Source: Thraustochytrium sp. TN22 (lineage: Eukaryota; Sar; Bigyra; Thraustochytrida; Thraustochytriidae). Taken from it: DNA of 64,000 bases. A model generated the notes under the pieces. The model did no database searches. It saw only the letters and a program-made list of their open reading frames with translations, and was not told the DNA's origin. The stretch covers positions 124,001-188,000 of the forward strand of contig JABLUY010000024.1 in NCBI GenBank assembly GCA_013306675.1, given 5' to 3'. Of the stretch, positions 1 to 64,000 are shown piece by piece (the stretch's first letter is position 1; each line of letters begins with the position of its first letter). Made by a program: the position numbers and the translations under genes.

Positions 1-2
1 AC

Positions 3-1544
3 GAGTACACCTATGTGCTCAAGCCCATGTTCCAAGCCGTGGCCTTCATCCTGCTGATTGAGTTGCTGGAGCGGCTCTCGTACTATGGCATCAACTTCAC
101 GCAAACCGCTTTTCTGACTGGCTCTTACGGCGACTGGAGTCCTAACCTGGGCTCCACCGAGGCTAGCTCATGGAGCCAGTCGTCCACAGCCGTCGCGTAC
201 TCCGTACCTTTTCTGGGTGCCATCATCTCGGACGGCTTTTTGGGCAACTACCGCACGATCGCTCTCTTCTGCGGCCTGATCTACATCCCTGGCCTGCTCC
301 TCATTGCGCTCAGCACCAAGGAGGATCTCTTCTCGGACGGTGTCTTCCCGCAGAAGATGCTCGCGGTGGGCTTGCTCGGCCTGTACTCAGCCGGCGCTGG
401 CGGCATCAAGTCTTGTGTCAATGTGATGGGCGCGCAGCAGTTCCACCCGCTTCTGCAGAAGTCGCAGATCTCCGACTACTACGTGAACTTCTACGTCTTC
501 ATTAACATCGGCGCGATCATTGGAGGCATCATCATCCCCATCGTCGTGCAGACGAACGTCTTCGCCGGTTACATCATCCCGTTCTGTTGCCTCACCGTTG
601 GCCTCATCATCTTCCTGCTCGGCACTCCGCGGTATGTGCGCATGAAGCCGCAGGGCAGCGACATTCTGCAGAGCCTGAATGCCCTGGCCCACAGCTTTGC
701 ATATTGCCCGCCCAACATGGAGCGCGTCAAGGCGTCCAGGGGCGGCAAGTTCGAGGATGGCTTCATTGACAAGGTCAAGATTATCGGCCGCCTCGTGCCG
801 ATCATGCTCGCCACCGTGCCCTTCAACATCGCCTACGCGCAGATGGCCAATGTCTTCGTGATCCAGGGCACCGTCATGCAGAAGGTCGGCGTCGTCGACG
901 CTTCCTGGATGGAGAACTTCGACGCCTTCGCCGTGCTCATTGCCGGCTTCAGCGTCGGTCGCTTCCTCTACCCTTTCCTCGAGCGCCGCGGCATCCACCT
1001 GCACATGGCCACGAAGTTCTCCATCGGCACCTTCTTCGGTACGCTCGCGCTCGTCGCAGACCTCATCATCGACTACAAGATCCACTCGCACTACGCGGAC
1101 ACCGGCGAGCCCATCAACATCTTCTGGCAGATCTTCCCCTACATTTTCATCGGCTTTGGCGAGATCTTCACCGTCTCTTCGGCCTACGACGCGGCCTTCC
1201 AGATCAGCCCGGACGGCCTCAAGGCCTTCGGCTCCGCACTCAACCTCTTCATGGTCGGCGCCGTGCCTAACTTCATCTCCACCGCCATTCTCAACGGTGC
1301 ATACTCCTGGTTTATCGGCGCTGACGGCACTGACGACCTCAGCACGCTCGAGCAGTACACCTCAGCCAAGATCTACCTCTACCTCTGGGTCCTCATTGGC
1401 ATCTCCCTCGCCGGCGTCCTCGGTAACCTCGTGCCCTGGTTCAAGTCCTTTTACACCTCCACCGTCGAGATGAGCGACGCCCTGGTCGCCGAGAAGCGCA
1501 ACAAGGACGTCGCTTCCTACGGCTCCAGCTCCGAGGTCGCCTGA
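3..1544 (+). CDS. POT/PTR2-family proton-coupled oligopeptide transporter (5' partial)
   Basis: Polytopic membrane protein of the POT (SLC15/PTR2) family, which imports di- and tripeptides with protons. The frame is open to the left window edge (it reads EYTYVLKPM before the first internal Met), so the true start lies upstream. Family hallmarks are visible: the ExxER motif in ELLERLSYYG; the PTR2 loop GAIISDGFLGNYRTI; GAGGIK followed by GAQQF, matching the family's GxGGIK...GADQF; and YYVNFYVFINIGA, the second signature. Many hydrophobic segments follow up to about residue 480 and a short Ser/Lys-rich cytosolic tail ends at the TGA. At about 510 visible residues, only the first helix or a short N-terminus is missing. 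Family assignment is firm. Substrate range and membrane (plasma or lysosome-like) cannot be read from the sequence. Confidence 0.9.
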   Translation, partial: EYTYVLKPMFQAVAFILLIELLERLSYYGINFTQTAFLTGSYGDWSPNLGSTEASSWSQSSTAVAYSVPFLGAIISDGFLGNYRTIALFCGLIYIPGLLLIALSTKEDLFSDGVFPQKMLAVGLLGLYSAGAGGIKSCVNVMGAQQFHPLLQKSQISDYYVNFYVFINIGAIIGGIIIPIVVQTNVFAGYIIPFCCLTVGLIIFLLGTPRYVRMKPQGSDILQSLNALAHSFAYCPPNMERVKASRGGKFEDGFIDKVKIIGRLVPIMLATVPFNIAYAQMANVFVIQGTVMQKVGVVDASWMENFDAFAVLIAGFSVGRFLYPFLERRGIHLHMATKFSIGTFFGTLALVADLIIDYKIHSHYADTGEPINIFWQIFPYIFIGFGEIFTVSSAYDAAFQISPDGLKAFGSALNLFMVGAVPNFISTAILNGAYSWFIGADGTDDLSTLEQYTSAKIYLYLWVLIGISLAGVLGNLVPWFKSFYTSTVEMSDALVAEKRNKDVASYGSSSEVA

Positions 1545-2308
1545 GCGCCGTCCGGAGTTCCCGTCCTGCCTTGCCCGCGTCGCCGCGACCGCAAGGCCCG
1601 CTTTCCCCCCGTATTCGCTTTCTCCCCGTATTAGCCTAGCTAGATCCACTCACCTGTACACGCACACAACATCCCACATGCTCTTTGCTCCTGCAGCTTG
1701 CTCCTGCGGCTCCGAGTCCTGCTCCTACTCTTCGGCCACGATTTGGTCCGTCTCGTTCCTTCTCCTCTCGCTCTCGTCCGGCCTCACTGTCAGGCCGGAG
1801 GCAGCATCACTATCATTTGATCCAGCCGTCCCACTGGCAGGCCGACGAAACTTTGATCGAGCTGGGTTTGGGGCCGTGGCCGGCGGCGCCGGCGCCGGCG
1901 GACTTGGCGACCGTGGCACTGCCGCCGGCCCGCGAGAGAGGGAGAGATTATGGCTTGGCTTCAAGTGGGCTTGGCTTGGCCGCCGCGTTGCGCCCAGTCC
2001 GAGTCTCTACCTCAACACCCCTCAACACCCGTAAGTTATTGGAATCCCATTCCGTCATCACAATCAATCACCCAACCCGATTCATCAGATCGCGCATCGC
2101 GGCGGCGGCGGCGGCAGCGGCGGCGGCGGCGGCGGCGGCGGTGGCAGCAGCAGCGGCGGCGGCGGCGACGGCGGCGGCGGCGGCGGCGGCGGCAGCGCGG
2201 TAGCGGCTGCGAGCAAGTGGCAGCAAGTGGCGACGGCCCGGACGGCGAGGGAGCAGAGCTAAAGGGCGGCCTGGCGCGCGCGCGGGAGCGAGAGGGAGAG
2301 CGAGAGCC
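1545..2308. other. Intergenic region and leader of the acidic signal-anchor gene
   Basis: About 760 bp between the transporter stop and the ATG at 2309. It has a CTAGCTAG-like motif near 1636-1644 and a long GCG/GGC triplet tract at about 2099-2200. The leader before the ATG is G/A-rich. Several frames stay open through the triplet tract only because it encodes Ala, Arg or Gly runs. I see no supported gene. Confidence 0.6.
2099..2200. repeat. GCG/GGC trinucleotide tract
   Basis: Nearly uninterrupted GC-only triplets with a few GCA and GAC variants, in the presumed promoter or 5' UTR of the gene starting at 2309. It explains the artificial poly-Ala and poly-Arg frames there. Confidence 0.85.
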
Positions 2309-3145
2309 ATGGAGGACCGCTCGCGGCGGCTCGTGGCGAGCGTCGGGCTGGCGTGCGCGCTGGTGGCCACGCTGAGCATGTTCGTGGGCGGAAATGCCCC
2401 CAAGGAGACCGAGAAGGAGTACGTTCACACGGTGGCGCGGGGCAAGGTCAAGGCCGGCCGCCTCGCCACGCTCGCCAAGGCCGCCGAGAGCAACGGCGAC
2501 GGCAAGCACGACCCTGGGCAGCCCGCGGAAGAGGATCCCACGGAGCCGGAGCGGGAGCACTCCGTCGCGCCCACGGACAGCGACGAGGACGCCCGCAGCG
2601 ACCCGGACGAGGCGAACGGCCAGGACACAGGCACTGCCACCACGGCCACTGCCGAGGCGGATACCGAAGAGGCTGCCGCCCCCGAGGCGCCGGAGCGAAC
2701 ACAGCCAAGCGGCGAGAAGGCGGGGGAGCCCACGCAGGCACCTGAAGACGAAAAGCCGGCGGCACTGGAGAAGAAGGAGGTCGAGCCAAAGCCCGAACCT
2801 GATGCGGATGATGCCGAGCCAAAGAAGGAAGTGGCCGAGCCCAAGGAAGATAAGGAGCTGAAGGAAAAGGCCATTGTGCCGGACCAGGACGAGAACTTCA
2901 AGCCTCCCGAGAGCAAGAGCCCGTCTCCGGAGCGTGCCGACGAGAAGCCGGACGTGGAAGCCGAGCCCGAGCAGCCTCGCTCTGCGGCGGTCTCCATGGA
3001 AGAGGGCGAAGACAACGAGGATACCCCTCCTGCCGCTGCTTCGACCGAGGCTACAGCCCCGGCCGCAGAGAGCAGCAGCAATTCCTCTGCCGCGGCCAAG
3101 AAGAAGAACCGCCGCAGGCGGTCCAAGCGCAAGGTGAAGAACTAA
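2309..3145 (+). CDS. Hypothetical acidic, low-complexity protein with N-terminal signal anchor
   Basis: A 278-residue protein of unknown function. Residues about 9-27 form one hydrophobic segment after a short basic start (MEDRSRR), which reads as a signal anchor or uncleaved signal peptide. Residues about 60-250 are rich in Glu, Asp, Pro, Lys and Ala and are probably disordered. The last 15 residues are strongly basic (KKKNRRRRSKRKVKN). The ATG at 2309 sits in good context (gagagccATGg) at the end of a purine-rich leader. The layout (membrane anchor, long acidic linker, basic tail) could tether a complex or contact ribosomes or nucleic acid, but that is inference. Strong composition bias makes homology unreliable. 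The sustained frame and low-complexity but non-triplet coding support a real gene. Confidence 0.6.
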   Translation: MEDRSRRLVASVGLACALVATLSMFVGGNAPKETEKEYVHTVARGKVKAGRLATLAKAAESNGDGKHDPGQPAEEDPTEPEREHSVAPTDSDEDARSDPDEANGQDTGTATTATAEADTEEAAAPEAPERTQPSGEKAGEPTQAPEDEKPAALEKKEVEPKPEPDADDAEPKKEVAEPKEDKELKEKAIVPDQDENFKPPESKSPSPERADEKPDVEAEPEQPRSAAVSMEEGEDNEDTPPAAASTEATAPAAESSSNSSAAAKKKNRRRRSKRKVKN

Positions 3146-3486
3146 GTGACGTCGAAAAAGAGACGAAGACAGCGACGTACGAGAAGCAGAAGCAGAAGAA
3201 GAAGAAGAAGAAGAAGAAGAAGAAGAAGACTCTGACAACCCAGACACGCGCGCTCACGTGCGCTGCTGCCAGTAAATATCTATGTGAGGTCCGTGCTCTG
3301 TTTTTATAGTAATTCCGCTCTCAGGCCGTTCGGAAACGGTGTGCACCACTCTTGGGTGTGTACTTTGGCTCGGAAAGTGTATTGCGCACCCCAACTTGAC
3401 CGATCGATCGCGATCAATCGACCGATTGATTGATTGACGGAGTGCGCGCGATCGAACAAAACTGCCGCACCCCCGCACACGCAAAG
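3146..3486. other. Intergenic region between 2309-3145 and the TSNAXIP1-like gene
   Basis: A purine-rich GAA/GCA tract at about 3182-3228 follows the stop and is presumably 3' UTR. An AT-richer stretch around 3275-3310 and clustered CGATCGAT/GATTGATT palindromes at 3400-3437 precede the next ATG. No gene seen. Confidence 0.55.
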
Positions 3487-4461
3487 ATGGCCGATGCGCT
3501 GAGCTCGCGTGAGACGCACCCACACCCGGACGCGCTGGAGCAGAAGCTGCGCAAGCTTCATGTGGCACGGCGACCGACGGCACCTGCGTCGTCGGTCGCT
3601 GCGCCGCCGCCGAGGGGCAAGCGGCCGCGGCGCGAGCTTCGCTTCGAGTCCGGAAGCATGCTCCCGGCGGACCCTTGGGTGGTCCGCAAGACGCCGCGCG
3701 GCCGCCATGCGGGCACTACGAATGCCTTGCTCCGTGTGGGCACGGATGCGGACCGCCTTGGCGGTGCTGGGGCGTTCAAGTCCGTCGCGCTCGCCTGCGA
3801 GATGGCCTTTCGCGAGGCCAAGACCGCAGTCGATCTGCAGGTGGACGACGCAAGCGCGCGACTACCGAACGCTGCCTTCGCGAGCACCTGCTGCCGTGTA
3901 CTAGGCGAGCTGGCACCCGCGTGCGGTTCCCTGCAGCGGCTTATCGCGGAGCTCCGCGAGGAGTTTGCGAGGCACATCTACGCAGACTTTGCGCAGCCCG
4001 CCCCGGGCGGAACCGCGCTCTGTCAGCAGCCGTACTTTGCGCTCGTGGACGACTTCCGTATCATGGTGGACGAGCTCACCAACGAGAAGGCAAGCCTACG
4101 TGCCGAGGTAGCGCGCCAAATGACCAAGCGGCACGAAACGGAGGTCTCCCTGCAGCGCCTTAGCGTGCAGCTGGCCGAACGTAACCGCTCTCTGCAGGAG
4201 GCGCGCGAGGCGCTCGCCAAGCTCGTGCATTCGAGTGAGACCTCGCGCGACAGCTACAATCGCATGCGTCAGGACCACGATGAGATCGCCCGTGAGCTGC
4301 AGACCGTGCTCAAGCTCAAGGAGGAAACTGAGACTGCGGCTCGCCAGCAAACGTCCATTTACCAGATCCGCGTCGCGCAGCTCTCCGCAGACCTGGGCAA
4401 GGCGCTGCAGGAACTCAAGCACAAGAACGAGGAGCTGCATCGCCTCCGCTTGCAGCGATAG
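3487..4461 (+). CDS. TSNAXIP1-like coiled-coil protein (putative ciliary)
   Basis: A 324-residue protein. I start it at the ATG at 3487 (MADALSSRETHPH), not at the in-frame ATG at 3430, because the upstream 19 residues overlap palindromic leader DNA. After a basic, Pro/Arg-rich N-terminus (1-60), a helical region (about 85-180) has the layout of the TSNAXIP1 N-terminal domain: CCRVLGELAP, then LQRLIAELREEFARHI. Residues about 190-324 are continuous heptad coiled coil ending in EELHRLRLQR. TSNAXIP1 (translin-associated factor X-interacting protein) homologues occur in flagellated eukaryotes, which fits a zoosporic protist. It is shorter than the animal protein. Assignment rests on pattern only; a generic coiled-coil protein is the alternative. 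Confidence 0.5.
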   Translation: MADALSSRETHPHPDALEQKLRKLHVARRPTAPASSVAAPPPRGKRPRRELRFESGSMLPADPWVVRKTPRGRHAGTTNALLRVGTDADRLGGAGAFKSVALACEMAFREAKTAVDLQVDDASARLPNAAFASTCCRVLGELAPACGSLQRLIAELREEFARHIYADFAQPAPGGTALCQQPYFALVDDFRIMVDELTNEKASLRAEVARQMTKRHETEVSLQRLSVQLAERNRSLQEAREALAKLVHSSETSRDSYNRMRQDHDEIARELQTVLKLKEETETAARQQTSIYQIRVAQLSADLGKALQELKHKNEELHRLRLQR

Positions 4462-4526
4462 AAGGAACGAAAGGCATAATACACGAGACGCTCATGCCAA
4501 ATTCAAAGTCACGAGAACATTACACG

Positions 4527-4528
<2 letters not shown>

Positions 4529-4566
<38 letters not shown>
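4529..4566. repeat. (TC)19 dinucleotide tract
   Basis: A perfect TC repeat 9 bp past the stop codon of the minus-strand LRR gene and 67 bp past the TSNAXIP1-like stop. It lies in the shared 3' region of two convergent genes and reads as GA on the LRR gene's coding strand. Confidence 0.95.
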
Positions 4567-4569
<3 letters not shown>

Positions 4570-4575
4570 CCTAAC

Positions 4576-7500
4576 CTAAGGCGTGCTCGCGGCGAGCTGG
4601 TCAATGACGAGCTCGAGGCGCTGCGCGAGCGCATCCTCGGAAAGTGGCTTGCTGGCGGACTTGGCAGTGTCAAAGGCTTGCAAAACAGTCGCGGCAAGGT
4701 TGTCGAGGTGCGCAAGGCGCGCGAGGCACTCGAGGAACTCGAGGAAACAAAGGCCGGGCGCAAAGTCCGGGTCTTCGAAGTCGACAAAGGTCGACTTGCT
4801 GAGCGCAAAGATGCGACGTAGCGGCATCTTGGCGTAGCCCGGATGAATGCGCAAGAAGATGTCTTCCCAAGCGACGCTGGGTATAAAGTCGTGCAGCACG
4901 TGGCCGCGTACCGAGTGCGCGTCGAAGATGCGGCGAAGCTCCGGCATGCGGCGCACGTAGACGTTGACAACATCCTGGAAGAAGAGTTGGCCACGGCGAA
5001 AGACATCGCGGTGGATGTACACATGGCCAGAGCGCAAGAAGATGCACTGCAGCAGGTAGTGCACGGCGGCAAAGGTGCTCTTAAAGCAGGGCGTGCCGAA
5101 CTCGGGGTGCGTGGCGTCACCTGACGGAAGGTCCTCGGCGGGCGGACGCGGCGACAGCGGCGAAGTCGGCCCTTCGCTGGAAGCTGATCCCCTTGAGCCC
5201 GAGGACCGCGGCCGGAGGCGCGGCGCAGCCCTCCGCAGCTGGTCCCTCGCCATGCGCTCGTCCTGGCGCTGGCGCTCACTCGGGGCGAGCGAGGACGCGA
5301 CACGGACGGTGGTGAACACGCGTGCCGCGAGCAGGATGATAAACTGCAGGATTTGGAAGCGGACCATGCCTGCGTCGTCGCGCCCGTTGGCGCCGGCACG
5401 CTGCACCATGTACGTGTAGTGGCGGCCGAACTGGTTGGTGGCACGGCGCGCCTCTGTGAGCGCGCTCTTATCGTAAACATCGAGCAAGACCTCCTTGTCA
5501 ACGGCGTCCGGCACAATGGCGCCGTCTGCGGAGCGCAGCCACGCCTCGACCTCAGCAAAGCTGAGCGCGAACGAGTTCTTGGCGTCGCAAGCGTGCACGG
5601 AGAAGAGCGTGCACAGGTCCGCGAAGTGCGCCCACAGCAGCTCACGGATGTGCGGGAGCTCGTCGGCGCCAGCCTTGACCACGTAATGGTTTTGCGCAAC
5701 CTGGCTCCAGTCGCTGTTGAAGGCGTCTGCCAGCTTGCGCACATTGTCGCACGCGTGGTGGCGAAAGATGGAGCGCTTTAACGACCACGGCTGCGGTGGC
5801 TGCGGCCGCTCAGCGCCCGGGTCGGGGTTTGGCATGCCAGCCGGCGGCTGGCTCGGCCACGTAAGGTCGACGCAGTTGGCGATGGTCGGGAAATGCTGCG
5901 CGTCGATCGCCGTGTTGGGGGCGCGAAAAGACTCGGAAGAAGCGGCTCCCGAGCCCGGCGCCCTACCAGCGCCCCCTTGCATAGGCCACATGGTCCAGCA
6001 AGTGTCTGCATCGCGAGCAAAAATCTCTGTCCCGCGAACGACAAACTTGTAGTACACACGGCCCGGAGGCAGCATGAGCGTGACGAAGGCCGGGCACACG
6101 GGCTCGCCGAAGGTGAGCGAGAGGTCATGCATGCCCTGCATGAGCTCTTCGTGGGTCGCGTCGGGCGGGGCCGCATGTTGCGGGCCCGCCGAGGACCCGG
6201 CGCCGCCCGACAGGCCGGCCCCGTGGTTCAGGACGTCGAGCAGGGCGGCGCTCAAGTTTGAGGGCCGCGCAATGGCCTGCGCGCGCAATCGGCGATAGTC
6301 GTACTGCGCCGGCTCCGGGGCGCTGGAGGACGCCTTGCGAATCTGCGAGCGGCGCGCGCTGCCCATAATGAAGACGCTCTGGCGGTTTTGCGCCGACTCT
6401 ACGCTAGTGGGCGTGGCGGACCCCGAAGCGGCCGTGCGATCCGGAAGCCCCTCCGAGCTCCCGAGTCTGGCCCGCGTGCGCAACTGCGCCTTGTTGAGGA
6501 GCACAGTGTTGCCCGCAGCCCCGCCCGCGCCGCTCAGGCGCTTCGTGGAGGTCATCATGCGCATTGAGTGGCGTGTCTTGGCGCCCTTGCCGGCCAAGCC
6601 CTGCGATACTTGCTGCTTGCCTTTGGCAAGCATCGTGACCGACTGGTGCTTGCTGCTGGAGCCGCCGCCCCGGCTGGAGCGCCCGAGGCCCATGGAAGCT
6701 TCGGAGAGCCCGTTCGCAGTTCCGTCATCCTCTGCGCACGACTGCATCTCCGGCGCGAACTTGAGCTTGGCACAGATCGCGGAGCCGCCGGGCAGGTAGA
6801 CCTCCACGAAGACGTCGGAGGAGGGCGGCCCGCTAATGCCCGGGTAGTACCAGATCGTGTGCGGCACCCAGCGGCGGTGCAGCCAGCATTCGCCCCTGCG
6901 CTTCCACGCCGTGGCGTCCGCGACGTCGGCGTAAGGCTCCGCAAGGCCTTGGTCCTGTTGCTGCGAGTTCGATGAAGACGCAGCAGTGAGGTCAGCGTTT
7001 CCTTGTTCGGCGTCGTCGCTGTCGCCCCGGTCGTTCCTTGCGCCGCTGTTTGCCGAGTCATGGCCGCCGTCGTCGTTCTCCTCCTCGTCGCAGACGCCCT
7101 CCACGAGCGCCTTTTGCCGCGGAAAGGGCAGACTGCAGTAGCGCGTGTAGACCATGGAGCTGCCATCGATTCTGCGCGACTGCGCTCCCCAGCTCTCCGC
7201 GAGTGAGAAGAGCGAAGCGCGCTGACCATTGCGCGTGAAGACGTCCTCGTGCTCGTCGTTGCCGCTCAGGTCGAGGCAGAGCAGGCGCGGACTCGCAGGT
7301 AGCTGTTCCAGAAGCGCGACGCAGGCCGGCGCGGTGAGCCGATTGTGCGCCAGGTTGAGCTTGCGCAGAGTCTCGTTCTCCCGCAGCACGCCGGCGGCAG
7401 CGTCTACAAGTTCCGATTCGCTGCCAAAGCCGTTCCAGGCCAACGAGAGCTCCTTGAGCACCTTGTTCGCTGCGACAGCCTGGAGGAGCTCGCCCGCCGC

Positions 7501-9237
7501 CGCGCCCTGGACGCCATTCCAGTCGAGCAGCAAGGTTGCGAGCGGGCAGGTGTGTGTGGGTTCGGCCGCGGCGGCGGAACCGCAGCCTCGGATCTCCCCG
7601 GTGTCGACGTCGCTTCCCTCGCAACTGTCGCGGCTGTCGTGTGCGCTGCCGAGGTCGAAAGTATTGAAGAGGAGGGTGCTGCCGATCTTCTCGAGGAGCG
7701 CGGGTGGATGATGACCCTGGAACGCGTTGTGGTTGCGATGGTGGCGTTGCGAGTCGTGCAATCGCTGACGCTCGCGCGGCCGTTGGGCGCGAAAGAAGGC
7801 GGCAATGGTCTGAGCACCGCGTGCGCAAATGTCGTTGCGGGCAAGGTTGAGCCAGACCACATTGGAGCCTCGGAGGGCATCGAAGAGGCTGGCCACGGCG
7901 AGGTCGCCGAGGCTGTTGTCGCCGAAGTCCAGTACGGTGAGCGCGGAGCTCGTGCCGCCACTGAGGAGCGTACCGAGGGCGGGCGCGGCCCATGGCCCGA
8001 GCGCGTTGTGCGTAAGGTCGAGGCGGGCGACCTGCGGGTGGCTGGCGAGGCTCGGTGCGAGGTCCTTGATGCCCCGTGCGCTGATGCGACATGAGCTGAG
8101 GTTAATACGGCGGAAGGCACGCTTGCCGAGGCGCGCCTGCGTCGCGTCTGCGCGCAGCGCGTCTGCCAAAGCCCGCATATAAGCGTCGCCCATGCCATAG
8201 TGCTCAAGGCGGAGCTCATCTGGAACGCGGCCCTTGGCGACGGAGCGCCAGTCCCAGAGCAGTAGGTCGCGCGTCTCGATCTGCACAAGGTCGCGCTTGC
8301 AGCGCACGCGCAAGTCCTGTGCGGTTCGACTTGACTCCGTGGTGGCCTCGTCGTGCCCCGCGCGTTCGGCCAGGAGAGGCTCGGGCAGGACGCCGTCGCG
8401 CCTGCAGGTCTCGTTGAACACTTGCTGTGAAGAAGAGGCGGCGAGCGAGGCCTCGTACCGCGCCATGAGCAGGTCAGGCGCTGTGGCCAGGAGGCGCTGG
8501 TCTTTGCCTTCGTCTCCGGTGGCCTCCTCACCGAGACCCAGAGCTTCGAGCGGCGGCGTCGGGGTGCGCCTGTAGCTTTCCTCCGGCACGAGCGAGGCAC
8601 GCGCTGCGCGGGAGCTGGCCTCTCTGGCCGCCTGCTCTGCCGTCTTGATGTCGCGCTCGCGCTGCACCTTTTCGCAAAGGTTTTTGACGGGTTTAAAGCG
8701 GCGCGGGCGCCCTGGAGCTCCAGCTGGAGCCTGAGGCCGCAGCTGGTCCGCATATTGTTGTGCGTGTAGGTGTTGATGTTGCTGCTGCGACGGCGGCTGC
8801 TGCTGCTGCGGCGACGGCTGCTGCTGCGGCCTCATGCGTCTACTCTTGGCCTTGCCAGCCTCTCGGAATGTGCGATGCGCGTCGGACGCCAAGAGGTGCT
8901 CATGAATGGAATTGCGCAGCGATGGTGCCTTGCGCAGCCCCGTCTGTGCACTGGAGCCGGCGTGCTCGTGGTCTTCCGGCAGAGGCGACGGCGAGAGCCC
9001 ATTTGCTGACAGCGTCCCGCCTGCGGCCGTGGAGTCCTGCGCCAGAGCCGCGCGCTGCACATCGTCCTCGAGCGCCGTCAACTCGTTCGCGTCCCCCCAG
9101 TGCCAAACGTCTTTGCGCGGAAAGTGACGGCTCGACGGCGACGTCCAGGGCGACTTGCTTTTGTTTAGCCGCACGCCCGGCCGCCGGTACCGCTCGTCGC
9201 CGCCGCCGCCGCCGCCGCCGCCGCTATTCGCACGCAT
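4576..9237 (-). CDS. Giant RI-type leucine-rich-repeat protein with split beta-sandwich-like motifs
   Basis: A 1,553-residue protein. Residues 1-340 are disordered, with a poly-Gly start and Gln-rich stretches near 135-160. Residues about 350-660 carry ribonuclease-inhibitor-type LRRs (LDLTHNALG, LDFGDNSLG, LNLARNDICA, LNLAHNRLTA, LDLSGNDEHE). About 780-835 reads VPHTIWYYPGISGPP...VFVEVYLPGGSAICAKL. After a roughly 220-residue Ser/Arg-rich insertion comes LPPGRVYYKFVVRGTEIFARD (about 1052-1075), which resembles the end of an AMPK-beta/CBM48 E-set domain; that reading is inference. The C-terminal 400 residues are helical and contain CFLEFLECLARLAHL. No transmembrane segment or catalytic motif is evident. 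The ATG at 9237 abuts a CTAG repeat. It is probably a scaffold protein; function unknown. Confidence 0.75.
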   Translation of the reverse strand: MRANSGGGGGGGGDERYRRPGVRLNKSKSPWTSPSSRHFPRKDVWHWGDANELTALEDDVQRAALAQDSTAAGGTLSANGLSPSPLPEDHEHAGSSAQTGLRKAPSLRNSIHEHLLASDAHRTFREAGKAKSRRMRPQQQPSPQQQQPPSQQQHQHLHAQQYADQLRPQAPAGAPGRPRRFKPVKNLCEKVQRERDIKTAEQAAREASSRAARASLVPEESYRRTPTPPLEALGLGEEATGDEGKDQRLLATAPDLLMARYEASLAASSSQQVFNETCRRDGVLPEPLLAERAGHDEATTESSRTAQDLRVRCKRDLVQIETRDLLLWDWRSVAKGRVPDELRLEHYGMGDAYMRALADALRADATQARLGKRAFRRINLSSCRISARGIKDLAPSLASHPQVARLDLTHNALGPWAAPALGTLLSGGTSSALTVLDFGDNSLGDLAVASLFDALRGSNVVWLNLARNDICARGAQTIAAFFRAQRPRERQRLHDSQRHHRNHNAFQGHHPPALLEKIGSTLLFNTFDLGSAHDSRDSCEGSDVDTGEIRGCGSAAAAEPTHTCPLATLLLDWNGVQGAAAGELLQAVAANKVLKELSLAWNGFGSESELVDAAAGVLRENETLRKLNLAHNRLTAPACVALLEQLPASPRLLCLDLSGNDEHEDVFTRNGQRASLFSLAESWGAQSRRIDGSSMVYTRYCSLPFPRQKALVEGVCDEEENDDGGHDSANSGARNDRGDSDDAEQGNADLTAASSSNSQQQDQGLAEPYADVADATAWKRRGECWLHRRWVPHTIWYYPGISGPPSSDVFVEVYLPGGSAICAKLKFAPEMQSCAEDDGTANGLSEASMGLGRSSRGGGSSSKHQSVTMLAKGKQQVSQGLAGKGAKTRHSMRMMTSTKRLSGAGGAAGNTVLLNKAQLRTRARLGSSEGLPDRTAASGSATPTSVESAQNRQSVFIMGSARRSQIRKASSSAPEPAQYDYRRLRAQAIARPSNLSAALLDVLNHGAGLSGGAGSSAGPQHAAPPDATHEELMQGMHDLSLTFGEPVCPAFVTLMLPPGRVYYKFVVRGTEIFARDADTCWTMWPMQGGAGRAPGSGAASSESFRAPNTAIDAQHFPTIANCVDLTWPSQPPAGMPNPDPGAERPQPPQPWSLKRSIFRHHACDNVRKLADAFNSDWSQVAQNHYVVKAGADELPHIRELLWAHFADLCTLFSVHACDAKNSFALSFAEVEAWLRSADGAIVPDAVDKEVLLDVYDKSALTEARRATNQFGRHYTYMVQRAGANGRDDAGMVRFQILQFIILLAARVFTTVRVASSLAPSERQRQDERMARDQLRRAAPRLRPRSSGSRGSASSEGPTSPLSPRPPAEDLPSGDATHPEFGTPCFKSTFAAVHYLLQCIFLRSGHVYIHRDVFRRGQLFFQDVVNVYVRRMPELRRIFDAHSVRGHVLHDFIPSVAWEDIFLRIHPGYAKMPLRRIFALSKSTFVDFEDPDFAPGLCFLEFLECLARLAHLDNLAATVLQAFDTAKSASKPLSEDALAQRLELVIDQLAASTP

Positions 9238-9238
9238 G

Positions 9239-9256
9239 GCTAGCTAGCTAGCTAGC
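9239..9256. repeat. CTAG tetranucleotide tract abutting the LRR gene ATG
   Basis: Four and a half GCTA/CTAG units lie directly against the start codon of the minus-strand LRR gene. This is one of about ten such tracts in the window, all intergenic. Confidence 0.9.
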
Positions 9257-9520
9257 GTCAGCCAAGGCAAGAGCGAAGTCTGGTGCGCATTTTCCCTCAA
9301 TCACCACTGCGGAGTACTAGTATGAGGCGGCGCGGATGGAGATGTGGGTGTGCAATGGCGAGAACCCAAGAACGGCGGGGACAAGACAGCTTGGGCGACA
9401 GCATAAATAGCGAGAGAAGAATTGCTGCGCGCGCCGCGCGGCGCCGCCGCGGCGCAGGCATCGTGAGTGCAGGAACATCCATACAAAATGAAACGTGATT
9501 GTGATTTGACGATCAATGTG

Positions 9521-9748
9521 CTAATGTGCGGACACGACGAAGAGCTGGTGGTTCCTGCGGTTCTCAAGCGAGTTGCAAGTGGCCTTGTACTTCTCCGGGT
9601 AAACGCGCTTCATGATGCAAAGCGTGAGGAACGCGAGCACGAGCGCCGACACGATGCACGCGAAGGAGATGATGATCATCTGATTGTCGAAGCCATCATC
9701 CACCTCATCCTCCTCCGTCGGCGCGAAGGTCGGTGCGAGTGTAGCCAT
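9521..9748 (-). CDS. Small single-pass membrane protein (75 aa), unknown
   Basis: I start it at the ATG at 9748 (MATLAPTFAPTEEDEVDD); the frame stays open further upstream but there it is Arg/Pro-rich and looks like leader sequence. An acidic N-terminus (residues 12-19) is followed by one strong transmembrane segment, residues about 24-46 (MIIISFACIVSALVLAF then LTLCIM). A basic, Asn-rich tail follows (KRVYPEKYKATCNS...). The positive-inside rule predicts N-out/C-in without a cleaved signal. Hydrophobicity and charge layout support a real protein. I do not recognise the family. It lies 283 bp upstream of the LRR gene on the same strand. Confidence 0.6.
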   Translation of the reverse strand: MATLAPTFAPTEEDEVDDGFDNQMIIISFACIVSALVLAFLTLCIMKRVYPEKYKATCNSLENRRNHQLFVVSAH

Positions 9749-10669
9749 GCTTGCAAGACGGGGCAGTGGCCGTGAGACAGCGCCGGTGAGCCGCGGGGCG
9801 TTGAGGGTCTGCCGGGCCGCGCGGAGTTTGGGGATTGCACCTCCTGGACCTGGCGCGTGCGGCCTGCGGTCGGTCCTGCTTGCTCTGGCAAATAGAGCTG
9901 TCAGCTCAGCAAAGGCTCTGTAAGGCATCAAAGGACTGAGGCTAGGCTACTATGCCGGCGGGCCAGGTGTCCGGGTGTGCGGCGGCTCATCCACTGCCCT
10001 AGAGGGCTCCTACTTGCTACTCTAGGCCTAATAGCAGCAGCCTGCGCGCGCGGCACGCAGCGCGCGCAGAGCCACCACCGATCAGGTGTGCAAAGGTGTC
10101 CAATCATCAGGACAACCAGCCTCACTTGGCAGGCACGGAGGAAGGCCGGCCCGGCCGCGCCCGGGCTAGAGTCAGGCTGGCGGAGCGCAGCGCCGCAGCT
10201 GGCTGCGGAGCTAGGGCGGCGCTTGTGGCTACTAGCTAGCTAGCTAGCTAGCTTCTGTTTGGCGGCGCCGCGACCCTCGTCGACCCGGAAGAGTTGCGCG
10301 CCGCAATAATGCGGGATCGCCGCAGCTGACGTGCTGCACAGCTGCGGGCTGGTCAACCGGCAAGCAGGCTGCGGACGGAACAAACTTGCGACTCGGACCG
10401 ACTGGAACAGAGTGGCAGCGCGAAACTTCCATGTGTAACAATCATGCCAGACGGCCCAGACCGACCCGGCCCGTGCCACTGGCACACCGTGCCAGCGCGG
10501 GCTGCGCCCAGATGCGATGCCGATGCGTGTGCGACGCGGTGCAAATTTCAAAAAGGCTTCATTGCCGGAGCCACGAAATGATCGAGACAGACAGCTGACC
10601 TTGTATGTTTAGCTAGAGAGAGAGATAGATATCTTAGTGTGTGGCGGCAGTGGCCTGCTCCCGGCAAGC
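9749..10669. other. Intergenic region between the small TM protein and fumarate reductase
   Basis: About 920 bp, promoter side of the small TM gene and 3' side of the fumarate reductase gene. It contains a CTAG tract (10232-10252), a minor CTAG motif at about 9942-9952, and a GA-type tract at 10615-10631 just past the fumarate reductase stop. No supported gene. Confidence 0.6.
10232..10252. repeat. CTAG tetranucleotide tract
   Basis: Five tandem CTAG units followed by C (CTAGCTAGCTAGCTAGCTAG then C), in intergenic DNA 484 bp upstream of the small TM gene start. Confidence 0.9.
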
Positions 10670-12595
10670 TTAGAGCTTCGAGGAGGGCGCGACGGTGCCG
10701 ATCTCGTACTCGGCAGCGTACTTGGGGATGATCTCCGGCTTGTGGAGCATGTCAAAGGCCTCGGTGGCATCCTTGCCGCCGTAAAGGAGAATGGCCTTGG
10801 CGCCACCGGGGTGCTCGTCCAGGAAGGGGGTGATGTCGTACACCTTGTCCTTGAGGATGACCCAGCAGTCGTCCTTGGAGGTGTGCTTCTGGATCTCCTC
10901 CATGGTGTACTGCTTGGAGGCGGCGGCCTCCTTCTTCTCGCCACCCTCGCTGGCGCCCTGCTCGTAGAAGGCAGAGTTGGGGTCGCGCTCGGCGGGGCCG
11001 TCGTCCTCGAGGGCGGCGGCGGAGGAAGCCGACTTGGCGCCGGACTTGCCCCAGGAGACCGTGACGGAGTTGGAGGCCGGGTCCACGTTGACGTTGAAGG
11101 CGCCACCAGCGCCGCCCGCGCCGCCCGCGACGAGCTTGTCGAGGAGGAAGCGCGAGGCGGTCTGGCCGGCCTTGCGACCGTAGACGACGCAGTCAAGGAG
11201 ACTGGAGCCGCCCAGGCGGTTGGTGCCGTGGATGCCGCCGATGATCTCGCCACCGGCGAAGAGACCCTTGATGGGCTGCTCGTCGGCGGTGATGACCTCG
11301 GCCTCGGCCGAGGTGGCGATGCCGCCCATGCAGTAGTGCACGATGGGGGTGATGATGGCGACGTGCCAGGTGTCGTCGTCGACCGAGAGCGGGAGCGCCT
11401 CAAAGTACTTCTTCTGCCACTCGTCCTTGTCCGCCTCGGCGTTCTTGTTGTACTTGTCGAAGTTGGCCTGGAGCTTCTCCGGGGCAACGTTCATCTCCTT
11501 GGCGAGCTCCTTGCCGGTCATCTTCTTCATGAGACCGCGCTGCACGTAGTGGTCGCAGTGCCACTGGATGAGCGCGCTGGCCTTGCCGTTGAGGCACAGG
11601 CGGTAGGGCGGCTGGCCCCAGACGAGCATGCGGCCGCTGACGTAGTCGCGCTTGCCGAGCTCATCGCAGAAGCGGTTGCCGTTCTTGTCGAGGATGACAC
11701 CACCCGAGCCGCGGAGAGCCTCGGCGGCCAGGAACTTGACCTTGGCGTCCGGCTCGTTGGGGTCGACGATGCCGGTGGGGTGGATCTGCACGCAGTGCAG
11801 GTCACGGGTGGAGCCGCCCACGGCGAGCGACATCTTGATGCCGTCGCCGGTGCAGTGCGGGCCGTTGGTGGTGGGCAGGGTCAGCAGGGGCGGCATGGGG
11901 ATCTTCTTGCCGTTGCTCTGCTTGGCCGCGCGGGAGGTGGTGCTCCAGGCCTCCATCTTGGCGAAGTCGTCAGAGACCTGGGCCAGGAGGGAGTCCTCCG
12001 AGAAGTCGGCGCCAAAGCCGCCCGTGCACAGAATGACCGGGCCGTACTCCTTGTAGGTCTTGCCGCCCTTCTCGAAGATGACACCGACGATCTCATCGCC
12101 CTCCTTGATGAGCTCCGTCACGCGGGCCTTGTTGATGAGGCGCGCGCGGCCGTCCTTCTTGTCGCAGATGGCCTCGTAGGCCTCCATGAGGCCGTACGTG
12201 ATGGCCATGCCCGGGAAGCGCTCCTTGCCGCGGTGCGTGCGCGGGTTCGAGTGCGCCGCGAGACGAGCGATGATGGACAGGTCCAGCTGGAACTTGTCCT
12301 TGAGCCACTCCAGCGCCGGGCCCGACTCGTACGTGAGAACGCGGATCAGGTCGTCGCGGGCGCCCTCGGCGGCCGACACCTTGGTGTCGTTGAAGAACAC
12401 CTCCGGCGAGTCCTCGATGCCCAGCGCGCGCTGCGAGCTGGTGCCCGCGGCGTTCATGCCCGAGGTCGCCTTGGTCGAGTTGCCACCGCAGAACGGCGAC
12501 TTGTCCAGCAGCAGGGTCCGGCCACCCGCCTGGAGGACGGTGTGCGCGGCCGACATGCCACTCAGGCCACCGCCAACAATGATCACCTGGCTCAT
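10670..12595 (-). CDS. Soluble FAD-dependent fumarate reductase fused to cytochrome b5, C-terminal SKL
   Basis: A 641-residue flavoprotein that should reduce fumarate to succinate. The FAD-binding N-terminus is MSQVIIVGGGLSGMSAA (GGGLSG, residues 8-13) with no presequence. Family active-site motifs include CVQIHPTGIVDP, NRFCDELGKRD and GGIHGTNRLGGSSLLDCV, closely matching the yeast Frd1/Osm1 type. A Gly/Ala-rich linker leads to a cytochrome b5 domain (about 555-635) with haem ligands H595 (EHPGG) and H618 (DMLHK). The protein ends SSKL, a canonical type-1 peroxisomal targeting signal. The b5 domain suggests electron entry from a b5 reductase or NAD(P)H flavin domain elsewhere. Yeast enzymes are mitochondrial, ER or cytosolic, and kinetoplastid ones are glycosomal. 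Fusion and targeting are read directly; direction of catalysis is inferred. Confidence 0.92.
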   Translation of the reverse strand: MSQVIIVGGGLSGMSAAHTVLQAGGRTLLLDKSPFCGGNSTKATSGMNAAGTSSQRALGIEDSPEVFFNDTKVSAAEGARDDLIRVLTYESGPALEWLKDKFQLDLSIIARLAAHSNPRTHRGKERFPGMAITYGLMEAYEAICDKKDGRARLINKARVTELIKEGDEIVGVIFEKGGKTYKEYGPVILCTGGFGADFSEDSLLAQVSDDFAKMEAWSTTSRAAKQSNGKKIPMPPLLTLPTTNGPHCTGDGIKMSLAVGGSTRDLHCVQIHPTGIVDPNEPDAKVKFLAAEALRGSGGVILDKNGNRFCDELGKRDYVSGRMLVWGQPPYRLCLNGKASALIQWHCDHYVQRGLMKKMTGKELAKEMNVAPEKLQANFDKYNKNAEADKDEWQKKYFEALPLSVDDDTWHVAIITPIVHYCMGGIATSAEAEVITADEQPIKGLFAGGEIIGGIHGTNRLGGSSLLDCVVYGRKAGQTASRFLLDKLVAGGAGGAGGAFNVNVDPASNSVTVSWGKSGAKSASSAAALEDDGPAERDPNSAFYEQGASEGGEKKEAAASKQYTMEEIQKHTSKDDCWVILKDKVYDITPFLDEHPGGAKAILLYGGKDATEAFDMLHKPEIIPKYAAEYEIGTVAPSSKL

Positions 12596-14230
12596 CTTGA
12601 ACGAGGTGAAAGGCTTCTTGCTAAGCTAGACTGTTTTCCGCGCGGTGGACGTCAGTTTCTCCTTGTTCTCTGCTTCTTGCAGCAACCGTGAGTGGATCTA
12701 GGAAATCCATCACGGGACGCGCTCCGCCAGGGCCCTGGACAGACACACAAGCACGCCGCATACTCGAGGGTGCACCAGTGTCTGCGCCAGCGTCTGCGTC
12801 TGCGTCTGCGTCTGCGCGCAGCGCCTTGCAAGGCCCCTCGCTCACCTCCCCTCGCCTCGCCTCGCCTCACCTCCCCTCGCCTCGCGAGCACTTCGAAATT
12901 CCTGCCGAACAGGCCGGCTCGTCATGCGTGCGAGGCAAGTGAGCAGGCCTCGCTCGCCAAGGATCCTTGGCCGCGCGGAGCGCGGGGCGCGGCGCGGCCT
13001 GCGCCACGGCCGCGCGCTCGCTCTCGACCACGGCCTCCTCGTCCTCGTCCTCCTCCTCGCCCTCCATGCTCACGTACCTCTCGCAAACACGGGCGTCTGT
13101 GCCCGTCTCGTGCTTGGATGCAATCTGGGTCTGCCTGTCTCCGCCTGGGACTGCCTTGCCGCCCTTGCATTCGTTCCGTTCATCGGATCCCCCGAGAGGG
13201 CGGCCGCCGGCGCCTGCTTCCTCGCGGTCGCCGCTCCGCGCGGAACCCGGCGCGCGGGGGCCCTGTGGATCCCCCGAGGGACGGCCCGGCGCTCCGTCAC
13301 TGCGCCGCCGCAGGGGGGGGGGCCGCCCAGTGGGCGCGGGGGGTGCGGCGCGCGGCGCAACGCGGTGAAATGGGCCCGTCGGGACTTGCAAGAGCGAGCA
13401 GGCCTCGGACCTGCACGAGGGCGGGCAGCGCGGCGCCCTTGGCAGCCACAGGCGACTCGGAGGGAAAACGAAATCCAAGCGCCTGAAATGAAAGGAAACA
13501 GGCAGGCCGAGCCGGGGCTGAGGCGCCGCTCGCGCCGGCAAGCCTGGTTAGGAGCAGGAGGGAGGGAGTGCGGCGGCGCGGCCGGCGGCTCGGAGGTGGC
13601 TGCCAAGCCCCGCCCCGTGCTGTCGAAGGCTGGCGTCGAGGAGGATGCTGGGAGACGGGTCGGACCGCCAAGGACGCTGCCCAGGACGACAAGCGCGTGC
13701 TCGCCGAGGACGACGGCCAGTCCGTCGCGATCGCCGCGTGTGCCGCGCCGCCGCCTCGCGCAGCGGCTCGCGCAGCGGCCAGCGGGTGGTCTGCAGGGGC
13801 TCTGCAGCGGGTTTAGAGCTCAGACCTCCCCCTTCGTGGCGGCCAGCCCGCGGCCTGCCTGAGACGTCGCCAGCCGCTCCGGCGCGCTCCGGCGGAATGT
13901 GACCATGACGCTTCTCGGCTTCTCCGCGCCGAACGGAGGCCGCCCCGCCCTTGGCCGCGTTGGCGCCGAGCGCCGGCGCCTCGCTAATCGCGGCGGAGCG
14001 CTCGTACCCGGCCAGGGGCTGGAGCAGCAGCGTGGCCACGTTCGAAACGCCCAGTGACTCCGGGAGCAGAGTTCGAGTCCACGGTGGCACTGCGGCGGCG
14101 GCGGCAGCGCGGCGCGCGGGCCGCGGGCGTAGCGTTGCGTGGAGTGGAGTGAAGTGGAGTGGAGAGGAGAGGAGAGGAGTGGAGTGGAGTGTCGGCGGCA
14201 GCGGCGCGCGCACGCTTCGCGCGGACCGCC
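12596..14230. other. Divergent intergenic region between fumarate reductase and RTF2
   Basis: A 1.6 kb bidirectional promoter region. The left part is pyrimidine-rich on + (CTCGCCTCGCC-type repeats, 12838-12890). A G10 run lies at 13313-13322. A GGAGT/GGAGA pentamer tract lies at about 14137-14190, before the RTF2 ATG. Several overlapping frames of 200-310 codons are open on both strands, but they are Arg/Ala/Pro-rich, mutually exclusive and without recognisable domains, so I do not call them. Confidence 0.55.
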
Positions 14231-14923
14231 ATGGGCGGGGATGGCGGGACGCTGGCGGTGAAGCGCGCCTTTCTGACAGACGACGACGGGAGCAAGAAGC
14301 GCGACAAGCAGCGCGCGGAGAAGCAGGCGGCCGTGGAGACGCGCGCGACCAGCCTGCGCAGCTGCGCGCTCTCGGGCGAGCCGCTCAAAGAGCCCGTCGT
14401 GTGCTGCGAGCTCGGATACTTGTACAACAAGGAGGCGCTGCTACAGCGGCTGCTGGATGGGCCGCCGCTCAACGAGGCCTTTGCCCACATCCGGCTCAAG
14501 GAGCTCGTCGACTGCGTGCTTGAACAGAACCCAGGCTTCAAACCACCGTCGGCATCGTCTTCTTCTTCATCCTCCACGCTCACCTTTTGGGCCGACCCAT
14601 CTGAGGCCTCGGCTCCCTTCCTGTGCCCCGTGACGCAGCTGGAGATGAACGGCCGCCACCCGTTCTGCTGTCTGCATCCGTCGGGACGGGTGCTTAGCAT
14701 CAAGGCGACGCAGGAGGTGCCGGAGTCGGCCGCTGGCGAGCGCATCATCAAGCTGTCCCCCAGCGACGCGGAACGCAAAGCCATGCTCGACGACCTCCGG
14801 GAGCGCAGGAAGAAGGCGCGCAAGGGAGCCAAGAAGTCCAAGAAGGCTGACAAGAAGCGCGCCAGCGCCGCGCTGCTTGCCGAGGAGGATCCCGAGCCCA
14901 AGCGATTGAAATCGGGCACGTGA
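14231..14923 (+). CDS. RTF2: Replication termination factor 2 (RTF2) homologue
   Basis: A 230-residue protein starting at the ATG at 14231; the start MGGDGGTLAVKRAFL matches the family's conserved MGxDGGTxxKR opening. Two RING/U-box-like Cys/His modules follow. The first is about 45-80 (LRSCALSGEPLKEPVVC, then GYLYNKEALLQRLL). The second is about 135-160 (FLCPVTQLEMNGRHPFCCL). A Lys-rich, probably nuclear C-terminus follows (KKARKGAKKSKKADKK) and the protein ends SGT. Fission yeast Rtf2 stabilises stalled forks at replication barriers; the human protein acts in fork restart and is removed by DDI1/2; the plant protein affects splicing. Length is shorter than human RTF2 (about 306), mainly in the C-terminal low-complexity part. 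Assignment is confident. Confidence 0.92.
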   Translation: MGGDGGTLAVKRAFLTDDDGSKKRDKQRAEKQAAVETRATSLRSCALSGEPLKEPVVCCELGYLYNKEALLQRLLDGPPLNEAFAHIRLKELVDCVLEQNPGFKPPSASSSSSSSTLTFWADPSEASAPFLCPVTQLEMNGRHPFCCLHPSGRVLSIKATQEVPESAAGERIIKLSPSDAERKAMLDDLRERRKKARKGAKKSKKADKKRASAALLAEEDPEPKRLKSGT

Positions 14924-15112
14924 GGCGGTTCACCTCTGGCGGAGGAAAAATTTCATGTACCAGGTAAGATTACACCCTTTTCCCCGCGCCTTGTGTCTGT
15001 GCTCAAGGACCCGCACAGAGCTCGTCGAGCACGTCGTGCCCATCATGTAGTTGCAGCTCGACTGCAGGGCTCTTGAGGCTGGACGCACGAGGTGAATCGC
15101 CTCGCCTTTTGC

Positions 15113-16054
15113 TCATGTCGCCTCGCCAGGCACGAAGTTGTTGGACAGCTTGCCAAGCACGTGTTCGTAGTAAGTGGTGCCGTCCGGAAGCACCGGCGCG
15201 GTCAGGTTGGGCTCGAAGAAGTACGGCACTGAATAGCGCGCCGCATGCGTCGGTGCGAGCACGCGGTGAGGCGTCGCGGTGAAATAGCCCTCGGTCCAGT
15301 AGTCGAGGACGTCGCCGATATTGATGACCAGGCAGCCCTCAACCGGGTCGACGTTCTCCCAGGCCCCGCCTGCGCCTCGGACCTGCAAACAGCCGGTCGT
15401 GGCGTCCTGGACGATCATGGTGAGCAGACCGTAGTCGCAGTGTTCGCCTACCCCTTGCCGCTGTGCATCACTCGCGTCCACCCCATCGTCGCCCTCGCCG
15501 TCACGAACGGCACTCTCCCCGGTGCGAATTGGCGGATACTTGAGCGCGCGCATGATCCAGAACGGGTTCTCAAAGAGCCGCGGTAGGCGAGGCCCTTCGT
15601 TCGCCTCAAGGCCGGCCTCCACCTTGCGCATGATGCGGAAACCGAGCGCATGCATATGCGTGCCAAGCGTTTCAAACGCCACGCGCGCGCCGGGCGCCTC
15701 GGCCTCCGTGGGCCACGGATTGCGATGGTACAGAAAGTCTGCCGCGTCCACGCCCTCCCCGGCCATGCGCGGCGTGCTCAGCGGCATCTCCATCTCGCGC
15801 ATAAGGTCGAAGCCCTCGTGCTGGTCTAGATGGCCCAAAGTAATGTTCTGGCCGCACGACTGGAAGCCACGGAAGCCCGTCGCCGCGCCGCGCAGCCTGT
15901 ACCGCTGCTTGACGTTCTCAGGCAGCGCGAAGAGCTTGCGGCACTGACTCAATGCCTCCTCCAGCACACCCGCAGGCACGCCATGCTCGCTCAGCACGAG
16001 GAAACCATGCTTGCGCAGCGCCTGTGTGAATTCTGCAGACTGCCGAGCGTCCAT
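15113..16054 (-). CDS. 2-oxoglutarate/Fe(II)-dependent dioxygenase, isopenicillin-N-synthase-like
   Basis: A 313-residue non-haem iron oxygenase. The DIOX_N region is residues about 5-90 (LRKHGFLVLSEHGVP). The jelly-roll core carries the iron triad H205-x-D207 (GEHCDYGLLTM) and H263 (TPHRV). R273 in ARYSVPYFFEP is the 2-oxoglutarate-binding RxS motif. The usual first strand (IPVIDL-type, about 25 residues) is missing. An in-frame TGA lies a few codons upstream of the ATG at 16054, so a 5' exon behind an intron is possible. This family makes or modifies many small molecules (thymine-7-hydroxylase-like, flavonoid or gibberellin-type enzymes); the substrate cannot be told. It is divergent from the glutaminase gene across a 527 bp shared promoter region. 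Confidence 0.88.
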   Translation of the reverse strand: MDARQSAEFTQALRKHGFLVLSEHGVPAGVLEEALSQCRKLFALPENVKQRYRLRGAATGFRGFQSCGQNITLGHLDQHEGFDLMREMEMPLSTPRMAGEGVDAADFLYHRNPWPTEAEAPGARVAFETLGTHMHALGFRIMRKVEAGLEANEGPRLPRLFENPFWIMRALKYPPIRTGESAVRDGEGDDGVDASDAQRQGVGEHCDYGLLTMIVQDATTGCLQVRGAGGAWENVDPVEGCLVINIGDVLDYWTEGYFTATPHRVLAPTHAARYSVPYFFEPNLTAPVLPDGTTYYEHVLGKLSNNFVPGEAT

Positions 16055-16581
16055 CGTACGTGTCGTTAGTTTGCCGCGTCAGGGAGTCACCACACACATT
16101 CACGCTGACGGTGAACACCGCCACCACGGATGCGCCGACGTGAAGCACCATATTTGCGCCGACGTGAAACACCACGACGTCCATGCTGACGTTGCGCACC
16201 TCCGAGCGGCGGCACGTCTGTGAGAGGTCTCTCCACTTCCTCGTTGCTCCTGCTCTTTCTCCTCTCGTCTGCTTTCCAGCACGACACACAACGCACCGAG
16301 GTGGTCCTCAGCGAGACGACGGGCACGCCCATGCTCTCAGGGCCGGCAACGCGACGCGACGCGACGCGACGCGACGCGACGCGACGCGACGCGACGCGAC
16401 GCGACGCAGCAACTGATTGCGGATGGGAGTCTGTCTGCCGGTGCTGCTGCTGCTGCTGCGCGCACCGCGCTCGTGCACGACGACACTGCAGCATCTCCGC
16501 AGCATCTCCGTCTCTGCTTCTCTCGACCAACGGCAGAACCGTATCTTGCGACGGCACGGAGAGGCTGAGCGGGAGGGGAGG
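16055..16581. promoter_or_regulatory. Divergent promoter with GACG(T)-core repeats
   Basis: A 527 bp region between the oxygenase (-) and glutaminase (+) starts. Four imperfect units of the form GCYGACGKKRAnCACC begin at 16104, 16134, 16158 and 16185, with extra GACGTC at 16176-16181. The ACGT/TGACG cores resemble bZIP (CRE/G-box type) sites. Further right is the (GCGAC)11 tract at 16351-16405, then a leader to the ATG at 16582. Regulatory function is inferred from repetition and position. Confidence 0.45.
16351..16405. repeat. (GCGAC)11 pentanucleotide tract
   Basis: Eleven perfect GCGAC units upstream of the glutaminase ATG. Each unit has a CpG step on both sides of GA. Likely length-variable. 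Confidence 0.95.
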
Positions 16582-18852
16582 ATGACGGCCGTGGGCGAGT
16601 ACGCGAGGCTGGAGGAGCATGGCGATGTCGTCGTGCCACGGCGAGCGGCGCGACGCGCCGGCGGTGCGCTGGCCTGCGTGGCGCTCATCGCGTCGGCGGC
16701 GGCCTGGGCCGGGTCCATGGCGCCCTTGGCGCCCTTGCGTGACGCTCAGCAGCAGGAGCAGCAGCTTGTGGTGGACGAGGGCGACACGAAGGAGACGCTC
16801 GTGAACTTTCGCGCGCCCAGCATTCCGCTGCTGACGATTGACCCGTTCTTTCAGGTGCACATGATGGCGGACACGACGACGGAGGACGTGACGCGGAGCT
16901 GGTATGGCGCAATGCGCGAGGTGCAGGGCATGGTGCGCGTAGATGGCACGGCGTATCGGTTCCTGGGCGCGTGCACGGTGAATGCGGGTGATGCCTGCCC
17001 CGAGGCGATGCGCCAGGTTAGCGTGGACATTGGCACGGTGCGCACGGACCTGGTGTACGAGGATCCCAAGGGCCGCGTGCGCCTCGCGGTAAGCTTCATG
17101 GGCACGCCATATGCGGATGATCTAGAGCGCCTCGCGCGGCCTGTAGGCTACGTCGTGCACGACGTGAGCAGCCTGGACGGCGTCGAGCACGCCGTGCAGC
17201 TGTACTTGGACGCCACGGCCGAGCACTGCAGCTATGCGGCCGACGACGTCGTGGAGTGGGACGGCTGGGAGCAGGCTGGGCTCAAGGGCATTCGCGTCGG
17301 CACGGTCTCGCAGCAGTTCCTTCGGCGCAAGGGCGACAAGATGAACCTGGACTGGGGCTTTCTGCACTTGGCCGGCAAGCCAAGCCCGCCGCAGGGCCCG
17401 CTGGCTGATCCGCTCACCATCGTGCGCGGCGGCGGCGCACTGGACAACCGCGCCGCCTTCCTTGAGACCGGCGCTGTCTCGCGCTCGCCAGACCAGGGCA
17501 ACCCGCGCAACTGCGGCGAGGGCGCCGAGGAGGACAAGACCAACATCGCGCTGAGCCAAGACATGGGCAAGGTCGGTGACAAGCCGCGCCGCCATGTTGC
17601 GCTGCTCGCCTACGACGACGTCTTTTCTGTCGAGTACTATGGCAGCAAGCTCCAGGGCTACTGGCGCCAGCAGTACAAGAGCATTCAGGAAGCCATGGCT
17701 GCTGCGCTCGCCGAGACGGACGACATGTTGGAGCGTGCCGCAGAGCACGACCGGGCCGAGGTCAAGGCCCTCGCCAAGGCAGGCGGCGCGCAGTACGCCA
17801 CGGTCACGCGTATGGCGTATCGCCAGACACTCGCGGCACTCAAGCTCGTGTGGAACGAGGACCTCAACACGACGTGGATGTTCCTCAAGGAGATTAGCAC
17901 CAACGGCGACATGAACACTATCGATGTGGTCTACCCGGCCAGCCCGGCGCTCATCTACCACAACCCGCAGCTGCTCCGCAAGCTTCTCGTTCCCGTGCTG
18001 GCCTTTGCTAACAATCAGACCAGCACTGACTACTACAAGCCGTACTCGCCGCACGAACTCGGAGTCTACCCGGTGGCCGACCACACCACGGCGCAGCAAG
18101 AGCCCATGCCGATGGAGAACACGGGCAACATGTTCTTCATGCTGCTTGCCATTATGCAGCGCTCTCCAGCCGAGGACCATGGCTGGGTCGGCGACTATTT
18201 CCCACTGCTCCGCACCTGGGCCGACTACCTGAACGCCACGCTGCCCTTCCCGGAGCACCAGCTATGCACGGACGACTTTCGCGGCCCGCTCGCCAACAAC
18301 ACTAACCTCGCAGTCAAGGGCATCGTGGCGCTCGAGGCCTTTGCCGAGATCTGCCGCCTGCTCAACAAGTCTGACTGCGAGGCCTATTCGGACGCCGCCG
18401 TGCGGTACAGCGAGCTCTGGCTTGACCTCGGCCGCGAGCAAAAGCCCATGCCGCACACGCTGCTTGCCTACGCGGACACGGGCTCCTTCAGTATCGCCTA
18501 CAACCTGCTCTGGCAACGCCTCCTGCGCCTCAAGGACCGCCCCTTCGCGGCCTACGACAAGCTGCTGCGCGAGGAGGTCGCCTTTTACACTGCCATCGCC
18601 AATGAATACGGCACGCCGCTGGACTCGCGCGACGCCATGGTCAAGACCGACTGGCTTTCCTGGGCTGCCGCCATGGCGGATTCCAAGGATGGCTTCGAGC
18701 TTCTCTTCGACGGCATCTTTCGCTTCTACAACGAGTCCGAGTCCCGGGTCCCGCTCTCGGACTTTTACAACACCATTACCGCCAAGGCTTCGGCGGGCAA
18801 CTTTCGCGACCGCCCCGTGCTTGGCGCGCTCTACGCCCAGATGCTCGTGTGA
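16582..18852 (+). CDS. GtaA-like glutaminase (DUF5127/DUF4965/DUF1793 type) with signal anchor
   Basis: 756 residues from the ATG at 16582 (MTAVGEYARL). The frame stays open 55 codons upstream, but that part crosses repeat-rich leader. Residues about 26-44 are hydrophobic after a basic stretch, giving a signal anchor or secretion signal. The mature part matches fungal glutaminase A: an N-terminal beta domain (IPLLTIDPFFQVHM, RSWYGAMREVQGMVRVDG) and a six-hairpin-like helical domain (PYSPHELGVYPVADHTTAQQ, EPMPMENTGNMFFMLLA, MVKTDWLSWAAAM). Several N-x-S/T sites occur. Aspergillus GtaA is an extracellular or wall-bound enzyme hydrolysing L-glutamine to glutamate and ammonia, so a role in nitrogen scavenging by an osmotroph is reasonable. 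Some relatives are uncharacterised, so the exact substrate is inferred. Confidence 0.85.
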   Translation: MTAVGEYARLEEHGDVVVPRRAARRAGGALACVALIASAAAWAGSMAPLAPLRDAQQQEQQLVVDEGDTKETLVNFRAPSIPLLTIDPFFQVHMMADTTTEDVTRSWYGAMREVQGMVRVDGTAYRFLGACTVNAGDACPEAMRQVSVDIGTVRTDLVYEDPKGRVRLAVSFMGTPYADDLERLARPVGYVVHDVSSLDGVEHAVQLYLDATAEHCSYAADDVVEWDGWEQAGLKGIRVGTVSQQFLRRKGDKMNLDWGFLHLAGKPSPPQGPLADPLTIVRGGGALDNRAAFLETGAVSRSPDQGNPRNCGEGAEEDKTNIALSQDMGKVGDKPRRHVALLAYDDVFSVEYYGSKLQGYWRQQYKSIQEAMAAALAETDDMLERAAEHDRAEVKALAKAGGAQYATVTRMAYRQTLAALKLVWNEDLNTTWMFLKEISTNGDMNTIDVVYPASPALIYHNPQLLRKLLVPVLAFANNQTSTDYYKPYSPHELGVYPVADHTTAQQEPMPMENTGNMFFMLLAIMQRSPAEDHGWVGDYFPLLRTWADYLNATLPFPEHQLCTDDFRGPLANNTNLAVKGIVALEAFAEICRLLNKSDCEAYSDAAVRYSELWLDLGREQKPMPHTLLAYADTGSFSIAYNLLWQRLLRLKDRPFAAYDKLLREEVAFYTAIANEYGTPLDSRDAMVKTDWLSWAAAMADSKDGFELLFDGIFRFYNESESRVPLSDFYNTITAKASAGNFRDRPVLGALYAQMLV

Positions 18853-19021
18853 GCGCACGGACAGACGCCCATTGCGCTCGCTCTTGGAGTCTTGGTCAAG
18901 CAAAGGGGTTTACTGTTGGACAGTGGCAAGCAGACAGTGCGCAAGCCTGGTGGCCTTGCCAGCAAGCCGAGCAGCGGCCACTCGGCTCGCATGGAGACAA
19001 TACAGACTTCAAATATGACTT

Positions 19022-19924
19022 TCATGCGGCCAAGTGTCGATTTCTGGACGTCTTCCTTGGTACCAAAAGTATCCTTGATAGAGCAGACGGGGTCTGCTTG
19101 CCGGTGCACTTGGGGCTGAAGGTGATGAGGTCATCCTTGCTTGGCGGCTCCTGCGTTACAACGTCCTCGTCTTCGTCCAGTTCCAAGGCTGTGCCGGCCG
19201 CCCCGCCGTCCATAGACGGACCCCGGGACAACGGCGTCGTGGACGGCGAAATGGTACGGGCCGAGGGCGAGACGGCTTTTGAGGTTTCGATCGAGCAGAA
19301 TGGGTCGAAGGAGGCCAGCGACTCGTTCTGCAGCGAGAGTGCGCGGCGAGGCGGCGCGGGCCGTGCGAGTGTGTCTACTTCGCACATGTGGCCCTGCCAG
19401 CTCGCACGGCGTCCGGATGCACCGCTCTGGGCGCCCTCTTGCACCTGCTCTTGCTGCTGCGGCTGCTGCTGCTGCTGCTGCTGGTTGAGCTGGAGCTGGT
19501 GCTGGTGCTGATTTTGATGCTGGTGCTGGGGCCGCACCAGCTGCTGCATTTGCATTTGATGGGCGTGCGACTGCTGGCCCGGGGTCCACGCCTGCTCCGG
19601 AGGAAGTTGTTGGATTTGTTGCTGTCCTGCGCTGTGCTGCTCGAGCAACTGCTGCTCGAGTGATTCGAGGCGCGCAAGCGTGCGCAAGCGCGCAAAGACG
19701 AGGGACTTGAGCAAGGCCTCGGCACCGGGGCTTTGCAGAAGGGCCTGGAGAGGCTGCGGCATGCCGACGTTGGGCGGCAACGAGCGCAGGCGCCCCAGTG
19801 CCTCCTCGGCAGGAAAGCTGAAAGAGCTGAGCAGGTCCAGCACCTTCTCGGCGCCGAGCGTCTGCTCGAGGAAGCGCAGGACCGGGTCACGCTTGCACGA
19901 GGCGGTCACCCAGGCCAGGTCCAT
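19022..19924 (-). CDS. Hypothetical Gln/His-rich protein
   Basis: 300 residues from the ATG at 19924 (MDLAWVTASCKRDPVL). The frame is open further but has no other Met. Residues about 10-85 look folded and helical (VLRFLEQTLGAEKVLDLLSSF, LQALLQSPGAEALLKSLVFARLRTLARLESLEQQLLEQ). Residues 95-175 are a Gln/His-rich low-complexity stretch built from CAG, CAA and CAC codons. The rest is Ser/Pro-rich with an acidic patch (ELDEDEDVVTQE) and a basic end. The layout resembles transcription co-regulators or RNA-binding proteins, but I recognise no domain. It converges with the glutaminase gene, 169 bp between stops. Confidence 0.6.
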   Translation of the reverse strand: MDLAWVTASCKRDPVLRFLEQTLGAEKVLDLLSSFSFPAEEALGRLRSLPPNVGMPQPLQALLQSPGAEALLKSLVFARLRTLARLESLEQQLLEQHSAGQQQIQQLPPEQAWTPGQQSHAHQMQMQQLVRPQHQHQNQHQHQLQLNQQQQQQQPQQQEQVQEGAQSGASGRRASWQGHMCEVDTLARPAPPRRALSLQNESLASFDPFCSIETSKAVSPSARTISPSTTPLSRGPSMDGGAAGTALELDEDEDVVTQEPPSKDDLITFSPKCTGKQTPSALSRILLVPRKTSRNRHLAA

Positions 19925-20360
19925 TGTGGCGACGGGACGCGCGTGGGCCTGCAGCGGCCCGTTCGCAGTTGCCCTCGCTCGGTCGCTCGCGGCGCAGCAG
20001 GTCACGATACGACACGGCGCACCCTCGCCCTCGCCCTTGCCGGCGAGGCGGTGGATTTCGTCTCTGGGAGGCTTGGTGGCGCGGAGCCGGGTCCGTGGCT
20101 CTCCACGGAACACGCTTTGCCTTCTCTGTAGTCAGCTAGCTAGCGAGCGCTAGGCCTGAGCAAACAGTGAGTGAATGCAATTCTGGTGTTGCGAAGGTCT
20201 GTCCTTTGTAGAAAGGAGAACCAAGGCCAGTCAGGGCAGCCTTTCCCTGCAGCTAACGTTAGGCAATTCGCGCGCGTCAGCTGAATCGCTGTCACGCGCG
20301 CAGCCTCATCTGGCCGCCGGCGATCGCCTCGCTGAGCAACCAAGCCGGGCAAGCACCGGT

Positions 20361-20398
<38 letters not shown>

Positions 20399-21346
20399 CT
20401 GAGGGCGCCGGGTAGCTGCGACTGGGGAGGGCCCCTCCCCGCTCAACGCCTCCGTCGCCCCACCCTGCTGCTACCCGGGCGCTTCTCCGCGTCTTGGCGA
20501 CTGCGCCAAAGTCCCAACGTCCGCTGCGTCGCCTTTTTGGGCAAGGGACGCTGGCCCGGTGTCGTCTTCCATTCCTCCACCTGACTGGAGACGTCCGCCG
20601 GGCGAGGAGGTGGAGCGAGGAGAGCTCTCTTGTGCGGCCCTTGTGCGGCCCACGCCTCTGACTCGGGCATGAAGCGGAGCGTGATGGGGAGCTAGGAGCT
20701 GCCTGTGCACCGGGGCGACGCAGCCCACGACGAGCGCCAGGTCCCTCCAACCCGTGCCAGGCCTGGCTGCAGGGGCGGGTCGTGCCACCGCGTTTTGGGC
20801 AAATTTTGCGAGCTTTCCAACCGTCCCATCGCGCACCCCGTCCGCGCGTCAAGTACACAACTAACTCACTGTCATGTAACTTATGAACTTATGACTCGGA
20901 GCGACTCGGATGATGGATGCGTGATGTACTACGTGTAGTAGGCTGGTAGTGCGATCGTCGCTACGTCGTGATGGTCCGTGCTGCCGGCAAGAGACCTCGA
21001 AGCCTTTTGTGCTAATCACCAAAGTCTGCTGGCTCAAGGTGTGTTGGGGCCGCCTTACTGGCAGGGCCGGGAGCCCCCAGAAAAGAGTCAAGATGATGTC
21101 AGATGCGAAACAGTGATCATGACAGGTGGTTGGTGCGCTGGTGTGCCGAGTTCAATGCGTAGGCCTAGGCGTAGGCGTAGGCCTAGGCTTGACAGCGAGG
21201 CTTCGGCGGCCACGGCCACAGCCACAGCCTGGTGAGCATCAGGCATGAAAAGGACGTCCGCGGCGCAGAGCGGCAGAGCGGCAGAGGGCAGCGCGTGGCG
21301 CGGACGCTGAGCGCGCGCGCGCGGCACTGTGCCGTGCACAAGCACG
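19925..21346. other. Divergent intergenic region, polyQ gene to TTLL12-like gene
   Basis: 1.4 kb. It holds a CTAG motif at 20134-20144, a perfect GGCA tract at 20361-20398, and a TAGGCG/TAGGCC array at about 21156-21190, then the leader to the ATG at 21347. No gene supported. Confidence 0.6.
20361..20398. repeat. (GGCA)n tetranucleotide tract
   Basis: About nine perfect GGCA units. The complementary TGCC family recurs at 26269-26318 and 54505-54524, so this motif is a favoured microsatellite of the genome. Confidence 0.95.
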
Positions 21347-22710
21347 ATGGCGTCTGGCGTGTCGCTGGCGCAGTTTCTGGCACTCGTGCCGGAGTGCGGC
21401 GACGTGGCGCGCGCGTTAGGCCCGCTGGTGGCGGCCGAAGCCGCCTTGGCCCTGCACGAGGACGAGCTGCAGGCTTGGGCGGCGCAGGAGCGCGAGCGCG
21501 AGCCCAGCGAGACAGAAGGCGGCCCGTTAGCGGCGCTGGCTTCCGCCGAGCTGGTCGTGGACGTGAGCAAGGCAGACTGGTTCGCGCGGTGCTTCAGGGA
21601 CGAGCGCTTCCATGTGGTGCCGCAGCTGCGGCAGACGCGCAGAGATGCCACCAACGTGGTGCTCTGGGACTCGGCGCACCGATTTGCGCCACTTGATGAG
21701 GACGCCTTGGGTCGCGTGCACTACGGGCACAGCTTTGGGCCGAGTGAAAACTGGCTCACGTGTAAGGACGCGCTTGCACGCATGGTGGAGCTCGTCCACG
21801 GGCGCGTGCCGTGGCTGCCGGAGACATACCGCATCAGCCGCGACTCGGGCGACACAGGCAGCCTGCGAAATCAGTTCTTGGCGTTTCTGGGCGCGCACCT
21901 ACGGGACCGCTCACGGCCATGGATCATCAAGCCGGCCTCCGAGGCGCGCAGCCGCGGTATCACCATCTCAGACAGGCTCCCGGTCTTGCTCGAGGCTGTG
22001 CGCAACCTTGTGCAGCAGGGAGCCGCCGTGTGTGTGGCGTGCCGCTACGTGGAGCGGCCGCTGCTGCTCAAGGGCCACAAGTTCGACCTGCGCTTTGTGG
22101 TGGCGCTGCGCAGTGTGGAACCGATGGAGCTCTTTGTGTACGACTACTTCATCGTACGACGCGCGGCGCGGCCTTTCCAGCCGGCGGTCTTCGACGACCC
22201 GCTGCCGCACCTCACGGTCGTGCAGTACCTTTTCCGTGATCCGCAGCTCGCAGGCCCACTCGTGGGGCCTGAGGAGGCTTTCCAACGACGCCGGCGGTGA
22301 TCGCCTGGCTCGAGGAGCACGCTGGCGTTCGCTTCGACGGGCCGAGTGGCGTCCTGCGCGCATGCTACGAGGTCCTGCGCGCGGTCTTTGACACCGCGAC
22401 GGCGGGTTACCTTGGAGAGGCCTCTGAGCGGCTGGGCCTGCGCCCGCACCCGCGCGTGCGCGCGCTGTATGGGCTGGACATCATCCTCGAGGAGCTTGGC
22501 GGTGGTCGCGTGCAGCCCGTATTGCTTGAGTGCAACTACAAGCCGGACAACCGGCGCCTCTACGAGCAGCGGCCCTTCTTCCTCAACCAGGTATTTCGTT
22601 TGCTCTTTCCGGCGCCAGGCGACAATGCAATCGCCGACGCGGTCACGCGCGGTCTGGACGCCGGTTCCCTCTTGCCATCGACCCACGGTGGCTTTGTGCG
22701 CCTTTCTTAG
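21347..22710 (+). CDS. TTLL12-like tubulin-tyrosine-ligase-family protein with one frame break
   Basis: The gene starts at the ATG at 21347 (MASGVSLAQFLALVP). The first frame runs to a stop at about 22300 and the C-terminal part continues in another frame to the TAG at 22708-22710. ATP-grasp/TTL motifs: WIIKPASEARSRGI, VERPLLLKGHKFDLRFVV, LFVYDYFIVRRAARPF, then LYGLDIILEEL and PVLLECNYKPDNRRLYEQ in the second frame. Order and wording fit TTLL12, a pseudo-ligase-like member affecting tubulin tyrosination and histone methylation in animals. The switch is in about 22235-22285; one more base in the TTT run at 22279-22281 would restore continuity. Possible causes are a sequencing indel, a real mutation, or a 38-nt GT-AG intron (22236-22273), for which I see no other support. 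Total about 455 residues. Confidence 0.8.
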
Positions 22711-22822
22711 CACCACACCTGGTAGGGTACAGAGACGGAGACTCGGGAGAAGATGGAAACACATCATGATGGTTGTAAGTTTGTAAACAAGAAGAAGGAC
22801 ACGAAATGCCAGAGGTGCATAA

Positions 22823-24697
22823 TCACTCGGTCGGGCTGCTTGGCGGAATGACGAACGCACCTTCCGCTGCGTCGTTGGCAAGCTCCTGCGTCCCGTCAAT
22901 GTCCACGCTGAGGCTGTTGGCTACTACAGGAGGCGTTTGCGCCTCCTCAGAGCTGGTGGCTTCTGCCCGGGCCCACGCGTTCTGAGCATTGGCAAGTTCA
23001 ATAATCTCCTGAAGCAGGAGCTGCTCAGCAATGGGGACGATGTAGGCGAAGAAGGACGCGCGGGTGTGGAAGACCGAGAGAACCTGGGCTAGAAGGTGAC
23101 GCGACGTGCGCGCCTTGGTGCGCAGGTCCTCCACCTGATGCTCCGCAGCGCTCTCCAGGTGCGATGGAAGGTCGGCGCGTGCGTCGATGTCCGGGAGGGC
23201 AGCCCTGACCGCAGCCTCGCAGGCGCTCAAGGGATATGGCGTCATGGCGTGCAACGGGAAGCGCACAGTGGCCAAAAAGGCCTCGGCGGTCCGCAAATAC
23301 TCGCAGAGCTCGCGCAGCTCCGAGTGGTAGCTACCGATGCGCGAAACGGCTTGGGCGGGGGAGGGCTGGGACTGCGGAGCCGGTGAGAGGTTCAGGCGCC
23401 TGCGGGTGGCGTTTGCCATGAGCGCTTGGACCCCGACGGGCCATCCGCGGCCACGCGCGAAAGGGAGCCGTGCGGGTCTTCGCTGCTGAAATGGAGGCGG
23501 GACCCCGAGGATCTCAGGCGGCCTCAGCAGAGACAGTGGATCTGCCGATGAGTTCTCAGCGACAGCCTCTCTGAAAATGCGGACTGTATTGGGCTCAAGA
23601 TCAGAGTTTGCGTGCTCCGAACTGGTCCAGCCGTCTGGCCTGCTTGTGGTGAAGATCGCGAGCGCTCTGGTTAGGTCAACGCGCTCGTGGAATCGGATCC
23701 AAATGCTCCAAAGTGTTTTGGTCCGGACCAGGGTCATGCGTAAGGCTTCGCTAAGCTCGCTTGCGAAAGTCATGTGGTCATCCGAAAAGCATCCCATCGA
23801 GATGGTGGCTTCCTTGAGTGAGCCACAGGTGCCAAGCACCTTGACCAGTTCGAGCGAGGTCCCGGAGTCTAAATCGGCGCCAACCACCGAGAGCTCCTCT
23901 AGGTTCGGATGATTGCGCAGCGTCTCCACGAGCATGGCGCCCCCGAGGGAGGGCGGCGTCTCCGCCGGCGTCACCGCGGTTTGCGTGGTGCTCGCGGCTG
24001 CGATCTCGACGCGCCCGAGTGGGAAGTTCACGAGGTGCAGCTCGCGCAGGCGGCCCGGGCCAGACTCTCTGCCGTTGACGCGGATCGCGCGGGTGAGGGC
24101 CTCTACGGCTGTGCCCGCGTCATCAGCGCTCAGTGTGACGTCCACGAGTGCCAGCCGCTCGAGTGCCGTGACGCGCTCCTCCAGGATACTGGCGAGGTAG
24201 GAGGCGGCGTCCCTGGTGAGGGTGATATACCGCAGCAGGAGCTCGCGAATGGAGCAGAACACCTTGTACGAGAAGCTGAGCCAGGAACCGAAGGCGCGAT
24301 CGGCCACCGGGCCGAGCGGCGCGAACCCAAGCCAGCGGGCGAAATCTTCCTGGTCGGTGGAGCGTTCCGGCAGGTTCAAGATAATGCGCTCGCCGTGGAT
24401 GGCGTCGGCCATGCGCATGGCCTTTTCCATCACCTGCAAGAAGGCCGGCACGGCCCTGATCTCCGGCACAGCCAACGAGAGTTTGGTTGGGCTTCCCTTG
24501 TCGCCTTCCTTGCGCAGCTGCTCGCGAGAATCCCTCTCCGCGACGAGGGCGCTCGCGAGCTGCTGCAAAGCGGACTTGTGATTGCGGCGGAAGTCGCACG
24601 CATGGCAGCCGGGCGTACACTGCCTCGGCCCGACCGCAGTCGCGTGCGCCAGCACGTGCACGACCTCGTCTATTCTTTTCTCCCGTTCAGGCAGCAT
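22823..24697 (-). CDS. Hypothetical LRR-like protein
   Basis: 624 residues from the ATG at 24697 (MLPEREKRIDEVVHVL); upstream codons lack a Met and are Arg/Ala-rich leader. A CTPGCHACDFRRNH cysteine cluster lies near residue 25. Residues about 160-340 show irregular leucine-rich repeats (LERLALVDVTLS, LRELHLVNFPLG, LEELSVVGADLD, LKEATISMG). A Pro/Arg-rich linker (about 400-470) separates these from a helical C-terminal domain (about 475-580). The C-terminus is acidic and Ser-rich. No transmembrane segment or enzyme motif. The layout suggests a protein-interaction scaffold; the family is unknown to me. It converges with the TTLL12-like gene, 112 bp between stops. Confidence 0.65.
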   Translation of the reverse strand: MLPEREKRIDEVVHVLAHATAVGPRQCTPGCHACDFRRNHKSALQQLASALVAERDSREQLRKEGDKGSPTKLSLAVPEIRAVPAFLQVMEKAMRMADAIHGERIILNLPERSTDQEDFARWLGFAPLGPVADRAFGSWLSFSYKVFCSIRELLLRYITLTRDAASYLASILEERVTALERLALVDVTLSADDAGTAVEALTRAIRVNGRESGPGRLRELHLVNFPLGRVEIAAASTTQTAVTPAETPPSLGGAMLVETLRNHPNLEELSVVGADLDSGTSLELVKVLGTCGSLKEATISMGCFSDDHMTFASELSEALRMTLVRTKTLWSIWIRFHERVDLTRALAIFTTSRPDGWTSSEHANSDLEPNTVRIFREAVAENSSADPLSLLRPPEILGVPPPFQQRRPARLPFARGRGWPVGVQALMANATRRRLNLSPAPQSQPSPAQAVSRIGSYHSELRELCEYLRTAEAFLATVRFPLHAMTPYPLSACEAAVRAALPDIDARADLPSHLESAAEHQVEDLRTKARTSRHLLAQVLSVFHTRASFFAYIVPIAEQLLLQEIIELANAQNAWARAEATSSEEAQTPPVVANSLSVDIDGTQELANDAAEGAFVIPPSSPTE

Positions 24698-26971
24698 CGC
24701 CGCCGCGCAGCGCAGGCCGCCCGAGCCAGCGCGCCGCGGGGATGCGCCGCGGCTGCGCCGCGGCCTGCGGCGGCGCAGGCCCGCGCCCGCCGCGCCGCGC
24801 CGCGCCGCGCCGCGCGACGGCTCGCTCCACTCCGGCGGCCGCGCCGCCAAAGGATTTTAGCGGTCCCCGGCCGCGGCAACTTGGTTGAACTGTCCTTGCC
24901 GCTTCTTGCCAGAGAGCGAGCCGTCTTGGCTCGCTCCAGTGTCAGTTCTCACCACCATGGTCAAGTGCCAGCACTGCCAGTAGCACCAGGGCTAGGCCTA
25001 CTAGTACTACCGCCGCAGTACCGCGCTCAACGTGACGACCGCCGGCGGTGTGCGCATCTCCAATAACGTTGTTCACCAGTGAGCGATTGATTCATTCACT
25101 CACAGTCAGTCTGTCAATACTTTCGGTTGGAGTCCGTTGGACCCACCCAGTACGCACGCGCACCTGGATGTGTGCTTCAACATCACTGTCACTGGTCAGC
25201 GCAAAAGTTGCGCCTCACTCTCATCACTCAAAGTCTCGCTGACTTCGTTCAAGCCAGGCCTCGCCGGAGGCCGCTTGGCGTCGCCGGTAGACTCACGAGC
25301 CATGCTGCGCTCGCACGCGCGTTGCCACCCGGGCCCACGGCCGTGGCGGCTGCGCAGCTGCGGCGAGCAATCCGGCGCCGCCGCGAGGTCTCCGAGTGAG
25401 CGTCGTGGACCGTCAGCGTCACCGCCGTTAGCGCCACAGGCACTACATGTGCTGGTGGCGGACGCGGCGTCAGCGGACCGTGACCGGGGGCAATCAATGG
25501 CCGGATCACCGCCATCCGCGGCCGCCGCGCACGCCGCATGCCACCGCTTGACGGCGCAGCGGAGCCTGGAGCCGAAAGTGACTCCGGATCAGGTGCCCGC
25601 CGTTTGCGCCGCAGTGCTGCGGCAGGAACCATCACCTTTCCGCGCGTCGAGCTTGCTGTCGTGGACTGTGCTGGCGACAAGCTGGCCTGTGCTGGAGCGG
25701 CCACGCGCGGTCAGCCAGCACCGCGCCAGTGGCGCCACGAGACTCGGCCCGACTCGGAGCCGCGCCATGCACGAACGGCACTGTCTGCAGCATAAGCTCT
25801 GCACGCTCGTGTGCGCGCAGTCTCGCGCCGCTCCGAGCTCCGCCCAGGCCCTCCGTCGTCAGCGTGAAAAATCAGGCCCCAGCCTGAGGTTCCATCCAAG
25901 TCGCCCGCCTCCTCGGCCATCCTCCTGGCAGTAGCTACCTCACGTACCGCCCGCGGCCGTGGCCGGCCACGGCAGGGCCAGCCGCCGCTGCACTAGGCAC
26001 TCGCCGCTCACTTCAGAGCTGCTCAGCCAGGTGCGGGTGCCCAATCTCGGGCCGAAACAAGCAACGGGGTGGCCTTGCCCTTCCTGGCATGTGCCGCCAG
26101 CCCCTCGCGCTCCGCTGCCTCCCTGCTTCCGCCGGTGTGGCGCGGCGCGCGCGGGGGGCAGCGCGGGACTGGTCCCCCGCAGCCGTGAAATCCTCGCGTT
26201 CCTCTGCGGTTCCCGCCGTGCCAGGTGGAGCCAGGTGGACCTCGGCCTGGCCTGCCAGCAGCCATTGGCCTGCCTGCCTGCCTGCCTGCCTGCCTGCGCC
26301 TGCCTGCCTGCCTGCCTGCCCGCCAGCCAGGCTCGGGCCGCGCGCCGCGTCCGCGCCGCGCGCGCAGGCCGCCCATTGCCGGCCGCGCGGCTGCCGCCCA
26401 CCACCACCGCGCAGCTCCGGGGCGGGGCCGTCCGCGGCGCGCCGTGCCGCTTCTCTTCGGCGCGCGTTCCGGCCGCCGGCTCCGGTCGCCGACCGACCCG
26501 GGCACGGGCCGGCCGCGGGAATGGGCGCCTTTTCCGCTCTCGTTCCTCGGGCGCGCGCGCCGCGCCCCAGTGGCCGCAGGTGCAGGCAGGGCCTCCGGGC
26601 CCGGCGCTAACCACTGGCACCGCCAGCACCCGGCGCCGCGCGGCGAGGCGCGGCAGAACCCAATCGCGATCGGAGCAAGTCGCGCGCAGCCGGAGGCGAG
26701 ATTGCACAGTTTGCATTTGCACGCACGCACGCACGCACGCGCGAGGCGAGCTAAGCGAAGCAGCCGGCAAGCAAGCGGGGCTCGAGGCAGCGGCGGCGTC
26801 GGAGGCAGAGGCCAGCGCGGCTCGGAGCGCGTTGCTGCGGAGAGGGCACTCGCATCAAACTCGCGCCCGTCCAGGCGCAGAACCGCGAGCAAAACCGCAA
26901 CCGCGCACAGCCAGCCAGCGAGCAAGCAAGCAAGCAAGCAAGCGAGAGAGAGAGAGAGAGAGGAGAGAAGA
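24698..26971. other. Divergent intergenic region, LRR-like gene to ARM-like gene
   Basis: 2.3 kb. It holds a CTAGGCCTACTAGTACT palindrome cluster near 24991-25010, TGCC repeats (26269-26318), an ACGC tract near 26720-26740 and a GCAA then GA tract (26918-26963) just before the ATG at 26972. Long open frames here (such as 25137-25934 and 25959-26975) are Arg/Ala/Pro-rich compositional frames. No gene supported. Confidence 0.55.
26269..26318. repeat. (TGCC)n interrupted tetranucleotide tract
   Basis: Two blocks of TGCC units separated by a GCC interruption in the leader region of the gene at 26972. It is the reverse complement of the GGCA family at 20361-20398. Confidence 0.9.
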
Positions 26972-28345
26972 ATGAACCTCGACTACGCGGCGTTGGGCCT
27001 GGACGGCAGCGGCGAGGTGGAGCAGGGCGCCGGCGCCGGCGTCGCGCCAGCGCACGAGGTGCACTACCCGGTGCTGCGCAGCATGTCCATGCTGGCGTTC
27101 TCAGAGGCCGTGGACCCGGTCGTGTACAGGTCGCTCAAGGTGAGCGAGTCGTGCCCGTCCGTCTTTGACCTGCCCGAGTTCCAGCGCAAGGCGGCGCCGC
27201 AGCGGGAGGAGCCGCAGACGTGCGGCGAGCAGCAGCCGCAGTGGGTCGGCACCGGGCTCAAGCGGCCGCGCCAGCGCTACCCGGTGGCCAGCCTGCGCCG
27301 GCCGCTGGCCAAGATGCCGCCGGCCGCCGTGCACGCCTTCGCCGACACGGCCTCGAGTGATTCGCTCGTGGACGCCGTCTTCGCGGCGCTGCGCAAGGCC
27401 GACGTCGACTTCGGCACCTGGGACAGCCATCTGTCCAACATTTCATGCAAGAAGGTGGTCGACGCGGTTGCGTACCGCTTTGATATTTATGTGCAGGAGC
27501 TCGACGAGGCCGCAAAGTCCACGTCGCGGGCCAGCTACCTCTTTGAGCTGCAGCGCATCTCCTCGGTCGGCTGCGCCGCGGCCTGGAGCGCCGTCGTGGA
27601 CTCCATCATGACCCCGCTCGCCGGCCACTGCTTCAGCGGCTACTACTCGCAGCCCTCGCCGCGCCCTGTCTTCGGCCTCGTGCGCCAGAACAGCCACATG
27701 GGCGCCGTCACTTCGCGCGAGGATCTCTTCGAGGATCTCGGCAGTGGCGACGAGGACGACGACGAGGACGACGGGGACGACGACGAGGACGTGGGCCTGG
27801 AGCCCGTGGATGAGGCCGCGCTCGCGCGCGAGTATGAGCGCCTGCTCGCCCTCGCCTGCGACGCCAACACCAGCAACTTTGAGCTCCGCGTCGAGGTCAC
27901 GCAGCTCCTCGCGCGCGTCTCTTGCGAGGAGCGCGCGGCCGCCGCGCTGCTCAAGGCTGGCGCTGCCGCCAAGGCCATCGCCGCGCTCCAGGCGCTCGTG
28001 CTCGCCAACTCGCTCAACGACCTCACGCGCGCTCTTTGCACGCTGCTGTCCAACCTGGCCACACACGTGGACGCCGCGGGCATTACGCACGCCTCCGTCA
28101 ACTTCGACCTCGCTGCGCACACCGCCATGCATGTGCTGCGTCTTGGCGACGTTTCTGACTTTCGCGAGCTCGAGCTTCTGCGCGAGGCCGCACGCGCGCT
28201 CGCCGCTTTCTCGCGCGGCCTCCACACCAAGCACCCGCTCGTCGACCAGGTACGCGAGGTCGCCGACTCGTGCGCGCTCCAGACCAAGGACGCGCGGCTC
28301 AACGCGCACGCGCGAACCATTCTTTTCAACACCCGGGCGAACTAG
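26972..28345 (+). CDS. Hypothetical ARM-like helical-repeat protein with acidic linker
   Basis: 457 residues from the ATG at 26972 (MNLDYAALGLDGSG) after a GAGAG leader. Residues 1-110 are poorly ordered. About 120-225 is a compact helical region (SLVDAVFAALRKADVDFGTW, SNISCKKVVDAVAYRFDIYV). About 247-270 is a nearly pure Asp/Glu stretch (GDEDDDEDDGDDDEDVG). About 280-457 is alpha-helical with armadillo/HEAT-like periodicity (LRVEVTQLLARVSCEERAAA, AIAALQALVLANSLNDLTRA, LCTLLSNLATHV). Codon use is clearly coding. The architecture suggests a protein-protein adaptor. No specific family recognised. Confidence 0.7.
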   Translation: MNLDYAALGLDGSGEVEQGAGAGVAPAHEVHYPVLRSMSMLAFSEAVDPVVYRSLKVSESCPSVFDLPEFQRKAAPQREEPQTCGEQQPQWVGTGLKRPRQRYPVASLRRPLAKMPPAAVHAFADTASSDSLVDAVFAALRKADVDFGTWDSHLSNISCKKVVDAVAYRFDIYVQELDEAAKSTSRASYLFELQRISSVGCAAAWSAVVDSIMTPLAGHCFSGYYSQPSPRPVFGLVRQNSHMGAVTSREDLFEDLGSGDEDDDEDDGDDDEDVGLEPVDEAALAREYERLLALACDANTSNFELRVEVTQLLARVSCEERAAAALLKAGAAAKAIAALQALVLANSLNDLTRALCTLLSNLATHVDAAGITHASVNFDLAAHTAMHVLRLGDVSDFRELELLREAARALAAFSRGLHTKHPLVDQVREVADSCALQTKDARLNAHARTILFNTRAN

Positions 28346-28730
28346 TTGCAGCGGCGAACGAAAAGGAGAGAGACACGCACGACCAACATCAGGACGCGGC
28401 TCACTCGCTGTGTTTGACCATATCATCTGCTGTAGGGCGAATTAGCCGCCCGCATGTACACAAACTTCATACAAAAAAGAGAAGGTTTCCTTCATATAAA
28501 CTGTTTCATCCAAATTGTCCAATCAGAGAGAACGCACATGCCGAGCGCGCACCAGAATCTTGCACAAGAATTTCCGCACACACGCGACGAGAGCGCACGT
28601 TGTGTGCGCAAGGTTGGTTTCCCGAAAGGTACCTGGTACGCGCCCGTCCTGCGTCATGACTGCGCCACGACTTCGTCACGACTCGTCTCCGACGACCCAA
28701 CATGACAGTGAGTCCATGCACGAACGCTGA
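28346..28730. other. 3' flank of the ARM-like gene
   Basis: About 385 bp of lower-GC DNA after the stop at 28345, with no gene seen. It abuts the decayed gene copy at 28731-28905. Confidence 0.5.
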
Positions 28731-28905
28731 TTTCGCCTCTCAATCTCATCGTACATTTCAAGGATCGGCTTAGCCAGCTAGCCAGCTCTTCTAGCTTTAG
28801 CTAGAGCTAGGACCACGTAGACCAGCAAGCTACGCTCTAGCTAGCTAGTAGCGAGTTGGCGCGGCTTTGGGGCATCACCATGCACTTGGTCGGCGCCCTC
28901 ACACT
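28731..28905 (-). pseudogene. Decayed partial copy of the neighbouring gene's 3' end, interrupted by CTAG-rich DNA
   Basis: Positions 28731-28766 match 28998-29033, and 28851-28899 match 29041-29100, inside the small gene at 28967-29299. The shared stretches CGAGTTGGCGCGGCT and TTTCGCCTCTCAATCT are exact, with substitutions and an 11-bp deletion elsewhere. In the intact gene the two blocks are separated by about 7 bp (ACTGCA). Here they are separated by about 84 bp (28767-28850) made largely of CTAG-type motifs. The copy is in the same orientation as the gene and cannot encode the protein. It is best read as a tandem duplication remnant into which a CTAG-rich segment was inserted or expanded. 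Confidence 0.75.
28767..28850. repeat. CTAG-rich segment inside the decayed copy
   Basis: Composed of TAGCCAGCTAGCCAG, TCTAGCTTTAGCTAGAGCTAG and GCTCTAGCTAGCTAGTAG-like blocks. It is less regular than the pure CTAG tracts. Its borders with gene-like sequence are visible because the intact paralogue lies about 270 bp away. Confidence 0.75.
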
Positions 28906-28966
28906 AAGCTCTTCTTCTGATGACAATGACCTCATGCATTTTCACAATTGGCTAAGTGGGAAAAAT

Positions 28967-29299
28967 CTACTCGTCGTCCTCCTCAGCCGCCAGCTGCTTT
29001 CGCCTCTCAATCTGGTCGTACGTGTTGAGGATCGACTGCAGCGAGTTGGCGCGGCTGTTGGGCGTCGCCATGTACTTGGTGCCCTTGCCGTCGGCGCCCT
29101 CGCACGCCTTAATGTCAGCAGCCAGACCCATGTTCAGAAACGGGCTCGTCCACCACTGCTCAGTACGCAGCGGCGTCGCGCGCTTCTCCTTGAACGCCTG
29201 GGCGCCCTCTTGCAGCTCGCGCAGCTGCCGCCGCGTGGTCTGCTGGACCGTCTGCGGGTCCTCCATCATGGAGTGGATCCACTCCGTAATGAAGCTCAT
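28967..29299 (-). CDS. Small hypothetical protein (110 aa)
   Basis: Starts at the ATG at 29299 (MSFITEWIHSMMEDPQTVQQ); the longer frame has no other ATG. It is mostly helical and charged (TTRRQLRELQEGAQAFKEKR). It has a tryptophan patch (EQWWTSPFLNMGLAADIKAC) and an acidic end (QLAAEEDDE). No signal peptide or transmembrane segment. Length and composition would suit a small mitochondrial or ribosome-associated subunit, but I do not recognise it. A decayed partial duplicate of its 3' end (28731-28905) shows that the locus has duplicated. It is divergent from the EF-hand gene across about 0.8 kb. Confidence 0.65.
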   Translation of the reverse strand: MSFITEWIHSMMEDPQTVQQTTRRQLRELQEGAQAFKEKRATPLRTEQWWTSPFLNMGLAADIKACEGADGKGTKYMATPNSRANSLQSILNTYDQIERRKQLAAEEDDE

Positions 29300-30091
29300 T
29301 GTGCCGTCCGCCGCCACGCTGCGTACGCCGTGTGTCCGTCAGTCCTTGCCCGCCGCCACGCCACGCCACGCCGCGCCACGCCGCGCTGCGCCGCCGCGCG
29401 CCGCGCGCCGTCGCCGTCGCCGTCGCCTCCTTGCTGCTTTATTTTTCGCAGCCCCCCGGCGGCCCCCGGCCCCGCACAAGCATGCACGCCCCCACCGCCG
29501 CCCGTCGGCCGGCCAGCCCGCGCACCCGCTCGCCGCCGCACCGCGCCGCCGCGCCGCCGCGCGCCGCCGCCGCCGCCGCCACGTACCCGCGCACCTTCTC
29601 CTAGCTGCTCTGGCCGTCGCTGCCGCCAGGCAGCCGCTGCTGGGTGGCGCCGCGAACCGCTGCCGAAACCGCGCGCCGTTAACCGCTGGCCCAACCCAAC
29701 GATAGGCCTCTTCAGCAATGGCAGATGGCATCGTGACAGACAGTGGGTTTGAAGTTCGAACGGGCGCGCGCCAGCGCGCGTCCCAAACAAACGCGGTCGG
29801 CGGGGCGGGCTGCCGCAGGCCGCGGCGGCGCCCCGCGGCGCAGGGCTGCAGCTCGGCTGCGACAAGGGGCGGCCGCGGTCGGCCGCGTTTTTGAACTCCG
29901 AAAGCACGCTTTGCGGTGCGGCTCTGGCACTGCGTCAAGACGTTGGGCTGGAGCAGCGCAGGCTGCTGTTGATCTACTGGCAGCTGCACGGCCAAAAGGC
30001 CGAGCGCCGCGGGCACGGCCAAAGCCGCAGCCCGGCCGGGCTGCCCACCTTCTTCCCTGCCTGCCGTCAGCTTTCCTTCGAGTCCCTCTTC
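29300..30091. other. Divergent intergenic region, small gene to EF-hand gene
   Basis: About 790 bp. The left half (29340-29640) is extremely C-rich on + (GCCGCC and CGCCACGC runs), so it is G-rich on the small gene's coding strand. The EF-hand frame remains open upstream of the ATG at 30092 but has no earlier ATG. No separate gene seen. Confidence 0.55.
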
Positions 30092-31891
30092 ATGGGCAAG
30101 GTGTACTCGCGCGAGCTCCGCGCTCGCGACGAGGAGGTGCGCGCGCACGGGTCGGCGAGCGCGGAGACGCGACGCGCGGCGGCCAGCGCGTGGGTGCCGG
30201 ACTTCTCCGCGTATGACTTCGGCGAGGAGTTCCTGCGCTGGGAGGGTGTCACCTTCAAGGAGGTGCAGACGCTGCAGGGCGTTTGGCGCCTCCACGGCTG
30301 CGAGCTAACGCTGACGCGCCAGGGCTATGCGCTTCTGCTGGAGGAGGGCGGCCTCGCCAGGAGACAGGGTAAGGACGCAGCCGCGCTCGCCGCCGTGGCG
30401 TCAGGCGCCGATGGCAGCAGCCCGGACGCTGGCCCGCCGCGGGAGCCCACGCTCTCCGGCGGGGAGACGAGCAAGCTGGAGATGCTGCGGCAGTTCGAGA
30501 GCTTTCAGGCGAAGCAGCGCGACTTCGGCGCGGCCCAGCAGCAGCGCCCAGGCGGCCGCGGTGCCATCGGCAACGTAGCGCGCATCGCTACTCTCGATGT
30601 CCTCAGCGGGCTTGCCATGGTCTGCAAGGCGACACCGGCGCAAAAGGCCGGCTTCCTCTTCGGTCTCTTCGACACAGGCCGCCGGAAGCGGCTCAGCCGC
30701 GACGAGGCGCTCGCGCTGCTTAGCGCCGCCATTCGCGGCTATTGCGCCATCAAGCAGGCCCCGTTGCCGCCGCCGGACGGTCTCAGCTGGCTCGTCGATG
30801 CCTCGCTCTTCGATGGCACCTTCGCCGCTGTCGACGCCGAGTCCGTCGCCATGCCCGCCTTCGTCGACTGGAGCAAGCGCAACCCGAACACGGATGCCAT
30901 CCTCAGCAGCGCTGATATCCAGGCCACTGGCTCCGGCTCCGCTTTCGCGGACCGCCGCCGCGCACTGCAGAAGAAGCTGCTCACGCGCCTCGCGCGCATT
31001 GAGGCCTCCCTCGAGTCGCTCGGCGAGGCGCCTTTTGACCCGCAGGAGCTGCGCGAACTCATCGCCTATGAGAGGCGTGGCCCGGGCCTCCCTCAGGTCC
31101 CCGAGATCAACAACCAGAGCGCAAGCGAAGACAGCAGTGACGAGGATGAGGATGACGATAACAATCCGCGCCGGGCCACACGGCGACAAACGTCGCGCCG
31201 CGCCGAAAACTTCCACGCCGTCCTCTTGCATGCGTGGTTCCCGGAGTTGCGCCCCGACGACAGCGCCGGCCGCCCGGTCCTCGATCCAGCCTATGCTGGC
31301 CTCTCCCTCGAGCAGTACACGGAGATGCCTGAGGACGACCGCGACGAATGGAAGGCCGCCAACCTCGCGAACGATACCATAGTGGGCTGTCTCGAGGCCG
31401 CATGGCCGGACGGTGCGCCGGTACTACGTAGTTGCTCAAGCGCTTGGCTCCACCGGCTCGCAGCGCGCGGGGGAGTCCATCTGCCCGATCTACAAGTGGG
31501 CCAGAAAGATTTGGAGGAGGTGCCAGAGGAGGCCGCAGAGGCAGAGGAAGAGAAGCACCAGGACGATGAACGTCTTGGAGCACTCAGCGACGCTTGCGAG
31601 GGTACGATCTCCGCGAGCGAAGCCGAGGACGTCATCGCGTGCAGCCCGCCCCGAGATATCCCCTTACGTGCGCTCGTGCAATGGACGCGCACGTGGCCCC
31701 TGGACGAGACATTGCGCATGCGAGTGGCGGCTGGCAGATATTGGGCCTGGACGCGCGCGCTCGTGCCCGCGTGCGGCGCCATCGCGCACCTATTCATGCA
31801 CACGGTGCCGGGGGCCGTCCTCGGCCTTCTCGAGCGTGCCTCCGCGCAGCTATGGCTTCCAGCCGCGATCATAAAGGATACAACCAGGAGT

Positions 31892-31943
<52 letters not shown>

Positions 31944-33893
31944 CGCGCCTCAGCTTGGCCGTGGCGGCCGATGCAGAGGACACCTTCGCCGCCCAAGTGG
32001 CGCTAGAGTATCGGCGCGTTGGCGAGCCTGCTCGCAGGTTTGAGGAGTCTGACGAGCCACCCGTCATGGACGAGAAAACTGCCAGCAGCTCGGCGCTGGA
32101 GCAGTTCGACTGGGAGCTAGGAGCTGTGGAGACGAGCATGGTCCTGAAGAACGGCAAGCGGCTCTACGATGCAGTCTTTCACGAGCCGCCTCCTACTTCG
32201 CGTGGTTGTCTGCTACGCTCCCCAGTGGTCGAGGCGGACGGCGTCTCTGCATACGTGAGCCTCGAGCTAGCCGCGCACGTGTCAGCGCCCCCCGGCGGCA
32301 CTCACGGAAGCAGCCTTCCGTCTTCGGCTCCTATTCACGCACACGTACTTGGCAACGTGCAATGCTCTCCTGGGCGCGCACGTGCTGGAGGTGGCCGAGT
32401 TCAAGGGCAGCGCCCCGCGACTACTCGTTGTTCTCTTTTTGAGGTCATCCATGGCTGGACGCATCTCCGAGTTGCTCGCGCGCTTCTTTGGCAGTGCCGA
32501 CTTCGTGTCTGTGGGCGGCGCGCTCGGCACGGACGTGGCTGACGTTCTTCAGGCGCGGTGGGACGGCCAGTTGGACGCACTCTGGAAGGAGGACGAGGAT
32601 ATCGGGACCGAGGCCAACGAACCAGACAGCAGCAGGCCAAGCAAGGAGGAGCACGGCCCTGACGAGGACGAGCTAAAAGAGGCGGCGTCGCGGCGCGGTG
32701 AGCGGCGGCAGGCCGTGGACCACGAGTATGAACTGCACGTCGGGATGCGGCGAAGCGCGTCGCCGACCGGGACCCAACGCAGCCTCCTCAAAAAGGCGGT
32801 GGAGTCCATGTCGGCAGCCGTGGGCCCAGACGCACTGCTCCAGGCGCGGGCGGACGCGCGCAACGAGCGAGAGCTCGATCGCCAGGAGCGCCTGCGCGTG
32901 GCCATGAAGTGCCTCTCGACTCTCGGCAAGGAGTGCGTGGCGGCCATCCTGCAGCGCTTTGACCGCGACGGAGACGGTGCGCTGGCGCTGGCAGAGATGA
33001 ACGCCCTACAACACGAACTGGGCCTGCCTGGCTTCTCGAGCGAGCAGGAGTACCACGCCGCGCTACAAGAAGACGGTGCGGTCGTGGACCGCCGCGGCAA
33101 TCTGACGCAAGAAGGCCTGGAGCAGCTTTATGTGAACGCGCCGCGCGAGAGTCTGGCCAATGACCTGGGCCGCCTCGGCCTGCGCTCAAGCTCCCTGGTC
33201 CGCATTCCCTTCCGTGGTCACTTGCACGTGGTGGGGCCTGTGCGCGGACGCGAGTGCGCGGGCTGCGGGTTTGCGGACGCGCACCTGAAGGAGGTCTTCG
33301 AGCGCGGCTTTCAGGTCTTCGCGGGCGGCGTCGACCTGTGGCGCCAGCATGGGGAGCGCGTGCACATGGAAGTGACGTACGAGAGCTGGCGCGAGGCACT
33401 GCAGGTACTGGAGGCACCACTTGAGCTTGCGTGCCCGGCGATCCTCGCGCGCTTTGTGCGACGAATGCTCTTTGAGGCGGGCGCGGCGCAGCGTTGGGCG
33501 CGAGACCTCCTTGGCGTGACGCGCGGCCTCTGGGTCTGCTTGCAGCGGGCCCAGCACGGCTGCTTGGACGACGAAGTGGAGGAGGGCCAGGTGGATGCGG
33601 CCCGAAGCCGAGACCTCGAGGAGAACGCCGAGGTCGAGGAGGCCCAGGACAAAAGCGAGGAAGACGCAGATGCGGACACGGCGCCGGCGGACTATACGGC
33701 GCGGCAGATGTTCAAGCTCGTACATCATGCATGCAGTGCGATGCAGGAGGTCGTTGCCGGTGTGCTGCGTGCCGAGCTGCGGCTTGCGGACGACCGCAGC
33801 GTGGTTCTCACGGGCGAGGACCTGGCCGTAATAGACTGGTTCCTCGGACCTCGGCGGAACGCAGACCGGGCGGAAGAGGACGACGACGAATGA
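30092..33893 (+). CDS. Large EF-hand protein of unknown function, one frame break
   Basis: Starts at the ATG at 30092 (MGKVYSRELRARDEE). The first frame continues to about 32290 and coding then continues in a second frame to the stop at 33893, about 1,265 residues in all. The C6 run at 32288-32293 lies exactly where sense (VSAYVSLELAAHVSAPP, then AALTEAAFRLRLLF) passes between frames, so one surplus C explains it. Features in order: WEGVTFKEVQ; calmodulin-like helices (KAGFLFGLFDTGRRKRLSRDEAL); an acidic region; a Ser tract from AGC repeats (31889-31939); a beta-rich domain around 32085-32560; a canonical EF hand, FDRDGDGALALAEMN (about 32956-33000); a helical, acidic C-terminus. The calcium loop suggests a Ca2+-responsive scaffold or GAP-like protein; enzymatic function is unknown. 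Confidence 0.7.
31889..31939. repeat. (AGC)n coding microsatellite (poly-Ser)
   Basis: About 17 consecutive serine codons, nearly all AGC, inside the EF-hand protein. Likely length-polymorphic. Confidence 0.95.
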
Positions 33894-34289
33894 AGATGCT
33901 CAGACGTATGGGGCTGCAGTGGGCTACGAGGGGAAGGGAGGTGGAGAAATACTTTTTAGAGAGAAAGAGAGAGAGAGAGAGAGAGGCACGTGATGATCAT
34001 CAGAGGGCTGGGGTGCGGATTCGCCACGCCCATCTGTCTCGCCGCGCTTCATGGTTCAATCAGTGTTTGTGAGAAATATGTGGCGTGTTTGTGAGAAAAT
34101 AAGTGGCGTGTCTGCGCGTTCTTGTATGAAAGAGCAAGCGGCGCGGGAGGAGGTGGTCAAAACCTGCGATGCTCACTCGGTGGTACCCCCACAGATACAA
34201 AGTGTCTGGGCACGCTGTGTTGCTTCCTGGGACCTGACTCCCTAGGTAGAGCCGAGTAGAAGCTAGTAGAGAGTATCTACTCTAGAGAG
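33894..34289. other. Convergent 3' region, EF-hand gene and Zn2Cys6 gene
   Basis: 396 bp. A GA tract (33959-33986) lies 65 bp after the EF-hand stop. A cluster of CTAG-type motifs (34241-34289) runs into the stop codon of the Zn2Cys6 gene. No gene. Confidence 0.65.
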
Positions 34290-34652
34290 CTAGCGCGAGG
34301 AAGGGTCATCCTTGCTGTTGGAGCCGGGAAACTGAAGATCGTCCGGCGGGCCGAAGGAATTCAGGACGTTATCGGCGTCAAAATCGAAGAGGTGCTCGGA
34401 CCACGGGAAGTTGCTGGCGGAGTCATTGTCGTTGCCATTGGTGATGTCGTCGGAGGCGGTCCTGGCGCCGCGGGCCCCGACGCTGACGCCCTTGCCGCTG
34501 AGCGCGCCGGGCGGTAGGGAGACGGGCGGCGGAGGCGGCGAGCCGCCGGTAGCGGTGCGACGCATGGTGTGCGGCTGCGAAGGGCTCGCAGGCGAGTGGC
34601 CGACGCCGCCCAAGCTGTGACTCTGTCGTTGTCGTTGTTGTTGCTGTTGCTG

Positions 34653-34689
<37 letters not shown>

Positions 34690-35900
34690 AGGTGAGAGGG
34701 GGGCACACGCCTTTGCTCCTGCTGCGCCAGGACACCGCTGTCGAGGTGCGACGAGGGCGGCGGCGGAGGGCCCGGAGTTGGGGGCTCGTTCTTAATGCGG
34801 CGAAAGTTGCGGAACTGCACGTTGTGCAGGTAGCGCAGCGGCGCAACGATGCCGACATCGTGCTGCACGACGTCGGCGAGCCAGCAGCGTCCAAACCGGT
34901 CGCGCACGAGGACATCGCCGAGGCTAAAATGCGAGTGCCACATCTCCTCGCGGCCCTGGGCGTCGATGACCATCTGCGTAACCATGGTTGAGCGCATGCA
35001 GCTGGTAGTGAAGCGGATACGGTCGCTGAGGCGCTCAACGAGGTCCGGATAGAGCTTGTAGTTGCCCTCTCTTGAGAGCGGCACGGCGGACTCCGCCTCG
35101 GTCATGAAGAACTTGGCAAAGTCTGCGCCGAGCGCCGGCAGGCGGCGGCCCTCACGCACCTCTACGCGGTAGCATACCGGGCCCAGGTCGCCAGGGTTGT
35201 CGCCAGCGCGCACGTCGACGGATGAGAGGCCGGTCGCGGACTGGAAGACGGCGCGCGCGTTGGGCGAGAACTCGCGGTGCGGGTCGCGTTTGGGCGACTC
35301 AAAGTTCATCTTGCGGAAGCCCTGCGCCATGGCAAAGGTGGTGGCGGCGTGCAGGACGGTGACGGACTGGTCGGCGCGCGCGATGCTGATGAGCTTGCGG
35401 ATGAACCAGTAGAGCGGCCGAGGCTGACCACGCTCAAAGCCCAGCTCGCGGCTCATGGCCAGCAGCGCGCGCGCCGCCTGGTAGGCTTCCGAGCTGTTGG
35501 ACCGTGGCTGGAAGGCATGGCAGCAGGTCCACGCCTCCAACTTGCGCAGCTCGGCCAGGTTCTGCTTGCTGGCGTCCAGCTGCAAGTCGTACTCCTTGGT
35601 GCCACGCGCCCCGGGCTCGGCGCGCCGCATCTTGAGGCGCTCCGAGTGCTCCGCGAGCGGCCGGCCGCGCTTGCCCGGCACGCGAGGCACGCACATGAGC
35701 CCGAGCCGCACGCAGCGCGCGCACGCTTCGCCGCTCGGCGGCGCCCTGCACTTGACGTGCGACTTGAAGCACGCCGCGCAGGCTGCGGCCGCCGGCGACG
35801 CCGCGCCGCCGCCGCCGCTCGCGCTCCCAGGTGACGCCGACCGCGCCGCCTGCGCCGCCTGCGTCGCCTGCGCCATCGTCGCCGGCGTCGCCTGCGCCAT
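34290..35900 (-). CDS. Zn(II)2Cys6 (fungal-type) transcription factor with polyQ
   Basis: 536 residues from the ATG at 35900 (MAQATPATMAQATQ). The binuclear zinc cluster is C41-x2-C44-x6-C51-x8-C60-x2-C63-x6-C70 (CAACFKSHVKC...CARCVRLGLMC), followed by the basic linker PGKRGRPLAEHSERLKMRR. A central folded region (about 95-380) has WTCCHAFQPR, PLYWFIRKLISIARADQS and GRCWLADVVQHDVGIVAPLRYL; part of it may be a PAS-like ligand or partner domain. A Pro-rich stretch, a glutamine tract (about 408-425, CAG/CAA codons) and an Asn/Asp-rich acidic C-terminus (SASNFPWSEHLFDFDADN) look like an activation domain. Zn2Cys6 factors are classic in fungi but also occur in some protists. Target genes unknown; it lies downstream of a 2.4 kb intergenic promoter region. 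Confidence 0.85.
34628..34689. repeat. CAG/CAA coding tract (polyQ) in the Zn2Cys6 gene
   Basis: TTG/CTG-type triplets on +, encoding about 18 glutamines with interspersed Arg on the minus strand. It separates the central domain from the C-terminal Pro/Ser region. Confidence 0.9.
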
Positions 35901-38084
35901 CGCGTCGCGCCTGCCTGCGCCCGCCGCCGCTCCCACCGCCGCGCTGCGCCGCGCCGCGCCTCGCCTCGCCGCGCCTCGCCGCGCCGGGCGCTCTGGGTCT
36001 GCTTTCCCGGCCAGCGATCGAGGAGCTGGAGGCCGCGCCGCGCTCACGACAGGAAGAGGCGATGTGCGAATGGGTCACGCCGCCGCGCGGCACCCGGGCA
36101 TGCGCTGCCTCTGCCTCTGCCTCTGCCTCTGCCTCCGCCGCCGCAGCACCACCACAAACAACCCAGCCCGAAGCAAACACGCCACGCAGACGGTGCGTGC
36201 GCCGCCGTGCGCCGCTCGTGCCTGCTCGCCAGCGTCCTGCTCGCTGGCCGCTCGTCCCGCGCCCGGCCAAATCGCCCAGGGCCCGTGCTGCGCGCGGTGG
36301 CGTGCGGCGTGGCGTGCTCGTGGTGGTGGGCGTACTGCACTGCACTGCAGTCAGGGCAGGGCAGTGCGCCGCTCGCCGCGCGGGCCTGCTCGGCTGCCCT
36401 GCGCCGTGCCGCCGCCAGCCGCTGCTCGCACTCCGCGAGGCGCCGCAGCGGGCCGGGCCAAGCAGGCAAGGCGTCCAGCACCGCGCGGAAGCTTTTGCCC
36501 GCGGATGCTTGCATGCATGCTTGCTCTTGCTCTCTAGCTGGCACGGCAGCCAGGTGAAGAAGGCGGAGCGAGCTCAAGTGGCTGCGCCCAAATCAGCGCG
36601 TGCTCGCGCCGTGCCCGACAATTTGGACGTCAAAGTCACAAATCGCTGCAGGCTGACTGCCGCCTGGCCGCCGACGGTGATGAGGCGGACATGCATACGC
36701 GGGACGAGCGCGAACGAAGCGACGCGGAGGAGAAGCAAGCGGCGATGCGCGAATCAGCAGCGCGATGCTTGGACTCAGGTGAGAGAGCTTTGAACCTTCG
36801 CAGGAACTGACGCGCGAGTCCAGTGGCTGCCGAGGACGGTGGTGGCTGGCTGCCTGGCTGGCCGGCACCGCGCCTCACAGAGCCCCTCTGGTCACTGTCA
36901 GACGGCTTGCCGGAAGGCAAGAGAGGACCAACGTCAAACCGCCACCAAGCAGAGTCGCAGACAGCCTGAGCCGGGCCAGGGAACCTTACGGTGGCGGCCG
37001 AACCGGCAGGCTGGCAGCTCCGCTGGCAGAACCGCAAATCCGGCGGTGGCGGCGGTGGCGGCATACGCGCACACCCGCTCTGTACAATCCCTCGAAGTCC
37101 CAAGACTGGGAGAAAAGCGCGGACGCCACTGCCGTCAAGCGCCCCCGCCCTGGCCGCGAGCAAGGCCCGTGCATGGCGCTGAGCAGGGCGAGCAGAGAGG
37201 CGACCTGCTGCCCTGGCTGCCCATGATCGGGCGAGGCAGCCAAGCAGGCCCGTCGGGCGGTTGCCGCCCGACGCCGCGAGAGGCTGCGGCTGCTCGCGGC
37301 CGACCGCCGGAGCCCCGGCGAACGACGCCCGACATCGGCCCGGGATCGCTGCTGGCCCGGCGGCTCAGCGCCGCGACGCCTTCGTGGAAGGAAGGAAGGA
37401 AGGAAGGAAGGAGTGAAGGATCTCGAGCGCGACGTCACCAAAGGCGCCAGCCAGCCGCCACGGCCACAGCAACGCAGCAGTTGGTCCGGCGGCTCCGGCC
37501 GCCCAGCGGTGGCGGCTTGCGCCGCTGAAAGTGATGGTGGCGACGATGCCACGCTGCCTGCCACGCTGCGGAGTCTCGCGCGCCAGCCTTCGGCTACGCA
37601 CGATGGCTGTCCCGGCGCGACCATGTCCTCCCCGCTGGAGTGCGCCAGCCGCTGAGGCCTGAGGCACTTGTGCGCTGCCAGGCCGCGCCGCCACCGGGCG
37701 ATGAGGCTCGCAAGGCACGCCTCGCCAGCGGCAGCGCTGACACTGCAGCAACGGCAGCACCCGAGCGCCGCGCCGCCCCCGGCTGCAGTGACGACGCCGC
37801 CGCCGCCGCCGCGGGCCACGCGGCGCCAAGGTCACGGTGGTCACCGCTGACTAGTCGGGCGGCTGTCGGGCGATTCGTCGGAGGCGCGCGGGCTCGGGCG
37901 CGCGCGGGCGCCGAGCCCGTGCCGTGGGAGTTTATCGGAGCCACCGACTCAGCGGGCGGGCATTCGCCGGGCGTGGGAGCTTTGGCTTGAGACGCTCTTC
38001 TCTCTCCTGGCGGTCGGTCGGTCAACCCGCGCTTGGTGGCAGCGCGGCCGCGCACGAGGTCGCGCAAGTTCTGCGAGTGCTGGT

Positions 38085-38173
38085 GCTCAAGCTTGAGCTT
38101 GAGCTTGAGCTCGCGCTCGAGCTCGAGCTCGGCGACTTGTAACTCGCTACATGCTTGCATGCTTGCATGCTTG
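38085..38173. repeat. GAGCTT and GCATGCTT arrays
   Basis: The first block is hexameric (GAGCTT shifting to GAGCTC, 38085-38131). The second is three GCATGCTT-like octamers (38148-38173). Both are self-complementary in part and could form hairpins. Confidence 0.85.
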
Positions 38174-38240
38174 ATGAGGTGACGCGTCTTTTTGCCAATC
38201 TTTCTGACGACCAGCGGGATGGCCGGTCAGACCGTAAAGA

Positions 38241-38243
<3 letters not shown>

Positions 38244-38298
<55 letters not shown>
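38244..38298. repeat. (GA)n dinucleotide tract
   Basis: About 27 perfect GA units, 44 bp past the stop of the minus-strand TmcB-like gene (CT on its coding strand). Confidence 0.95.
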
Positions 38299-38301
<3 letters not shown>

Positions 38302-38342
38302 TGGCCAGGCATGCATTTTTTTATTTTTTTTCCAAAAAGAAG

Positions 38343-41300
38343 TCAGCGGGCACCGCCTCTCCTGGACTTGCCCGCGCCGCCGGAGATGTTCATATCGTTG
38401 ACGAGGAAGCGCTGGACGTGTGGTAGGTGCGGCAGCGCGTCCTCTGGAACAAAGAGGATGAGCTGGCGAGCGCGGGACATCTCAACCTTGAGTGCACGGA
38501 TCGAAGGCGAGACGACGAGAATGTAGCAGAGCACGTTGAAGAAGAGAAATCCGATGCACAGGGCCAGCACGTAGTTCTCGAAACGGTTGATGACGTCTGA
38601 GTGGCGATCATGAATAAGGGTCACGGCAACGCCAAGCTGAGGCTCGAGAAAGTCTTCTTCAAGCTCCAGAGTCTCGGCGATATCCTCGCGGTGGAAGGCA
38701 GCGCGGCGAGCGGCGACGTTGGTGGCGAGCTCCTCCTCGTCGAGGGAAGTGTCGTAAGCCAAGCCGAGGTAAGACTCGAAGTACGTGCCCATTGCTGGGT
38801 GCAGGCCCGTGGCAAGCAGACCCTCGTGGAAGGCGGCGCAGTCCTCCGCGGTACGTGCGGCGCCTTCTGGCCAGCTTGCGCAGCCGTTCTGCGTGTACAT
38901 GTACGAGATTGTGCTCGTGCCAGTGTCGTCACTCGCGAAGGTACCCTCCAAATTATACACGTCCGACCCGTACAGGCCAATGTCGTGCACCAGCTGCAGG
39001 GCGTTGATACGCTCCACAAGCTTGGCCCGCGACACAACGAGATCCACAGCCTCGCCAGTGGCTGGGTCGCTGAGGGCGTCCACGCTGACATTGACCATTG
39101 CGCCGGAGAGGAAGAGGCGCAAATCGAGAGCGGTCTGCCGCGCCAGCGTGCGCCGGAGGCCGGCCAGAAAGGTTTCGGAGGTGAAACCGGCGAGCGCGTC
39201 CTGCATCTGGTACTCGATCTCAATCATGCCCAGCGAGAAAGCGACGTTGAAGACGAGGAGCACACTCATGCGCAAGAGCCGCATCATGCGCTTGAAGCTT
39301 CGGCGTGGAGGTTTTTGCAACTCAATGGTCGTCCGCTCCGAGCGCAGCAGGGCTCCGGACACGGACGGCCGCTTCTGCATGGACTCATGCGCCGGCAACT
39401 TCGTTGTGCGCGTCTCCGCCGACACGGCCGGAATCGGCACGCTTGCGTCCGTCGGAAAAAGCTCTCCTGGCCCAGCGCTCTCAGCACTTGCCGGATTCGA
39501 CGCGCCATCCATACTGTCGATTTCCTCTTCGTCATTTTCCTCTGCACCTGAGTGCACAGGCCGCAAGCCACCTGTGAGCTCCTGGCAGCGGGTTGCGTAC
39601 CTCGCCATATACTCCTGCGCCGCGACGCGAGGCATCCGCAGAAAGACATCCAGCACGCCATGCTTGGTACGCTCTACGCGCGCGTCGTTGCCCAGCAGCG
39701 GATAAAGACTCGCTACGAGCAGGACGATGCCGAAGACGCCCAGTATGATGGACTCCGACAGCAGCGTGTGCTCCGTCGCTGCCAACGAGACCTCTGTCTG
39801 GTTCATGTATAGCTGTGTGGACTGCTCCAGACCCCAGAGCGGCGCCTGCTCGACGCTATCTATGTTCGCCAGCAGAGCGATGAGAGAGTCGCTTTCGACG
39901 CGAAAGCCATCCAGAGGGAACTCGTATGCCTTGCTTGAGAGACTGGCGATGCTTAGCGTCGCATCGAAGAGAGTGACCATCTCGATTGAGAGGTCGCCCT
40001 TGCGCACGTCCAAGAACGCGATCACTTCCTCCTCGTAGAGCTGCGCAAGTTCTGCGGGCCCGCCTCCGCGCTGCTCAAACACGACCTTGTCCAGCCTCTT
40101 CAGGTCATCGGATGCCTTCAAGAGGCGCGCACGAAGACTGCTCTCCAGAGAGTCCGCAAGCGCTCCTTGCCGAACCAGGTCCAAACCATGGACCATGTGC
40201 GCGATTGTCACCAAGGAAAAGTCCCGAAAGGTGAGGTCCTCAATGAAGTCCAGACTCGAGCGGAAGCCCTCCAGGACCGCGGTCAGGTGGCCAAACTGGT
40301 AGATGGAGACAGCAGCAACGAAGATGGACGTGCCAACGTACAGCTTGCGAACGCGCTCTAGGGCGGGGTCGCTCTCCGTCTCCACGTCACGCGACAACTC
40401 GCGACGGACCTTGTGCGCTCGGTTGCGCAGTTGGTCCGCAGAGCTCGTCGTAAACTGCGAGCTCGCGCCATCGTTGCCCGCAGCCTGCATTGATGTCTGA
40501 GCCCGCGCTTGCAGCTGCTGCGCCCGCTTGAGCACCGCGAGCAGGTTGCGCTCCTCGGCCTCATGATCGGCGTCGTTCATCAGGCGGTCATGGGCCGCGA
40601 TGGCCTCGTGCAGATCCTCGTCAAAGCCAGGGTCGCCGTAGCCTCCACCTCCTCCGCCGGCGCTGACACCGCCGCCCGCAGCTTCGTTTTTAATGTTCCG
40701 CGCGCGTCTCGGCGCCGAGACCATGACCTTGATGAAGTCCTCGCCAAGCAAGTGGACGCGCTCGATGAGAATGTGCACGCGCGAGTCCCTCAGGTTTCTC
40801 AGGTCCGCCTCGTCCAGGTCCTGCTCAATCTCAAGATCTTCTGTGACAATGACCAGACACTCCGCAGTACCATCGGAGGTCTCGTCCAAGAGCCCCTCCA
40901 GGGCCACTCGCTTTGAAATGTTTGCTTCGGGATCTGATCCCGAGGCGCTGAGCGTCGCGCTTCCCTCCGGCCCTACTTGGCGTCCTGCACGCCTTCGCGT
41001 CCTGGCCAGCTTCTCTGCAATAGAGTCCTGGGTGTGGGTGTCTAGCGTCGGCTTGCGCCCGGCGCGCCGCGCTTGCTCCGAGACCTTGGCGTCCTGCATG
41101 GCCTCCGTTAGGTCTGTCGCGTTAAGGACCAGGTCATGGAGCCGGCAGACGTGCTGCTCCGTCTGCAGTGAGCGCGGGAGCGAGTCATCGCTACTGTTGA
41201 ACGCCGCTGCATCCGCTTGATTTGCCTGCTGTAGAAGGCTGCCCGCTCGGTGCCCGCGGAATCGGCTGTGCAGATGACCCGCCAGCCCGAGGACCTTTGC

Positions 41301-43553
41301 CGACTCGGGGTGCACCAGAATGTATGAGCTTGCCATTGACGGCTCTTGCGAGGCGGCGGCCTGATAGCCGGACAGTGCTAGCACACCGGTGTTAGGGCCG
41401 CCCTCGAGCGAATGGACCGGTGTGAAGAGGGCGTAGATTTGGAAGTGTAGGCCATCGGACGCAAACGGCTTGAGCTTGAGCATGACCTCGAGCACCTCAC
41501 CGCTAGGCGTCTTGAGGAAGGTGTGCAGCTTGCGGTCGAACCAAGCGTCATCCCCGCGCTCGATAAAACGGTAGACGATATCGCCCAACTCGCTTCGCAG
41601 AGGCTCCATGCAAAAGTTCTGAAAACGGTCGCTCACCATAGATCGCGACGGGACATTGAGCATCTGCGAGGCCATCGAGTTCGCCGACAGTATACGCCCA
41701 GTTCCCTCGCGCGACGAGCTCTCCGAAACGCTCATGATGATCACGCCCACAGCCTCAGAGTTAATATCGTCCAGGTCCTCCTCGTCGCTGCGGCCCGGCC
41801 GCGTCCTGGACATGCGCACAGCACGATTCAACATGGCAAGCCCGGTGTTGTAGTCGCTGCACACGTCGACCAGAAAGGTCCCAAAACGCTCCAGAAACTC
41901 CGGGTTGTTTGGCGCCAGACGAAGAAGTTTCACATACGCCTCACGTGCGCCTGAGGTGTACTTGGCAGCCGACAGAGCAAGCTGGCGGACCTTGTTCACG
42001 TCCGGACGCACCTGTGAAAGCTCCTCCCAGAACTTGGCGAGTTCGTTGGCGCACTTTTCGTCCAAAGCCACGGCCTCGCGCATATACATGGCGCTCTTGA
42101 CGTAGCCCATGAGGTCAGAGGATGCGCTCAGGTTCTCCTCCAGGAGTCGCTTGGTCTTGTAGATGGCAAAATGCAGGTCGATGTCCAGGCCTCGTCGCTC
42201 GGCAATGAGGATGGCGCGGCGCACGAGTGGGCTTCGATCGCGCAAAAAATCCAGCAACACGTGGGCGTGGAATACGCAGAGCGCGCTCGAGGATGGAAAG
42301 ACCGCTGCCGCGTCGATGTACCACATGTGAGCTCGAAGCGAGCGCTCGTGCAGCTCCACGGGGTCCGCCTTGGACAGAATTGGAAAGTGCTTGTCTTTGC
42401 CCACGCCTTGCACCTCAAGTCGGCACTTGAGCTCCAGCTCGAAGACGTTGCTGCACTGTCGCGGCGCTTTGCTCACAAGTGAATAGCGCCTGTACTGAAC
42501 CACAGCATGTGTGAGCGGGACTACCAAGATGAGGCCGCCGAAGAGGGTCACTGGTGCCGTGTACTCGTAGCGCGCGTCGTAGGCCGCACAGCTGTCTGGA
42601 TCGAGCAGTACGTCCCGTCCGCTGAAGAGCCTCACGTGGCCGAAGGTACAGATCGCCGTCCAAGCGAGCGCAGAAGAAAGGATTGCGCGCACCATGCCCA
42701 CGTCCTGGTCGAAGAAGGGCTGGTACCAGCAGAAGAGAAAGGCGAGACCCACGGACAGGGCCATGGTAAGAAAAGCCCAACCGGTCTTGAGGTTCGTACT
42801 CGGGTCGGGCTGGCTCACAATCGTAAAGATCAGCGCGAAGACCGTCTTGGCGCAAAGGTGGAGGGTCGTGATGCGCGCGTGAGGGCGCGCAGAGGGCGCA
42901 TCGGACATGGGGCGAGGGTCGAAGAGCGTCACGGACACGAGCAATGATATCGAGATGAAGACGATGAGTGCCACGGTCGTGATGGGCAGCAAGGCCTTGC
43001 AGGTCTCGGTTTTTTCGAAGCCGCGGCACGTGAACACGTTCGACATGATGCTCACGAATGGGATGAAAAGAATGCCGACACAGCTTGACATGGTGTGTCG
43101 TAGCACCTTGATGGTCCAGATGAACCTAAAGTTCTTGTTCGTCCAGGCGTACCCGACGTAGAAGAGGTTCACGAGCTCCAGCACGACCACCACAAGACAG
43201 ACAATGAGCACTGGAAGCAGCGTGAATGTCCTCTTCGCTTGGTACCCGATCTGCACGTACACGATGCCGGTGGCCAGGTTCTGCACCGTCGTCGGGTAGT
43301 CCATGTCCATGATTTCTGGTGGCGGCAAGACGAACGAGAGCATCTGCAGAAAGTCCACGAACATGAAGAATAAAAAGAGGACCCTGGAGTGGGAGCCCTT
43401 CTTGGACATGGCGAAGAGGACGCCATTGAGCCCGTCCTGCGCAGCCTTGACGATGCGGTCGATTGATTCCAGCAGCGTCTCTGACTCCAACGCCCGATCG
43501 TTGAAGACGTCCAGGTGATCGATAGTGTCCACCGGCTTCATCGCCGTCTTCAT
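38343..43553 (-). CDS. TmcB-like polytopic PAS receptor, paralogue A
   Basis: 1,736 residues. The N-terminal block has about eight membrane helices (from VLFLFFMFVDFLQMLSFVL near residue 58 to about 360). A helical, TPR-like cytosolic region (about 365-610) has KQCSNVFELELKCRLEVQG and ANELAKFWEELSQVRPDVNKVRQLALSA. A PAS-like domain (about 625-745) has GVIIMSVSE, ILSANSMASQML and FIERGDDAWFDRKLHTFL. After a long linker the C-terminal third has more helices flanking two extracytoplasmic helical modules (LYVGTSIFVAAVSIY, SIILGVFGIVLLVASLYPLL, YVLALCIGFLFFNVLCYILVV). This is the architecture of tiny-macrocysts TmcB/TmcC-type proteins of Dictyostelium, ciliates and oomycetes. No cyclase or kinase domain is seen, so signalling output is unknown. 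It is clearly homologous to the divergent gene at 45177. Confidence 0.8.
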   Translation of the reverse strand: MKTAMKPVDTIDHLDVFNDRALESETLLESIDRIVKAAQDGLNGVLFAMSKKGSHSRVLFLFFMFVDFLQMLSFVLPPPEIMDMDYPTTVQNLATGIVYVQIGYQAKRTFTLLPVLIVCLVVVVLELVNLFYVGYAWTNKNFRFIWTIKVLRHTMSSCVGILFIPFVSIMSNVFTCRGFEKTETCKALLPITTVALIVFISISLLVSVTLFDPRPMSDAPSARPHARITTLHLCAKTVFALIFTIVSQPDPSTNLKTGWAFLTMALSVGLAFLFCWYQPFFDQDVGMVRAILSSALAWTAICTFGHVRLFSGRDVLLDPDSCAAYDARYEYTAPVTLFGGLILVVPLTHAVVQYRRYSLVSKAPRQCSNVFELELKCRLEVQGVGKDKHFPILSKADPVELHERSLRAHMWYIDAAAVFPSSSALCVFHAHVLLDFLRDRSPLVRRAILIAERRGLDIDLHFAIYKTKRLLEENLSASSDLMGYVKSAMYMREAVALDEKCANELAKFWEELSQVRPDVNKVRQLALSAAKYTSGAREAYVKLLRLAPNNPEFLERFGTFLVDVCSDYNTGLAMLNRAVRMSRTRPGRSDEEDLDDINSEAVGVIIMSVSESSSREGTGRILSANSMASQMLNVPSRSMVSDRFQNFCMEPLRSELGDIVYRFIERGDDAWFDRKLHTFLKTPSGEVLEVMLKLKPFASDGLHFQIYALFTPVHSLEGGPNTGVLALSGYQAAASQEPSMASSYILVHPESAKVLGLAGHLHSRFRGHRAGSLLQQANQADAAAFNSSDDSLPRSLQTEQHVCRLHDLVLNATDLTEAMQDAKVSEQARRAGRKPTLDTHTQDSIAEKLARTRRRAGRQVGPEGSATLSASGSDPEANISKRVALEGLLDETSDGTAECLVIVTEDLEIEQDLDEADLRNLRDSRVHILIERVHLLGEDFIKVMVSAPRRARNIKNEAAGGGVSAGGGGGGYGDPGFDEDLHEAIAAHDRLMNDADHEAEERNLLAVLKRAQQLQARAQTSMQAAGNDGASSQFTTSSADQLRNRAHKVRRELSRDVETESDPALERVRKLYVGTSIFVAAVSIYQFGHLTAVLEGFRSSLDFIEDLTFRDFSLVTIAHMVHGLDLVRQGALADSLESSLRARLLKASDDLKRLDKVVFEQRGGGPAELAQLYEEEVIAFLDVRKGDLSIEMVTLFDATLSIASLSSKAYEFPLDGFRVESDSLIALLANIDSVEQAPLWGLEQSTQLYMNQTEVSLAATEHTLLSESIILGVFGIVLLVASLYPLLGNDARVERTKHGVLDVFLRMPRVAAQEYMARYATRCQELTGGLRPVHSGAEENDEEEIDSMDGASNPASAESAGPGELFPTDASVPIPAVSAETRTTKLPAHESMQKRPSVSGALLRSERTTIELQKPPRRSFKRMMRLLRMSVLLVFNVAFSLGMIEIEYQMQDALAGFTSETFLAGLRRTLARQTALDLRLFLSGAMVNVSVDALSDPATGEAVDLVVSRAKLVERINALQLVHDIGLYGSDVYNLEGTFASDDTGTSTISYMYTQNGCASWPEGAARTAEDCAAFHEGLLATGLHPAMGTYFESYLGLAYDTSLDEEELATNVAARRAAFHREDIAETLELEEDFLEPQLGVAVTLIHDRHSDVINRFENYVLALCIGFLFFNVLCYILVVSPSIRALKVEMSRARQLILFVPEDALPHLPHVQRFLVNDMNISGGAGKSRRGGAR

Positions 43554-43600
43554 CCTATCCTTTGAGGCGCGCTTTCGCGCGAGTTGATCAGCACTGCACG

Positions 43601-43640
43601 CTAGTAGCTAGCTATCTCTAGCTTGCTAGTAGTAGCCAGC
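43601..43640. repeat. CTAG/TAGC-rich tract upstream of TmcB-like paralogue A
   Basis: CTAGTAGCTAGCTATCTCTA followed by GCTTGCTAGTAGTAGCC-like sequence, 48 bp upstream of the ATG. Confidence 0.85.
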
Positions 43641-43711
43641 TTGCTACGAGAGCAAGGGCGGCACCCTTGGTGCCGCCCAGTTTGCGCTGCGCAAGCTCCT
43701 GCGCAGTCTGC

Positions 43712-43803
43712 GCAGTGGTGCGCTGCGCTGTGCAGCGCGGCGCTGCGCTGCGCTGCGCGGCGCGGCGCTGCGCTGCGCGGCGCGGCGCGGCGCTGCGCTG
43801 CGG
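43712..43803. repeat. GCGCTGC / GCGCGGC low-complexity block
   Basis: Imperfect 5- to 7-bp units of GCGCTGC and GCGCGGC, about 90 bp, in the promoter region between the two receptors. Confidence 0.8.
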
Positions 43804-45176
43804 CACCACTCGTCCTTCCGGCGTGCGATCTTCGCGCCCGCGCGGGCGAAGGCCGTCGTTGCGGCGGCGGCGGCAGCGGGTGTGACGAGCGGCGAGAGCG
43901 TCTACTCTGAATCGATGCGGCCCCTCAGCGATGCAGGTCGAAACGGTGCACTGGGGTGGTCCATTGCCGCAAAGCAAGGTGATCAATTCGAGTGGAGAAA
44001 GACTTCCAAGCCAAAAGCTGCCCGTGCTGACTGCAGTGGCGCACGAAATGCAGACTTAGCTTGCGTGCACGAAGACGCAAAAGCAGCAGCAGCTGAGCAA
44101 GCAAGCTTTTGATCGGGAGGCTCCATTTGACCGGCAAGCCTGCTAGAGAGGAGCTCATCATGGAAAAAGGCCCTCAACGGATCTCTCGTGGGGCGAGGTC
44201 GTCGGAGGCATCGCGTTGTTTTCGCTCCGATGACCAGAGTCTGTCTAACTGGGCGAGCTTCCAAGCAGGCAGGTTGCAACCTCTCTGACAGTGTCATCTG
44301 TGGGGACTCCAGCACGGCGACGGTACGATTTGCCACGGCTGGGCATGGGCCGATAACGGACAAACAGTACTATCTGGAAGTCAGAATCATCCGGGCCGCT
44401 CAGATGCCATTTCCCGTCATGGGGATGATGGGACCAAACTCACTCCAGCTCTGACGCTAGACCAGACCAGGTTCATTACGCTGGATCTCGTCATTTTTGA
44501 TGCGCCTCCCGAAGACTTGATCGAAGTCGCCATCCGACGTTAGCTGTCCCACGTTTTGGATGATATCCACTCGGAGTTAGGACTACCCACCCAGCCTCCG
44601 AGTTTTTCGCGTTCTGGAGGCCACCGCTACTAGTATGAGCGCTGCTTCCCTTCAGTTACCTCGGTTTCAGATGATGCTCAGGCTCCCACTGATGTTCAGG
44701 CGAAGGCCGCAACTGCCCGTTCAACGGTAACAAGGAGCACCCGCATCCGAGTCTCTGGCTCGTCTCAAAAAGTGACAGCGACAGCGCGACGCAGAGGAGC
44801 GTTGGATTGGTAGCAGCCGCTGGCAGGCGGCGAGGCGCGTTGGCTGGCATGGGCGGCCCGGAACGGTCACGGACGGAGTCTGTCGTCCTGGCGGCTGCTG
44901 AAGCGTTATTGGAAGCGCGCCTTCCCCACTTCGAAGGCCGCCAACTTCGACTTTTTGCGAGGAGTGGTGCTATTTGCTGCAGAGCTTACTGCTGACCGAC
45001 GCCAGCAGGGCGCTCCATCTCCTGCACAACAGCATTTCGTTTCATTCGCGATTCGCGCCAGGGCGGCGCTCGTGCTGGTGCTGGTGTTGCGGTCCGAGCA
45101 GGGCGTCGGCCGCAGGTGAGCGGCGCGGCGGCACGGCAGTGCGCGCGCGGCCAAACACCGGAGCGTCGCAGCAGCC

Positions 45177-48100
45177 ATGGCGGCGACGGTCGTGTCGCGC
45201 TCCCAAAGCCATGTGAGTGGCATGACGGGCCTCACGGGCGCAAGCGGTGGTGTTGACGCGGACATGGACCGTGCCTTCCGCCAGCTGCGTTCGCAAAGTG
45301 GCGGCGCTGCAAGCATCTTTATCGAGCTGGAAGCCTTCTTTGAAAAGACCAAGACCGGGCTCAACAAGTTGCTGCACAGCTTGACGCGCACCTCCAAGGA
45401 GACCTACCTCGCCTTCCTGCTTGGCGCCGTCATCGAGGCCGGCCAGCTCGCGGCGCTCGCACTGCCCGCATCGGCGGAGATGAATCTGGGCTATCCGGCC
45501 CCTGTGGAGAAACTGGCCGAAGTCGTGGCGTACACGCGCTTTGGAGCGCTCTTGTGGGAGCATTTTGACCACTTCACGGTGGGTCTCGTGATGCTGAGCA
45601 TCCTCTCCGTGGAGCTGTTGGCGCTACCCTACGTGGCGTACACGTGGGCCACAAAGGAGTTCCGCTCGCTTGGCACCAAGCTGGTGCAGTATCAGCTGGC
45701 CATCTTTGGCGGCGTCTTCTTCGTGCCTATCGTCACGTCCCTCGCTGAGTCCGCCTTTTGCAAGGGATTCACATCGAATCAATGCCAATTTGTCAGGCCG
45801 ATTGCCGTTGTGCAACTCCTGATCTTCGTCGTACTCGTCCTACTCGTCTCGATCATGTACTTTGACTCACGGCCCAAGTCCAAATCGATGACCGCGCGCC
45901 CGCACGCCCGCATCCATGTTTTGAGCGTCGCCGTCCGCGCTGCGCTGACCCTGTCCTTTGTGGCGATGCACAATGTCTCGGGCGGCGCTTCCAGTCTGAA
46001 ACACATCTGGGTCATTGTCGTCGCAGCATCGACGACGCTCCTGGCCGGCTTCTATGTGTGGTACCAACCCTACTACCAGCAGCGCGCCAACGCAATCCGC
46101 AGCATGTTGATGTCCGTGGTTGCTTGGCTCGCCATCTGCTCGATGGTCCACGTGCTCACGGGTGCCGACGCGGCAGCCAGCGACGAGAACTCTTGCGTAT
46201 ACACGCATGACAACACCATCACGGTGACGGCATTCATTGGGCTTGCACTAGTTGTGCCTCTCTCGTGGGTCACGCTGCACTACCGCCGGTACTCTCTGCA
46301 GATGAAGAGCCCAAAGCAATGCACGAACGTGTACGAGCTAGAACTCAAGGGCCGCATCGAGATTCAAGGCCTCGGCGTTCACCACCAAAGCGACCTGAAT
46401 AAGGCAGACAAGGATGAGCTAGAGGCGCGTGCGGCTCGCGTGCACAAGTGGTACATGGAAGCTGCCCCACTCTTCCCGCTGTCCGGATCCCTCCTCATGT
46501 TCCACGCCCAGATGCTCCTCGCCTTTCTGCCGCATAAGACGCCCATGGTGCGGCGCGCCATCGTGACCGGGCTGCGGCGCGGCCTGGCCCCGGACTTCCA
46601 TGTTGTGGCATACAAGGTGCGTCGCACGCTGGAAGAGACGATCCAGGGCGCCTCAGATGTGCTCAGCATCGTGAGGTCTGAGGAGTACATGGCGGAAGCA
46701 TTCAAGTACGACAAAAAGTGCTCGCACCAGCTGGTTGATTTTTGGAGCGAGCTCTCGGAGAAGCGGCCCGACATAAACAAGGTTCGTCGGCTAGCACTCA
46801 ACATCGCCGTTACATCCTCTGCGGCGCAACAGGCATACTTCAAGCTGCTCAAGCTGTCGCCCAAGTCTACGCGGGTGTATGACATGGTGTCTTCGTTCCT
46901 GCTGGAAATCATGCATGACACACGAATGGCTAGCATGCTCAAGATGAAGGGGACTCGCATCGCGCGGGAGACCCAAGCGCGCGCGACCACGAACCTGAAC
47001 GAGGTCGAATCCGACTCGCTGTGCGTCATCGTTGTGCGCGCCTCTCTGGAGAACCGCCACGAGCTCGGTGACATCGTCTTCGCAAACACGAACGCGAGCC
47101 AGCTCCTCAACCAGGTGAACCAGATGATTGTCGGCCAGAAAATTAGCAGCTACCTCGTCTCGCCGCTGGCCGAATCCTTCGAGGAGCTTGTCGAGGGCTT
47201 CATCGAGGACGGCAAGGACGAGGCCTTCGAAGGCACGCTGCAAACCTATCTGCGCACGCCTAATGGCAACCTGGTTGCAGTGAACATGAAGATGCAGCCG
47301 TACTCGCCGGATGACGTTCACTTCAACATATACCTGGTCTTCCAAGCGGATGCCTCTCAGCACACGGACAACTATGTACTCATTGACGAGCAGACTGGTA
47401 TCGTGCAAGGCATGGGCGGCGCGTGCCTGGCCGCGTTTCAGTCACACGCTCAGCACGCCGCGCAGACACAGCATCGAGCCCTCGAAAGTCTCACCTCGGG
47501 GCCATCGCAGCTCCACATTTCGGCGCTTATTCCAAACTTTGCCGTGGTGGACTTTGCGTTGTATCCGCCAGGCACTGCGCTTCCGGCGATGCTGGAGGAG
47601 GAGGACACCGGCATGGTCACACTCCGCCGATTTCGCGTCTCGTTCTCCGCCTCGGGCGCCGATGTGGGGGCGCGCGGCCCCGCTGGGGCTGGTGTCGAGG
47701 GCGGGCCCCAGGAGGGCGCCATCAGCCGGCGACGCTCCAGCATCGCCTCGCTTCTCGTCGGCGACGAGCCAGACACCACCACGTTGCGGCGCGCCGGCAC
47801 GTCGAGCTCCTTGAACGAAGCACTGCGGCGCTCGCAGACCGCGCCTGTCACGGAGCGCAGCTCCTTGATTGGCCGTGTCGACGAAGATGACGAGGCAGGC
47901 GCGGACGATAAGGTCAGTGCGCCAGGTGGAATGTATCAAATGCACCGGCCGATGGGAAGCTCGATGGGGAGTGGTTTTGCCACCATTCGACCGCGAAGGT
48001 CGTCCTCCCACGTCCCCTCGGACCATCCAGCTAGTGGGCGCATCTGGTTCCAGCGGCGCAAGGTGCTGGGCAAGCGGCTCCTGCAGGTCTTCGTGCACGA

Positions 48101-50462
48101 CCCGGCGGTGCCGGAGTTCAACGCGGCTGTGGAGGAGCGCTTCTTCGACGATCGCGACGGTCAAAGCGAACTGGACGGCGCCTCCATGGACATTGGCAAC
48201 GACTCAGACCCTGACACGGAGCCGGAAAAGCGCAAATCGGGTCAGCTTTTCAAGCGCGCCGTAACGGACAAGTCGGACCACCTGAGGCGCTTCATGGAGG
48301 AGATGGGCTCTGCCAGCAAGCTGAACACGTCGCAGATTCAAAACGTGAAGAAGGCGGGCTCCAAGAAAACCGGCTCCAAAGCGGGTTCGGTTGCTTCGGG
48401 CGAGGTTCTGCGGCTCAAGGCGCAGGCAGTGCGCAAGGTGCTGCAGGAGAGCCAGAACGCGGCGATGGACTCGACGCTGGCCAAGCTCAGGCGCTGGTAC
48501 CTTCGCGCCAGCGTCGTGACGTGCATCTGCGTGCTGATCCAGTACCTGGAGGCGACCCTTCTGCTGGACGAGTACAACGCGGACGTGAAATTCGTCTCCA
48601 CCCTCAGCTTCCGCCGCTTCTGCATGGTCACGATTGCCTACTGCGTGCACGGGCTCTCGCTTGTCCATGAGGGCATTCTTCCTGCGTCGATGGAGTCCAC
48701 GCTGCGCGCTGAGGTGGGAGATCTCGCCACACAGCTCAAAACCGTCGACTATGATGTTTTCCAGCGTCGAACTTCGATTGGTGGCCATCTTCAAGAGCTG
48801 TACGAGCAGAAGCTCCTTCACTATCACCTCATGCGCAATGGCTACGTCGTCGAGGAAAAGGTGAGCCTGTTCGACGCGACTTTGAAGCTGACAAGTCTTG
48901 CCATGCAGGCCAAGGAGACGGAGCTGGACCACTTCTATCCGGGGTCTCCAACCATACTTTCGCTGATGGAGAACCTGGACGATGTCGGCAACACCGTGCT
49001 GGTGGGCATCATGAACTCGACCTCTGACTTCTCCGAGTACGCACTTCATCACTCTGTAAACCTCATGAACAGGGTGATCATCATGGCCTGCATCATGGGC
49101 GCTCTGGTCATCACGCTGATTGCTCTGACCATCTATCCGCTCGTGGGCAATGGCGGAAAGATTGAGAAGGTCAAGGGCGAGATTCTTCAGGTCTTTGCGG
49201 ACATCCCCAAGCGCACCACGCAAGAGATAGGCATGCGATTTGTGGAGCGTCTGCACAGCGTGCACGAGGAGGACGTCGATGCGTCGAGGCTCAACGGCGA
49301 CCACCCTGCGATGCGCGGGCGCGAGGACGGGCATGCGGAAAGCGAGGCGCGACCGGCGGGTGGCATGCTGAGTCACATCACCGACGCAAACGAGTCGGGC
49401 CAGACGCGCGAGCCGAAGAAGGTGGCCAAGGTGGTACCGGAGCCACCAGCATCTTCGCCGAGTCCGCGCGCTCGCAAGGCTGCTCAGGGCAAGCAGCACT
49501 CCTCGCGCCGAGAAAATCATCAGCGTTCGCGCTGCTGCAGCATCAACAAGGTGCTCATCGTGTTGCGCATGAGCGCACTGCTTTTCCTGTCTGCCGCTTA
49601 CCTCACGGCCGTCGTTCTCCTCGTCATCAAGCTCGAGTCGGATACGCACAGCGCACCAGTGGAGCTCAACTACGATGGCCTGCGGCGGATGCAGATGCGC
49701 TACAGTCTCCATGAATTCCGTCTTTGGATCACGGGCGCGTATCAGGGCGTCACCATGCAAGAGCAACTTGAGGACGGAAGCCTGGAGGATCTCGATTTTC
49801 GCTCCACGATCGACCGGATCCGGGCGCGCCTTGATGAAACCCTCGCTACCCATGAGGCACTTCTCTACGGCGACGCGGCTCTCGAGCTGGAGGGCGCCTT
49901 CCGTGATCCAGACGTCAGCGAGACGTTGATGACGCTATACACCACGGACGGTTGCCAGGAACTCAGCGCGGACTCGCCAATGACCGAGGATGAGTGCCGC
50001 GCCTACGACAACGGACTCATGGACACCGGCTTGCAAAGCGCCATTCTCAACTTCATCGAGAGCATGGAGGAGCTCACCTATGACACGGAACTCGCCGCAG
50101 CGTCACTGTCGCAGGACCTGGACCAGATCTCGGCTGTCTTCGCCCGCGACGATGTGCAGCGAATCATCACACTGGAGAACGACCTTCTTCAGCCACAGAT
50201 GAGCACGATCATCTCCGTCTCTATGTCCGAGCTGCATGACAAGATCGTTCAGGTCGAGACATTCATGCTCATCATGCTCATTCTCTTCATCATCCTCGCC
50301 TTTTGCATCTACGCCTTCATTGTCCGTGCTATCCTCAGTCGCCTCGACACGGAGGTGAAGCGCACGCGCAGCCTCCTCCTCGTCATTCCAGAGGACGTTC
50401 TCGACTCCCTGCGCCACATCCAGGTCTTCCTCGTCGAGTCTTTCTCCAAGTCCTCCTCTTGA
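45177..50462 (+). CDS. TmcB-like polytopic PAS receptor, paralogue B
   Basis: 1,761 residues from the ATG at 45177 (MAATVVSRSQSHVSG). Same plan as paralogue A. There are about eight N-terminal helices (about 75-370). The conserved linker KQCTNVYELELKGRIEIQG introduces the TPR-like region (KKCSHQLVDFWSELSEKRPD). A PAS-like domain (about 610-740) has SLCVIVVRASLENRHELGD, IVFANTNASQLL and YLRTPNGNLVAVNMKMQPYS. A Ser/Arg-rich linker (about 830-1060) has likely phosphorylation sites. Two C-terminal extracytoplasmic helical modules lie between helices (WYLRASVVTCICVLIQYLE; VIIMACIMGALVITLIAL; VLIVLRMSALLFLSAAYLTA; LIMLILFIILAFCIYAFI). The head-to-head arrangement with paralogue A indicates inverted duplication. 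It may sense oxygen, redox or a ligand via PAS; that is inference from the domain only. Confidence 0.82.
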   Translation: MAATVVSRSQSHVSGMTGLTGASGGVDADMDRAFRQLRSQSGGAASIFIELEAFFEKTKTGLNKLLHSLTRTSKETYLAFLLGAVIEAGQLAALALPASAEMNLGYPAPVEKLAEVVAYTRFGALLWEHFDHFTVGLVMLSILSVELLALPYVAYTWATKEFRSLGTKLVQYQLAIFGGVFFVPIVTSLAESAFCKGFTSNQCQFVRPIAVVQLLIFVVLVLLVSIMYFDSRPKSKSMTARPHARIHVLSVAVRAALTLSFVAMHNVSGGASSLKHIWVIVVAASTTLLAGFYVWYQPYYQQRANAIRSMLMSVVAWLAICSMVHVLTGADAAASDENSCVYTHDNTITVTAFIGLALVVPLSWVTLHYRRYSLQMKSPKQCTNVYELELKGRIEIQGLGVHHQSDLNKADKDELEARAARVHKWYMEAAPLFPLSGSLLMFHAQMLLAFLPHKTPMVRRAIVTGLRRGLAPDFHVVAYKVRRTLEETIQGASDVLSIVRSEEYMAEAFKYDKKCSHQLVDFWSELSEKRPDINKVRRLALNIAVTSSAAQQAYFKLLKLSPKSTRVYDMVSSFLLEIMHDTRMASMLKMKGTRIARETQARATTNLNEVESDSLCVIVVRASLENRHELGDIVFANTNASQLLNQVNQMIVGQKISSYLVSPLAESFEELVEGFIEDGKDEAFEGTLQTYLRTPNGNLVAVNMKMQPYSPDDVHFNIYLVFQADASQHTDNYVLIDEQTGIVQGMGGACLAAFQSHAQHAAQTQHRALESLTSGPSQLHISALIPNFAVVDFALYPPGTALPAMLEEEDTGMVTLRRFRVSFSASGADVGARGPAGAGVEGGPQEGAISRRRSSIASLLVGDEPDTTTLRRAGTSSSLNEALRRSQTAPVTERSSLIGRVDEDDEAGADDKVSAPGGMYQMHRPMGSSMGSGFATIRPRRSSSHVPSDHPASGRIWFQRRKVLGKRLLQVFVHDPAVPEFNAAVEERFFDDRDGQSELDGASMDIGNDSDPDTEPEKRKSGQLFKRAVTDKSDHLRRFMEEMGSASKLNTSQIQNVKKAGSKKTGSKAGSVASGEVLRLKAQAVRKVLQESQNAAMDSTLAKLRRWYLRASVVTCICVLIQYLEATLLLDEYNADVKFVSTLSFRRFCMVTIAYCVHGLSLVHEGILPASMESTLRAEVGDLATQLKTVDYDVFQRRTSIGGHLQELYEQKLLHYHLMRNGYVVEEKVSLFDATLKLTSLAMQAKETELDHFYPGSPTILSLMENLDDVGNTVLVGIMNSTSDFSEYALHHSVNLMNRVIIMACIMGALVITLIALTIYPLVGNGGKIEKVKGEILQVFADIPKRTTQEIGMRFVERLHSVHEEDVDASRLNGDHPAMRGREDGHAESEARPAGGMLSHITDANESGQTREPKKVAKVVPEPPASSPSPRARKAAQGKQHSSRRENHQRSRCCSINKVLIVLRMSALLFLSAAYLTAVVLLVIKLESDTHSAPVELNYDGLRRMQMRYSLHEFRLWITGAYQGVTMQEQLEDGSLEDLDFRSTIDRIRARLDETLATHEALLYGDAALELEGAFRDPDVSETLMTLYTTDGCQELSADSPMTEDECRAYDNGLMDTGLQSAILNFIESMEELTYDTELAAASLSQDLDQISAVFARDDVQRIITLENDLLQPQMSTIISVSMSELHDKIVQVETFMLIMLILFIILAFCIYAFIVRAILSRLDTEVKRTRSLLLVIPEDVLDSLRHIQVFLVESFSKSSS

Positions 50463-51197
50463 TAGTTTTACCACACTTTTTCCACGAAAATCAGCCACAT
50501 CAAGCACGAAGATATCGAACGCTCAAGCGGCCGGGCCGACGCGCGTTAGCTTTGGCCAATCCTCCTCTCGTCGTTGTCGTCAAGTACCGAGCGAACCTTC
50601 AACTCACCGTCCTTTTGGAGGGTGAGGGGCGGGGTGGAGCTAACTACGTTCACCAAAACTAATGAAGAGTAGCGTGTCAGAGTGCCAGTCATTGTCGATC
50701 ATGCCAATGCCAACCCGGGTCAACTTCACTCTCAAAGCTTCAACCTGACTCAAACTCGGACCCGGGACGCAGCCGCGGGACAACTTGACGTTGTTCTACA
50801 GCGTTCCGAACAACCGAAGAAGAGCCGCGGCGCCGCGCCCGGCAGCTCCGGCCGGCTCCGACTGCGCCACTGCAGCCAGCTGACCGAGGCTGACAGAAGG
50901 CTGCAAAGGAGCACGGAGCGCGTCTCGCTGCGTCTCTCTGCGCTCGCCTCGCGCCGCCGCGTGCTGGCCGCCTGGCGCAGTCTGAGCCGAGCTATCTGTA
51001 AGCGCAGCTGACCAGCAGGGGCCGTTCGGCTGTTCTCATGCAGGCCGTTCTTCTTCAAGTTGCCAGAGTCGCCTTGGGCGATGCCCGGCGCGTTCCGGCG
51101 GCAGGCGGTGGCTGCGAGTGAGCAGGAAAGGGCGCGGCACTCCGCGATCGATCGATCGGCGGCGCGGGCGAGGACGCGGCGGGCGGCAGCGAGCGCG
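50463..51197. other. Intergenic region upstream of TOM22
   Basis: 735 bp: 3' flank of TmcB-like paralogue B and promoter of the TOM22 gene. GATCGATCGATCGG lies near 51147-51158. No other gene seen. Confidence 0.6.
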
Positions 51198-51387
51198 ATG
51201 ATCACCGTGCAGCAGGACGCGGCGGCGACGCCCGGCGCCGCCCCCGGCGGGCTCAAGGTACGTGTTTGCGGCGGGCGCCGCGAGCGTGAGAGGGGTGGGC
51301 ATGAATGAAGCCGGAGGCATGGACGCGGCGCGGCGGCGCAGCACGGCGCGGCGCGACGAGGCGCGGCGCGACGCTCCGGGTGGGTGC

Positions 51388-51418
<31 letters not shown>

Positions 51419-51707
51419 GCGGTGGTCGACGGCGGGCAGCAGAGACTGACGAATCTACGCAACACAGGGCCTGTTCGACTCGAGCCTGGTCAAGAGCGCC
51501 CGCGCCTGGGCGTGGTGGGCCTTCAAGAAGGGCGGCGACGTGACGTGGATCCTCACGACGACGGGCATCGTCGTGGTGTTCCCGCTGTATTTCCAGGTGG
51601 CCAGGGACATGGCGCTTGCCGAGGCCGAGGCCCAGCAGGTGCAGCAGCTTCGCGCGCAGGGCTACAACCAGCAGCAGATCAACCAGATGATGGGCCTGCC
51701 GCAGTAG
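51198..51707 (+). CDS. TOM22: TOM22-like mitochondrial import receptor subunit (two exons)
   Basis: A spliced gene encoding 99 residues. Exon 1 is 51198-51257 (MITVQQDAAATPGAAPGGLK). The phase-0 intron is 51258-51467 (210 nt, GTACGT...ACACAG). Exon 2 is 51468-51707, ending TAG. Exon 2 begins GLFDSSLVKSARAWAWWAFK, followed by GGDVTWILTTTGIVVVFPLY and a Gln-rich intermembrane-space tail ending MMGLPQ. This matches the conserved core of Tom22/Tom9 (LFDxxL...R..W..K..TTxxxxxxPL), the tail-anchored central organiser of the TOM complex. The cytosolic part is short and lacks the acidic presequence-binding stretch of the yeast and animal proteins, as in plant TOM9. Splice sites, frame continuity and the family match support each other. 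Confidence 0.85.
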
Positions 51708-52158
51708 ATGCCGAAAGAAAAGGAATGAGACCGTGGTTCTGTTCTGATGCTTCTTCCCCTTGAATGAAGCTCCGCGATGCCGAGCTCCATGGTGCTCCAT
51801 TGGCCACCATTGGGCCTGACTGTGAGATCTTCAAGATGATTTGAAGTGGAAAATGCAAGAGCATCGGATGATGGACGACACCCCTTTGTTTTGTTTTGCT
51901 GAGCAGATGACACGGCAGCAAGAAAGGCGTCAAGTCGGGCGGTCACGCTACCCATTCAGACTCTCTAAGAGCTGGCTGGCTTATGAACTGACAAAGGGTT
52001 TCATGAAGGCTCGAGTGCGCTCGGAGAAGCGCTTGCAGCTGGACTCGGACTCGTTCGCGTGCTCTCTTTCTCTCTCTCTCTCTCTACTCAAGGCCGGTTT
52101 CGGGCTTGCTTGCTTGCTTACCCAACAGAGCAGCTACAACAAAGCATGTAGACTTTGG
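51708..52158. other. Convergent 3' region, TOM22 and SDS3
   Basis: 451 bp without a gene. A CT tract (about 52061-52086) lies 73 bp beyond the SDS3 stop and reads as GA on the SDS3 coding strand. Confidence 0.6.
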
Positions 52159-53097
52159 CTAGGCGGCCACATCGTCGACGAGCGGGCCAATTGTACAGCG
52201 GCCCGAACGAAGATAGGCGATGAGCACGCGCGTCTGTGAGCCATCTAACAGCTTGACAATGACCTCGGACGGGCTCACAGTTTGAATGGTGCCCTGGATC
52301 TGCTCCTTGGAGACCTCCGTGTAGCATACGACGTCTTGGTCCTTCTCGAGAATGTGCTCGTTGTAGTAGAGCACTCCGTCCTCGACACGCACACTCTCCT
52401 TGCCAAGATCATCCTGCGTGAGAAACTTGGTGGCACGGTCCTTCCAGTCCTGCTGGATGGCGCGCAGGTCGTTGAAGATGGAGTCCTCGGTCATGAAGAA
52501 GTTCACACCAAGGCTCTCAGCGCCATAGCCGCCGGGCGCGGCGGTACGTGCCGCTGCGGGCTCGCCGGCGCCCGGGGCAGGACTGGCCTCGCCGTCCACC
52601 TCCATGCCGCCGGCGCCCTCGTCGGTGGCCTCGTCGCCGTCGTGGCTACCGCCCTTCTTGCCGCGAAGCTTGCGCGAGCTAGCACGCACCTCGCCGCCAC
52701 CGCCGCCCTCGCTGCCGCTGCGGAGCGCCTCCAGGCGCTTGATGGACTCCTCCAGCTCGCCCGTCAGCTTGGCCTGCATGTCCTTATAGGCGTTGTCGTA
52801 GGCCTCCTTGGCCGCCTTGACGTCAAAGGCGAAGAGCGACTCGGCCTCCTTGAGCCGCAGCTCGCGCATACGCTCGGCCTGCGTCACGCTGCGCAGCTTG
52901 CGCCGCTGCAGCGTCTTGTCGCCCTCCTTGATGTCCTCATGGGACCCGTCCTTGACGCGCGCCAGCTCCTTGCGCAGCTCGTCCACCTTGCTCTTGTAGA
53001 ACGCCTCGCCGTCGCCGCCTTCGCCGGCCGCCGCCGCCGCGCTCGCCTCGCCGCCGCCGCCCTCGCCCTCCTCCGCGTCCGCGCGCTGCCGCTTCAT
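52159..53097 (-). CDS. SDS3: SDS3/SUDS3-family Sin3-HDAC corepressor subunit
   Basis: 312 residues from the ATG at 53097 (MKRQRADAEEGEGGGG). After a Gly/Ala/Glu-rich start, a long helix (about 32-130: FYKSKVDELRKELARVKDGS, then KEAYDNAYKDMQAKLTGELE) matches the Sds3/BRMS1 coiled-coil that dimerises and holds the Sin3 complex. A low-complexity linker with KLRGKKGG follows. The C-terminal module (about 240-312: VRVEDGVLYYNEHILEKDQD, VIVKLLDGSQTRVLIAYLRS) aligns in pattern with the C-terminal SUDS3 domain (RIEDGKLYYD...RIYLGQLQRG). It should act in the nucleus as part of a Sin3-type histone deacetylase complex. Length is close to human SUDS3 (328). The family match is confident at both ends. Confidence 0.85.
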   Translation of the reverse strand: MKRQRADAEEGEGGGGEASAAAAAGEGGDGEAFYKSKVDELRKELARVKDGSHEDIKEGDKTLQRRKLRSVTQAERMRELRLKEAESLFAFDVKAAKEAYDNAYKDMQAKLTGELEESIKRLEALRSGSEGGGGGEVRASSRKLRGKKGGSHDGDEATDEGAGGMEVDGEASPAPGAGEPAAARTAAPGGYGAESLGVNFFMTEDSIFNDLRAIQQDWKDRATKFLTQDDLGKESVRVEDGVLYYNEHILEKDQDVVCYTEVSKEQIQGTIQTVSPSEVIVKLLDGSQTRVLIAYLRSGRCTIGPLVDDVAA

Positions 53098-53928
53098 GCT
53101 GTCGCTGCTGGTGCTGCTAGTGCTGCTGCTGGTGCTGCTGGTTCTGCTGGTGCTGCTGGTACCGCTGCCGCTCGTACGCGCGCAAGCTCGCCCGCTCGCT
53201 CGCAAACTAGTTGGCGGCCGCCCTGCTGCACGCGGCCGAGGAGGCCGCTGCCGGCGCCGGCCACCGCCAGACAATCGCGCCGCCGCCGCCGCCGCCGCCG
53301 AGTCGCTGCGCGGCGAAGCTCCCCGATGCCTGCCGCCGCCGTCCGCTCAAGCGTCCAGGCCCCCGCCGCGCCGCAGCGCCGCCGTGCCGCGCCGCGCGCG
53401 CGCAATCGCTGCCGCGGCTTTGATCGCAGCAGGCAGCTCTGCGCCTGCTGCCGGCCGTCGTGGGCGGTGGTTGCCCGTTCCAACGTTCTGTTCGCGCGGG
53501 ACGTTGGACCTCTTTACGTTCATTTCCGTTCGTTCTCCTGCTCGGCCGAAATTGAGGCTGTTATCTTGATTGAATCTTGAATCTTGATCTCATCATGTGA
53601 GGCGCGCTCAGGCTGGCACAGTGCAGTGCCTTCTGGTCTGCTGGCGAACAAGCTTAGGCAGTAGCTGGCCGTAGAGGTGGCCTTCATGAGCTCAAAGGTG
53701 CGCCTGGCAGGCAGGCCCTGGTGCGGGCGTGGTTGCAGGTTCTCGATCTCTCCCTCCCTCACAACAAGCCAAGTCGAAAATCGACGCTGCTAGTAGCCGG
53801 AGACCACGCGCCGCGGCGGCGGCTCTCCTCACTGGCACTGTAGTAACGCACTAAGCACGACGTCAATCAAACCGCAGAGAACGAACAGCCAATCAAGAGC
53901 CTGCCAGTGGCTGCCTGTGCCACAGTAT

Positions 53929-53949
53929 CTAGCTAGCTAGCTAGAGCTA
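53929..53949. repeat. CTAG tetranucleotide tract
   Basis: TCTAGCTAGCTAGCTAGAGC, between SDS3 and PCC beta, far from either start codon. Confidence 0.9.
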
Positions 53950-54892
53950 ACTTGGAGCGAGCGCTGCTCGCAGTGCTCTGCCCGCCACCGGCCTGGCACC
54001 GCCCGCCCAGCCAGCCAGCCAGCCGCCTCCGCCTCCGCCAGCGCCGCGGCGGCAGCCGCAAATGCGCACGCGCAACTTGCGCAACAACTTGCGCATCATC
54101 GCGCCGCGCCGTGGCGGCACTGGCGGACCAGCCGCGCCGCAGCTCCCGTCGCAAAAACATGCGCATCGCTCTCACGCCTCCCAGTCCTCCCGGGGACCGC
54201 CGGCCTCCGTCCCCCGCGGCCGCCGCGCTCGGGCTGCGCTCTCCTCTCCGGGCTCTCGGCGCCTCGCCTCGCCGGGCGTGGCGCTGGCCAGCCGCGCGCC
54301 GCGGGGCGCCTCGCCGCGCCGCGCGCCGCCGCTCCGGCGCGGGCCGCGCGCGCCCGGCCGGCCCGGCCCGGCCCGGCGTCGCCTCGCGCTCGGCCTGCGG
54401 CGCGAGTCCGAGCCATCGCTGCCGGCTGACTCGGAAGTCCTACCCCATCCCATCGCGCCTGCGCAAAGGTTTGCGGCGGACGGCGGCTCGCCGCGCGCGG
54501 CGGCCTGCCTGCCTGCCTGCCTCGCCCGCGCCGGGCCGCGCCGCCCGCCGCGCGCTGCCGCCGCTCGCGCGCGCTGCCGCCGCTCGCGCGCGCTGCCGCG
54601 CGCTGCCGCCGCCGCGGCCTGCGCAGGCGCCGCGCCGCGCCCCACGCCGCTGCTGCCCGCGCTGCCCGCGCCTCTGGTCCGACCGGGCTCCCGCGGCAGC
54701 GCGTGCGAGGCGTGCTTGTCCGCTATCTATCGAACGAAGTTAATCTCTGTCCATGCCTCTCGATCTCGTCTCGATCTCTCCCCACTGGCAGGCGCCGGGC
54801 GGCTGGCCGTGACCGCTGCTTCATGACCACGGCTCCATGCTCGTGTAGCATCCTGTCGCGATCAGCCTCGAGGCCTGGGTCGCGCGGCCTGG

Positions 54893-54960
54893 CTTTGCTT
54901 TGCTTTGCTTTGCTTTGCTTTGCTTTGCCCCGCTTTGCCCTGCTTTGCTCTGCTCTGCTC
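54893..54960. repeat. (CTTTG)n pentanucleotide tract
   Basis: About seven perfect GCTTT units followed by degenerate CCCCG, CCCTG and CTCTG variants, about 280-345 bp upstream of the PCC beta ATG. Confidence 0.9.
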
Positions 54961-55238
54961 TGCACGCCTTGTGCCCGGCTGCCCCGGGGCCGCGCCGCGA
55001 AGAGCGCGGCCGCGGCAAATCCGATTCGCGCGCGGCGGACGGGAGGCGGCTCGCGGGCGCGGCGGCGGCGCGGCGGCGGCGGGCGCGGGCGGCGCGGCAG
55101 GCGGCGGCGCGGGCGGCGCGGCAGGGCGCGGGCGGCGCGGGCGGCGCGGCAGGGCGCGGCAGGGCGCGGCGAGGCGGCGCGCGAGCGCGGCGAGAAGCGG
55201 CCGGGCCGGACTTGGGCAGGGGCGGGAGGACAGAGAGG

Positions 55239-56492
55239 ATGCTGGCGCGCGGGCAGGCGCGGGCGGCCGCAGGGCGCGCGGCGGCGCAGTGGCAGGCGAC
55301 GCGCGGCGTGACGGCGTTCGCGCAGCGGTGGCCGGAGATCAAGGCCAAGGCGCTGCTGGGCGGCGGCGAGGACCGCATCGCCAAGCAGCATGAGCGCGGC
55401 AAGCTGACGGCGCGCGAGCGCATCGCGCTGCTGCTGGACCACGGCTCCTTTATCGAGTACGACAGCCTCAAGTTGCACCGCTGCACGGACTTTGGCATGG
55501 AGAAGCAGCAGTACTACGGCGACGGCGTGGTGACGGGCTACGGCTACATCAACGGGCGGCCGGTCTTTGTGTTCTCGCAGGACTTCACTGTCTTCGGCGG
55601 CAGTCTCAGCGAGACGCACGCCGAGAAGATCTGCAAGATCATGGACAAGGCCATGAAGGTGGGCGCGCCCGTGATTGGCATCAATGACTCGGGTGGCGCG
55701 CGCATCCAGGAGGGCGTGGCCTCGCTCGGCGGCTACGCCGAGGTCTTCCAGCGCAACGTCGAGGCCTCGGGCGTCGTGCCGCAGATCAGCCTCATCTGCG
55801 GCCCCTGCGCCGGCGGTGCCGTCTACAGCCCGGCCATCACGGACTTCACCATGATGGTGCGCGACACCTCGTACTGCTTCATCACCGGCCCCGAGGTCGT
55901 CAAGACCGTCACCCAGGAGGAGGTCACCCAGGAGGAGCTCGGCGGCGCCAAGGCGCACATGACCAAGTCCGGCGTCGCGCACCTCGCCTACGACAACGAC
56001 GTCGAGGCGCTGCGCATGACCCGCGAGCTCTTCGACTTCCTCCCGCTTAGCAACAGCTCCGAGGTCCCGCGCCGCGAGACGCTCGACCCGCGCGACCGCG
56101 CCGACCCCACGCTCGACATGATCGTCCCGGAGGACCCCAACCACCCGTACGACATGAAGATCATCATCCGCAAGGTCCTCGACGAGATGGACTTTTACGA
56201 GATCCAGCCCGACTTTGCCAAGAACATCGTCGTCGGCTTTGGCCGCCTCGATGGCCGCACCGTCGGCGTCGTCGGCAACCAGCCGCTCGAGCTCGCCGGC
56301 TGCCTCGACATCAACTCCTCCACCAAGGCCGCCCGCTTTGTGCGCTTCTGCGACGCCTTCAACATCCCGCTCGTCACCTTCGTGGACGTGCCCGGCTTCC
56401 TCCCCGGCACCGCCCAGGAGCACGGCGGCATCATCCGCCACGGCGCCAAGCTCCTCTACGCCTACGCCGAGGCCACCGTGCCCAAGCTCACC

Positions 56493-56536
<44 letters not shown>

Positions 56537-56825
56537 CTCCAAGCACCTCCGCGCCGACACCAACCTTGCCTGGCCCTCGGCCGAGATCGCCGTCATGGGC
56601 GCCAAGGGTGCCGTCGAGATTATCTTCCGCGGCAAGAACGTCGAGGAGGAGACCGAGCGCTACAAGGAGCGCTTTGCCAACCCTCTTGTCGCCGCCGCTC
56701 GCGGCTTTGTCGACGACATCATTGTGCCCTCGGCTACCCGCCGCCACCTCTGCGAGGAGCTCGAGCTCCTCCAGGGCAAGAAGGAGCACCGCCCCAGCCG
56801 CAAGCACGGCAACATTCCTCTTTAA
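55239..56825 (+). CDS. PCCB: Propionyl-CoA carboxylase beta chain, mitochondrial
   Basis: 528 residues from the ATG at 55239. The N-terminus ([20 protein letters not shown]) is Arg/Ala-rich without acidic residues, as expected of a mitochondrial presequence. The carboxyltransferase core starts at about 40 ([20 protein letters not shown]). It carries the acyl-CoA and carboxybiotin oxyanion loops [35 protein letters not shown] and [20 protein letters not shown], then [18 protein letters not shown]. It ends with the usual RKHGNIPL. Length matches human PCCB (539). With an alpha subunit encoded elsewhere it carboxylates propionyl-CoA to methylmalonyl-CoA, from odd-chain lipid, Val, Ile, Met and propionate. 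The overall motif set fits PCCB better than MCCB. A neighbouring propionate CoA-transferase supports a propionate role. Confidence 0.94.
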
Positions 56826-57473
56826 ATTTTCCTTCACTGCAGTGCCACCATTTTTTGCCCTTCTTACAGACGTGATGATGACGCGGACGATCTCTCTTGT
56901 CATTGGACACAAGGCGCACGAAGTCACAACAGAGGCAAGCTGGTGCTAAGTGACTTCCCCAGTCCCGGCCATGGCCTTGTCGACACTCGTGGCGGATCTT
57001 GCCAGTGCTCTCCTGGTCCGCGCCATCGAGCATCACGGTGATCACGTCCTCGGTTTCTCCAGTGGCCATGGTTCTCGAGGCCGCCCGGCCGCCAGCTGAT
57101 GGTGACTGCTGAGTCGCAGCGCATGCTCCCGTGCGGCCAGACCCGTGCCATCATGTCCGCCGCCTCTTCAAAACCTTCAGCCCGCCCTGGTGTGCGATCC
57201 ACGAGGCCCGGCCGTGCGTGCTTCATGCCGTGGCCCGAAATGGCCGGGCCCGGGCAGCGAGGGAATCGGACGGTATCTTGGATTACACTCCGGTGCGGTC
57301 GCGAAGCGCAGCAGCAGCGCAGCAGCGCAGTGCAGCAAACACGCAAAAGAAAGCCGCACGCGGAAACTGCAAGGCAGGAGGAGCCTCGAGCCGGCCCCGC
57401 CCACGTGATCGCGCCCGCGCCCGCCGAGCAGCAGCAGCTACAGCAAGAGCTACAGCAAAAGCGACCGGAAAGG
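56826..57473. other. Intergenic region, PCC beta to PGK
   Basis: 648 bp. An ATG at 57099 is in frame with PGK and would add 125 residues, including an Arg/Ser-rich, acid-free stretch ([20 protein letters not shown], from an ATG at 57153). This could be leader or an alternative N-terminal targeting extension. A short minus-strand frame (56734-57069) has no recognisable domain. Confidence 0.5.
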
Positions 57474-58883
57474 ATGAGCCTCCTGAGCAAGGCGAGCCTG
57501 GAGGATGTGGAGCTGCAGGGCAAGCGCGTGCTGATGCGCGTGGACTTCAACGTGCCGTTCGACAAGGCGACGGGCGAGATCAGCAACGATCAGCGCATGG
57601 TGGCGGCGCTGCCCAGCATCCAGTACGCGCTGGACAAGGGCGCCAAGTCGGTGGTGCTCATGTCGCACCTGGGCCGGCCGGACGGCCAGCCCAACGCCAA
57701 GTTCTCGCTCAAGCCCGTGGCGACGCGCCTCGGCGAGCTGCTCAAGCGCGATGTGACCTTCCTCGAGGACTGCGTCGGCGAAAAGGTCGAGGCGGCCTGC
57801 GCCGACCCGGCGTCTGGCTCCGTCATCCTGCTGGAGAACCTGCGCTTCCACATCGAGGAGGAGGGCAAGGGCAAGGACGCCGAGGGTAACAAGGTCAAGG
57901 CGGACGCGGACAAGGTCGAGGCCTTCCGCGCCTCCCTCACCAAGCTCGGCGACGTCTTCGTCAACGACGCCTTCGGCACGTGCCACCGCGCGCACTCCTC
58001 CATGGTTGGCGTCAAGCTGGAGCGCGTCGGCGGCTTCCTCGTCAAGAAGGAGCTCGACTACTTTGGCGCGGCGCTGCAGGATCCCGCGCGTCCCTTCGTC
58101 AGCATCCTCGGTGGTGCCAAGGTCGAGGACAAGCTCAAGCTCATCATGAACATGCTCGACATCGTCAACATCATGATCATCGGCGGCGGCATGGCCTTCA
58201 CCTTCAAGAAGGTCGCCGGCATGGAGATTGGTGGCAGCCTCTTCGACGAGGCCGGCGCCGAGCTCATCCCCAAGATCCTCGAGAAGGCCAAGGCCAAGGG
58301 CGTCGAAATCTACCTGCCCTCGGACTTCATCGCCGCCGACAAGTTTGCCGCCGACGCCGAGAACAAGGTCGTCACCGAGGAGGAGGGCGTGCCGGAGGGC
58401 TGGATGGGTCTGGACATTGGCCCCAAGTCTGGCGAGGAGTTTGCCAAGGTCATCGCCTCGGCCAAGCTCGTCGTCTGGAACGGCCCCATGGGCGTCTTTG
58501 AGTTCCCCAACTTCGCCAAGGGCACCAAGGCCGTCATGGATGCCGTCGTCGACGCCACCAAGGCCGGCGCCACCACCATCATCGGCGGCGGCGACACCGC
58601 CACTTGCTGCACCAAGGAGTACTTTGACACCGAGGACAAGGTTTCCCACGTCTCCACTGGCGGCGGCGCCTCGCTCAACCTCCTCGAGGGCGTCGAGCTC
58701 CCCGGTGTCGCTGCGCTCAGCGAGAAGAAGGTACGCCAGACCGCCTCCATCCCGCTCACGAAGGCGGCGCCTGCCAAGGCCTCCGGTCTCATGGCGCGTC
58801 TCGAGGAGCACCCCCTCGCTGTCGCTGGTGTTGCCGCCCTCGCCGTTATGGCCCTCTCCGCTGCTCTCGCTCGCAGGAACTGA
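57474..58883 (+). CDS. PGK: Phosphoglycerate kinase with C-terminal membrane tail
   Basis: 469 residues from the ATG at 57474 ([20 protein letters not shown]). Core PGK motifs are intact: RVDFNVPFD (3-PG site), [64 protein letters not shown] and the nucleotide loop IGGGDTATC...[10 protein letters not shown]. It makes 3-phosphoglycerate plus ATP from 1,3-bisphosphoglycerate. After the usual end ([10 protein letters not shown], about 418), a 51-residue extension ends in a single hydrophobic segment (about 447-466, [19 protein letters not shown]) and RRN, so it looks tail-anchored. Leishmania and Crithidia PGK-C carry a hydrophobic C-terminal extension for glycosomes, which is the closest precedent I know. 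In-frame upstream ATGs (57099, 57153) could add an N-terminal extension; I prefer 57474. Confidence 0.93.
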
Positions 58884-59286
58884 CTCTCCGTACTCTACGC
58901 GCGCTCACAGGCTTGATGACGATGCTCTATCCCAAGAAAATGTTTCAGCATCTGCTTGACATCTCACGTTGCCTTTCCTCCCTGTGAGGAGTGACCATCG
59001 GCTCCAAGGCTTGCCTGCCTTTTCATAGAAGCGAACTTATTCTAAGAAAAAACGCTACACACTGCATGCATCGCATGAGTCACCTTCACCGCCTTGCCAC
59101 TGCAGGATGTCGCATCTCCGCCACAACGAGCGATCATCACTGACAGTCGGATGTCTCGAGTCCTTTCTTATCTACGTAATTGCAGTAATTGCATGCAGGT
59201 CAGCCGAGTTGGTAAACACCGTGCATGAGCATGAGCTCGTGCACGTGGATGTGATTTTGCCCCGTCGCCGCTTTATGTTTTCAAAC
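58884..59286. other. Convergent 3' region, PGK and propionate CoA-transferase
   Basis: 403 bp, AT-richer than the surroundings. It contains TTATTCTAAGAAAAAACGC (about 59037-59055) and ATGCATGCAT-like sequence. No gene seen. Confidence 0.6.
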
Positions 59287-61482
59287 TTAGGCCGCCTTGT
59301 TCTCAATGGTCTCCTTGAGGCGAGTCATGACGTCATCAAAGTCGGAGCGGGAGACATTTTGAGTGCCGTTTCCGAGGATACGGAGGATGTCGCGGTTGGA
59401 GAAGTTCATCTGCAGAAAGTCCTCGACGCCCTCCTTGAAGGTGGAGCGGGAAATGGTATCGTCGCCCTTGCTGATGGTCTCCCAAATATCGGCGTTGGAG
59501 CTGAGGTTCATGTCGCGGACGAGCTTCTGGCGGGAGAACGCCTTGCCGCCGAGGCGCCGGATGCTGAGTAGGTAGCGCTCGTCAATGTCCTCGAGCAGCC
59601 TGGTGAGCTCCTCGGCGTACTCGGGGAGGATGTCACTGCGCTCATAGGTGGCGATACAATGCACCTTGTTGAGGCCGTTGTCGGTGATGCGGTCGAGGTT
59701 CTCTCTGACCTCGTCGCAGAGCGCGTGCAGGGTCTTCTCGTTACGCACGCAAATGCCGCTGCAGTCCATGAAGAGCGTGTTGGTGTCCTCCTTGAAGTGT
59801 AGACGCTTGGAGAAGGCGCTCTGGTCGCGGAAGAAGTCGTCTTCCATGACCATCTGGTCGTCGCGGAAGATGCGCTCGTCCATGAGCTTGACGTTCTCCT
59901 TGTTGACGATGGGCTTGGGGTCCATGTACGGGAGGATCTGCGTGTCAATGTCGATGCCGGGAGCCACCTCGGTCAGCTCGAGGCCCTCAGGGGTCAGCTC
60001 GAAGACGGCGCGCTCCGTGATGTAGCGAACGTTCTGCGCCATGGCGAGCGCCTGGTCGCCGGAGAAGGTCACCTCGCGCACCGAGGTGAACATGGGGATC
60101 TCGCCCTCCTGGTCAATGACCAGCTTGCCATCCTTAGTGGACACCTTGAGGCCCTTCTTGGTGAAGGTGCCGAGGAAGTTGACGCGGTGCGTGGACTGGG
60201 TGATGTCAATGAAGCCGCCCGGGCCGATGTAGCGCTCGCCGAGCTTGGACACATTCACGTCGCCGTTGCCGGCGTCGATCTCCGCCGCGCCCAGGTAGCA
60301 GATGTTGAGGCCGCCGCCGTTGTAAATGTCAAACTGCTGCGAGGTGTCCACGCAAGCCTGCGGGTTGTAGGCCGGGCCAAAGTTGTGGCCGCTCAGACCG
60401 AGACCGCCAAAGAGGCCAGCCTCGGTCGTCAGCGTGACGTACTTGAGGATGGACTCCTCCGCCGCGACGTTGGCCACGAACTCGGGCGCGCCAATGCCAA
60501 GGTTGACCATGTCGTACGGGCGCAGCTCCATCGCGGCGCGGCGGCCCATGATCTTCTTGGGCGACATGGGCAGGCGCGGTAGGTCGTCGAGCGGGATGCG
60601 CACCTCGCCGGACTGCGCCGGGTCGTAGCCCTGGTAGTAGCCCATGCGACCCTTGTGTTCCGGGTCCGCCAGCACGATGGCGTCCACCAGCGGGCCGGGC
60701 ACCTTGACGTCGCGCATGCTGAGGGAGCCGGCCTGCGCGATGCGGTCCACCTGCGCGATCACGATGCCGCCGCTGGCGCGCGCCGCCGTGGCCAACAGCA
60801 GCGGGTCCGGCGACACGCTCTCGTTCTCCAGGGTCAGGTTGCCGTCCGTGTCGGCCGTGGTGGCCTTGATGATGCTGACCTCAATGTTGATGGGCTTATA
60901 GCGCAGGAACTCCTGGTCGTCGATCGTCACAACCTCGACCAGGTCAGTCTTGGTGAACTCGTTCAGCTTGCCACCGGCGTGCCGCGGGTCCACGAAGGTA
61001 CCGAGGCCCACCTTGGTGAAGTGCCCGGCCGTGTTGCTCGCGCGGCTGCGCACCATGCGGGCCACCGAGCCCATCGGCAGCGCGTACGCCTCGATCTCGT
61101 TCGCGCGAATGAGCGGATGCAGGTCTGGGCTCTGCCCAAAGTGGCTCGCCACCACGCGCTTCAGCATGCCCTTGTGCTTGAAGTGGTTCGTGCCGCGCTC
61201 GCCCTCCGGGTCGCCGCACCCAAAGAACATGAGCGTCAGGTCGCGCGGCGCCTGCGTCTCCTGAAAGTGCGCGCCCAGAGCGCGCAGCACCGTCTCCGGC
61301 AAGGCCTGAGTCACGAATCCGGAGATCAGCACCGTGTCGCCGCTACGCACCAGCGACGCCGCATCGCGCTTGTCCACCACCTTACTCTGCGACATGGTCG
61401 TGAACAGGCTGCGATACCGCCTGAACTCCTTCACCGGAGCCGCGCGCGCCCACGGGCGCGCCAGCTTCGACAGCCCCGCCAT
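59287..61482 (-). CDS. Propionate CoA-transferase (type I), mitochondrial, with C-terminal extension
   Basis: 731 residues. The N-terminus MAGLSKLARPWARAAPVKEF plus RRYRSLFTT is a typical mitochondrial presequence. Residues about 33-540 closely follow bacterial propionate CoA-transferase (Pct): ALVRSGDTVLISGFV-type start, GLGTFVDPRHAGGK, MGRRAAMELRPYDMVNLGIG, and the catalytic glutamate E354 in TLTTEAGLFGG. It exchanges CoA between acyl-CoA (propionyl-, acetyl- and possibly succinyl-CoA) and free acids. Residues about 560-660 form the extra domain also seen in many bacterial homologues (LFMDCSGICVRNEKTLHALC). The final 70 residues add EF-hand-like helices (ISRSTFKEGVEDFLQMNFSN). In eukaryotes such enzymes act in acetate or propionate formation coupled to succinyl-CoA. 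It may cooperate with PCC, whose beta subunit is encoded 2.5 kb away. Confidence 0.92.
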   Translation of the reverse strand: MAGLSKLARPWARAAPVKEFRRYRSLFTTMSQSKVVDKRDAASLVRSGDTVLISGFVTQALPETVLRALGAHFQETQAPRDLTLMFFGCGDPEGERGTNHFKHKGMLKRVVASHFGQSPDLHPLIRANEIEAYALPMGSVARMVRSRASNTAGHFTKVGLGTFVDPRHAGGKLNEFTKTDLVEVVTIDDQEFLRYKPINIEVSIIKATTADTDGNLTLENESVSPDPLLLATAARASGGIVIAQVDRIAQAGSLSMRDVKVPGPLVDAIVLADPEHKGRMGYYQGYDPAQSGEVRIPLDDLPRLPMSPKKIMGRRAAMELRPYDMVNLGIGAPEFVANVAAEESILKYVTLTTEAGLFGGLGLSGHNFGPAYNPQACVDTSQQFDIYNGGGLNICYLGAAEIDAGNGDVNVSKLGERYIGPGGFIDITQSTHRVNFLGTFTKKGLKVSTKDGKLVIDQEGEIPMFTSVREVTFSGDQALAMAQNVRYITERAVFELTPEGLELTEVAPGIDIDTQILPYMDPKPIVNKENVKLMDERIFRDDQMVMEDDFFRDQSAFSKRLHFKEDTNTLFMDCSGICVRNEKTLHALCDEVRENLDRITDNGLNKVHCIATYERSDILPEYAEELTRLLEDIDERYLLSIRRLGGKAFSRQKLVRDMNLSSNADIWETISKGDDTISRSTFKEGVEDFLQMNFSNRDILRILGNGTQNVSRSDFDDVMTRLKETIENKAA

Positions 61483-62831
61483 CTGGGCTGTCGGTTGTCT
61501 GCCGCCTCTACTGCCGCGCTGTCGCCGCCGCCGGCCGCAGCTGCCGCCGCCGCCGCCGCTGTTGCTGTCGCTGTCGCTGCCGCTGCCGCTGCCGCTGTAG
61601 CTCGACCTCTAGCTCTAGCTAGCTAGCTCAGCCGCCCGCGCGAGCCGAGCTTTCCAGTGAAGAAGGTCACCGAAATGGTTTTGCCAAGGATGCCGAGCGA
61701 GCGAGCGAGTCCCGCCAAGATCTTTCAGTCGCTCGCGCGCGAGCGAGCGCAGTCAGCGCAAACGCACACCGTGCTGACGCCTAGGCCCTAGCCGTCACCG
61801 CTCAGGCTGGCCTTCGCACTGCAGTCAGAGTCAGTGCCGAGTCGTGCTGACCACCACCCGGCCTTGAAGAAGGCTTGCCTGCCACTGCCAGGCCTGCACT
61901 GGAGCGCCTGCTTGCCTAGCTCCCCGACGGAGAGGCAGAATGGATGCCTGGTCAGCAGATGCCGCAGTGCAGCGCATCGTGCGAGCTCAGGTTGCAGGGG
62001 CTGGTGCCTTCAGTTGGAGCTGAAGGTGATGCGAACGCAGTAGCGCTGCGCCCGCCCTGGAAGCCCGAGCCCGACCGCCGGGGCCGGTTCGCGGGTCCAG
62101 TGCCTGTTTGTTAGACACTGAGAGACTCACATGTCAGCTCCTCGCCAGGTTGCTGGTACTGATCGGCCACTGACTACTGCTACGGCTACGGCCTGGCTGC
62201 TTCTCCCCGACAGTAGGCAGGTGCCTGCCAGTCTGTGCCAGACGGCACTCAATCCTTCACGATGCCACCTGGCATGGTCGGCCAGACTCGGCCTGGTTCG
62301 CACCATCTCGTTCGTTATGCAGCGAAGGTGACCAGCTCAGCTGCACATGCAAATCTCGGGTCTGAGTTCGGCTTCGCGCGCTGACCTTGGAAACCGGGTG
62401 GTACCAAACCAACCTCCGGACCGCAATTTCCACACTTCGATGGACCTGGCCACGGAGACCTGGGGCCCGTGAACCGGCCGGGCCCGGGCGACATGAGTCG
62501 GACGCCTAGGTGGCCGTGAGAGGTCTACAAGCCAGGACGCGTAGCTCTCTAGCTAGGCACCTGACTTGCAGCGCTGGCGCTGGGGCAGTGCTCGAGCCCC
62601 AGGATCGCTGGCTGAGCTGAGCCAACCCGGTCGCTCGCTCTATCCCCTCTCAGATCCCGCTCGGAGTCTTGGTCTCACTGCATCAGCCCTGTCAGTCTTG
62701 CTTGGTCTCATACCCGCGAAAAGCTAGAGCTGGGGAGTCTGTTTTGAGCGTCGCTGCGAATCTTAGCCAAGGCCTCCACGGCCTTGGCAACCGAAAATCC
62801 ATCTTCATCATGATCATTTTCATCGAAAGCT
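61483..62831. other. Intergenic region upstream of propionate CoA-transferase
   Basis: 1.35 kb. A GCTGTC/GCTGCC tract (61555-61598) forms the CoA-transferase leader. A CTAG tract (61609-61628) and GAGC repeats (about 61695-61752) follow. A coding-like stretch at about 62708-62850 (-) may be a frame-shifted C-terminus of the next gene (see findings). No separate gene. Confidence 0.55.
61609..61628. repeat. CTAG tetranucleotide tract upstream of propionate CoA-transferase
   Basis: CTAGCTCTAGCTAGCTAGCT, 127 bp upstream of the ATG of the minus-strand gene. Confidence 0.9.
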
Positions 62832-64000
62832 TCAAGCGACCGTAATAGAGTTGCTTGTGGGCCGGCCAGCGAACGCAGCCTCCGTGTCCTGCTCGGAGAT
62901 TCTCTCGCGCTGGGTGCTGCTCGCGTGCTTGGAGGAGCTTCCACGGCGCGCGAGCACCACCGCGAAGACGATACTGACTGCCTCAAGCGCAAAGACGATT
63001 GCAACGAGCGTGCTCGTGGCACCCTGGCCGAGAACGCCGAGTTCGGCGGCCACGCCGATGCAGCCCAGCGCTTGCAGCAGCGCGAGCGAGGCCTGCGCGA
63101 GAAAGAGGTTGCTGCGGTCGCAGTACGGGGCGAGGCGCTCCGAGAGCTTCAGAAAAATGCCGCTGGCCACGGCGAAGAAGAGCGCGCCGCCACCTGCTGA
63201 CGATTGTTGTGCGAGCAGAAAGACCGAGGAGAGCACGAAGCGCTGGCCCAGATCCACGCTCACGTACCACGAACAGCGGTCCGGGTACGGCCGTGTCAAG
63301 AACGCCACAGCTGTCAAGAGCGCCGTCCGGTACGTGGCCGGCCGCGGCTTGGCCGCCGTGGCCGCCTCCGCCGCCATAGTAATGCCTTGGCGCCGCGCGT
63401 AGGCCGCGCTCAGCGTGAAGAGTGCCGCCACGCCCAGCGGGTACACGCCCAGCATGGCGCCCGCGTACCCGCGCGCCAGCTCGCTGTCCAGCGAGTCGTA
63501 ATCCACCGAGTAGTCGGCACGAAGCGCCCTATACGGCGCCGGGTCCCCGGCGTAGCGCGGCATCTCCTGGTACAGGAAGCTCTCCGTCAGGGTGAGTGCA
63601 ACGCCCACGTACACAAAGAGCAAGATCTGGAAACTCGCCCAGATGGCACAGTTGGTGGCGCCCAGCGAGGCGCGTGACCGAGGTCTCCGCAAGGCCGTGA
63701 GTGCGACCACAGAGAGCACGAGCGCGATGCTCGCAAGGGGCAGGAGCGTCACAGCCAGGAGCGAGTCGTACTGCGTGGGCGATGCGAAACAGCCCACCTC
63801 TAGGAAGCGCAGCAACTTCACCACGTGCGCCTCCAGAATCGCGTGCACTGGAATCGAGGCCGACGTGGCCGGCAGCAGGGACGAGGTGCGCACAAAGAGC
63901 GACGAGAGCTGCGCGAAAGCGACCACCATGCGGACCTTGTCGCCAGCCGTGTGGCCGCCCCCGCCCTGCGCGCGCTGCTTCAGGTCCTCCTCAGGCGTCA
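62832..64000 (-). CDS. C-terminal polytopic region of a large membrane protein (5' partial)
   Basis: The frame is open to the right window edge (the reading before the Met at 63929 is TPEEDLKQRAQGGGGHTAGD then KVR), so the N-terminal part lies outside. About 390 residues are visible. A KVRMVVAFAQLSSLF segment leads into about six hydrophobic helices (LLAVTLLPLASIALVLSVVA; CAIWASFQILLFVYVGVALT; YAGAMLGVYPLGVAALFTLS; FVLSSVFLLAQQ...; FLAQASLALLQALGCIGVAA; TSTLVAIVFALEAVSIVFAV) and a Ser-rich tail. The K-x-(hydrophobic)-F-x-Q opening plus polytopic block resembles the TRP-like C-terminal region of large EGF/laminin-type surface proteins in oomycetes and other protists. This is a pattern-based guess. 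A coding-like EF-hand-like continuation lies just past the stop in another frame. Confidence 0.65.
   Translation of the reverse strand, partial: TPEEDLKQRAQGGGGHTAGDKVRMVVAFAQLSSLFVRTSSLLPATSASIPVHAILEAHVVKLLRFLEVGCFASPTQYDSLLAVTLLPLASIALVLSVVALTALRRPRSRASLGATNCAIWASFQILLFVYVGVALTLTESFLYQEMPRYAGDPAPYRALRADYSVDYDSLDSELARGYAGAMLGVYPLGVAALFTLSAAYARRQGITMAAEAATAAKPRPATYRTALLTAVAFLTRPYPDRCSWYVSVDLGQRFVLSSVFLLAQQSSAGGGALFFAVASGIFLKLSERLAPYCDRSNLFLAQASLALLQALGCIGVAAELGVLGQGATSTLVAIVFALEAVSIVFAVVLARRGSSSKHASSTQRERISEQDTEAAFAGRPTSNSITVA

Follow-up and report, generated by a model that had tools for sequence, protein, structure and literature searches.

The window, by which we mean the whole 64,000-nt stretch of the Thraustochytrium sp. 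TN22 contig analysed here, carries on its forward strand an intact phosphoglycerate kinase (PGK) gene that occupies a frame of 469 codons and ends in a TGA stop (58881-58883). A codon model trained on the window itself marks segment 57474-58856 as coding. The features of this locus that are relevant to the present analysis are the following:

57474..58883, + strand: PGK coding frame, read through, 469 aa plus stop
57474..58730, + strand: canonical PGK, residues 1-419, supported by Pfam, PDB and alignment matches
58731..58880, + strand: C-terminal extension, residues 420-469, 50 codons beyond the canonical end LSEKK
58815..58871, + strand: hydrophobic helix, residues 448-466, 19 residues, KD mean 2.35
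58872..58880, + strand: short positive tail RRN, directly after the hydrophobic helix
58731..58910, + strand: candidate intron of 180 nt, a rival reading of the 3' end, removal of which gives a product ending LSEKKA and a stop
58731..58736, + strand: donor-like GTACGC at the canonical C-terminus, in the context AAG/GTACGC
58880..58884, + strand: branch-point-like CTGAC, which overlaps the TGA stop and begins 31 nt upstream of where the candidate intron ends
58904..58910, + strand: acceptor-like CTCACAG, followed by G, at the end of the candidate intron

The assignment to the PGK family (PF00162) is based on a full-length domain that retains the conserved positions for substrate and nucleotide: the Pfam match covers PGK residues 9-406 and family positions 1-378 of 379 (E=3.6e-149), and residues 1-419 are 62-66% identical to each of 21 other aligned sequences. 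Twelve positions, which we take to be substrate or nucleotide contact sites, are invariant in all 22 aligned PGKs (D24, N26, R41, H65, R68, R124, R172, K216, K220, E343, D374 and T375) and, for this reason, the enzyme is probably active. The sequence-only reading had placed the normal end of PGK at about residue 418, in agreement with the PDB comparison, where the best stretches stop at residues 415-421 in 46 of the 47 distinct matched sequences, the remaining one being a fragment (2-68). The N-terminus, with five acidic residues among the first 30, has no N-terminal signal, and the mitochondrial leader that characterizes the matrix PGKs of stramenopiles is missing if translation starts at 57474.

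The extension, which runs from V420 (58731) to N469 (58880), is present as had been claimed, with the correction that it comprises 50 rather than 51 residues past LSEKK. The single terminal helix of about 20 residues capped by RRN is likewise recognizable, as the 19-residue stretch listed above; by comparison, the best KD window in the body of the enzyme reaches 1.68. A single hydrophobic helix situated in roughly the last 30 residues, with no N-terminal signal, is the sequence architecture of a tail-anchored protein. When the last 55 residues were modelled alone with AlphaFold2, a helix was predicted at P447-R468 (pLDDT about 80-90), preceded by a short helix at 439-445, with a mean pLDDT of 70.7. 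When the whole protein was modelled, pLDDT fell below 50 across residues 421-469 and the helix was absent, a result that carries little weight, given that no homologue of the tail is present in the alignment. Alanine is abundant in the helix, and its insertion sum over 19 residues is only -0.66, a crude value on a literature scale; nevertheless, none of 20,000 shuffles gave a sum this low in an open frame. In a Pfam search of the tail, the sole match (PF12911, E 0.035) fell below the cut-off of that family.

Searches for relatives of the tail returned nothing beyond the tail itself in its own genome at E values up to 10, and no relatives in IMG/VR. Among 80 bacterial PGK loci kept from the 510 relatives found in GTDB, none extends beyond the canonical end by more than 12 residues. 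In the open-licence literature searched, no paper describing a tail-anchored PGK came up for organisms other than kinetoplastids.

The hydrophobicity of the tail is unlikely to have arisen by chance. Under dinucleotide shuffling the frame stays open in 48% of cases, and it is both open and equally hydrophobic in one of 20,000 shuffles, a frequency (1/20,000) that was the same in block-wise shuffles with each of three block sizes; when the requirement is relaxed to a KD of at least 1.6 no more than 8 residues from the end, 0.16% of the shuffles pass. In the non-genic frames of the window, a KD of 2.35 is reached by 154 of 69,599 open 19-residue windows, and such a helix falls within the last 30 residues in 1 of 691 open frames of at least 50 codons. 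Among 33 codon-scored open frames of the window, a set that includes opposite-strand shadows, PGK is the only one in which the most hydrophobic late window (KD of at least 2) starts in the last 30 residues.

Codon use was examined as a further indication of whether the tail is coding. The tail has a codon adaptation of 0.43, compared to 0.67-0.92 for windows of 50 codons across the PGK body, and a lower value occurs in only 0.13% of the windows taken from ten other genes; at the same time, this value exceeds that of every wrong-frame window in the same ten genes (maximum 0.28). Under a whole-gene codon model the tail beats a composition-only synonymous null (P=0.027), and under a model trained on the final 50 codons of 40 further genes it does so with P=0.005, and its frame outscores the two other frames as well as the three post-stop frames. 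The tail scores above 7 of those 40 gene ends, a comparison that is biased in favour of the gene ends given that they belonged to their own scoring model. The T-ending codons of the tail are unusual relative to the PGK body, and its T3 of 0.22 is higher than in any of the 40 gene ends (maximum 0.20). Within genes of this genome, third positions show a gradient toward the 3' end, with G falling and C and then T rising (nine genes), and T3 rises over the final 50 codons in 28 of the 40 genes, the set of 40 including those at 55275-56822 and 59287-61482 of the window; such a gradient could either mimic or mask changes in coding potential near gene ends. Owing to this gradient, the tail's low codon adaptation is a weaker argument for an intron than it would appear. 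Altogether, the codon use of the tail, far below that of the PGK body as it is, fits that of real gene ends and is coding-like.

As reference for the candidate intron, we used 17 introns read in the same genome in Ras-type and UBC genes (L137-L145, L150, L151 and L153), their junctions having been chosen by the expected homology. The donor is GTACGT in 11 of the 17, position +6 of the donor is T in 16 and C, as in the candidate, in one (L153), and a CTRAC motif (of the CTGAC/CTAAC type) lies within 80 nt of the acceptor in 15. Judged by these sites, the segment 58731-58910 appears to be a fair, not an ideal, intron. Matches of this kind also occur within genes: 29.7 kb of coding sequence contain 12 GTACGC, 22 branch-plus-acceptor matches and five donor-acceptor pairs. 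By a rough estimate, the presence of an intron would make these sites about 36-fold more probable, and the prior for an intron at this position is about 0.3%, a figure built on the intron density in the available part of PMC7073664, where 4,623 introns across 14,145 genes are given for a thraustochytrid. An alternative acceptor at 58876 was considered and dismissed, given that it would yield a 36-residue tail unlike any PGK end.

The distribution of introns among other genes was surveyed as well. All 13 glycolytic matches (2 PGK, 4 GAPDH, 2 TIM, 1 full enolase, 1 iPGM and 3 PK), a count that leaves out two weak partial matches to enolase, have the domain in a single open frame, and so do 11 of the 12 actin-family loci. 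The twelfth actin locus, L099 (C7:43135-43891), is a truncated, frame-broken copy. At least nine Ras-type loci are split by introns, and the possibility that the genome is nearly intron-free was rejected on the strength of such split Ras-type matches. In 14 introns of this genome read in three frames, none of the 964 open 19-residue windows reaches a KD of 2.0, the maximum being 1.14.

Given these observations, the tail-anchor interpretation put forward in the sequence-only reading holds with respect to the sequence architecture and the coding-like character of the tail, whereas it is weakened by splice signals that could remove the tail altogether. The favoured reading is that one isoform at least carries a genuine tail anchor, and we put the probability that the anchor is genuine and belongs to the main product, a leaderless and probably active PGK, at roughly 0.5. 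This weight, like those behind the rankings of the three other explanations below, is a judgement, not a computed posterior.

The strongest of the other explanations, which we nevertheless consider unlikely, is that the extension is a translated intron, such that splicing of 58731-58910 would give a soluble PGK with an end of the canonical kind and the helix would be a chance product of a pyrimidine-rich intron. An artefact at the 3' end had been named in advance as a danger to the tail anchor, and the donor-like site lies exactly at the canonical end, with branch-point-like and acceptor-like motifs downstream; the resemblance to the reference introns, with their GTACGT donors and CTRAC motifs, and the departure of the tail codons from those of the gene body point in the same direction. 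The coding-like tail counts the other way, however, and so do the choice of in-frame codons, which beats the composition null, the C at position +6 of the donor, the sparsity of introns in similar genes (the glycolytic and actin families) and the hydrophobicity itself, which has no parallel in the open windows of the 14 introns and appears once in 20,000 shuffles. The coexistence of splice signals with a coding-like tail would also be compatible with the production of both forms, in which case some transcripts would keep a weak intron and others would lose it, yielding a soluble and a membrane-anchored PGK from one gene. The rarer donor variant (C at +6, 1 of 17) would suit a regulated site, and there is a fungal precedent, namely readthrough of PGK in U. 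maydis and alternative splicing or readthrough of GAPDH (in the accessible portion of PMC9549241). Conversely, the candidate signals could be a coincidence of the kind represented by the five donor-acceptor pairs in coding sequence, and the retained product would carry a helix rather than PTS1; we rank this dual arrangement next after the translated intron and likewise regard it as doubtful. Finally, the tail could be translated without forming a bilayer anchor, with the helix serving in lipid-droplet association, oligomerisation or rapid turnover. The abundance of alanine and the small insertion sum would be compatible with such a role, but the helix is sufficiently long, uncharged and capped by RR, in the manner of classic tail anchors, and an equally low insertion sum in an open frame is absent from the 20,000 shuffles. 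We consider this the least probable of the alternatives and a very unlikely one.

If the tail anchor is real, its destination has to be considered against the rest of the glycolytic complement. The assembly holds two PGK genes, of which the one described here is leaderless; the other (L001) opens with the mitochondrial-type leader MLGRAAAAAAVRGTRVPGGARGLASAAS, which contains four Arg, has no acidic residues in its first 30 positions, and ends canonically (...ITALSDK). The single iPGM match (L147, C324) and the single gene for a full-length enolase (L090, C41) each have an acid-free, Arg-containing extension at the N-terminus. These leader calls (L001, L147 and L090) assume that there are no 5' exons beyond the frames read, and absence of acidic residues is a weak criterion taken alone, given that the GAPDH L085 passes it within its own enzyme sequence; it is the extension ahead of the enzyme that counts. 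In three of the four GAPDH frames nothing precedes the enzyme sequence, and the remaining one (L087) carries a different N-terminal extension; of the two pyruvate kinases read, L148 is without such a leader and L149 has a long extension. Cytosolic counterparts of iPGM and enolase would require members of other families or alternative starts, the search for mutases having covered the iPGM family. Weak partial enolase matches occur in two other long frames, L091 (C393) and L092 (C128), with E values of 2e-7 and 5e-5, both passing the family cut-off. With respect to genes for targeting, the genome has one match to Pex19 and five to ArsA/Get3, two of them strong. On the opposite strand of the window, at 10670-12625, there is an FAD-binding protein of fumarate-reductase-like type that carries a cytochrome b5 domain at its C-terminus and has a PTS1-type end (SSKL), and the only link between this protein and PGK is that they lie in the same window.

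The mean tail charges given for human tail anchors in the available text of PMC5450235 are 0.21 for the ER, 1.12 for mitochondria, 2.5 for anchors shared by mitochondria and peroxisomes, and 6.03 for peroxisomes, and yeast ER anchors are described in the same text as having GRAVY above 1.75. By these values, taken as far as that text extends, the charge of +2 in the PGK tail falls between the human mitochondrial and shared mitochondrial/peroxisomal means, and the GRAVY of the helix (2.35, inflated by alanine) falls within the yeast ER range. Charge and GRAVY together do not allow an organelle to be named and suggest a weak lean to mitochondria. The mitochondrial outer membrane ranks as the most likely location, followed by dual mitochondrial and peroxisomal targeting, with the ER less likely.

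According to the proposed mechanism, the terminal helix would insert post-translationally in the outer membrane of the organelle, with RRN on the far side of the membrane and the whole catalytic domain remaining cytosolic; here we infer the presence of the tail in the mature mRNA, its insertion and the organelle. A likely role would be to place the cytosolic GAPDH-PGK step beside mitochondria. Because the only iPGM and full-length enolase genes detected carry mitochondrial-type leaders, 3-phosphoglycerate and ATP would be set free close to their site of uptake. If this holds, glycolysis in the cytosol would be interrupted at 3-phosphoglycerate, and the natural point of hand-over would be a PGK bound to the surface of mitochondria. 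The complete scenario, in which the only leaderless PGK of the assembly is held on mitochondria on their cytosolic side, or is moved on and off that surface through retention of a terminal intron, and passes 3-phosphoglycerate to the only PGAM and full-length enolase found, is one that we regard as quite improbable. If it is true, a membrane-tethered glycolytic step would exist independently of kinetoplastids, with 3-phosphoglycerate as the metabolite that crosses. In the part of PMC6198282 available, the glycolytic intermediate imported by stramenopile mitochondria is treated as not known, and an outer-membrane PGK in combination with leader-bearing iPGM and enolase would make 3-phosphoglycerate a directly testable transport candidate.

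The leader-bearing enzymes L001, L147 and L090 resemble the mitochondrial pay-off glycolysis of stramenopiles, for which the same portion of PMC6198282 describes isoforms of PGK, PGAM and enolase that bear mitochondrial leaders at the N-terminus. In that system import relies on leaders, and a C-terminal anchor is absent from the description as available. The TPI-GAPDH fusion described there for other stramenopiles was not seen here, the two TIM and four GAPDH matches being located in separate frames (L084-L089; C288, C321, C432, C89, C12 and C51). Classical tail-anchored proteins such as FIS1 have one C-terminal helix and a short tail, the charge of which steers them to an organelle (PMC5450235, in the text available); the helix and the short positive tail of PGK follow the same design, whereas the examples described in that text are not glycolytic enzymes. 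The cryptic peroxisomal PGK and GAPDH of fungi (U. maydis and others; PMC9549241, in its accessible portion) are similar in that a C-terminal extension could give the enzyme a second address. Unlike these fungal extensions, which are described there as carrying a PTS1, none of the products examined here has the canonical [SAC][KRH][LM] end: readthrough of the TGA adds LSVLYARSQA and ends in SQA, and no splice product under 60 residues is canonical. Three choices of acceptor give products ending in SSL, a non-canonical look-alike of PTS1.

The glycosomal PGKC of Leishmania has, in the available part of PMC7729029, an extension of 63 residues in which hydrophobic and charged stretches alternate and which is nearly the sole difference from PGKB; in L. 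mexicana a transmembrane helix is predicted at 451-472 with two Arg at the end, and shorter or related extensions are present in the PGKs of Crithidia and Leptomonas. Compared by description, the two systems share a PGK with a C-terminal extension in which a predicted helix has RR at or after its end (here 448-466 and RRN). They differ in that the tail here has 50 residues and in that the paralogue is distinguished by an N-terminal leader of the mitochondrial type. If the tail anchor described here is real, it would represent a second route, besides the kinetoplastid one, to a membrane-bound glycolytic enzyme, possibly under splicing control. By this analogy, Leishmania PGKC appears to be the closest known counterpart of the thraustochytrid enzyme, with a close resemblance that lies in the plan of the protein.
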